Below are positions 1-34,536 of a stretch of DNA of 34,536 nt, piece by piece. Numbering within the stretch: the first letter of the stretch is position 1; every line of letters begins with the position of its first letter. The notes below the pieces were generated by a model. It had not been told where the DNA came from. It did not search any database and saw nothing but the letters and a program-made list of their open reading frames with translations. The position numbers were made by a program, and so were the translations under genes. The DNA comes from Candidatus Methylumidiphilus alinenensis (GTDB lineage Bacteria > Pseudomonadota > Gammaproteobacteria > Methylococcales > Methylococcaceae), in contig QJPH01000377.1 of NCBI GenBank assembly GCA_003242955.1, positions 1-34,536 of the forward strand. The letters are read 5' to 3'.

Positions 1-125
1 TGACGGGTCAGGATGGAACGGAAAGCCTCAAAGTCGGCACATCCTGCGGGCTGGCTCCATACCCCCGGATTACGCAGCAAGCGGCTCCATCCGGGCTTGT
101 CCTCGGAACCCCCAAAGCGACTCAC
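1..125 (-). CDS. Partial unknown protein downstream of pyrC'
   Basis: An open frame on the minus strand begins with GTG at 125, overlaps the pyrC' stop by four bases (GTGA), and stays open for 41 codons to the window edge. The visible N-terminus begins [17 protein letters not shown] and is rich in Trp, Gly and Arg. I do not recognise the family. The four-base overlap is the same coupling seen between pyrB and pyrC', which suggests it is the next gene of the operon. It is too short to assign a function, and it could be a chance open frame. Confidence 0.4.
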   Translation of the reverse strand, partial: MSRFGGSEDKPGWSRLLRNPGVWSQPAGCADFEAFRSILTR

Positions 126-1405
126 AAACTATGCACCACGCGCCCCCCAAGCAGCGTCTTGGTCACGCGCCCCTTGAACGCTGATCCATAAAACGGCGAG
201 TTGACACCCCGGCTAAGCCAGTCGGTCCCCGATGCGGTCCATTCCAAGCTAGGATCGAACAGGCAGATATCCGCTTTTGCCCCGACACTGAGTGTTCCGG
301 CATCCAAGCCCATGATGGTAGCGGGGCCGTGGGCCAAGCGGGCAATGGCACTGGATAAATCCAAGACCCCTGACTCGACCAATTGTAAGGCGAGCGGCAA
401 CAAGGTTTCCAACGAGGATATGCCGGGTTCAGTGGCAGGGAAGGCATCCAGTTTGGCGTTCGGGTCGTGGGGCTGGTGATCGGAACAAATGGCCTGGAGG
501 ATTCCTGCCGCCAAACCTTCGCGCAAGGCATCACGATCCGCCAACGCCCGGAAGGGCGGGTTGACATGGGCATTGGCATCGAAGCCATCCACTGCGTGTT
601 CGGTCAAGTGCAATTGGTGGATGGCGACATCGGCACTGACCTTGACTCCACGGCTTTGGGCTTCGGCTATCATCGCCACCGCACGCGCACAACTGAGTTG
701 GCCGAAGTGGACCCGCGCCTGGGTCTGCTCGGCTAGCACGAGTGTCTGGGCCACGGCGACGGTTTCCGCCGAGTAAGGAATGACCGGCAGGCCCAGCCGG
801 CTACTGACCGCGCCGTCATGGGCGCAACCCCGGTTGCGCAACGCAGGCTCTTCGGGGCGAACGATCACGAGCAGTCCGCAGTTTGCCGCATATTCCAAAG
901 CCCGCCGAAGAACCAAGAGGTTTTCCATTGGCGCATAGGCATTGCTAACGGCAAAACAACCCGCTCCCTTCAGCGCCATCATCGAACAAAGTTCCTTGCC
1001 CAGTAAACCCCTCGTCAGTGCTCCAATCGGGATGACTCTAGCCTTGCCTGCCCCATCTGCCCGTTCCCTAAGCAAGTTGACCAGTGCCGGCGTGTCGATG
1101 ACGCGGCGAGTGTCGGGGGGGCAGCACAATGTGGTCACGCCCGCCGCCGCCGCCGCCGCAGTTTCGCTGGCGATGGTGGCCTTGTGTTCCTGGCCTGGTT
1201 CGCGCAGCCGGACGCACAAATCGACAAAACCAGGGCATACAATCTGGCCTTGGGCATCAATTTCTTGATTGGCTGCAAATCCTTTGGGTACATCGCCCAC
1301 CGCTTCGATTTTACCATCGGCAATGCACACCGAAACGGATGCATCCACGCCGTTGGCCGGGTCGATGACCCTCCCACCTCTAATGATTATTTTTTCGCCG
1401 ATCAT
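122..1405 (-). CDS. pyrC': Dihydroorotase-like protein PyrC', probably non-catalytic
   Basis: This 427-residue amidohydrolase-fold protein is closest in layout to the dihydroorotase homologue encoded after pyrB in Pseudomonas. Active dihydroorotases carry an HxH zinc motif just before LREPG. Here the motif reads [10 protein letters not shown], with Cys64 and Arg66 in place of the two histidines. The later SDHQPH segment is kept. In Pseudomonas such PyrC' proteins have no activity but are needed to assemble the aspartate carbamoyltransferase dodecamer, and I infer the same role here. The start codon overlaps the pyrB stop by four bases, so the two are translationally coupled. A separate active pyrC should exist elsewhere in the genome. 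Confidence 0.9.
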
Positions 1406-2382
1406 GATGCCGCTCCAACATTCGCCACACCGTGACTGCCAAGCACCATGGACATCACCGCCATTCGCACGGCTATGCCGTTGCCTACTTGTTGCAAAAT
1501 GACCGATTGTGGGCCGTCAGCCACCCGCGAGTCGATTTCGACACCGCGGTTGATCGGGCCTGGATGCATGACGATGGCGTTTGGGTTCGCCTTGGCCAAA
1601 CGCTCGCCAGTCAAGCCGAAGTAGGTGAAGTATTCGTGTTCGCTAGGTAGAAAGGCGCCGCTCATCCGCTCTTTTTGCAAACGCAACATGACAATCACAT
1701 CCACCCCGGATAAACCTTGGTCTAAATCATGGAAAACGTTAACCCCCAAGCCTGAAACATCGGCCGGCAATAGGGTTTTTGGCGCGACGACACGCACTTC
1801 CGCCGCGCCTAAGGTATTCAGGGCGAGTATTTCCGAGCGAGCTACCCGGGAATGGAGGATGTCGCCTACGATAGCCACCTTGAGCTTGGAAAAGTCACCC
1901 TTGCATTGGCGTATGGTGAACATGTCCAGCATCGCTTGGGTAGGATGGGAATGGCTTCCGTCACCCGCATTGACGACGCTGATATGAGGCGCTACATGGC
2001 GGGCGATGAAGTGGGCCGCACCGCTGGCCTCATGGCGCACGACAAACATGTCCACATGCATGGCCTCAATGTTGCGGATAGTGTCCAACAGGCTCTCGCC
2101 TTTGGATGTGGCCGAGTTGGCAATGTTGACGTTAAGCACGTCGGCCGATAAGCGCTTGGCCGCCAATTCAAAGGTATTGCGGGTACGGGTGCTATTTTCA
2201 AAAAAGAGGTTCACAATGGTCTTGCCGCGCAACAAAGGCACTTTTTTCACCTGCTGTTCGGTTACGCTGCTGAAGGATTCGGCGACATCCATGATGCGCA
2301 CCAGCAACTTGCGGTTCAATCCGTCAATAGTCAGGAAATGCCGCAACCTCCCTGCCGCGTCGAATTGAATGGATTTGTTCAC
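1402..2382 (-). CDS. pyrB: Aspartate carbamoyltransferase catalytic subunit PyrB
   Basis: It catalyses carbamoyl phosphate plus L-aspartate to N-carbamoylaspartate, the committed step of pyrimidine synthesis in the cytoplasm. At 326 residues it is slightly longer than the roughly 310-residue E. coli enzyme, as expected for the Pseudomonas-type (class A) enzyme. The carbamoyl phosphate motif STRTR is at about residues 64-68, preceded by FFEN, and the [11 protein letters not shown] motif lies near the C-terminus. The gene sits 17 bases after pyrR and overlaps pyrC' by four bases. No pyrI regulatory subunit is present, which fits a PyrB-PyrC' complex. Confidence 0.97.
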
Positions 2383-2399
2383 GTCATTCCTACCTTAGT

Positions 2400-2906
2400 T
2401 TACGAGCAATGAATGCTTAATGCCAAAGGGTCTGGCCCGGACAATTTTATTTTTTCATCCGGCCCGAGGTCTATCCTGCCGCCTATGCAATCGGCCTGCA
2501 CAGGAATTTGTCTGCCGTCCCGCTCGATTAAAACCCCCAACACGATCTGTGCCGGACGTCCGTAATCGAAAATCTCGTTCAAAGCCGCTCGTATTGTCCT
2601 ACCGGTATAGAGCACATCGTCGATCAGGATAATGTCGCGCCCCTCCACTCGAAACGGAAGGTTGCTCGGCAAGACCCGCGGATGGATTCCTATCTGGGAA
2701 AAGTCGTCGCGGTAAAACGAAATGTTTAGCAACCCCAAAGGATCATGCAAACCGAGCCTACTGTGGAGTTTTTCGGCTATCCATCCGCCACCCGTGTGAA
2801 TGCCAATCATTAACGGATCGTGCAGTTCGCGCCGGGTGATTTCGGCCACCAGCCCGGTATGCAACCGGTCTAACATTTTTTCAACGCTCAATTGGAAGTC
2901 AACCAT
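2400..2906 (-). CDS. pyrR: PyrR bifunctional regulator / uracil phosphoribosyltransferase
   Basis: This 168-residue type I phosphoribosyltransferase-fold protein has the PRPP-binding signature IILIDDVLYTGRT at about residues 92-104. PyrR proteins sense UMP/PRPP and control pyr genes, and many also convert uracil to UMP. I chose the ATG at 2906 because a purine-rich GGAAAGG sequence precedes it and the N-terminus MVDFQLSVEKML matches the expected family start. An upstream ATG at 2930 would add eight residues. The gene overlaps the end of ruvX by eight bases and lies directly before pyrB. I see no obvious attenuator between pyrR and pyrB, where only 17 bases remain. Confidence 0.93.
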   Translation of the reverse strand: MVDFQLSVEKMLDRLHTGLVAEITRRELHDPLMIGIHTGGGWIAEKLHSRLGLHDPLGLLNISFYRDDFSQIGIHPRVLPSNLPFRVEGRDIILIDDVLYTGRTIRAALNEIFDYGRPAQIVLGVLIERDGRQIPVQADCIGGRIDLGPDEKIKLSGPDPLALSIHCS

Positions 2907-3363
2907 TTTTTTGCCTTTCCTGTTGTGCAATATGTTCCAGCCAACTCTGTAAGATCAACTGGGCGGCCAGAATGTCCCGCACCGTGGCAAAGCCTGTCGA
3001 ATGCTTGGCCCGACTCTGATAAAACAGACTTTTGGATTCGACGGTGGATAGGGTTTCGTCCATAGTATAAACCGGCAAGCGGAAACGGCCTTCAAGTTGG
3101 CGTGAAAATTTAAGAATTTGTGGGGTGATAGGGTTTTCTGTGCCATCTTCTTGGTAAGACAGCCCGACAACCAACCCGCAGGGTTGCCAAGCATCGACTA
3201 GCCTGCCTATAGCCTCCCATCGTGCCAGTTTGCCCAATGTCGGAATCGTCGCCAGACCGTTACTGGTGCATGTCAATCTTTGTCCCACGGCTACACCGAT
3301 GTGCTTTTCGCCGTAGTCGAAGCCTAAATAAGTGCCTTGTTTTGGAGTGTGGGGGTCGGGCAT
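2899..3363 (-). CDS. ruvX: Putative Holliday junction resolvase RuvX/YqgF
   Basis: This is a 154-residue RNase H-fold protein of the YqgF/RuvX family. The first catalytic Asp lies in LGFDYGEKHIGVAVG (about D16), a middle motif is LVVGLSYQEDG, and the conserved MDETLST segment follows. Members are implicated in 16S rRNA end processing and possibly in Holliday junction resolution. I prefer the ATG at 3363; a further in-frame ATG at 3384 would add seven residues. In Pseudomonas the same gene precedes pyrR. The usual upstream partner yqgE is missing here, and gpsA lies upstream on the same strand. Confidence 0.92.
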   Translation of the reverse strand: MPDPHTPKQGTYLGFDYGEKHIGVAVGQRLTCTSNGLATIPTLGKLARWEAIGRLVDAWQPCGLVVGLSYQEDGTENPITPQILKFSRQLEGRFRLPVYTMDETLSTVESKSLFYQSRAKHSTGFATVRDILAAQLILQSWLEHIAQQERQKNG

Positions 3364-3392
3364 GGGGTTTTGACGGAATGTCAATTCGTAGT

Positions 3393-3411
3393 GGCGGGTT
3401 CCAAACCCGCC
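3393..3411. repeat. Short palindrome between gpsA and ruvX
   Basis: GGCGGGTT and AACCCGCC form a perfect 8-bp stem with a 3-base loop in the gap between the gpsA stop and the ruvX start. On the plus strand it is followed by CGGTTTTGTT, but both flanking genes are on the minus strand, where no T-tract follows. It is therefore more like a dispersed REP-type palindrome than the terminator of gpsA. Confidence 0.5.
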
Positions 3412-3439
3412 CGGTTTTGTTCAAAATGAGAATTTCTGG

Positions 3440-4441
3440 TTAATCCCCGGCTTCCTGCTTCGGTTCCCGTAGCAGCAGGTTGCGCACGGCCTCCATTGGC
3501 GAAAGCCCTTCATTGAGGATCAGATAAACCTGTTCGGTAATCGGCATGTCTACATGATGTGTTTTCGCCAAACGATGGATGATGCCAGCAGTCAGAACCC
3601 CTTCGATTTCTTGGCCGATTTGGGTGGCCACTTCTTCCCTAGGCAAGCCTTTTCCCATTCCCAAGCCAAATCGGCGGTTGCGCGATTGGTTGTCGGTGCA
3701 GGTCAAGATCAAATCACCCACACCGGCCAAGCCCATCAGCGTTTCCGGCTTGCCGCCCATTGCCAGCCCTAAGCGCATCATTTCGGCCAGACCGCGTGTA
3801 ATCAGTGCAGCCCTGGCATTGGCGGCGAAACCCAATCCGTCGGCCATGCCTGCCGCAATGGCAAGGACATTCTTGGTGGCCCCGCCTAGTTGGACACCGA
3901 TCATGTCATCGGTGGTGTAGGCGCGAAAGTGAGGGTTGCGCAAAAGCCCCGCCACAATCTCTGCAAAAACCCGGTTTTTTGATCCAACGGTAATCGCAGT
4001 AGGTTGGTTGGCGGCAACCTCACCAGCAAAGGTGGGACCTGAAAGCACTGCCGCCGGGGTGTCAGGGCCAAGTATTTCTTCCACGACCTCATGCAACATC
4101 TTCCCGCTTTGACACTCCAGACCCTTGGTAGCCCAAGCGATTTGCAGGGAACCAGACTTATGGCGCAGCTTGTGCAACAAATCACGAAAGGCGTGGCTGG
4201 GAACGACGATGAGAAGAATGGAGCTATCCTTGACTGCGCAATCCAGGTCGGAAGTGACGGCCAGATTGCCTGGAAAATAGGCTCCGGGCAGGTAACGCTG
4301 GTTGCAACGGTCCTTGCTTAGATTGGCGATATGACCGGCATCGCGCGCCCATAGGTTCACCGGGTGTCCGTTGCGAGCCAATAACACAGCCAAGGCCGTG
4401 CCCCAAGAACCCGCTCCGATCACAGCAACTGATTGAGGCAT
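3440..4441 (-). CDS. gpsA: Glycerol-3-phosphate dehydrogenase [NAD(P)+] GpsA
   Basis: It reduces dihydroxyacetone phosphate to sn-glycerol-3-phosphate for phospholipid synthesis. The dinucleotide-binding motif GAGSWGTALA opens the protein. LSGPTFAGEVA, the QLGGATKNVLAIAAG substrate-site region with its catalytic Lys, and GLAGVGDLILTC are all present. The length is 333 residues from the ATG at 4441, typical for the family. A TTG twelve bases further upstream is a less likely start. The gene follows secB by 24 bases on the same strand, the gpsA-secB linkage common in gammaproteobacteria. Confidence 0.96.
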   Translation of the reverse strand: MPQSVAVIGAGSWGTALAVLLARNGHPVNLWARDAGHIANLSKDRCNQRYLPGAYFPGNLAVTSDLDCAVKDSSILLIVVPSHAFRDLLHKLRHKSGSLQIAWATKGLECQSGKMLHEVVEEILGPDTPAAVLSGPTFAGEVAANQPTAITVGSKNRVFAEIVAGLLRNPHFRAYTTDDMIGVQLGGATKNVLAIAAGMADGLGFAANARAALITRGLAEMMRLGLAMGGKPETLMGLAGVGDLILTCTDNQSRNRRFGLGMGKGLPREEVATQIGQEIEGVLTAGIIHRLAKTHHVDMPITEQVYLILNEGLSPMEAVRNLLLREPKQEAGD

Positions 4442-4465
4442 GTGCCAAGGCAAACGTTAAGATGT

Positions 4466-4924
4466 TTAATTTATGGTATGTGGGCCTTGATTGGTTTGCT
4501 GTTGCAAATGCTGCATGTAGAGCGCGTCAAAGTTTACAGGTGCCAGCAGCAAGGGAGGGAAGCCTCCTTTGATGACTAAATCGGACACTGCTTCGCGGGC
4601 ATAAGGGAAAAGTATGGTGGGGCAATAGCTTCCTATCATCGCCGCCAATTCTTCTTCTGGGAATCCAGTGACGGTGAAGACGCCCGCTTGCGTCAATTCT
4701 GCCAGGTAGGCAGTCTTTTCCTCCAGTTTTACGGTAACGGTGACTGTCAGTCCGACTTCAAAAAGCCCATTCTCCAAGGCTTGGGCATTGCTTGCCAGAT
4801 TGAACTCTACTTTGGGTTCCCATTGTTGGGTGAAAATCACCGGTGAATTGGGGGTTTCGAAAGAAACATCCTTAAGATATAACTTTTGGATGACGAATTG
4901 TTTTTCCTGAGTTTCTTCTGCCAT
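4466..4924 (-). CDS. secB: Protein-export chaperone SecB
   Basis: This 152-residue acidic protein matches the SecB tetrameric chaperone that keeps preproteins unfolded and delivers them to SecA. Recognisable segments are IQKLYLKDVSFETPNSP near the start, the QAGVFTVTG core, and PYAREAVSDLVIKGGFPPL in the second half. The start at 4924 gives the usual family length. It lies 20 bases after the rhodanese gene and 24 bases before gpsA. The glutaredoxin gene grxC, often found between the rhodanese gene and secB, is absent. Confidence 0.96.
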   Translation of the reverse strand: MAEETQEKQFVIQKLYLKDVSFETPNSPVIFTQQWEPKVEFNLASNAQALENGLFEVGLTVTVTVKLEEKTAYLAELTQAGVFTVTGFPEEELAAMIGSYCPTILFPYAREAVSDLVIKGGFPPLLLAPVNFDALYMQHLQQQTNQGPHTIN

Positions 4925-4944
4925 TTTTCGTTCTCGAGTGTGGG

Positions 4945-5385
4945 TTACTTTTTATTCTTTTTTACTAAAGGAAGCTTTTGATCTTGCCAAGCCAGTACTC
5001 CACCATCCAGATGGTAGACTTGGTTGTAACCTTCCTTGACCAGTTGCTTGCAAGCTTCCTTTGACCGGGTTCCCTGCTGGCAATAGACAACAATTGGACT
5101 GTTCTTGAACGATTCAAGTTCATAGAGTTTTTCCTTTAGCCTGCCTAGCGTGATGTGCATTGCCCCTTCAATATGCCCCTTGGAATATTCGTTGGGTTCA
5201 CGCACATCAATTGTGATGGTTCCATCTTGATTGAGGAGTTCGACAGCACGGGCGGGCGTTGCTAATTTATATTTGCGGGTTAATGTGTCGAACAGATCAT
5301 GAATCAGCAGCACAGTCACAACGAAGTGACCGCTGCTTAGCATCATGTGGTTGTTAACGAATTGTAAGGTCCGATCAATTTCCAT
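4945..5385 (-). CDS. Rhodanese-like domain protein (YibN type)
   Basis: A single rhodanese domain spans about residues 40-140, with the active-site loop YCQQGTRS (Cys102). This is the persulfide-forming Cys of sulfurtransferases. A hydrophobic stretch FVVTVLLI at about residues 21-28 could be a short N-terminal membrane anchor, as in YibN-type proteins, though it carries a His and is weak. The protein is 146 residues and heads the rhodanese-secB-gpsA cluster. Its substrate is unknown. A role in membrane protein export or thiol chemistry is suggested by context only. Confidence 0.85.
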   Translation of the reverse strand: MEIDRTLQFVNNHMMLSSGHFVVTVLLIHDLFDTLTRKYKLATPARAVELLNQDGTITIDVREPNEYSKGHIEGAMHITLGRLKEKLYELESFKNSPIVVYCQQGTRSKEACKQLVKEGYNQVYHLDGGVLAWQDQKLPLVKKNKK

Positions 5386-5515
5386 TCATTTGCCTTCGAT
5401 AGTTTTCTTGGTAGTTTGCGAGGTGCTTAATGTGCGATTGGAATGCATGGCCTGTTTTGTCTTGTGTATAAATAACTGATGTTACGCCTAACCCGACCTA
5501 CGGTCTTTTGCCAAA

Positions 5516-5671
5516 ATGACAATTGCTGCGGACATTGGCGCTAGAGTACGCGACGAACAAGGCAAAAACCGTTACAATGGCAAACATGAACTTACAGAAT
5601 TCGGTGTGGATGCGGAACAAATTGTTTCTCGATCTCCTCCAACTGACAAGTCACTTGAGTTCGCCCACTGA
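5516..5671 (+). CDS. Possible small or remnant ORF of unknown function
   Basis: An ATG-to-TGA frame of 51 codons starts MTIAADIGARVRDEQGKNRY and ends SLEFAH. Its composition is protein-like, being rich in charged residues with no low-complexity runs. However, its start lies inside a short sequence that recurs elsewhere in the window, and no clear ribosome-binding site precedes it. I do not recognise it. It may be the remnant of a larger gene or a chance frame. Confidence 0.2.
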   Translation: MTIAADIGARVRDEQGKNRYNGKHELTEFGVDAEQIVSRSPPTDKSLEFAH

Positions 5672-5690
5672 TTATACTTTAGAACGGGCA

Positions 5691-5719
5691 TTGTCCTAAA
5701 CCCGTTGGGCGGTTAAATT
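5691..5719 (+). promoter_or_regulatory. Weak sigma70-like promoter before the protease gene
   Basis: TTGTCC (5691-5696) and TAAATT (5714-5719) are separated by 17 bases and match the -35 and -10 consensus at four positions each. The downstream gene starts 25 bases later. The assignment is by eye. Confidence 0.3.
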
Positions 5720-5744
5720 TTAATTTCTGAGTGACAGAAAACAC

Positions 5745-7049
5745 ATGTTAAATCAAAAAAATCTTCTCCTAGTTGCCTTGGGGGCCGCATTGGGTGGCCT
5801 GATTGTTGTCGGCGGCAATGTTTACGCCGAACGCGAGGCTTCGGAGTCGAACACTATTCCCTACGAAGGGTTGAAAACCTTCTCCGAGGTTTACGGGCGT
5901 ATTCGCCAAGATTATGTGGAACCTGTGCCTGATAGCAAGTTGCTTGAAGATGCCATACGTGGCATGTTGTCAGGGCTTGACCCCCATTCCTCCTACCTCG
6001 ACCAAGAGCAATACAATGAATTGAAAGTCGGCACTACCGGGCAGTTCGGTGGTTTGGGAATAGAGGTTGGCATGGAAAATGGCTTTATTAAGGTCATTTC
6101 CCCGATTGATGACACGCCGGCGCAAAAGGCCGGTGTCAAAGCGGGCGACCTCATCATCCGTCTGGACGACAAGCCGGTTAAGGGAATGAGCCTAAACGAC
6201 GCAGTCAAGACCATGCGTGGCGAGCCGGGAAGCGTAATTTCACTGACCGTCGTGCGTGAAGGGGTCGAACAACCGCTGAAAATTAAGATTGTCCGCGATA
6301 TCATCAAGGTCAAAAGCGTTAAAAGCCGGTTGCTTGAAGATGGCTATGGCTATGTGCGCATCACTAGTTTCCAGGCCAAGACCGGTGAAAGCATGGTTGA
6401 TGCGATCAACGAACTGAAGAAAAACGGCGAACTGAAAGGCTTGGTGCTAGACTTGCGGAACAACCCGGGCGGCGTGTTGAACGCTGCAGTGTCAGTCAGC
6501 GACGCTTTTTTGGATAGCGGTAAGATTGTTTACACTGATGGACGCATCGAAGACTCAAAGATGACATTTAACGCCACGCCAGGCGACATTCTAAAAGATG
6601 CCCCCATAGTGGTGTTGATTAACTCTGGTTCGGCCTCTGCTTCCGAAATTGTGGCAGGGGCATTACAGGACCAAAAGCGAGCGATAATCATGGGTGAAAA
6701 AACCTTTGGCAAGGGTTCGGTCCAGACTATCCTGCCGACGAGTAATGGGGGGGCAGTGAAGTTGACCACGGCGCGTTACTACACACCATCGGGCCGTTCC
6801 ATCCAGGCTGAAGGCATCACCCCGGATGTGCCGATTTCGAAGGTTAAATTGGAAGCCTTGTCGCAATCCGAATTTGGCCCAATAAAGGAATCCGACTTGG
6901 CGAATCACTTGAACAACGAAAAGTCTACCAAGAAGGGCGAACAGAAATCTGATGAAAAGCCCGAAGATGCTTTGGCGATGCAGGACTTTCCGCTTAACGA
7001 GGCGCTGAACTTGCTCAAGGGCATTAATATTGTCAAGCGCTCCAAGTGA
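5745..7049 (+). CDS. Carboxy-terminal processing protease (S41 family)
   Basis: This 434-residue periplasmic serine protease of the CtpA/Prc type removes C-terminal peptides from exported proteins. An N-terminal signal or anchor covers about residues 6-27. A PDZ domain spans about residues 100-180 (GLGIEVGMENGFIKVISP). The S41 catalytic domain follows, with GSASASEI (nucleophile likely Ser298) and GEKTFGKGSVQT (general base likely Lys323). The C-terminal tail is rich in Lys and Glu. It opens a plus-strand run leading to the methyltransferase and min genes. It is shorter than E. coli Prc and belongs to the CtpA-like subgroup. Confidence 0.95.
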   Translation: MLNQKNLLLVALGAALGGLIVVGGNVYAEREASESNTIPYEGLKTFSEVYGRIRQDYVEPVPDSKLLEDAIRGMLSGLDPHSSYLDQEQYNELKVGTTGQFGGLGIEVGMENGFIKVISPIDDTPAQKAGVKAGDLIIRLDDKPVKGMSLNDAVKTMRGEPGSVISLTVVREGVEQPLKIKIVRDIIKVKSVKSRLLEDGYGYVRITSFQAKTGESMVDAINELKKNGELKGLVLDLRNNPGGVLNAAVSVSDAFLDSGKIVYTDGRIEDSKMTFNATPGDILKDAPIVVLINSGSASASEIVAGALQDQKRAIIMGEKTFGKGSVQTILPTSNGGAVKLTTARYYTPSGRSIQAEGITPDVPISKVKLEALSQSEFGPIKESDLANHLNNEKSTKKGEQKSDEKPEDALAMQDFPLNEALNLLKGINIVKRSK

Positions 7050-7110
7050 GACACATACCAATAACAACAATCTCCCTGTAAAGGGATGTCATCCCTAAAG
7101 GTTAGGAAAA

Positions 7111-7731
7111 ATGCAGCTAGAATCCATTTTAGAATCGTATGCACGCTATGCTCCAGTTTATGACCACACTTTTGGTTGGCTGTTGAGTTTTCGTGGACGT
7201 TCCATGGCTGCCGGTGTAACCAACCATAGCCCCGGCAAGATTTTGGAAGTGGGTGTAGGCACCGGTATCGGCCTTCCTTACTATCGGCATGAGCATCAGG
7301 TGCATGGTATTGACATTTCCCCACATATGTTGGACAGGGCGAAAAAAAGAGTTCACCGCAAGCGCTTAGGCAACGTTACGCAATTGACCATCATGGACGC
7401 GCGCAAGCTGCAATTTGCCGATAATAGTTTTGATGCGGTGGTGGCGGCTTATGTGATGTCCGTGGTGCCCGAACCTGAAAAGGTCATCCGGGAGATCGAA
7501 CGAGTTTGCAGACCAGGCGGGGATGTGATCATCGTGAACCACTTTGCATCGGAAAAAGGTGTCCGTCGGGGCGTGGAAAGATTGCTGGCGCCTTTATCCA
7601 ATAAATTAGGCTGGCGGCCCGACATGCCGGTGGAAGAAGTCCTCTCACACACTCATCTTCAAGAAGTGTCGCGCCACTCTCTTCCGCCAATGGGGTTGTT
7701 CACCCTGTTGCATTTGAGGAAAGTACTATGA
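7111..7731 (+). CDS. SAM-dependent methyltransferase, PmtA-like
   Basis: This 206-residue class I methyltransferase has the SAM-binding motif ILEVGVGTGIGLP at about residues 44-56. The acidic loop VHGIDISPHML and the motif DAVVAAYVMSVVPEP follow. Overall it resembles the bacterial phosphatidylethanolamine N-methyltransferase (PmtA) group, so a lipid substrate is plausible. Sequence alone cannot separate it from related small-molecule methyltransferases. It lies 61 bases after the protease gene and 47 bases before minC. Confidence 0.82.
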   Translation: MQLESILESYARYAPVYDHTFGWLLSFRGRSMAAGVTNHSPGKILEVGVGTGIGLPYYRHEHQVHGIDISPHMLDRAKKRVHRKRLGNVTQLTIMDARKLQFADNSFDAVVAAYVMSVVPEPEKVIREIERVCRPGGDVIIVNHFASEKGVRRGVERLLAPLSNKLGWRPDMPVEEVLSHTHLQEVSRHSLPPMGLFTLLHLRKVL

Positions 7732-7739
7732 TTTCGATG

Positions 7740-7748
7740 TGATATAAT
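7740..7748 (+). promoter_or_regulatory. Extended -10 promoter for minC
   Basis: TGATATAAT is a perfect extended -10 element (TGN plus TATAAT). It lies 30 bases before the minC ATG and just after the methyltransferase stop. No good -35 hexamer is needed for this promoter class, and none is seen at the right spacing. It suggests that minCDE has its own promoter. Confidence 0.55.
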
Positions 7749-7778
7749 TTTTCAACTATTACTGTCCGAAAGTACGAA

Positions 7779-8504
7779 ATGCCAGTCACCCACAGTGAGT
7801 CCGTCGAGTTTTCCCAGACATTTGAAATAAAAAGCGGTGCCGTCAACCTGCCTGTACTGAAGCTTTTGACCAGCGATGTGGGGAAGTTATCTTCACAACT
7901 TCGGTTGAAGGTCAGCCAAGCACCGGATTTTTTTCGCAATGCGCCCATGGCGATTGATTTGCACAATCTTGTCGATCCCAATGCGGAAATCGACTTCGTA
8001 GCTTTAGTTAGGGCAATGCGAAATTGTGGCTTGGTTCCCGTGGGGTTCTGTGGCGGTTTTGAAAAACACCACCAAGCGGCTCAGGCGGCTGGTCTTTCGT
8101 CTTTGACCCTTGCACGTCAAGAGCCGCCGCAACAGCCTCAAGCGACCCCAACCAAACCAAAAGTGCTGCCTGAAGAGGTGCATTCTAGAATCGTCGAGCA
8201 GCCGGTCCGTTCAGGACAGCGCATTTATGTACCCGGTGGGGATTTGGTGGTGATGTCCCAAGTCAGCGCGGGCGCTGAAATCATGGCCGACGGCAATATC
8301 CATGTTTATGGCACTCTTCGCGGGCGTGCACTGGCGGGCGTGCAGGGTAATCTTGATTGCCGTATTTTCTGCCAGGACTTGCAGGCAGAGCTGGTGGCCG
8401 TAGGCGGCCACTATAGGATTAGCGAAAACATAGACGATTCCCTCCGGGGTGTCCCGGTGCAGATTTATTTACAGGACCAGTCTTTAATTATCGAAAGAAT
8501 TTAG
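7779..8504 (+). CDS. minC: Septum site-determining protein MinC
   Basis: MinC blocks FtsZ polymerisation away from midcell and is recruited to the membrane by MinD. The 241-residue protein has the N-terminal FtsZ-inhibiting domain (about residues 10-105) and a linker rich in Pro and Gln. The C-terminal beta-helix domain contains VRSGQRIYVPGGDLVV and GNIHVYGTLRGRALAG, which bind MinD and dimerise. minD begins 28 bases later and minE directly after, giving the standard minCDE order. Confidence 0.97.
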   Translation: MPVTHSESVEFSQTFEIKSGAVNLPVLKLLTSDVGKLSSQLRLKVSQAPDFFRNAPMAIDLHNLVDPNAEIDFVALVRAMRNCGLVPVGFCGGFEKHHQAAQAAGLSSLTLARQEPPQQPQATPTKPKVLPEEVHSRIVEQPVRSGQRIYVPGGDLVVMSQVSAGAEIMADGNIHVYGTLRGRALAGVQGNLDCRIFCQDLQAELVAVGGHYRISENIDDSLRGVPVQIYLQDQSLIIERI

Positions 8505-8532
8505 ACGCTTCATACCAATTGGAGGAGAGTTA

Positions 8533-9342
8533 GTGGCACGAATCATTGTTGTAACTTCTGGAAAAGGCGGCGTCGGAAAAACTACTACCAGCGCGGCGAT
8601 TTCCATGGGATTGGCGCTTAAGGGATATCGCACGGCTGTCATTGACTTCGACGTGGGTCTTCGCAATCTTGATTTGATCATGGGATGTGAACGCCGTGTG
8701 GTTTATGACTTCGTCAATGTCATCAATGGAGAGGCTGCGTTAAACCAAGCCTTGATAAAAGACAAACGCTGCGACAAGTTGTTTATCCTTCCGGCCTCGC
8801 AAACCCGCGACAAAGACTCGCTTACATCGGAGGGCGTGGGCAAGGTGTTGGGCGACTTGTCCAAGGATTTCGATTACATCGTGTGCGATTCTCCCGCCGG
8901 CATTGAACGAGGGGCCATGTTGGCCATGTATTATGCCGATGATGCGATTGTCGTGACCAACCCGGAAGTTTCCTCTGTCCGTGACTCCGACCGGATGTTG
9001 GGTATTTTGGCCAGCAAATCACGGCGGGCCGAACGGGGTGAGGAGCCAATCAAGGAGTATCTGTTGCTAACCCGCTATTCGCCCCATCGGGTTAAGTTGG
9101 GCGAGATGCTCAGCGTGGAGGATGTACAGGATATTCTTTCCTTGCATTTGCTTGGTGTCATACCGGAGTCGAAGGCGGTGCTTAACGCATCTAACTCCGG
9201 CATCCCCGTGATTCTTGACGAAAAGAGCGATGCTGGGCAGGCTTTTTCAGACGTAGTCCGCCGATACTTGGGGGAGGATGTGACTCATCGTTTCATTGAG
9301 CTTGAAAAAAAGAGCCTCTTTGGCAGGTTGTTCGGGGGTTAG
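8533..9342 (+). CDS. minD: Septum site-determining ATPase MinD
   Basis: This 269-residue ParA/MinD-type ATPase has the deviant Walker A motif SGKGGVGKTT (signature Lys11, Lys16). The switch regions are DFDVGLRNLD and CDSPAGIERGA. The C-terminal amphipathic membrane-targeting helix ends KKSLFGRLFGG. Together with MinC and MinE it drives pole-to-pole oscillation that places the division site. The start is GTG at 8533, supported by the strong GGAGGAGAG ribosome-binding site at about 8521-8529. The stop is separated from the minE start by a single base. Confidence 0.98.
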   Translation: MARIIVVTSGKGGVGKTTTSAAISMGLALKGYRTAVIDFDVGLRNLDLIMGCERRVVYDFVNVINGEAALNQALIKDKRCDKLFILPASQTRDKDSLTSEGVGKVLGDLSKDFDYIVCDSPAGIERGAMLAMYYADDAIVVTNPEVSSVRDSDRMLGILASKSRRAERGEEPIKEYLLLTRYSPHRVKLGEMLSVEDVQDILSLHLLGVIPESKAVLNASNSGIPVILDEKSDAGQAFSDVVRRYLGEDVTHRFIELEKKSLFGRLFGG

Positions 9343-9343
9343 C

Positions 9344-9625
9344 ATGGGACTCCTAGACTATTTTCGCAATACACGCCCATCGACCGCTGCCATCGCCAAG
9401 GAACGCTTGCAAATCCTCGTGGCGCACGAGCGTTCCGAGCGCAACAAGCCGGATTATCTGCCCATGTTGCAACAGGAGCTTTTGGAAGTGATACGCAAAT
9501 ATGTAGATGTCGATCAAGATGCCATATCGGTGACCATGGAGCAGGATGATAAGCGGGAAATACTCGAACTTAACATCATCCTTCCCGATGAAAGCCAACG
9601 CAAGAAGCCTACCAAGCGAGCTTAA
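9344..9625 (+). CDS. minE: Cell division topological specificity factor MinE
   Basis: MinE stimulates MinD ATPase and releases MinCD at midcell. The 93-residue protein starts MGLLDYFRN, the usual membrane-targeting N-terminus. The MinD-contact helix AAIAKERLQILVAHER follows, then the dimerisation domain with EVIRKYVDVDQDAISV. I chose the ATG at 9344, one base after the minD stop. A longer frame reaching back to 9296 lies inside minD and adds non-MinE sequence. A hairpin terminator follows at 9651. Confidence 0.97.
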   Translation: MGLLDYFRNTRPSTAAIAKERLQILVAHERSERNKPDYLPMLQQELLEVIRKYVDVDQDAISVTMEQDDKREILELNIILPDESQRKKPTKRA

Positions 9626-9650
9626 GTTGTCCTGATTAGGAATCGCCACC

Positions 9651-9682
9651 GACCGACTCGGTCTTGAACCGAGTCGGTCTTT
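9651..9682 (+). terminator. Hairpin terminator after minE
   Basis: GACCGACTCGGT (9651-9662) and ACCGAGTCGGTC (9668-9679) form a perfect 12-bp stem with a 5-base loop followed by TTT. It ends the min operon and sits just before gloB. The T-tract is short. A related but interrupted copy of the same stem lies at 20457-20518. Confidence 0.7.
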
Positions 9683-9694
9683 AAGGAATCCACA

Positions 9695-10465
9695 ATGCTC
9701 GAAATCCTGCAAATCCCCGTCCTGCAAGACAACTATATTTACCTAATCCATGAACCCAACGGCTGGGCGACGGCCGCCATCGACCCGGCCTTGGCGGAGC
9801 CGGTTTTACGGGCTTTGGACGAAAAGGGTTGGACGCTGACCCATATCCTCAATACCCACCACCATGGCGACCATGTTGGGGGCAATATTGAATTGAAAAG
9901 TAAAACCGGTTGTGCCATTGTTGCCATGGCCAGGGACAAAGAGCGTATCCCTGGCATTGATGTGGAAGTCTCCGAAGGCGATATTATTGGCCTAGGCCAT
10001 GCAGAGGCGAAAGTGCTGGATGTGCCGGGCCATACCAGCGGACACATCGCGTTTTGGTTTGCCGGGGAAAGTGCGCTGTTTTTGGGAGACACCCTGTTCG
10101 GCTTGGGATGCGGTAGGTTGTTTGAAGGCCACGCCGAGGAGATGTGGGCTTCGCTGGAGAAAATCCGCGCATTGCCCCCGTCAACGCGCATTTACTGCGC
10201 CCATGAATATACTCAGGCCAACGGGCGTTTTGCCTTGGAAATCGAGCCTGAAAACCAAGCCTTGCAGGAGCGCATGGTCCGTGTGACAAATTTGCGCCAA
10301 CAGGGTCTGCCGACGATTCCGTCACTATTGGGGGATGAGTTGGCCACCAACCCGTTTTTGCGTCCGCATAGCCCGGAAATCCGCCGACGTTTGGGGCTGG
10401 AAGACGTGACGGACTGGCGGGTGTTCGCTGAAATCAGGCATCGGAAGGATAGTTTCAGGGGCTGA
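9695..10465 (+). CDS. gloB: Hydroxyacylglutathione hydrolase (glyoxalase II)
   Basis: It hydrolyses S-lactoylglutathione to lactate and glutathione in methylglyoxal detoxification. The metallo-beta-lactamase motif THHHGDH at about residues 54-60 binds the two metals. VPGHTSGHIAFW, FLGDTLFGLGCGRLFEG and YCAHEYTQANGRFA follow as expected for GloB. The C-terminal substrate-binding domain ends with NPFLRP and the RRRLGLEDVTDWRVFAEIRHRKD region. The 256 residues match family length. The minE terminator lies directly upstream, so the gene is probably transcribed on its own. Confidence 0.96.
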   Translation: MLEILQIPVLQDNYIYLIHEPNGWATAAIDPALAEPVLRALDEKGWTLTHILNTHHHGDHVGGNIELKSKTGCAIVAMARDKERIPGIDVEVSEGDIIGLGHAEAKVLDVPGHTSGHIAFWFAGESALFLGDTLFGLGCGRLFEGHAEEMWASLEKIRALPPSTRIYCAHEYTQANGRFALEIEPENQALQERMVRVTNLRQQGLPTIPSLLGDELATNPFLRPHSPEIRRRLGLEDVTDWRVFAEIRHRKDSFRG

Positions 10466-10468
10466 CCT

Positions 10469-10518
10469 TTACAGCGTTTTCAACATCAAATACAGCGTTT
10501 TCGACATCAAATAGTTAC
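10469..10518. repeat. Tandem pair of CAGCGTTTT repeat ends
   Basis: Two head-to-tail copies of TACAGCGTTTTCRACATCAAA lie directly after gloB (10469-10490 and 10491-10518, the second continuing TAGTTAC). The same sequence forms the ends of the elements at 20588-20740 and 24166-24286. Each copy is preceded by TA, as expected for a TA-targeting (IS630/Tc1-mariner-like) element. The tandem arrangement may reflect one insertion into another. Confidence 0.65.
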
Positions 10519-10530
10519 TAGATAAATATT

Positions 10531-10881
10531 ATGCATTTGCGAAGATTTTCATTAAATCAGACGCAGTGTTTGAATCACGCAATCCGGCAGATTCAAGACT
10601 GGCGTTCATGGTTACTTGCGAACCAGAGCTATGCTGCAGGCCAACGAACAGAGAGCGGACTTGGCTTGGCAAATATCAACGGCAATGTTCTTGGCCTTAT
10701 TCTAATTGGTCGCCGCTCATCTTTGCATGAAGGCACAATACAGCGTCGGCGGCAGATGGTGCATGAAATCATTGGATGGCATCCCGGTAATTCAAATCAC
10801 CGAAGAGGTTGGCTCGTTTCCAAGCTCCGGCTTGGGTATGCAGTCTTTGAAGCTCCTGCTTCCCTAAATACGGCAAGCTAG
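10531..10881 (+). CDS. Hypothetical protein between repeats, doubtful
   Basis: This 116-codon ATG frame starts just after a tandem repeat end and finishes inside another repeat. Roughly the last 20 codons are therefore repeat-derived. The body includes a basic segment GTIQRRRQMVHEIIGWHP. I recognise no family, and I see no ribosome-binding site before the ATG. It may be a remnant of a mobile element gene or not a gene at all. Confidence 0.22.
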   Translation: MHLRRFSLNQTQCLNHAIRQIQDWRSWLLANQSYAAGQRTESGLGLANINGNVLGLILIGRRSSLHEGTIQRRRQMVHEIIGWHPGNSNHRRGWLVSKLRLGYAVFEAPASLNTAS

Positions 10882-11189
10882 AACTCGAAAAGCAGAGGTT
10901 CCCAAGCTTGAGCTCTCATCGTTATACACAAGTCCAGCCAAGCCGACAAAAGCCGTCATTTCGGCAGGGATGCCGAAAACCAGGCCATGGACGGTAATCA
11001 GTAGGTTGTGTAAGTGCTTGATTCAGGTAGCATTCCCATAGCATAGCTTCATGTTCGCGGTTGCAGGGGCATCTGTCGTGGCCCAGAGTTTGCCATCCCT
11101 GGACGCTGGATTTCGGCATCCCTGCCGAAAAGACGGGCCTCCAACACTTGTGTATAACGACGAGAGCTTGAGCTTGGGAACCAGCACAA
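10812..11189. repeat. Dispersed repeat unit A, copy 1, interrupted by a miniature element
   Basis: This is one of three copies of a roughly 105-115-bp sequence bounded by CCAAGCTCCGGCTTGGG and GAGCTTGGGAACCAGCACAA. The others are 14755-14870 and 15046-15148. The left part covers 10812-10914 and the right part 11165-11189. Between them sits the element at 10915-11164. The unit contains a small palindrome at each end. Confidence 0.75.
10915..11164. mobile_element. MITE with 19-bp terminal inverted repeats and a 10-bp target duplication
   Basis: The 250-bp element starts CTCATCGTTATACACAAGT and ends with its inverse carrying one mismatch. It is flanked on both sides by AGCTTGAGCT (10905-10914 and 11165-11174), and removing the element plus one copy restores an intact repeat unit A. 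Inside it, GCCGTCATTTCGGCAGGGAT and its near-inverse form a long hairpin. There is no coding capacity for a transposase, so it is non-autonomous. Confidence 0.8.
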
Positions 11190-11255
11190 TGATCTCAGTT
11201 TAGGTTCTGGGCGAAAGAAACCCGACGGCCCGAAAGCCGCAGGTCTTGTGTTGGA

Positions 11256-13598
11256 TTAACTGCAACTGGCGGTGGCCAACCAAGACGCTAAATCCCCTAC
11301 GTCTTTCAGTACCCCATCGGGTCCTTGGTAATAAACGTGGTTATTATCAGAAGAGACTCCGACGTAGGAGTTGGTTTTGCTGTAATAGCGATAAGTATAA
11401 GGCGGGGAAATTTGGGTTGCCGCACCTGCCGGTAAAAACAGGCTTGCATATTTGCCGCTTTCAGCCCAGTTTAACAAACACTGTTCTTGGGTGCTCGGGT
11501 TTAACTTAACCGGATTGGCTGTGCTTGCCGGGACACCGGCCAGGGTGGCTTGTGCCAATTTGAAGAACACTTCAGTATTGTCCATCACCCCAGTGAACAG
11601 TTCCGCGCCCAGCCCCATGGCAGACAAGGGAATGTCGGTCGCCGTATGCACGGCTTGGTCACCCGGTACTTGCCCGGTAACAAAAAATCCAGTGCTATTG
11701 TTGCGGATGCTTGGGCTAGAAGGGTAATTGCTCAAATTGGGATGCGGGTTGTTGTTGCCAACCTTAACAAAGGGTTGTTGCGAATCTTGGGTCGGCTGCG
11801 GATTGCTTAACCATGTTTCGTAACGGTCGGCGTTGGCACCGTAGCCAATCAGCATCTTGTAATTAATATCGGTGGTGGCCGGGAAGCCGTCCGCACTGTT
11901 GCTGTAGGCCGGGAACTTGGCCGTGTCGTAAGTGCCAACGACCGGGCTGGAAGGAGTGGCACCTGGGGGAACCACTGCATTTGGGCTGCCATCGCGCATC
12001 AGGCTGGTCTTGGTGCCGCCCGTGGGCGTGGCTGTGGCATTGCCTGCCAAAGTCGCGGCACTGACGGTGGAAGCGCCGATGATGGCAGCACCTGAGCATT
12101 CATGGTCTGCGGTTACAATAACCAATGTGCCTGGGTTCGAGTTGGCAAAATCCTTTGCGACCTGCACAGCATGGTCGAATTCTATGGCCTCTAGAATCCA
12201 ACGGTCAGTATCCATCAAGTGTGCCTGCTTGTCTATGGACGCACCTTCAATCATCGCAATGAACCCCCCCGGATTCTTCGCAAGTACCTTAAGGGCCGCA
12301 CTGGCCATCTCATCAAGCATAGGTTGGTCGGGAAAACCGTAATCGTCAACCACAGTGGAATTGCCACGACGCTTGCCGATCTTGTCCATGGATACGTTCA
12401 TGTTGGAGAACGCGAACAGGCCAAGCAACTTGTCGGGAGTGACGGTGGTGATGGAATCCAGCGTAGTCTTGTCGGGTGCATACGCAAATCCTGCCGCCTG
12501 AAAATCGGCAATCAAGTCGCGGTTATTGTCGAGTGCGCCCGGAGCGGCACCCCAACCGGTGATGACATCGCTGTGCAGGGTATAGTCGGTGCCGTTGGTG
12601 CGCTGTGAACCGTTGGCAATATTGTAAGTCCCTGATATTGGCTGTATCGCATTCGTCGAATTTGGCAGGAACCATTTGCGTCCACCGCCCATCAGCACAG
12701 TGAGTCCGGTCAGGTTACGGTCGTCGAGGTATTGGTCAACTATGCCAGTGCCATTGTTGCGGTTGGAGGTATGCACGGCATTGGCTGCCGGTGTGGCATC
12801 GAAGACATCGGCCGTTGTGACTAAGCCCAGGGATTTGTTTTGCTGGCGGTGCAGATATTCCGACAAATATTCAATGCGAGGGTTGTCGAAGGCATCCGTG
12901 GTGTCGTCCGGCCACACGCCTTCCTGGCTATTTTGGTTTTTGTTGCCGCTGACATACCCAGACATGCCAGGAGCAGAGTCAGTCACGATGGAATTCAGGG
13001 ACGAGGTCATGACCATTCCCGTAAACGGAAAGGTATCCATCGCCAGTCTGCTTTTCGCCTTGCCTTGCGAGTAACCCTGAGAGACGATGCGGGCAGCCGT
13101 GCGATGGGCGGCTCCCATGCCGTCGCCAAGCATAATGATGATGTTCTTAACTTTGTTGCCAGACAGTGAAGTGCCTAAGATTTCAAAATTGCCGTTTTGA
13201 ATTACGGTGGACCCGTTGCTCAACGTGGCTGTGGCCCTCAGTGCATGGATTCCGGTTGAAGAGTTGGAATAGGCTCGGACCGAAGCGACTGCGCTGCCGG
13301 TGGCCAGACCGCTTACCAGGCCTGTGGTAACCAAGCTAGTCGTGCCGGGGGCTGGAGTAACTGGTGTTCCGTCAACGGAAAATACCACAGAAGTGACTGT
13401 CAGGCCGGCATCGGGCTGCACCGTGGCTTGCAAGTCAAACTTCTGTCCGGGAAGGAAGCGCGAAATGACCACCGATGGAGCGAGTGTCAGGTCGCTAGGG
13501 GGGGTCAGGCGTGAAATTGATGCAGCATTTGCTGAGGAACACAGCGTAGCAGCTACGGCTACTGCAAGGCATTGGTGGATCAATTTAGGTTTGGACAT
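11256..13598 (-). CDS. Secreted alkaline phosphatase with N-terminal extension
   Basis: This 780-residue exported phosphomonoesterase belongs to the alkaline phosphatase superfamily. A signal peptide covers about residues 1-26, with cleavage near ANA-A. An additional beta-rich region spans about residues 30-140 (VTSVVFSVDGTPV). The phosphatase domain begins at NIIIMLGDGMG with metal-binding Asp159. The nucleophile lies in TDSAPGMSG (Ser208). Metal ligands follow in FIAMIEGASIDKQAH and VTADHECSGA, with a late His in VHTATDIP. It is much longer than E. coli PhoA (about 470 residues) because of the extra N-terminal region and an insert near 520-640. The gene upstream on the same strand ends 82 bases away. 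I saw no clear Pho box. Confidence 0.9.
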   Translation of the reverse strand: MSKPKLIHQCLAVAVAATLCSSANAASISRLTPPSDLTLAPSVVISRFLPGQKFDLQATVQPDAGLTVTSVVFSVDGTPVTPAPGTTSLVTTGLVSGLATGSAVASVRAYSNSSTGIHALRATATLSNGSTVIQNGNFEILGTSLSGNKVKNIIIMLGDGMGAAHRTAARIVSQGYSQGKAKSRLAMDTFPFTGMVMTSSLNSIVTDSAPGMSGYVSGNKNQNSQEGVWPDDTTDAFDNPRIEYLSEYLHRQQNKSLGLVTTADVFDATPAANAVHTSNRNNGTGIVDQYLDDRNLTGLTVLMGGGRKWFLPNSTNAIQPISGTYNIANGSQRTNGTDYTLHSDVITGWGAAPGALDNNRDLIADFQAAGFAYAPDKTTLDSITTVTPDKLLGLFAFSNMNVSMDKIGKRRGNSTVVDDYGFPDQPMLDEMASAALKVLAKNPGGFIAMIEGASIDKQAHLMDTDRWILEAIEFDHAVQVAKDFANSNPGTLVIVTADHECSGAAIIGASTVSAATLAGNATATPTGGTKTSLMRDGSPNAVVPPGATPSSPVVGTYDTAKFPAYSNSADGFPATTDINYKMLIGYGANADRYETWLSNPQPTQDSQQPFVKVGNNNPHPNLSNYPSSPSIRNNSTGFFVTGQVPGDQAVHTATDIPLSAMGLGAELFTGVMDNTEVFFKLAQATLAGVPASTANPVKLNPSTQEQCLLNWAESGKYASLFLPAGAATQISPPYTYRYYSKTNSYVGVSSDNNHVYYQGPDGVLKDVGDLASWLATASCS

Positions 13599-13680
13599 TA
13601 CGTTTCTCCAAAGTTAGGGGATGAATCCTGTCAACATGGTTTTGTTACAGTGGATCTATCGAGAATAATTGACTCAGTCA

Positions 13681-14283
13681 CTAGGTTTTCCGATCTCGGA
13701 TAGCATGGTTGCCAACTAAGAGTTTTTTCGACAAGCCTGGATCAAGGCGTAACCTGACAGCGGAAACCCGACCGTCGGTTTCTTCCCGGTTGCCTAAGTC
13801 GAGAGTTCCAGTCAGCTTGAGCAAGCCAGGAATATGCGGCACGATTAGCCCCTCAGCATTTTCGATATGGACGAATAGGATGGTCGCCGGCATGTCGTCA
13901 GCGGGTCCGTCCTCTTTTTCCGCCATGGACACAGCGAGGGGGGCGAGGATGAAAGGACCGGCCGAGGGTTCCTCGGCGTTGACCATGTAGCCGAATATCC
14001 GCACACGCTTACCTTTCAAGCCCAAGAGCTTGTCTGTCGGTTCCAACCCGCGTGGGCCGATGGGCATTTTGAAAAATTCCCTGAATTTAATGTCCTCGAC
14101 CCCATGGGGCGGTGGCGAAGGCTTGCCTTTGAATTGCAGTAGCGATGCGGCGTGCTTACCGTCCAACTCTTGATGATTCTTATCAGCCGCCGCCTGTGGG
14201 ATGGCAGGTAACAAAGCGAGCAAAGCAAATGACAATAGTACCTGACGGATAAAAGCCAACGGGGACTTGCTGGAAAAGTCCAT
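13681..14283 (-). CDS. Exported protein of unknown function, possibly DUF3299-like
   Basis: This 200-residue protein has a signal peptide at about residues 14-33 (VLLSFALLALLPAIPQAAA). The mature part has a single compact domain with LKGKRVRIFGYMV at about residues 88-100, followed by FILAPLAV, ILFVHIENAEG and a LTGTLDLGNREETDG strand. The arrangement GKRVRI-GYMV followed by a FxLxP strand recalls DUF3299-type proteins, but I am not certain. It lies upstream of the alkaline phosphatase on the same strand and may be cotranscribed with it. Confidence 0.7.
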   Translation of the reverse strand: MDFSSKSPLAFIRQVLLSFALLALLPAIPQAAADKNHQELDGKHAASLLQFKGKPSPPPHGVEDIKFREFFKMPIGPRGLEPTDKLLGLKGKRVRIFGYMVNAEEPSAGPFILAPLAVSMAEKEDGPADDMPATILFVHIENAEGLIVPHIPGLLKLTGTLDLGNREETDGRVSAVRLRLDPGLSKKLLVGNHAIRDRKT

Positions 14284-14480
14284 AAGTAATTCCTCAAGGT
14301 CTTAGTGCGGACTGGGCGTGGCGAGTACAGGAATTTCCCCGCGCCAAACGGTATTGCCCAAAAGGGTTTGCCCTTCGCGGTTTCGTCATAGGACACAAAC
14401 GTCGGATAAATAACCTTCCGAGATGTTAGCGGGGTTTTGTTACCATTTGAGGAAAAAATGGTGACTATTTTTTCAACGCT

Positions 14481-14741
14481 TTGGTGCGCAGCCTGATTCG
14501 GGTTTTCACCTTGGTGCGAGAACTGCTTGGGATTGGCGCATCGAATCTAGGTATTTCTCGTCCCCACTTCTCCAAAATATTAAATGGTCGTGCTAGTATC
14601 ACTGCTGAAATGGATCTGAAACTGTCCGAAGCACTCGGACAACCACCTGGTTTATGGATTAGAATGCAGGTTGCTTACGATCTTTGGCAGGCGGAGCAGA
14701 AACCACGTCAACATGTAGAACGTTTGAATGCTGTTTTATAA
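14481..14741 (+). pseudogene. HigA-like antitoxin, N-terminally degraded and without partner
   Basis: The C-terminal two thirds are a clear HigA/XRE antitoxin: LGISRPHFSKILNGRASIT is the DNA-recognition part of the helix-turn-helix. It is followed by KLSEALGQPPGLWIRMQ and AYDLWQAEQ, all typical of the family. The first 27 residues do not match the usual HPGE..REEL start. A neighbouring frame reads GFHLGAR at about 14502-14522, which suggests a frameshift plus a short deletion in the first helices. The only in-frame start is a TTG. No HigB toxin gene lies next to it. It is probably a remnant, although a shortened functional regulator cannot be excluded. Confidence 0.6.
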
Positions 14742-14754
14742 CAAATATTAGTTT

Positions 14755-14870
14755 GCTCGTTCCAAAGCTCCGGCTTGGGAATGCCGTCTTTGAAACTACT
14801 GCTTCAACACGACAAGCTAGAGCTTGAAAAGCAGTGGTTCCCAAGCTGGAGCTTGGGAACCAGCACAAAA
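14755..14870. repeat. Dispersed repeat unit A, copy 2
   Basis: This uninterrupted copy runs from GCTCGTTCCAAAGCTCCGGC to GCTTGGGAACCAGCACAA. It is in the same orientation as copies 1 and 3. It ends directly against the hairpin element at 14871. Confidence 0.75.
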
Positions 14871-15045
14871 ATGCCGTCATTCCGGCAGGGATTGCCGGAA
14901 TCTAGAAGCCATGGAGGGCAAACTCGTTGCTGAGCAAGTGTTTGATTCTGGTAATTTGTAGCCCGCAGTTTCACATCCCTGTGGACTGGATTCCGGCAAT
15001 CCCTGCCGGAATGACGGCGCTTCAACACTTGTGTATAACGATGAG
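14871..15045. mobile_element. MITE related to 10915-11164, left end lost
   Basis: The right end ACTTGTGTATAACGATGAG (15027-15045) matches the right terminal repeat of the element at 10915-11164. The left terminal repeat is missing. An inner inverted repeat of about 30 bp, starting GCCGTCATTCCGGCAGGGAT at 14873 with its inverse ending at 15018, is perfect. Copies 2 and 3 of repeat unit A flank it directly, in the same orientation. Confidence 0.7.
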
Positions 15046-15148
15046 AACTCCGGCTTGGGAATGCGGTCTTTGAAGCTCCTGCTTCAACACGACAAGCTAG
15101 AGTTTGAAAAGCAGAGGTTCCCAAACTGGAGCTTGGGAACCAGCACAA
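15046..15148. repeat. Dispersed repeat unit A, copy 3
   Basis: This copy lacks the first dozen bases and starts AACTCCGGCTTGGGAATGC. It ends GGAGCTTGGGAACCAGCACAA. It is about 90% identical to copy 2 by eye. Confidence 0.75.
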
Positions 15149-15423
15149 CGAAGATGTTTGGCACTTTGGGAATTCGAGTAGGAAGAGGTTCTGGTGAACT
15201 AGCTGAACGCTTTGAAAACAATAGCATGCTTGGTAGGATGTCATTGGTCACCATACGAATTCCCAAAGAACCGATTTTTTATCTCACGCAAAGGCGCAAC
15301 GTAAAAGAATTAAACCACGAAATTTGCGAAACACATAAAAGTAAGGTTGAAGTTTTGTGTATTTTTTTAGATTTCTGTTCTAGGCACTTGGAAAGTAGCT
15401 TTAGCTTGCCATCCTTGGACGCT
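15149..15423. other. Non-coding AT-rich stretch with remnant leader-like sequence
   Basis: No convincing gene is seen here. The segment around 15280-15370 (CTCACGCAAAGGCGCAACG, then AACCACGAAATTTGCGAAAC) resembles the degenerate leader-type repeats often found before GxxExxY-protein genes in environmental bacteria. No such gene follows, so it looks like a remnant. This comparison is from memory. Confidence 0.35.
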
Positions 15424-15453
15424 GGATACCGGCATCCATGCCGGTATGACGGC
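15424..15453. repeat. REP-like palindrome
   Basis: TACCGGCAT and ATGCCGGTA (15427-15446) form a perfect 9-bp stem with a 2-base loop, followed by TGACGGC. It is a half-site of the CCGTCATTCCGGCA family also found at 10968-11135, 14873-15018 and 33987-34088. Confidence 0.6.
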
Positions 15454-15457
15454 TTAA

Positions 15458-15609
15458 GGTGATTTCCAATAATGAAACTACCAAAACTGAAATGAATTAT
15501 CCACAAAATCAAGAACAAACACCTCGCCAAGCTGGTGCTTGGCACTCCCAGAAGGAACGCCAAGCACCAGCTTGGCCTTTGGATGGGATGTTCTTTATTG
15601 GATATCACC
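15458..15609. mobile_element. 152-bp MITE with GGTGATWTCCAATA ends
   Basis: The ends GGTGATTTCCAATA (15458-15471) and TATTGGATATCACC (15596-15609) are inverted repeats with one mismatch. An 18-bp perfect stem, GCCAAGCTGGTGCTTGGC with its inverse (15526-15543 and 15559-15576), forms a central hairpin. An inverted copy lies at 21494-21658. It sits in the 3' flank of ttcA, just beyond its stop codon. Confidence 0.75.
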
Positions 15610-15614
15610 TAACT

Positions 15615-16490
15615 TTAGATCGCCAAAATATCCAATCCCTCGTCGTTACCGGTTGATTGAAGGGTGCTGTTGCGCAATGCCTCCAATTCCGCAAAGTCGA
15701 AAATCGTAGGGTCGGCCAAATGCGACGGGGCGACATTTTTCAATGCGCCGAAGATCGTGTCCACGCGTCCAGGAAAGCGTTTGTCCCATTCGGCCAGCAT
15801 CGTTTTCATGGCTTGGCGTTGGAGATTTTCCTGCGAGCCACAGAGATTGCAGGGGATGATGGGGAAGTCGCGGAGACGGGCGTATTCATTAATATCCCTT
15901 TCTTTGCAATAAGCCAATGGGCGGATGACGATGTGCTTGTTGTCATCGCTCAACAACTTGGGTGCCATCGCCTTGAGTGTCCCGCCATGAAACAAGTTCA
16001 GAAAGAAGGTTTCCAGAATGTCATCCCGATGATGACCTAAAGCGATCTTGCTGATGCCGTTCTCTAGGGCGTACCGGTATAGCGCTCCGCGCCGCAGCCG
16101 TGAGCATAAGCCGCAGGTGGTTTGGCCCTCGGGTACCACGCGTTTGACCACGCTATAGGTGTCCTGCTCGATAATATGGAAAGGGATGCCACATTCTTCA
16201 AGGTATTGAGGCAACACATGCTCGGGAAACCCCGGTTGCTTCTGGTCCAAGTTGACTGCGACGATGTCGAAACTGACCGGTGCGTTGAGCTTAAGGCTTA
16301 ATAGAATGTCGAGCAGGGTAAAGGAATCCTTTCCGCCTGAAAGGCAGACCATCACCTTGTCACCGTCCTTGATCATGGCATAGTCGGCGATGGCTTCGCC
16401 GACTAGCCTCCGCAAACGTTTTTTCAGCTTATTGAATTCAAATCGCTGTTTTTCGTTCAGAGCCAAAACTGCGGGTTGTTTATCCGTCAT
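15615..16490 (-). CDS. ttcA: tRNA 2-thiocytidine(32) synthetase TtcA
   Basis: TtcA adds sulfur to cytidine 32 of certain tRNAs using ATP and a [4Fe-4S] cluster. The 291-residue protein has the PP-loop SGGKDS (residues 51-56). Cluster cysteines lie in CGLC (Cys126, Cys129) and in [13 protein letters not shown]. The conserved GHHRDD motif is present. The C-terminal tail goes beyond the E. coli core only slightly. The start overlaps the end of fabB by 11 bases, so the two are probably cotranscribed. Confidence 0.96.
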
Positions 16491-17697
16491 ACCGCTGGAA
16501 AATTAAAGTGGCGTTGGTGCCACCGAAGCCAAAGCTATTCGACATCACCGTGTTTAAATGGGCGTTGTCGATGCGTTCAAGCACGACGGGAACCCCTTCC
16601 GCACCAGGGTCGAGTTGGGTGATGTTGGCCGATGCGCTAATAAAGTTGCCGTTCATCATTAACAGCGAATAAATCGCCTCATGGACACCCGCCGCACCCA
16701 AGGCATGCCCGGATAGCGATTTGGTGGAAGCGAGCGGCGGAACCTTGTCGCCAAAAACCTCTTTCACCGCCTGCAATTCTTTGATGTCGCCAATGGGTGT
16801 GCTGGTGCCGTGGGCGTTGATATAGTCGATTGGGGCATGGACAGTAGCCATGGCCTGTTTTATGCATCGGACAGCGCCTTCGCCCGAGGGTTGTACCATG
16901 TCGTAACCATCGGATGTCGCACCGTAGCCTACCAACTCGCCATAAATTTTAGCCCCTCTAGCCTTGGCGTGTTCAAGTTCTTCCAGCACCAATACCCCTC
17001 CACCGCCGGAGATCACAAAACCGTCCCTAGTCACGTCGTAAGGGCGCGAGGCGGTGGAAGGGGTGTCATTATATTTTGAGGAAAGGGCACCCATGGCATC
17101 GAACAGCACAGTCATGGTCCAGTGCAGTTCTTCGCCGCCGCCGGCGAATACAATGTCTTGCTTGCCTAGTTGTATCTGTTCCGCGCCGTTGCCGATGCAA
17201 TGCGCGCTGGTTGCACAGGCTGAACTGATGGAATAGTTGATTCCCTTTATTTTGAACGGGGTGGCCAAACAGGCGGAGTTAGTATTGCTCATGGTGCGCG
17301 GCACCATGTAAGGCCCGACTTTCTTCACTCCCTTTTCCCTGAAAATGTCTGTAGCCAGCAGTAAGTTAGCCGTGGATGGCCCACCTGAACCCATGATTAA
17401 GCCCGTGCGCGGATTGGACACTTGGTTTTCCTCCAAACCGGAATCCGCAATAGCCTCTTGCATGGCTACATAGTTAAACGCCGCCCCATCGCCCATGAAA
17501 CGGCGGATTTTCCGGTCGATGATTTCATCGAGATTCAAATCAATCGGACCATAGACGTGGCTACGGAAATTAATGTCGTGGTATTCTTTTGAAAAACGGA
17601 GGCCCGAGCGTCCTTCCAAAAGGGAATCTCTCACTTCAGCCTGGTTGTTACCGATGCTGGATACAATGCCAATGCCTGTCACTACTACTCGTTTCAT
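16480..17697 (-). CDS. fabB: 3-oxoacyl-ACP synthase I FabB
   Basis: FabB elongates acyl-ACP and is essential for anaerobic unsaturated fatty acid synthesis. From the ATG at 17697 it is 405 residues, one short of E. coli FabB, and it opens [14 protein letters not shown]. The catalytic triad is in place: Cys161 in SSACATSAH, His296 in [11 protein letters not shown] and His331 in [13 protein letters not shown] longer frame reaching 17766 adds sequence that is not FabB-like. It follows fabA by 16 bases, giving the standard fabAB operon. Confidence 0.97.
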
Positions 17698-17713
17698 ACT
17701 CTTTATGACTCCC

Positions 17714-18232
17714 TCAGAAATCGTCTGTGGAAGTGAACAAACCGACCCGAAGATCACTGGCTTCATAAATTACTTTGCCATCGCACTCCATTTCGGCATC
17801 GGCGATGCCCATGACCAGCTTGCGCATGATCACCCGTTTTAGGTTGATGCGATAAGTAACCAGCTTGTTCTGGGGCAGCACCTGGCCGCGAAATTTTACT
17901 TCACCTACCCCGAGGGCGCGGCCTCGCCCCGGTCCACCCATCCAACCCAAATAAAAACCCACCATCTGCCACATGGCATCCAACCCAAGGCATCCTGGCA
18001 TGACGGGGTCGTTTTGGAAATGGCAGTCGAAAAACCACAAATCCGGGTTTACATCCAGTTCGGCGACGATTATTCCTTTGTCGTGAGTACCTCCTTGTGA
18101 ACTGATTTGGGTAATGCGGTCGAACATCAGCATGGGCGGGAGGGGTAATTCCGCATTGCCGGGACCGAACAACTCGCCTCGACCGCATTGGAGCAATTCC
18201 TCCAAAGTGTAATTGTGCTGCTGCGTATGCAT
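17714..18232 (-). CDS. fabA: 3-hydroxydecanoyl-ACP dehydratase/isomerase FabA
   Basis: FabA dehydrates 3-hydroxydecanoyl-ACP and isomerises the trans-2 to the cis-3 double bond, the branch point to unsaturated fatty acids. The 172-residue length from the ATG at 18232 equals that of E. coli FabA. The active site is intact: His71 in [15 protein letters not shown] and Asp85 in GLDAMWQ. An upstream frame to 18256 adds eight residues and is less likely. It heads the fabA-fabB-ttcA run. I looked for a FabR-like palindrome upstream and did not see a convincing one. Confidence 0.97.
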
Positions 18233-18363
18233 TGTTATAGTTGTTCCTAAAGACAATCCGTCTCGAAAAAGGGTCGTATTATCGCTCAGTTAATAAATAA
18301 ATTCAGCAGTCGCTTGAAAAAAAAATTTAAATTGGGGATTACTGGCGATGCCAAGGTGGTTTT

Positions 18364-20337
18364 TTAGTCGCAGATACTGACAGACAGCGAACGGCTTGGG
18401 TTGGCGACAGGCTGCGGTCCCGGCGGAACATCCGGCAATAAATATCTGATGCGGCGCAAGGGTTGCCCCAAACGACTCTGATAGATTACCGCATAAGATG
18501 CTACGGCGGCGACATATTGGCGGGTCTCGCTGATTGGAATGGTCTCCACCCAAGTATCCGCTGGCAGTGCATGGCCGGCAGGAATCCAGTGCGCGGCCCG
18601 GTTGGGTCCGGCATTGTAGGCTGCTGCGGCCAAACCGAAGTGATTGCCGAACTTTTCCATCAACTGATTAAAGTAGGCTATCCCGTAACGCAAATTTCGT
18701 TCGGGCTCTAACAAAGCGTTCGCAGAAGGAAGCATTTCGTTCAATCGCCGGGCCATCAACTCACCCGTAGCCGGCATCAGTTGCATAAGACCCATTGCCC
18801 CGGCTGGGGAGCCTGCATTAGGATCGAAAGCACTTTCCCTTCTCACCAATGCATGAATCATTGCAGGATCGGCCCCCTGCGACTGGGATTCTTTAAGTAC
18901 CATCGAATTGGTCCCTAAGGGAAAACGTAGTGTCAAGTCATCCCACTGCACGGCTTGTGCTGCCGTATTGATGGCTAGGTTGTCCAGCCCCCAAACTTGG
19001 GCCAATTTTGCGGCGGCAACCACTTCATTGGGCAGGAGCAATTTAATGGCATGGAACCATTCGCTTCGCGCCTCTCCGTCTCGATTTAAAGCGAGAAGTT
19101 CATGTATTGCCAAAAAAGAGGGTTTTTCGGCAAGTTGTTTCAGTTCCGCTTCTCCAATCTGTGCTGGCTTCGAGGTAAGGGCATAGTCTACACCGATGCG
19201 GTCGGCGGCGTTAAAGCCGTAAAAATCCCTTTCTTTTGCGGCCAGTTTATAAATTTCCGTTGCGGTTTTGCTCTCGCCCACCATCTCCAGTGCGCGAGCC
19301 CTCCAATAAAGCCATTGTGACTGTTTCCTCTCCCCTGCTTGCAACAATTCGATGGTCGCCAGTATACCAGGCCAGTCTTCTCGTGACAGCGCGGCGCGAA
19401 CACGCCATCCGCGAATCTGGGCATCGGCGTTTGCGTCGGGAAGTTCCAAGAGATATGCCCCAGCTTGGCTAGCTCGTTGGCCTGCCAGAGCCAATGCGGT
19501 GCGCCGGTCAATACGGGCGGCTTCCTCTGCGTCAATAATGAAGCGGTCCTTATGCAAAACCCACGCGGTTTGCGCAAGTAACGGGTCTTCGGCGGCCAGT
19601 TTGTCAATGGCATAGGCAAAGATAAGGCCTGATGCGGGGTCTTTGGGGTTCAGGGTGGAACAAGTCAACACAAGGCGAGGGTTGGCTTGCACTTGCCGCC
19701 ATAATTTGGCTTGGGCAAGCAAGTCCGGCGTCAGCAAGGTCTGCAAGTCATCGGTCAACGGCCGATTGCCTTTTTGTATTGCCAGGGCGAAGCGCTTCCA
19801 AATATGCCCAGTGGTAAAGCTTGGGCTGGCTTGCCAAAGCCGGAACAGCCGCTCACAGCTTTCTGGCAGTGTATTGCCTGTGGGCCAAAGCTTTTCAGCG
19901 CCGCTAAATGCCTCAATTTTGCGATCACTATTGGCTAGGGCCAAGGAGTAATTGCATTGCAGGTTAATATTTTCTGTATTCCGGTAATTTTGTGCGTATT
20001 TGGACCATTCGCCTTGTGTCGCCAACCGTTCAAGCCAGCGCTGGCGTAGTAGTACAGCCAGCCTAGTTTGCCCAAAGCGGTCGAGAAATTTCTCTATTGA
20101 ATCGGTGTTGTCCAATTCCCTCACCAGTTTCTGGTAAAGCAAATAGGGGAATAAAGGATAGTCCGTAAGTTCCGCCATCAGCCCGTCGGCCTCAGTTGTC
20201 CGCCCCTGTTTGATCGCCATCTCAGCCCGCAAAAAAAGTGGCCTTTGCAGTTCCGACTGGGTACAGAAGGCTGTAGCCGGTACAAGTAGCAAATGACAGA
20301 GAATCGATAAACGAATAAATGAGTATAGTTTGGGCAT
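18364..20337 (-). CDS. slt: Soluble lytic murein transglycosylase Slt
   Basis: This periplasmic enzyme cleaves peptidoglycan to give 1,6-anhydromuramyl products. The signal peptide covers about residues 1-25 (LSILCHLLLVPATAFC). Residues 30-450 form the alpha-helical U/L superhelix. The C-terminal lysozyme-like domain carries the catalytic Glu501 in ALVRRESAFDPNAGSP, then GAMGLMQLMPATG and YNAGPNRAAHW. The 657 residues match the Slt70 family. It is separate from fabA by 131 bases on the same strand. Confidence 0.95.
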   Translation of the reverse strand: MPKLYSFIRLSILCHLLLVPATAFCTQSELQRPLFLRAEMAIKQGRTTEADGLMAELTDYPLFPYLLYQKLVRELDNTDSIEKFLDRFGQTRLAVLLRQRWLERLATQGEWSKYAQNYRNTENINLQCNYSLALANSDRKIEAFSGAEKLWPTGNTLPESCERLFRLWQASPSFTTGHIWKRFALAIQKGNRPLTDDLQTLLTPDLLAQAKLWRQVQANPRLVLTCSTLNPKDPASGLIFAYAIDKLAAEDPLLAQTAWVLHKDRFIIDAEEAARIDRRTALALAGQRASQAGAYLLELPDANADAQIRGWRVRAALSREDWPGILATIELLQAGERKQSQWLYWRARALEMVGESKTATEIYKLAAKERDFYGFNAADRIGVDYALTSKPAQIGEAELKQLAEKPSFLAIHELLALNRDGEARSEWFHAIKLLLPNEVVAAAKLAQVWGLDNLAINTAAQAVQWDDLTLRFPLGTNSMVLKESQSQGADPAMIHALVRRESAFDPNAGSPAGAMGLMQLMPATGELMARRLNEMLPSANALLEPERNLRYGIAYFNQLMEKFGNHFGLAAAAYNAGPNRAAHWIPAGHALPADTWVETIPISETRQYVAAVASYAVIYQSRLGQPLRRIRYLLPDVPPGPQPVANPSRSLSVSICD

Positions 20338-20398
20338 TGGGCAAAGTCAGGGATTGAATCCCTATGATAGGTTTATGGTACTCTATAGATAAGCTTTA

Positions 20399-20417
20399 CA
20401 GCAATTCTCAGTTTGGC
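20399..20417 (-). repeat. 19-base dispersed motif, copy upstream of slt
   Basis: On the minus strand this reads GCCAAACTGAGAATTGCTG, ending 61 bases before the slt start. Related copies lie at 3420-3438, 5510-5528 and 21683-21701. All are intergenic. Confidence 0.45.
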
Positions 20418-20456
20418 CTGACCGACGCATCTACCGAACGTAAGGGGGAGCGTCTA

Positions 20457-20522
20457 AACCGAGTTGGTCTCGACGGTGTATCGTATCTTCGGGTGCAGCC
20501 CGCAAGACCGACTCGGTTTTTC
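20457..20522 (+). terminator. Terminator-like hairpin with interrupted loop
   Basis: AACCGAGTTGGTCT (20457-20470) pairs with AGACCGACTCGGTT (20505-20518) with one mismatch, followed by TTTT. The loop is 34 bases. The stem is the same sequence as the min terminator at 9651-9679. It points along the plus strand, where no coding gene lies upstream for more than 2 kb, so it is either a relic, a mobile palindrome, or the end of an unannotated small RNA. Confidence 0.4.
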
Positions 20523-20587
20523 ACCCAAAGGGCTGAACAATAACCAAGGCCGATGTTACTCTCTATGGGTATGGATAACCGTCATCA

Positions 20588-20740
20588 TTACAGCGTTTTT
20601 AATGTTGATTGATTACTTTGTTTTTCATTGGCGGCAAAGGGTTGCCGCCCTACAATCCTTGATGTGCAGTAGGTCGGCAACCCTTTGCCGACATGGATGT
20701 AGATTATGTAAGTAACTATTTGATATTAAAAACGCTGTAA
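20588..20740. mobile_element. 153-bp MITE with perfect TTACAGCGTTTTTAAT ends
   Basis: A perfect 16-bp inverted repeat bounds the element (20588-20603 and 20725-20740). Inside are two mutually inverted 20-bp palindromes, GGCGGCAAAGGGTTGCCGCC (20630-20649) and GTCGGCAACCCTTTGCCGAC (20673-20692). There is no transposase. If the outer TA is the target duplication, the element is IS630/Tc1-mariner-like. It fills most of the slt to YgjP intergenic gap. Confidence 0.75.
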
Positions 20741-20770
20741 TTGCACTACAAATTTATAGTTTAGGCTCAG

Positions 20771-21487
20771 ATGAAATCCGTAGCTGGTCCCTTAAAAATC
20801 CGCCGCAGTTCCAAGGCCAAACGTTTGCGTTTGGCAGTCAAGCCAGGGCTGATTGAGTTGGTGATTCCCCGTGGGACAGGTGAAGCTCAGGCAATGGCGT
20901 TTTTGGACCAACACAGGGCTTGGGCTGAAGGGAAGTTGCTGGAACTAAATGACCGGGCCAGCCGGATTCCTGCACCTGCAAGCTTCGCTTCAAGTCCAAC
21001 CTTGCCATGGCGTGGACGGGAAGTCCCCTTGATAATACGGGAAGCACCGGGGCTTAGAACCCGCGTATCCGTGGAAGGAGCCATTCATATCGCCCTGCCG
21101 CAAGGGCTGGGCGAAACTCGCGACGAAGTGGCTCTGAGGGCGTTTTATGTCTGGGTGCGGCGATGGTTGCGAACCCATGTCGCCGCGATGGTCGAACGCC
21201 TCGCCCCGAGAACCGGTTTGCGGCCACGGGAGATACGCGTCAAGCACATGAAGACACGATGGGGAAGCTGTGGGCCACGCAACGACATCAATCTCAACTG
21301 GCTGCTGGCCCTCGCTCCAGAGTCCGTGCTGGAGTATGTAGTCGTCCATGAGCTGTGCCATATCTCAGAGCGCAACCATTCCCCCGCATTTTGGTCTTTG
21401 GTCGCACGGCATCTGCCAAATTACGCGGAGGAACGGCGTTGGCTAAAGCTTCATGGTGCGGAACTGATGAGGCGGTTTAGCCTATAG
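20771..21487 (+). CDS. YgjP-type (DUF45) zinc metallopeptidase
   Basis: This 238-residue protein of the YgjP/SprT-like family has the metal motif HELCH (His193-His197) and a likely third ligand His203 in ERNHSPAFW. The family marker MKTRWGSC precedes it at about residues 160-167. Such proteins are predicted cytoplasmic metallopeptidases, and their substrates are not known. There is no signal peptide. The N-terminal half is basic. It is bordered by a miniature element on each side and is probably a single-gene unit. Confidence 0.88.
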   Translation: MKSVAGPLKIRRSSKAKRLRLAVKPGLIELVIPRGTGEAQAMAFLDQHRAWAEGKLLELNDRASRIPAPASFASSPTLPWRGREVPLIIREAPGLRTRVSVEGAIHIALPQGLGETRDEVALRAFYVWVRRWLRTHVAAMVERLAPRTGLRPREIRVKHMKTRWGSCGPRNDINLNWLLALAPESVLEYVVVHELCHISERNHSPAFWSLVARHLPNYAEERRWLKLHGAELMRRFSL

Positions 21488-21493
21488 ACGTTA

Positions 21494-21658
21494 GGTGATA
21501 TCCAATAAAGAACATCCCATCCAAAGGCCAAGCTGGTGCTTGGCGCTCCCAGAAGGAACGCCAAGCACCAGCTTGGCAAGGTGATTTGCAAAGGATTTGT
21601 TCGTGATTTTCGTGGGCAATTCGTTTCGGTTTTAGTGGATTCATTTTTGTAAATCACT
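21494..21658. mobile_element. Inverted copy of the GGTGATWTCCAATA MITE
   Basis: It starts GGTGATATCCAATA seven bases after the metallopeptidase stop and corresponds to the reverse complement of 15458-15609, with about 13 extra bases. The central hairpin is a perfect 19-bp stem (21527-21545 and 21559-21577) and could also act as a transcription end for the upstream gene. The far end AAATCACT is degenerate. Confidence 0.72.
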
Positions 21659-21682
21659 TTAAGCAGCGCCCTTATTATCTTT

Positions 21683-21701
21683 GCCAAAATGAGAATTGCT
21701 G
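21683..21701 (+). repeat. 19-base dispersed motif, copy upstream of mazE
   Basis: GCCAAAATGAGAATTGCTG lies about 62-68 bases before the possible mazE starts. That is a similar distance and orientation to the copy before slt. The copy at 3420-3438 differs at about three positions. Confidence 0.45.
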
Positions 21702-21724
21702 ACTCTTGCAAAGTCCTATGCAAT

Positions 21725-21743
21725 GTAATAATATTGTTATTAC
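21725..21743. promoter_or_regulatory. Candidate MazE operator palindrome
   Basis: GTAATAA and TTATTAC flank a 5-base centre TATTG, 27 bases before the mazE ATG. MazE/AbrB antitoxins autoregulate by binding AT-rich palindromes at their promoter, so this is a plausible operator. It is assigned by position only. Confidence 0.4.
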
Positions 21744-21769
21744 AATTCGCCTGGTAACGATTCGTGTCC

Positions 21770-22018
21770 ATGAGAACAACTATCCGCAAAATGGGAAACT
21801 CGCAAGGCATCCTTATCCCTAAAGCCTTGCTCGCGCAGACTGGAATCGAACTAGCCGCCGAGATGGAGGTTGAAAACGGAGCCATCATATTGCGCAAACC
21901 GAAGCAAGCGGCTCGGGATGGCTGGGAGGAAGCCAGCCGGGAGATTGCCGCATCGGGCTGCGACGCGCTGGCATGGCCCGAATTTGTCAATGAAGGCGAT
22001 GCCGAATGGGAATGGTGA
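21770..22018 (+). CDS. mazE: MazE-type antitoxin (AbrB/SpoVT fold)
   Basis: This short antitoxin has the AbrB-like DNA-binding N-terminus MRTTIRKMGNSQGILIPK, followed by an acidic C-terminal tail rich in Glu, Asp and Trp that would wrap around the toxin. I prefer the ATG at 21770 (82 residues). A GTG at 21764 gives two more. The stop overlaps the start of the toxin gene. It is expected to neutralise MazF and repress the operon. Confidence 0.9.
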   Translation: MRTTIRKMGNSQGILIPKALLAQTGIELAAEMEVENGAIILRKPKQAARDGWEEASREIAASGCDALAWPEFVNEGDAEWEW

Positions 22019-22332
22019 CACGCGGTGAGATTTGGCTTACCGGCCTAGACCCAACGGTAGGCAGCGAAATTCAAAAAAACCGGCCCTGCGTTATCATTTC
22101 GCCGCCCGAACTGAATAATTATTTGCGCACTGTGATCGTCGCACCGATGACGACAGGGAGTCAGAAGACACCATTTAGAGTTTCGCTGGATTTTCAGGGC
22201 AAATCTGGCCTGATCTTGCTTGATCAAATCAGAACCTTGGACAAAACACGCCTTATCCGAAAGCTGGGCATGCTAGACGGAAAGACAGTGGCTGATATCC
22301 TCTCCGTGATGCAAGAATTTTTTGCCGAATAG
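22012..22332 (+). CDS. mazF: MazF-type endoribonuclease toxin
   Basis: The 106-residue PemK/MazF toxin opens VTRGEIWLTGLDPTVGSE, followed by KNRPCVIISP, VIVAPMTTG and LDQIRTLDKTRL, the regions that build the mRNA interferase site. The family cleaves single-stranded mRNA at short sequences; the recognised sequence cannot be read from this protein. ATG codons at 22006 and 22012 are both possible, and both overlap the mazE stop, so translation is coupled. mutL starts 21 bases later. Confidence 0.93.
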   Translation: MVTRGEIWLTGLDPTVGSEIQKNRPCVIISPPELNNYLRTVIVAPMTTGSQKTPFRVSLDFQGKSGLILLDQIRTLDKTRLIRKLGMLDGKTVADILSVMQEFFAE

Positions 22333-22353
22333 ATTTTTCCTGATTTACCCACC

Positions 22354-24165
22354 ATGACCATTCGCCTTCTCCCCCCCCAATTGATCAACCAGATTGCCGC
22401 CGGCGAGGTGGTCGAGCGCCCTTCGTCGGTGGTCAAGGAATTGGTGGAGAATTCCTTTGATGCCCAAGCCGGGGTAGTGGAAGTGGATATTGAAATGGGC
22501 GGTCTGCGCTTAATCCGCATCCGTGATGATGGCGCAGGCATGGCGCAAGAGGAATTGCCTCTAGCCTTGTCCCGCCATGCCACCAGTAAGATCGCCAGTC
22601 TGGACGATTTGGAGCGGGTTTCCAGCATGGGTTTCCGGGGGGAGGCATTACCCAGCATTAGCTCGGTTTCGAGGCTTAGCCTCACTTCCAGAACCCAAGG
22701 TTCGGATTATGCCTGGCGCATCCTGGCGGACGGCACCGAGAGCGGTTATGAAATCCAACCAGCTTCCCATCCCTTCGGAACCTGTGTCGAAGTTCGTGAC
22801 CTGTTCTACAACACCCCGGCCCGGCGCAAATTCTTACGCTCGGAAAAAACCGAGTTTTCCCATATTGAAACACTGGTCAAGCGCATGGCGTTAAGCCGTT
22901 TTGAAACGGGTTTTATGCTGCGCCACAATCAGAGGGAGGTACTGAGTCTCCGTCCGGCCCCGTCCCAAACCGAGCGGGAGGGGCGGGTTGCCTTGCTATG
23001 CGGCGACACTTTTTTGGAGAACGCCTTGGCGGTGGATTTTGCATCGTCTGGTTTGCGGCTATCCGGGTGGGTGGGGCTACCTACTTTCTCCCGCAGCCAG
23101 GCCGATATGCAATTTTTTTACGTCAATAGACGGCTGGTGCGTGACAAGCTAGTTACCCACGCCGTCCGCCAAGCCTACCAGGATGTGCTGCACCATGGTC
23201 GGCAGCCGGTGTATGTGCTCTACCTTGACCTTGATCCCGCGATGGTCGATGTCAACGCCCACCCGGCCAAGCTGGAAGTTCGTTTCCGCGACAGCCGACT
23301 GGTTCATGATTTTTTGTTCCGGGCCTTGTATCGGGCCATAGCCGATGACCGCCCTGGAGGTTCATCCAATCCTTTGAATGAGCCGGTGCAGAACCCTTTC
23401 AATCCCCGCTTTGACGGTTCAAGCCCGGCTTTAGCCCCGCGTCCGGTAGCTTCCTTCGCGCCGCCTCGAAGACAGGCGTCCCTGCCTTTGCATGTCAAGG
23501 AAACGCTGCTTGCCCTGAACGAACTTTACACACCGGCCACGGGTGGCGTGGTACAGGCGACCCAGCCGCAGGAATCGGACCATCCGCCATTAGGCTATGC
23601 CATCGCCCACTTGCATAATATCTACATTCTTGCGGAAACTCCCACCGGTTTGATCTTGGTGGACGCACATGCGGCGCATGAAAGGGTGACCTATGAGAAA
23701 CTTAAACGGCAACGGCAGTCGGGTGGGGTCGCCAGCCAACCTTTGCTGCTGCCAATCAGTGTCAGGCTGAGCGAGTCCGATGCCGATTTGGCCGGGGAAT
23801 TCGCCGAATCGTTCGCCAGCCTAGGTATGGAATTGAGCCGCTCTGGACCCGGCACCGTGCTAGTGCGTTCCGTGCCTGCCTTGCTAGCTGGCGCGGATGT
23901 GGAGAGTTTGTTGCGCGATGCCTTGGCAGACCTTCACCAGCATGGACGTAGTCTTCGCTTGGAGCAGGCTTTGCTTGCCGTGTTGGCGAGCATGGCTTGC
24001 CACGGATCGGTTCGGGCACATAGACGATTGACTATTCCAGAAATGAACGCTCTGTTGCGGGATATGGAAACGACCGAAAATAGCGGTCAATGCAATCACG
24101 GACGGCCCACATGGATCGAACTCAGCGGCAAGGATTTGGACAGGTTTTTCTTGCGTGGGCAATAA
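22354..24165 (+). CDS. mutL: DNA mismatch repair protein MutL with endonuclease-type motif
   Basis: MutL couples mismatch recognition by MutS to strand cutting. The GHKL ATPase domain covers about residues 1-330: IAAGEVVERPSSVVKELVEN, DDGAGM, GFRGEALPSIS. A Pro-rich linker follows, then a C-terminal dimerisation domain from about 410. That domain carries DAHAAHERVTYE (residues 437-448), matching the endonuclease pattern DQHA-x2-E-x4-E except for Q to A. It also has ACHGSVRAH and CNHGRP (residues 580-585). This suggests a nicking MutL as in Pseudomonas rather than a MutH-dependent one. The gene is bracketed by mazEF and hicBA. Confidence 0.97.
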   Translation: MTIRLLPPQLINQIAAGEVVERPSSVVKELVENSFDAQAGVVEVDIEMGGLRLIRIRDDGAGMAQEELPLALSRHATSKIASLDDLERVSSMGFRGEALPSISSVSRLSLTSRTQGSDYAWRILADGTESGYEIQPASHPFGTCVEVRDLFYNTPARRKFLRSEKTEFSHIETLVKRMALSRFETGFMLRHNQREVLSLRPAPSQTEREGRVALLCGDTFLENALAVDFASSGLRLSGWVGLPTFSRSQADMQFFYVNRRLVRDKLVTHAVRQAYQDVLHHGRQPVYVLYLDLDPAMVDVNAHPAKLEVRFRDSRLVHDFLFRALYRAIADDRPGGSSNPLNEPVQNPFNPRFDGSSPALAPRPVASFAPPRRQASLPLHVKETLLALNELYTPATGGVVQATQPQESDHPPLGYAIAHLHNIYILAETPTGLILVDAHAAHERVTYEKLKRQRQSGGVASQPLLLPISVRLSESDADLAGEFAESFASLGMELSRSGPGTVLVRSVPALLAGADVESLLRDALADLHQHGRSLRLEQALLAVLASMACHGSVRAHRRLTIPEMNALLRDMETTENSGQCNHGRPTWIELSGKDLDRFFLRGQ

Positions 24166-24286
24166 TGCAGCGTTTTCAGCATCAAATGGTAACTTGATAA
24201 GGTGGATGGTGGTGCTAGTTATTTTTTCGATCAGAGATTGTTTAAAAATTCATTTTTAGTTAGATTTTAAACATGAAAACGCTGTA
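24166..24286. mobile_element. MITE of the CAGCGTTTT family after mutL
   Basis: The ends TGCAGCGTTTTCAGCATC (24166-24183) and ATGAAAACGCTGTA (24273-24286) are inverted. The interior is AT-rich and non-coding. It starts directly at the mutL stop and ends 21 bases before hicB. Confidence 0.65.
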
Positions 24287-24307
24287 ATAGGCAACGGAGA
24301 ATATTAC

Positions 24308-24511
24308 ATGACACATAATTTCACTCTCGAATACTGGTTAGACAATGGCTGGTATGTAGGAAAATTAAAAGAAGTTCCCGGTGTTTTTTCCCAAGGAGAA
24401 ACGTTGGTTGAGTTGGAAGAAAATATTGCCGAAGCCTATACACTCATGGTTGAAGACGATGCTAAGCATCCTGAATCGAAATTCAAGGAAATCATGTTGG
24501 AAGTCGCGTGA
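24308..24511 (+). CDS. hicB: HicB-type antitoxin
   Basis: The 67-residue protein has the HicB partial RNase H-like fold: the N-terminal strand pair FTLEYWLDNGWYVGKLKEVPG, then SQGETLVELEENIAEAYTLM. The C-terminal tail is short and has no recognisable DNA-binding domain, so its repression may need the complex. An AACGGAGA ribosome-binding site precedes the ATG. The TGA stop overlaps the GTG of the next gene by four bases. Confidence 0.88.
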   Translation: MTHNFTLEYWLDNGWYVGKLKEVPGVFSQGETLVELEENIAEAYTLMVEDDAKHPESKFKEIMLEVA

Positions 24512-24684
24512 AAACCGGAAATTTCATCCGCGAACTAACCGGTGCAGGATGCTTTCTGAAGAGACATGGAAAAAAACACGATATCTTTGCCAATCCGAAA
24601 ACCGGTAGGCAAGCGCCAGTTCCAAGACATCCAGAAATTCAAGAAAGCTTGTGTGAATTGATACGCAAGCAATTGGGAATTTAA
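24508..24684 (+). CDS. hicA: HicA-type mRNA interferase toxin
   Basis: A 58-codon frame starts with GTG at 24508 in a GTGA overlap with hicB and reads VKTGNFIRELTGAGCFLKRH, continuing GKKHDIFANPKTGRQAPVP to RKQLGI. This is the double-stranded-RNA-binding-like HicA fold, with the catalytic His in GKKHDIF (His24). The group with the NPKTG..PVPRH pattern is a known HicA subtype. The order hicB-hicA is the reverse of the classical E. coli order but is common. It was found by reading through the hicB stop. Confidence 0.87.
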   Translation: MKTGNFIRELTGAGCFLKRHGKKHDIFANPKTGRQAPVPRHPEIQESLCELIRKQLGI

Positions 24685-24691
24685 TTTTTTC

Positions 24692-24708
24692 AAGATGAAA
24701 ATGCTGTA
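24692..24708. repeat. Solo CAGCGTTTT-family end between hicA and the ATPase gene
   Basis: AAGATGAAAATGCTGTA matches the right end of the element at 24166-24286 (ATGAAAACGCTGTA) with one mismatch in the core. The final A is the first base of the ATG of the next gene. Confidence 0.55.
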
Positions 24709-26507
24709 TGAGCAGTGATCCAATTTTACTCGACGCAATTGCCCTAGGTGGCTATAGAAGCTTTGGAGAAATACAACGCTTTGAACAGTTCGCCAAAATC
24801 AATTTGTTGATTGGGCAGAATAATAGTGGAAAATCGAATGTACTTACATTTTTGCACAAGATAGCTCCTTATTTCAGCGACATGTTAAATCGAGGGCTAT
24901 CCCCAAGCAGTGTCAACGAACTTCACCTTGACCGACTTGATGAACATTTACCAATACGACGCAATTTCTGTATTGGATTTACGATAAATATTAATAAAAT
25001 AAAAGATACTTTACATGGATTTGACAAAATATGCCCTAACGGTAAATATGCTGTCGGTAGTTTTGAGTATAATAAGCTTTTTGGTATTTTAATAGGAAAA
25101 GCAAAATTAGATCATAGCCATATTGCATGGATTGACTATGATATAAAAAATTGGATTAACTATAATACACCAAAAAAAATCAAATATGAGGACTGGTACA
25201 CTGCTTTTAATGGTCTGCAAAACAATGATATAGGGGATATTCATCACTATATCAAGGCGGAGACGGTAGACACAGCCAATCGTGAATTTGCTATCAGAGC
25301 CATCGTCGAATTCTTACAACCTTCTGCCAAGGAATTTACCACCAAGTTGATCCCAGCTATCCGCCAAGTTGGCAAACAAGGAAGTACCTCGGATGATTTT
25401 GATGGAGAGGGTATTATCGAGCGTCTCGCCAAACTGCAAAATCCTGATGTCCACAGACAACAGGATAAGCAGAAATTTGAAGCCATCAATCGCTTCTTGC
25501 AAACTGTCACGGATAATACTACGGCACTGATCGAAATACCCCACGAAAGGGATAGCATCCTAGTCCACATGGATGGAAAAACCTTGCCTTTGCAATCACT
25601 AGGGACGGGCATCCATGAGGTGATCATTCTTGCAGCAGCCGCTACTATACTTGAGAATCACATCATCTGCATGGAGGAACCTGAAATCCATTTACATCCT
25701 ATCTTGCAGAAAAAGCTGGTCCGTTATCTGACCAACAACACCAGCAACCAGTATTTCATCAGCACCCATTCCGCTGCCTTGATGGATACCCCGGATGCGG
25801 AAATCTATCATATACGTTTACAAAATGGACAATCCATCGTTGAACGAGTGACATCGGACCGGCACCGGTCAGCCATCTGCGAAGATTTAGGCTATCATCC
25901 CTCTGATCTATTACAAGCCAATTGTGTCATTTGGGTGGAAGGCCCGTCAGACCGTATTTATTTGAATTACTGGCTCAAATCTCTAGTACCACACTACATC
26001 GAAGGCATTCATTACTCGATTATGTTCTATGGTGGCAGGCTGGCCTCCCACCTTTCTGGCTTGGATATAGACGAGGAGATGGTCAAGAATTTTATTTCCC
26101 TACGCAGGCTCAACCGGCGAGGCGTTATCCTGATAGATAGTGACCGGACCAAGAAATCTGATTCTATTAACGAGACAAAGCGTAGACTAGATGAAGAGTC
26201 AGGCTATGCTTGGATCACCGAGGGCCGGGAGATTGAAAATTACTTGCCGGTTGAGCAAATCAAAAGTGCCATCACTGCCATTATTCCAAGCGCGACACCA
26301 CTATCTAAGTTTGGCAAATATGAGAATGTGCTATCAATAAGAAGGCAGAATGGCAAAAAAGCTGATGCCCCCAAAACTGAAGTTGCCAGACATATTGTCA
26401 GTGCTTACCAAAATCCAGATTTATCCCAACTAGACCTTCGTGAGCAATTAGACAAATTAATCCAATTTATCTTGGAGTCAAACCCAGGTCTAAAGATCAC
26501 AATCTGA
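24708..26507 (+). CDS. OLD-like ATPase with Toprim nuclease domain
   Basis: This 599-residue protein joins an SMC/ABC-type ATPase to a Toprim domain, the layout of overcoming-lysogenization-defect nucleases. Walker A is GQNNSGKS (residues 36-43), a signature-like LGTGIHEV lies near 298, Walker B is ICMEEPE (Glu323, Glu324) and the switch His is in ISTHSA (His354). The Toprim part has WVEGPSDR (Glu411), LIDSDR (Asp477, Asp479) and EGREIENYL (505-513). Standalone OLD proteins are class 1. No GajB-type helicase follows, so it is not a Gabija pair. The gene is visibly more AT-rich than mutL and miaA, suggesting acquisition. Defence against phage is inferred. Confidence 0.9.
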
Positions 26508-26524
26508 TGTTGAAAAACACTGTA
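26506..26524. repeat. Solo CAGCGTTTT-family end before miaA
   Basis: GATGTTGAAAAACACTGTA overlaps the ATPase stop and ends two bases before the GTG start of miaA. Its core differs from the consensus by one or two bases. With 24166-24286 it brackets the HicBA/ATPase block. Confidence 0.55.
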
Positions 26525-26526
26525 GC

Positions 26527-27468
26527 GTGAAAAAATACCCCCCTGCCATTGCAATAATGGGTCCGACCGCATCGGGTAAGACCCGGCTTGCCATCCAGCT
26601 TGCGCAAGCACTGAATGGCGAAATCATTAGCGTGGATTCCGCCTTGGTCTACCGTGGCATGGATATCGGCACAGCCAAGCCCAGCCTTGAAGAAAGGGCT
26701 GGGGTCCCGCACCATTTGGTTGATGTTCTCGATCCTGCGGAGTCCTTCTCGACCGGGCAGTTTAGGCAGCAGGCGTTGCGCCTGATGGCAGAAATTACCG
26801 GGCGGGGCAGGATGCCCTTGCTGGTGGGCGGCACCATGCTGTATTTCAATGCTTTGTTCAATGGGTTGGCAGAGTTGCCCGAGGCCGACGAAGCCATGCG
26901 TCGGCAAATTGATGCCGAAGCTATAAGTTTGGGGTGGGCGGCATTGCATGAAGAATTGACACGGGTCGATCCTCAAGCGGGACTGCGCATCCACCCCAAT
27001 GACCCTCAGCGCATACAGCGTGCCTTGGAGGTTTACCGCCTGACCGGGGTCACCCTAAGTGAATGGTGTTCCCGTGGACGGTCTGAGCCGCCGCCTTTTA
27101 ATATCATCCGGTTCATTGTCGCCCCCGCCAATCGCCCGGTTTTGCATGAAACGATACGCAAACGCTTCCTGTCCATGCTCGACCAGGGACTTGTGGAAGA
27201 AGTTTTGACCCTTTACAGGCGCGGCGATTTGCATCAAAACCTGCCATCCATCCGTGCGGTGGGCTATCGCCAGGTTTGGGCCTATCTTTCAGGGCAATTG
27301 GATTATCCGCAGATGGTCGAGCGTGGCATCATTGCCACACGACAGTTTGCCAAGCGACAGTTCACCTGGTTGCGGCGCGAAGAATCCGCCACCCGCTTCC
27401 TTAGCGAAGACCCGCAGTTGCTGGAAAATGTGCATAGAAAAATCCTTGGCTTAATTGCAAGGATATGA
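26527..27468 (+). CDS. miaA: tRNA dimethylallyltransferase MiaA
   Basis: MiaA transfers a dimethylallyl group to A37 of tRNAs that read codons starting with U. The 313-residue protein has the P-loop GPTASGKT (residues 11-18), [17 protein letters not shown] with the catalytic Asp region, [11 protein letters not shown], and [16 protein letters not shown]. The start is a GTG at 26527 right after a repeat end, with no clear ribosome-binding site. The insertion may therefore have changed its original leader. The usual mutL-miaA adjacency is broken here by the inserted block; no hfq follows. Confidence 0.96.
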
Positions 27469-27510
27469 TTTTAGATGATGTACACGAACTATTGGCATTT
27501 GACATTACGT

Positions 27511-27570
27511 CGGGAGTGCAAGGCTTGCCTTGCCCAAACACGCCCTCGCAAGGCAAGCCTTGCACTCCCG
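27511..27570. repeat. Perfect 23-bp hairpin in the miaA/tolC-like convergent gap
   Basis: CGGGAGTGCAAGGCTTGCCT... and its exact inverse (27511-27533 and 27548-27570) flank a 14-base loop containing GCCCTC. The same stem and part of the loop recur at 32743-32800. It lies between convergent genes, so it could stop transcription from both sides, but there is no T-tract. Confidence 0.75.
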
Positions 27571-27608
27571 CATCACTTTAAATTATTAAATTGTACCCAC
27601 ACAGCGTC

Positions 27609-28946
27609 CTAACGCTTACCAAACCAAGGTGCTATGGCTTCTAGGTCCAGGTCGGCCAAGGAACCGGCATTGAGGCGCAGTCGAATAAGGCTGCGGATGA
27701 AATCATAACGCGCCTTGGAATAGTCGGTGTTGGCTTTGAGCAGTCGGCGATGGGCGTCTAGTACATCAATGATGGTAGCCGCGCCTAGTTCGTAGCTTCT
27801 CTCTTGGGCGATTTTGGCTTTTTCACGGAATTTGGATTCTTGATGGGTGGAGTCGATGCGCAAACGCCCGGATACGGCGTTGAGCCATGCCGTTCGGGTT
27901 TCCTTTTCAATATTGCGGTGTACTTCTTCGATTTTTTCCCGCGACATATGATATTTGCCGACCGCCTCACGCGCACCGGCATCTACGCCGCCGCCGGCAT
28001 AGATTGGGATATTGACGTTAAGGTACACCGAGCCAACATTGTAATCGTTCGGGTATTGTAGGTTGTTGTAACCCGTGTTGGCGTACATTTCGCTGGCACT
28101 CAACGATGCGGTTGGCAAATGCCCCGCTACAGCACTCCCTATCATCTGTTGCGCTCCCTCTGCCGCATATTGCAGTGACAGTAGTGTAGGGTTGGCACTC
28201 AACGCCTCTTGCACCCATTCATCAGCACTGCGCTTCATTTCCGGGAAGGTATCCTGCAGCAGGGGGTCTGGGTCTTGAACAAGCACACCGCTCAACTCAC
28301 GCAGTTTTTCTGCTGCAATGGCCTTTTGATGCGAAGCTTCTATTAGTGATGTTTGTAAGGATTGCGCATAAGCATCAACTTCGTAAACGTCGGTGACCTT
28401 GGCCATCTGGCGTTCAAGCATGGCGTGCAGACGTTTAGCTTGCCCCTCGGTGGCGGCCTGCTCTGCCTGCAACTGTGCAATGGTATCGACACCCTCCAAT
28501 ACGGCCAGATACTGATCGACTAGATTGTAAGCAAGCTGCATGCGCTGGGCGAGTGCCTGTTGCTCACTCTGTTTGGTCACCTTTTTTGCACTTTCCAAGC
28601 GCAGGTAGGATGGCAAATCGAAGAGGGCTTGAGTAATCTGCAATACTCCGCGAAAACCGGCATAACTGACGGTGCTTGATCCGCCAAGAGGCTGAAATCC
28701 GTTTGCAGTCGCATTGGCGTTGTAATTATTGAAGGAGTAGAAACCGCTGATGCTGACATTGGGCAGAAGTTTGGCAAGTGCCTGGTCTTGCTGTGCACGG
28801 GCCTGCTCGACAGCGTATTCAGTGCTTTTAAGCGTTGGATTGTTCTCGACGACATGCTCCCACAACTGCAACAACCCTTCTGCGTTTACCGGATTGACTG
28901 TTGACAATATCAACGCGACTAGTAGTAATGGTAAGGATTTGCCCAT
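27609..28946 (-). CDS. TolC-family outer membrane protein of a type I secretion system
   Basis: This 445-residue outer membrane efflux channel has a signal peptide at about residues 1-22 ending VNA-E. It shows the two repeated TolC halves, each with long coiled helices rich in Ala, Gln and Glu. Family marks are NNPTLKSTEYAVEQARAQ near the start, the LNVNIPIYAGGGVDAG region, and LGAATIIDVLDAHRRLL near the end. It lies two bases after the HlyD gene and is the last gene of the cluster, a complete three-part exporter. Confidence 0.92.
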   Translation of the reverse strand: MGKSLPLLLVALILSTVNPVNAEGLLQLWEHVVENNPTLKSTEYAVEQARAQQDQALAKLLPNVSISGFYSFNNYNANATANGFQPLGGSSTVSYAGFRGVLQITQALFDLPSYLRLESAKKVTKQSEQQALAQRMQLAYNLVDQYLAVLEGVDTIAQLQAEQAATEGQAKRLHAMLERQMAKVTDVYEVDAYAQSLQTSLIEASHQKAIAAEKLRELSGVLVQDPDPLLQDTFPEMKRSADEWVQEALSANPTLLSLQYAAEGAQQMIGSAVAGHLPTASLSASEMYANTGYNNLQYPNDYNVGSVYLNVNIPIYAGGGVDAGAREAVGKYHMSREKIEEVHRNIEKETRTAWLNAVSGRLRIDSTHQESKFREKAKIAQERSYELGAATIIDVLDAHRRLLKANTDYSKARYDFIRSLIRLRLNAGSLADLDLEAIAPWFGKR

Positions 28947-28948
28947 GG

Positions 28949-30271
28949 CTAGTCCTCAATGAATGCACGGGAAAACGAGTCTTTGAGCGGGTCGGACAAG
29001 TATTGGAAGAACGTGCGTTTGCCTGTGTGTATCAACACTTCGGCCGGCATGCCTGGCAATAGATCCAGTTTCAGTTTGGCGAGCGTATCCAAGGCCTTTT
29101 TATCGACATCCACCCGCGCCAGATAATAAGGAGTGTGTTGATCATCTTCTGTCACTAGGCTATCAGCCGACAAGGCCAGCACCTTGCCTTCAATCTTAGG
29201 CAGAACCTTGGCCTTAAACACACTGAATCGAATCTCGGCGGGTTGACCGATTTTTACGCGGTCGATGTCTAGCGGCGATACCTTTGCTTCGACCAGCAAC
29301 TTTTCATTTTGCGGGACAATTTCCAATATTCGCGAACCCGGCGCAATCACCCCGCCCAAAGTATGCGCCGCCAGTCCCATGACTTTGCCAGATTCGGGTG
29401 CTTTGATGACGCTGCGTTCGACAGTTTGTTCCAACGCATGGATTTTCTCGCGCAACTCAAACAAGTTGACTTGCACCTCTGCCAACTCCTTTATGACATC
29501 ACTTTGCAGTTCTTTTTGTAATTGCAATTCCTTGAGTTTTGTTTCGCTGATTTGTAAGCCAGTTGCCGCTAGGTTTGACTGTAATTCGCCGCTTTGCCCC
29601 TGGCTGTCGGACAATTTGCGTTCAAGGTCGCGCACCGTTTGTTTGTCGCTGTAACCTTCTTTTAGCAGGGCTTGGAAATCGGCCAATTCACTTTCGTATG
29701 AATGCATCAACAGTTCACGGCTGGCTTTTTGCGATCTAAGGCCAATCTCCTTGGCTTTTAACTGTCCGATTTGCTCCTCGTACAAGCGGATTTCGTTGTC
29801 GTAGGACTGTCGGCGTGCCTGGAAAGTTTGGCTTTGCACACGCATGGCATCAGCGGCCCGCGCATCTCCTTTGGATTCAAGCAACTCTTTCGGGTAGACG
29901 ATTTTTGACTGGCCGTCGCGCAATGCGATCAGCCGCGCTTCCCGTGCCAGCGAGATCAGGAACTGCCCACGGAGAACTTCAAGTTGGGAGCGTGGTTGGG
30001 TATCGTCCAAGGTGACCAGAATCTGGCCCTTTTCCACCACGTCGCCATCACGCACGCGGATGGATTGGACGATTCCGCCTTCAAGGTGCTGTACGGTCTT
30101 GCGGTAGTTTTCCACCGTGACTTGCCCTGGCGCATGGGCGGCGCTGCTCAGCGGTGCAAATGCCGCCCAGCCGCCAAAACCGCCGAATATGGCAATAACT
30201 AGAAAAAAACCGAGGCGACGCAGGGTACGATCATCGGTCAGTGGCTCAGTATGGATAGGTTGATTTTTCAT
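28949..30271 (-). CDS. HlyD-family periplasmic adaptor of a type I secretion system
   Basis: The 440-residue membrane fusion protein has one membrane span at about residues 20-40 (LGFFLVIAIFGGFGGWAAFA). A split lipoyl domain follows (VQSIRVRDGDVVEKGQILVTLDD), then a long coiled coil at about 110-280, and a C-terminal beta domain with IVPQNEKLLVEAKVSPLDID. It resembles PrtE/HlyD adaptors linking the ABC transporter to TolC. It is 32 bases from the ABC transporter gene. Confidence 0.94.
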   Translation of the reverse strand: MKNQPIHTEPLTDDRTLRRLGFFLVIAIFGGFGGWAAFAPLSSAAHAPGQVTVENYRKTVQHLEGGIVQSIRVRDGDVVEKGQILVTLDDTQPRSQLEVLRGQFLISLAREARLIALRDGQSKIVYPKELLESKGDARAADAMRVQSQTFQARRQSYDNEIRLYEEQIGQLKAKEIGLRSQKASRELLMHSYESELADFQALLKEGYSDKQTVRDLERKLSDSQGQSGELQSNLAATGLQISETKLKELQLQKELQSDVIKELAEVQVNLFELREKIHALEQTVERSVIKAPESGKVMGLAAHTLGGVIAPGSRILEIVPQNEKLLVEAKVSPLDIDRVKIGQPAEIRFSVFKAKVLPKIEGKVLALSADSLVTEDDQHTPYYLARVDVDKKALDTLAKLKLDLLPGMPAEVLIHTGKRTFFQYLSDPLKDSFSRAFIED

Positions 30272-30303
30272 GTTGGGTTATATGGAAGCAAAGCGACAGC
30301 CAT

Positions 30304-32094
30304 CTATAAAACCCGTACCGTTCCGGTGTGTGCTGTTACATTGGTGCTACGTGCCGGTGCCGTTACTGGTGCGGAGGCTGGCGCCGGTGGGACGTTTCTT
30401 TGCAATGCCTGCGCCACCTCATTGGGCGGACCATAGGCCAGCAACTGGCCTTCGCGCATCAATGCGATATTATCGACCTGGTTTAGGATACTGGGGCGGT
30501 GTGTCACCATCACCACAGTGCAGCCTTGTTTACGCAAGTTTGCCAAAGCCTGAGCCAGAGCTTCCTCCCCTTCTTGATCCAAGTTGGAATTGGGTTCATC
30601 AAGAAGGATGATGCGAGGCGAGCCATAAAGTGCGCGTGCAAGCCCTAAGCGTTGGCGCTGACCGGCGGACAACACCCTGCCTTGCCCCTGGATTACGGTA
30701 TCGTATCCCTCGGACAGGCGCAGCAGCATTTCGTGGATACCGGCTAAGCGAGCCGCTGCCACCACCTTGTCGGGTTCCACCCTACCAAAACGGGCGATAT
30801 TTTCACTAATGCTTCCATCCAGCAATTCGACATCCTGCGGGAGGTAGCCGATATGGTTCCCTAGCATCATACGGTCCCACTGGCTGATTTCGGCACCATC
30901 CAAGCGCACACTACCCGTAGACGGCTTGTAAAGCCCCAGCATGGCGCGGATCAGCGTAGATTTGCCGGCAGCACTGGGGCCGATCACGGCCACCTGCTGA
31001 CCGGCTGCTATCTGCAAGTTGACACCGGCGATTATCGGCTTTTGACTACCGGGCGGTATGATCGAGACATTCTCCAAGCGAATTTGTCCGGTCGGTGGCG
31101 GCAGCGGCATCGGCGGCTCGCGCAGCGGAACCGCATTGAGCAATTTTTCCAATCGCCCATAAGCATCACGGGCACCGATAAAACCCTTCCAACTGCCGAT
31201 CAGCAAATCCAATGGTGCCAGCGCCCGCCCAAGCAGCATGGAACCTGCAATCATGGCGCCGGGGGAGATTTCCTTCCCAATCGCCAAGTACGCGCCCAAG
31301 CCGAGAATCAAGGATTGGATCACCATCCGGTAAAGCTTGGAAAGGGCAGTGATTAGCCCAGCTTTGCCGCTGGCCTTGCCCTGGTGGGTGAGCATGGCGT
31401 TTTGTTTACGCTGCCAACGGGTGCGTAGGCGGGGCAGCATGCCCATGGCATCGATCACTTCGACGTTGCGCAGGTTGCGCTGGGTCTGTTGGCTGGACTC
31501 CATAGACTCGTCATTGGCCCGTTTGAGCAGGTCGCGAGTACCCAATTCGGTCCACAGGTTAAGCCCCATCAGTATAAATGCGGAAATCAGCGCAACTACG
31601 CCGTAGCTCCAGTGAAACCACCACATGACGGCAATATTGAGGGGAAGCCAGGGTGCATCAAAAAAAGCGAACAACCCCTGACCGGTGAGAAACTGGCGCA
31701 ACTGTAGCAAATCACTTAACGGCTGTGCCGTTGCATTGCGTCCGGCACTGATTGACGCACTAGTGAACATGGCATCGAAGATGCGGGTGTTGAGTAGTTG
31801 GTCAAGGCGATTGCTGGTGACCACGAGTATTTGCGAACGCACCCATTCCAGTGCCCCCATTACAGAGAGCAGAAATACCAGCAACACAGTGAGCATGGTC
31901 AGCGTGGACACGCTACTGCTGGACATGACGCGGTCATATATCTGCATCATGTAGATCATCGGTGTCAAGACGAGGATATTAATGAAAAGACTGAGGAACC
32001 CTGCGGTCAGAAACGACTGTTTGCAGCGCTTCAAGGCTTCGCTAATATTGGCGACCTGCTCGGCGTTCGGTTGTGGTTGGTCATGGTTATCCAT
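30304..32094 (-). CDS. Type I secretion permease/ATPase (PrtD type)
   Basis: This 596-residue ABC exporter has a transmembrane domain at about residues 25-310 with several hydrophobic spans. A nucleotide-binding domain follows with Walker A GPSAAGKS (372-379), signature LSAGQR (475-480) and Walker B IILLDEP (Asp499, Glu500). There is no N-terminal C39 or C39-like domain, so it fits the PrtD/AprD class that exports proteins with uncleaved C-terminal signals. The last 35 residues are rich in Ala, Pro and Thr. No RTX-type substrate gene is seen nearby. Confidence 0.95.
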   Translation of the reverse strand: MDNHDQPQPNAEQVANISEALKRCKQSFLTAGFLSLFINILVLTPMIYMMQIYDRVMSSSSVSTLTMLTVLLVFLLSVMGALEWVRSQILVVTSNRLDQLLNTRIFDAMFTSASISAGRNATAQPLSDLLQLRQFLTGQGLFAFFDAPWLPLNIAVMWWFHWSYGVVALISAFILMGLNLWTELGTRDLLKRANDESMESSQQTQRNLRNVEVIDAMGMLPRLRTRWQRKQNAMLTHQGKASGKAGLITALSKLYRMVIQSLILGLGAYLAIGKEISPGAMIAGSMLLGRALAPLDLLIGSWKGFIGARDAYGRLEKLLNAVPLREPPMPLPPPTGQIRLENVSIIPPGSQKPIIAGVNLQIAAGQQVAVIGPSAAGKSTLIRAMLGLYKPSTGSVRLDGAEISQWDRMMLGNHIGYLPQDVELLDGSISENIARFGRVEPDKVVAAARLAGIHEMLLRLSEGYDTVIQGQGRVLSAGQRQRLGLARALYGSPRIILLDEPNSNLDQEGEEALAQALANLRKQGCTVVMVTHRPSILNQVDNIALMREGQLLAYGPPNEVAQALQRNVPPAPASAPVTAPARSTNVTAHTGTVRVL

Positions 32095-32097
32095 AAA

Positions 32098-32649
32098 TCA
32101 CGAGTCGTTAAATGAACCCTTCAAACCCTTCATAAAACCTTGTAGGTAGCCTGCCGGTAAAGTAAACGGAGCCGATGCTGCACCCGATGGACCATACAAG
32201 CGCATAGTCAGGCCGGTATGTGCATGTGCTTCCAGGTACTGTCGGCTAAGTTCGATATCCAGCATTTCGGCGTATCCGCAAAATAAATGGCAATTTACTT
32301 TATGCTTGACGGCCAGAGCATGGAATTTCCCGCCGGTCGAATCAAAAGCTTGATCAAAGCCACGCCAGTCGCCATCGTAGTAATCGGTGACACTCAAAAA
32401 ATAGCGTGTTTGCCGGTCTTCACCTGTACGCGCATGCAAAGCAAGGCCTTCCACTTCGGGTGCATCGCTGTCTTCATTGGCCGTGTTGCTGACTTCCGGG
32501 CCGCGGTAATAGACGATATTCTTGAACGTATCCCGTTCTACCTCCACCTCTTTTTGCACTGCAACAGGATCGTTCGCGTCCACCCTAAGCAAAGAGCAGC
32601 CTACCGCTGTCAACAGCAAAACTCCGTATAAAGCAATTTTAACTGGCAT
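32098..32649 (-). CDS. Lipoprotein of unknown function heading the secretion operon
   Basis: The 183-residue protein has a lipoprotein signal: hydrophobic residues 5-17, then Cys18 in LTAVGCSLL. The mature part is acidic at first (VEVERDTFKNIVYYRGPEV), then has strands with TRYFLSVTDYYDGDWRGFDQ and a segment NCHLFCGYAEML with two Cys. I do not recognise a named family. It stops three bases before the ABC transporter start, so the two are probably translated from one transcript. It may be a surface or secretion accessory factor. Confidence 0.8.
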   Translation of the reverse strand: MPVKIALYGVLLLTAVGCSLLRVDANDPVAVQKEVEVERDTFKNIVYYRGPEVSNTANEDSDAPEVEGLALHARTGEDRQTRYFLSVTDYYDGDWRGFDQAFDSTGGKFHALAVKHKVNCHLFCGYAEMLDIELSRQYLEAHAHTGLTMRLYGPSGAASAPFTLPAGYLQGFMKGLKGSFNDS

Positions 32650-32722
32650 TATTCAAAGCTTATCTAAAACCTATTACTATAGCAATTGAGATGTGCTAAG
32701 TGCAATAACTGAACTGAACCGG

Positions 32723-32856
32723 GGTGCGATTAAAAGTGGTGTGGGAGTGCAAGGCTTGCCTTGCCTGTAGATGCCCTCGCAAGGCAAGCCTTGCACTCCC
32801 GACTCACTGCGTAATTTCATGCCACCCGGTTCGTGTGCATCACTTTTAATCGCACC
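32723..32856. mobile_element. 134-bp MITE with GGTGCGATTAAAAGTG ends and nested hairpin
   Basis: GGTGCGATTAAAAGTG (32723-32738) and its perfect inverse (32841-32856) bound the element. Inside lies a perfect 22-bp stem (32743-32764 and 32779-32800), the same as at 27511-27570. It fills the gap between the divergent lipoprotein and exosortase genes, where the promoters of both would be expected. Confidence 0.75.
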
Positions 32857-32949
32857 CTTTACGGCGCGTAACATCAGCTAATAACATAGCCTGACCCGTT
32901 CAAAGGTCGGGCCGGCGTTTACCTTTTTAAATTGGGGTCTTTATCTTTT

Positions 32950-34536
32950 ATGCCGAACTCAACCATGTCCAATCGCCCAGAAATTTCCTCGTTACAGCGC
33001 TTCACGATTCGCTTTTGCCTGCTGTTATTATTGTTAATTGCAGAACTGCTTGGCCTCTCGGTCAACTTCGACAATGAGGTATTTTCCTCCGATCAATCTT
33101 GGTGGACCCGGCTGGCTTATAGATTGGCGGTATTCCTGCGCATTGGACTCGCCTTCGCCGCTGTCTTTCTGTTGATGCTGTCGCCACGCCTAGTTGGCAT
33201 ACTTAAGGAAGCGCGGTATCGCGCATCAGAACACCCTTGGCGGCGCTGGCTTTTATCCCACCTTTGCGTGTTCGGTGTGTTTTATCTGGCAACGGCAACG
33301 GTATTCGCGACTGCAACCGACAGTGGGCATCTATCGGGGGGGCTCATGGGCTTGTGGGTCTGTCTTGGCATTGCCAATCTGCTTTCCTGGCTGTTGGTCA
33401 TTGAGCCTTTCGGGTTTTGGCTCACCTTGGTAAAGCGCGAGCGCTGGCCTTTGGCATTCGCCGCGCTGGCCGGCATCTTAGCCTGGCTGGTCGGGCTACT
33501 CGCGGGGGAACTTTGGAAACCGCTGGCAGAGGGTACTTTCTGGCTTTCTCATTGGTTTTTGGCCTTAGTGTATCCTGAAGTCTCATTCAACCCTACGCGT
33601 TTTATTTTGGGTACATCCAAGTTTTCTGTGGAAATCGCCCCGCAGTGTTCCGGCTACGAGGGCATCGGCTTGGTAATCGTGTTTCTAACGGTTTACCTGT
33701 GGATGTTTCGCGCTGAAATCCGTTTTCCCCACGCCTTTTGGTTATTTCCCATAGGCATCTTGGCGATCTGGTTGGCAAACGCCTTGCGCATCGCAGCTTT
33801 GATTGCCCTTGGCGATTCTTTTTCGCCAGAAATTGCCGTCGGGGGCTTTCACTCTCAAGCAGGCTGGATCAGTTTCATCGCAATCTCTTTGGGCCTGATT
33901 TGGTTGAGCCGTCGGCTGCGGCTGTTTTCGAAGCGGACCCTGATATCCATCGAACAGCGGGATGGCGGCAAGACAGTTGATTTAAGCCGTCATTCCGGCA
34001 TGGATCGCCGGAATCCAGATTGCAGGGATGCCACCAATTCAAGCCATCCATGGAGCCTAGGATCCGGCGGTCCATGCCGGAACGACGGGGAAACTCTTAA
34101 TTCAACGGTATTGACTGCTGAGGCACTACTGGTACCCGGTCTGGTGTTGATGGCTACCATCATGCTGACTTCGGCCTTATCGAGTGGTTTTGACTGGTTG
34201 TATCCTTTGCGCGTATTGACCATGGGCGTTGCCTTGTGGTCTTACCGAAGCGTCTATCGACACTGGGATTGGAGCGTGTCTTTGCCTTCGCTGTTCGTCG
34301 GCATCGCCGTATTTGTGCTGTGGATGCAACTGGAACCTCGTGCGGAACCTGGCCCGACGGCGATGGAAACGGCACTCGCCACCTTGTCGGGTGCCGAAAA
34401 GTCGATTTGGCTGGCGTTTCGCGTGATCGGTTCGGTTTTCCTGGTTCCCGTGGTCGAAGAAATGGCCTTTCGGGGTTATATGATCCGCCGTTTGGCGGGG
34501 CAGGAATTTGACGGTTCAACGCCGCCCCGTTTCACC
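32950..34536 (+). CDS. xrtE: Exosortase E fused to a CAAX-type protease, partial
   Basis: The frame opens with ATG at 32950 and stays open for 529 codons to the window edge. Residues 1-325 form a multi-span exosortase domain with the catalytic triad: Cys233 in QCSGYEGIG, Arg280 in NALRIAAL and His301 in GFHSQAGW. After a hydrophilic linker (about 330-388), more membrane spans lead to the CAAX/CPBP protease motif EEMAFRGY (Glu503, Glu504, Arg508). This fusion is the exosortase E/protease type linked with VPEID-CTERM sorting signals. Exosortases cleave and anchor exported proteins carrying such tails. The C-terminal end and any target gene lie beyond the window. Confidence 0.92.
   Translation, partial: MPNSTMSNRPEISSLQRFTIRFCLLLLLLIAELLGLSVNFDNEVFSSDQSWWTRLAYRLAVFLRIGLAFAAVFLLMLSPRLVGILKEARYRASEHPWRRWLLSHLCVFGVFYLATATVFATATDSGHLSGGLMGLWVCLGIANLLSWLLVIEPFGFWLTLVKRERWPLAFAALAGILAWLVGLLAGELWKPLAEGTFWLSHWFLALVYPEVSFNPTRFILGTSKFSVEIAPQCSGYEGIGLVIVFLTVYLWMFRAEIRFPHAFWLFPIGILAIWLANALRIAALIALGDSFSPEIAVGGFHSQAGWISFIAISLGLIWLSRRLRLFSKRTLISIEQRDGGKTVDLSRHSGMDRRNPDCRDATNSSHPWSLGSGGPCRNDGETLNSTVLTAEALLVPGLVLMATIMLTSALSSGFDWLYPLRVLTMGVALWSYRSVYRHWDWSVSLPSLFVGIAVFVLWMQLEPRAEPGPTAMETALATLSGAEKSIWLAFRVIGSVFLVPVVEEMAFRGYMIRRLAGQEFDGSTPPRFT
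33987..34088. repeat. REP-like element inserted in frame within the exosortase gene
   Basis: CCGTCATTCCGGCA (33987-34000) and TGCCGGAACGACGG (34075-34088) are inverted with one mismatch. They match the repeat family seen at 10968, 14873 and 15427. The 102 bases equal 34 codons, contain no stop in this frame, and encode Arg/Asn/Ser-rich linker residues of about 347-380. Confidence 0.7.

Follow-up and report, generated by a model that had tools for sequence, protein, structure and literature searches.

In TIME-COMPs, two Tn3-derived MITEs mobilise the DNA that lies between them (PMC13367494), and MITE-flanked genes in print include a qnrS2 mobile insertion cassette, a class 1 integron and blaPER-1 (PMC5444012). 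The composites described in PMC13367494 carry resistance genes and are found mostly on plasmids. MITEs with TATA ends have been tied to IS630 (PMC4853749). In a non-exhaustive search of the literature, neither MITE composites in methanotrophs nor single-gene cassettes in Methylomonas came up.

Here we analyse the gap between mutL and miaA in a 34,536-nucleotide stretch of DNA (the window) from a probable methane-oxidising bacterium. With moderate confidence, we read this gap as two units of AT-rich DNA that arrived by horizontal transfer, a MITE-flanked hicBA pair and an OLD-like gene with an incidental repeat. Like TIME-COMPs, whose MITEs may be direct or inverted, the hicBA unit has a cargo set between two MITE copies; unlike them, its ends are IS630-type rather than Tn3-type, its cargo is a toxin–antitoxin pair and one MITE in the window is only a remnant, with movement deduced from two genomes (PMC13367494). 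It shares with the cases in PMC5444012 an accessory gene found together with MITE copies, and departs from them in its toxin–antitoxin cargo, in its host, an uncultured methanotroph relative, and in its location, assumed to be chromosomal from the presence of mutL and miaA. A toxin–antitoxin pair that MITEs apparently brought to a place between housekeeping genes would suggest that bursts of these elements can mobilise small modules of a selfish or protective kind.

Organization of the mutL–miaA interval

Adjacency of mutL and miaA is the usual arrangement, as a preliminary description of this DNA had stated: the genes are neighbours in 60 of 80 named mutL loci, with a median gap of 10 bp. In 17 of the others miaA was not found despite more than 1.5 kb of following sequence, and in 3 the contigs were too short. 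The gene map of the window confirms that hicBA and a 599-residue OLD-like gene separate the two, and all three repeats reported there, a complete element left of hicB and solo ends at the hicA–ATPase and ATPase–miaA junctions, are present:

22354–24165, + strand: mutL, left flank
24166–24288, + strand: complete F1 MITE, ~123 bp, A end left and B end right
24308–24511, + strand: hicB-like antitoxin gene, 67 aa (Pfam matches under curated cut-offs)
24508–24684, + strand: hicA toxin gene, GTG start, 58 aa (PF07927)
24685–24708, − strand: solo B-type end, inward side facing left (weight matrix)
24708–26507, + strand: OLD-like ATPase/Toprim gene, 599 aa
26502–26524, − strand: solo A-type end, inward side facing left (weight matrix)
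26527–27468, + strand: miaA, GTG start, right flank

The AT-richness of the cargo was borne out when GC was measured by gene: 0.40–0.43 (hicB 0.402, hicA 0.429, OLD-like gene 0.418) against 0.56–0.57 in the flanks (mutL 0.571, miaA 0.558). The complete MITE has a GC content of 0.317, and the whole window 0.519. Because all five genes are co-directional and tightly packed, hicB–hicA–OLD may be read as one operon continuing into miaA. Counts of promoter-like sites (9 versus 5.8, sd 2.3, in shuffles) and terminator-like sites (2 versus 2.3) gave no lead. The solo ends are interlocked with the OLD-like gene: the terminal TA of the B-type end supplies the A of its ATG, and the A-type end, which adjoins miaA, holds its stop codon.

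Comparison of mutL–miaA junctions in relatives, proposed earlier as a search for empty sites, found the cargo absent from this site in all six congeners; for one of them, the sister genome G004, the junction was read through a 141-bp contig overlap. Among the 80 named mutL loci, neither hicA, hicB nor the OLD-like gene had a match at E 1e-4.

The repeats are ends of an abundant miniature transposon

The repeats are genuine termini of a miniature transposon that is very abundant in this genome. TACAGCGTTTT occurs 439 times across the genome versus once in the reversed control. A weight matrix of 22 positions, trained on 68 exact ends only and including neither solo end, gave 20.5 bits for the solo B-type end and 22.8 bits for the solo A-type end; in the reversed control (817,308-bp sample, both strands), no position exceeded 17 bits. 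Each solo end thus scores above any position of the reversed control in this 817-kb sample, which rules out chance matches, the objection raised beforehand, as the source of the two. The claim that each cargo unit ends with the same sequence in the same orientation holds for the orientation and for a core of ~11 bp, and fails beyond that core. One solo end is the B end and the other the A end of a single asymmetric element, with an additional T in the OLD-side end.

Full copies in the 817 kb number 36, comprising 21 F1 (~123 bp), 9 F2 (~151 bp) and 6 F3 (~122 bp). Solo ends are frequent elsewhere: 61 of 125 sampled ends with at most one mismatch lie outside full copies, and the reversed control of the same sample has 24 such ends in all.

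IS630 elements insert at TA. The sites CAGCGTTTT[C/T] were preceded by TA 67 times in the sample of the window's own genome (G000), where the next commonest dinucleotide was seen 5 times, the eight commonest together 85 times and the TA background is 0.039; in the G004 sample the count was 99, with 5 for the next commonest dinucleotide and a background of 0.04. At the complete copy in the window the left TA reads TG, so that no clean target duplication is present. Seven of ten DDE_3 (IS630-type) matches, several of which are fragments at contig ends, have a matching end (21.1–25.4 bits) alongside on one side; a matching left end for the longest copy was sought and not found. These TA-flanked MITEs with a probable IS630-type partner match the TA-targeting miniature element that had been proposed. 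As in IS630/Tc1-mariner-derived MITEs, the elements are short, have inverted ends and TA flanks, and apparently share a terminus with a transposase gene in the genome. Unlike known members of that group, they fall into three subfamilies, F1–F3, and their abundance is uneven across seven genomes of the genus: very high in two, lower in two and about control level in three, with high counts in both G000 and G004.

A second hicBA locus lies between two complete MITEs

HicA matches PF07927 at 34 bits (cut-off 27), and the hicB-like product has Pfam matches of 22.6 of 27.3 bits and 20.1 of 27 bits, both below curated cut-offs. A HicA domain beside a HicB-like antitoxin identifies the pair as a HicBA type II toxin–antitoxin system; judged from the families, HicA is expected to be an mRNA-cleaving toxin held by HicB.

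G004 carries hicBA at a different locus (95% identical DNA across 404 of 412 bases), and there a complete F1 MITE stands on either side of the pair, the two MITEs being direct repeats. On the left, MITE and pair meet at the same bases in G004 and the window, and to the right homology stops within a few bases past the hicA stop in both genomes. The solo B-type end may be all that is left (~20 bp) of a second F1 MITE, one that G004 has intact in the corresponding position, and hicBA appears to have travelled as a MITE-flanked unit, as far as two genomes can indicate. It would have entered the mutL–miaA gap in the manner of a composite transposon, with directly repeated IS630-type MITEs on both sides. 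The left MITE is still complete; the right one, as the sister genome suggests, would have lost its interior by deletion, leaving the solo end that precedes the OLD-like gene. A MITE composite, in the sense of cargo between two copies, is thus found in G004, and the window has one complete copy and at most a remnant of the other.

Between the two genomes, the F1 copies to the left of hicBA share only 67% identity, versus 95% for hicBA itself, so they do not represent a single insertion, barring conversion or replacement. The G000 counterpart of the G004 locus is without hicBA, but its left neighbour differs, and it is therefore not a clean empty site.

The OLD-like gene as a probable separate unit

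The OLD-like protein contains a Walker A motif (residues 36–43), a Walker B region (323–331), an H-loop-like motif (352–356) and the Toprim motifs ExxxD (411–415) and DxD (477–479). Its N-terminal ABC ATPase matches AAA_15 at 68.2 bits (cut-off 32.1). Like class 1 OLD nucleases (PMC7049728), it combines ABC ATPase and Toprim motifs in a single gene without a helicase; unlike them, its similarity in sequence is weak, with Pfam OLD-like_TOPRIM at 16.8 of 23.2 bits, below cut-off. Among PADLOC models, GajA scores best (73.8 bits). The locus does not fit Gabija: miaA follows the gene directly, with no UvrD-like helicase, and no GajB helicase lies beside it. Family membership leads us to expect a phage-defence nuclease that depends on ATP, and this second unit would be a class 1-like OLD ATPase/Toprim nuclease gene that stands alone.

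Of 150 other genomes, 5 carry a strong relative of the gene, and the congeners carry none; a contig scan with the protein as query returned no relative. None of the five has MITE ends within ~1.5 kb. By the weight matrix, the window contains no left inward end belonging to the OLD-like gene, which rules out a convergent end pair for each cargo unit. The gene's repeats are probably incidental, and its right MITE end would more probably be an ordinary TA-targeted insertion at the 3' end than a vehicle.

Alternative explanations for the repeats

All the repeats may be incidental, with hicBA and the OLD-like gene brought in by ordinary transfer and MITEs inserted later into AT-rich junctions, just as TA-targeting MITEs sit beside many genes in this genome. 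End clusters number 0.073 per kb in the own-genome sample, about one per 14 kb, which makes repeat bracketing alone weak evidence of a cassette. Neighbouring-end intervals of up to 3.5 kb are close to random spacing in G000 (16 versus 13.6 expected) and G004 (44 versus 41.9), and many bracketed genes have ordinary GC. A locus with BrnTA/TacA-like genes (C9:121–1721, named from the translations), bracketed in G000 and considered as a second cassette, was rejected, its G004 counterpart lacking the right-hand end. The differing left MITEs beside hicBA fit this explanation too, as does a different MITE, F3, directly after the mutL stop in G004. It has difficulty with hicBA itself: independent insertion would hardly place a MITE pair there at two loci, with the left member at identical bases and in identical orientation, and we consider a wholly incidental origin possible but somewhat doubtful.

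Alternatively, hicBA could have been relocated by homologous recombination between MITE copies acting as portable homology, rather than by transposition, with the left MITE swapped as well. Such an exchange is compatible with hicBA having moved flanked by MITEs, and it would account for different F1 individuals at the same junction in two genomes that are both rich in ends. However, the MITEs have only short conserved ends in common, which offer little homology, and no recombination junction was seen; we regard this route as unlikely.

The preferred two-unit reading keeps part of the earlier proposal that the MITE assembled the interval. In favour of that proposal are the G004 hicBA locus and a 455-bp F3-cargo-F1 unit, with no gene identified within it, which is present four times in the own-genome sample and five times in that of G004, at different sites with exact outer boundaries. 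Against it stand the absence of a spacing excess, the BrnTA/TacA-like locus and gene relatives without such ends (all five of the OLD-like gene, and hicBA in G002, G006 and G031), the last being part of what had been named beforehand as a refutation. To call one toxin–antitoxin pair and one ATPase/Toprim gene a "defence island" is generous.

It seems decidedly improbable that, across Methylococcales, accessory and defence genes form one-gene AT-rich cassettes bounded by any abundant interspersed repeat (here IS630-type MITEs, and inverted repeats in the G133 and G093 genus), with the window as a decayed two-cassette array. End-to-end intervals are somewhat AT-rich in G000 (mean GC 0.486 versus 0.514 random, with 13 of 2000 random sets as low, in a set that includes the window's own intervals) and in G004 (0.500 versus 0.515; 282 of 2000). 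A dedicated system capturing defence genes singly, each ending in the same transposon end, would fit this composition and the ends at three successive junctions, but it is highly improbable given that bracketed intervals are not in excess, that relatives of the OLD-like gene lack these ends and that 1.33 Mb of sampled sequence contained no repeated unit above ~555 bp with ends at both borders under a strict filter that missed the hicBA pair too.

Single genes between long inverted repeats

The nearest relatives of the OLD-like gene lie in the genus of G133 and G093, probably Methylomonas, between long inverted repeats of ~260–300 bp that enclose varying single genes. These single-gene cassettes may be the more valuable lead. 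In eight genomes with a common right-hand flank, the same repeats enclose seven different genes in all.

MITE ends in the mutL–miaA gap

The gap lies on contig C40 of the host genome (G000; 6.57 Mb in 597 contigs), and all features in it are on the forward strand, the orientation of the repeat ends excepted. The mutL gene has as its five nearest named relatives, 81–88% identical, MAGs that are all labelled uncultured Methylococcaceae.

Features of the mutL–miaA gap; solo ends are short MITE ends lacking the full element
24166-24288, MITE-type element of about 123 bp, between mutL and hicB
24308-24511, +, hicB
24508-24684, +, hicA
up to 24708, short solo repeat end, preceding the OLD-like gene
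24708-26507, +, OLD-like ATPase/Toprim gene of 599 codons
up to 26524, second short solo repeat end, preceding miaA
from 26527, +, miaA

The inserted genes had been described as more AT-rich than their flanks, and per-gene GC bears this out, at 0.40–0.43 compared with 0.571 for mutL and 0.558 for miaA. The ATG of the OLD-like gene takes the terminal A of the preceding solo end, and its stop codon lies inside the next end. Functions of the gap genes, and an operon structure across them, are predicted.

The repeat ends at the gap are genuine MITE ends, and the preliminary description was right to see one family at its junctions. The end sequence TACAGCGTTTT occurs 439 times in G000, against once for a backward control. 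Among 41 genomes, counts were far over control in G000, its sister genome G004 (885), G006 (126 versus 4) and G002 (102 versus 7), all of one genus; G037 showed a lesser excess (44 versus 8), the congeners G001, G003 and G005 had 8, 6 and 3, and the remaining genomes 0 to 10. In an 817,308-bp sample of G000, we distinguished three MITE subfamilies with common ends, F1 (~123 bp), F2 (~151 bp) and F3 (~122 bp), with 36 full copies (21, 9 and 6, respectively). Ends with no more than one mismatch numbered 125, of which 61 belong to no full copy, and the reversed control gave 24 in total; solo ends are thus frequent in this genome, some of them by chance. A weight matrix was built from 68 exact ends, with one inserted base permitted at a cost of 2 bits in sample and control alike. 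It gave 20.5 bits to the solo end preceding the OLD-like gene and 22.8 bits, after the penalty for one inserted base, to the one preceding miaA; above 17 bits there were 103 matches in the sample and none in the reversed control.

A candidate partner transposase, DDE_3 (PF13358), has ten matches in G000, several being fragments at contig ends, and a MITE-type end of 21.1–25.4 bits adjoins seven of them. The longest copy is a 317-codon transposase gene whose stop lies 16 bp ahead of the outer base of the adjoining end; a matching left end was looked for and not found, so a complete transposase element was not seen.

Elsewhere, the window holds a complete F2 MITE (20589-20739), an F1 end doubled at a spacing of 21 bp, along with a partial F1 copy (10470-10575), and 97-nt inverted repeats with internal palindromes, 90% complementary and 5.9 kb apart (15517-15613 and 21490-21586). 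Other REP-like repeats, built around GCCGTCATTCCGGC or close variants, lie at 10941-11136, 14862-15018 and 33975-34088.

The site lacks the cargo in congeners

That mutL and miaA are usually neighbours holds in 60 of 80 named mutL loci, with a median gap of 10 bp (miaA was not found in 17, and 3 were too short); neither hicA, hicB nor the OLD-like gene had a match at E 1e-4 in any of the 80. Among the 41 genomes searched, 40 contain miaA, and 30 loci, our own included, were examined. The proposed comparison of junctions yielded cargo-free sites: mutL is directly upstream of miaA, without hicBA or the OLD-like gene, in five of six congeners. The sixth is G004, where the contigs with mutL (L188) and miaA (L032) share an overlap of 141 bases without mismatch and would belong to one assembly; the gap there contains an F3 MITE and a partial composite, and no hicBA. 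The gap cargo is absent from congeners at this site. By eye, repeats at the equivalent site of G006 surround a putative REP-associated-type transposase gene.

Directly upstream of mutL, the window encodes a MazE-like antitoxin (just under the Pfam cut-off) and a PemK/MazF toxin (21764-22332), so that toxin–antitoxin pairs flank mutL on both sides. A second, partial miaA copy, 95% identical, lies at a contig end of G000 (C238:1-660); with a contamination value of 4.4, the assembly may contain DNA from a close relative.

hicBA stands beside MITEs at two loci

With hicBA DNA as the query, the 41 genomes gave a 95% match over 404 of 412 bases in G004, matches to the hicB part in G002 (85%) and G006 (84%), a 69% match in G031, and weaker second matches in G002, G004 and G006. 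The G004 copy is at another locus, beside YeeE-like genes (as read by eye), and has a complete F1 MITE on either side, the two being directly oriented. The left MITE stops at identical bases ahead of hicB in G000 and G004; on the right, homology stops a few bases past the hicA stop, where G004 has a complete MITE and the window a solo end, which we therefore read as the probable remnant of a right-hand F1 MITE. The claimed bond between cargo and repeat ends holds for hicBA in G004, and not in G002, G006 and G031, whose hicBA loci are free of such MITE ends to a distance of about 1.5 kb; neither G002 (13 residues matched) nor G006 (none) has an intact hicA.

These junctions suggest that the hicBA unit would have transposed as MITE-flanked DNA, and that its right-hand MITE would have shrunk. 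The two left MITEs (window 24166; G004 L135:1906-2027) are different individuals, only 67% identical beside cargo that is 95% identical, which counts against a simple common origin of the two loci. Relocation of hicBA by recombination is an overlapping explanation, not exclusive of MITE-flanked transposition. G000 has a YeeE-like gene without hicBA, but its left neighbour differs from that in G004.

MITE composites without special bracketing

A unit of ~455 bp, consisting of F3, ~211 bp and F1, is a multicopy MITE composite in G000, with four copies in the sample whose outer ends are exact.

Copies of the ~455-bp unit in G000
C12:23801-24254, F3-cargo-F1
C14:33189-33642, F3-cargo-F1
C15:27785-28350, F3-cargo-F1, with a further insertion
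C21:13330-13781, F3-cargo-F1

The C12 and C14 copies are inserted within other F1 MITEs, splitting their hosts and so creating 'solo' ends; flanks are otherwise unrelated. No gene was identified in the ~211-bp cargo, and 515,468 bp of G004 hold five more copies. MITE pairs can apparently move DNA in these genomes; no repeated stretch bordered by ends on both sides exceeded about 555 bp in the two samples, under a strict filter that also missed the hicBA pair. Tn3-derived MITEs are known to form two-element composites (PMC13367494, in excerpt), and the excerpted text of PMC5444012 describes or cites genes carried along with MITEs; hicBA with its MITEs is a further case.

Bracketing by ends is not special in either genome, and the view of repeat-ended genes as cassettes finds no support on this count. 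The samples contain 60 (G000) and 91 (G004) end clusters. Neighbours no more than 3.5 kb apart bounded 16 and 44 intervals, versus 13.6 and 41.9 expected from random spacing. Mean interval GC was slightly low in G000, at 0.486 in a set that contains the window itself (random 0.514; 13 of 2000 random sets reached so low a value). It was 0.500 in G004, from a sample partly picked for many ends (random 0.515; 282 of 2000), where AT-richness is not clear. Intervals below 0.45 GC numbered 3 versus 1.22 and 10 versus 4.8 (231 and 35 of 2000 random sets had as many). One candidate, C9:121-1721, where two F2-type ends enclose what by eye are BrnT/BrnA-like and TacA-like genes, was rejected: G004 has the same genes at 96% without the right end, which probably arrived later.

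The OLD-like gene

The OLD-like protein matches AAA_15 and AAA_21 over the Pfam cut-off and the OLD-like Toprim family under it. At E 0.01 it matches 135 PADLOC models, with GajA at the top (among the best 25 of 135), and at E 0.001 nine PDB sequences, the best five being GajA (E about 1e-4, residues 319–432). The protein has the Walker A, ExxxD and DxD motifs and a Walker B-like region, as judged against residues in an excerpt of PMC7049728. Gabija was ruled out, because miaA follows the gene instead of a helicase gene.

Among 151 genomes, 54 have some match, and strong ones occur in only five others (G133, G093, G040, G109 and G098), none of them a congener; the relatives in G093 and G098 are interrupted, the latter matching in two pieces. 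A search to about 1.5 kb from these five relatives showed no hicBA and no MITE end over 12 bits, which speaks against the earlier view that these repeats carried the OLD-like gene. The MITE end following it would be incidental.

Single genes between inverted repeats

In G133 and G093, probably of the genus Methylomonas, the OLD-like relative is enclosed by inverted repeats of roughly 280 bp, members of a family of which the two genomes have 87 and 77 matching pieces, respectively. Twenty convergent pairs were picked by eye (L278-L297), the two OLD loci included as the only ones with this cargo. An ORF of at least 100 codons lies inside 16 of the 20, and enclosed GC is under flank GC in 18 (in one by only 0.002). 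Pfam scans of ten enclosed ORFs gave Abi_C, DUF5677 and HNH over cut-off in one ORF each, sub-cut-off matches only in one, and none in six.

We looked for one of these sites in 37 genomes and retrieved 13 stretches from among the matches listed. At least eight genomes (L286 included) have the same ~260-bp inverted repeats around cargo and a common right flank, and seven different main ORFs occur among them (L308 and L310 have one in common, at 96%). The cargo at these shared-right-flank sites (L286, L304-L313) consists of single AT-rich genes, and from sequence comparison they may be exchangeable one-gene cassettes, a lead separate from the window itself. The left flank is common to only L286 and L313 among the matches listed. 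We consider it quite improbable, and slightly more so because this left flank is not shared, that accessory and defence genes in Methylococcales form one-gene AT-rich cassettes between abundant interspersed repeats, with the window a decayed two-cassette array. L307 has two left repeats; L313, with both flanks kept, is nearly empty, holding 45- and 47-bp repeat remnants alone. Of the five other stretches, L314 and L315 have the flank without the repeat, L312 and L316 a repeat on one side only, and L311 short remnants only.
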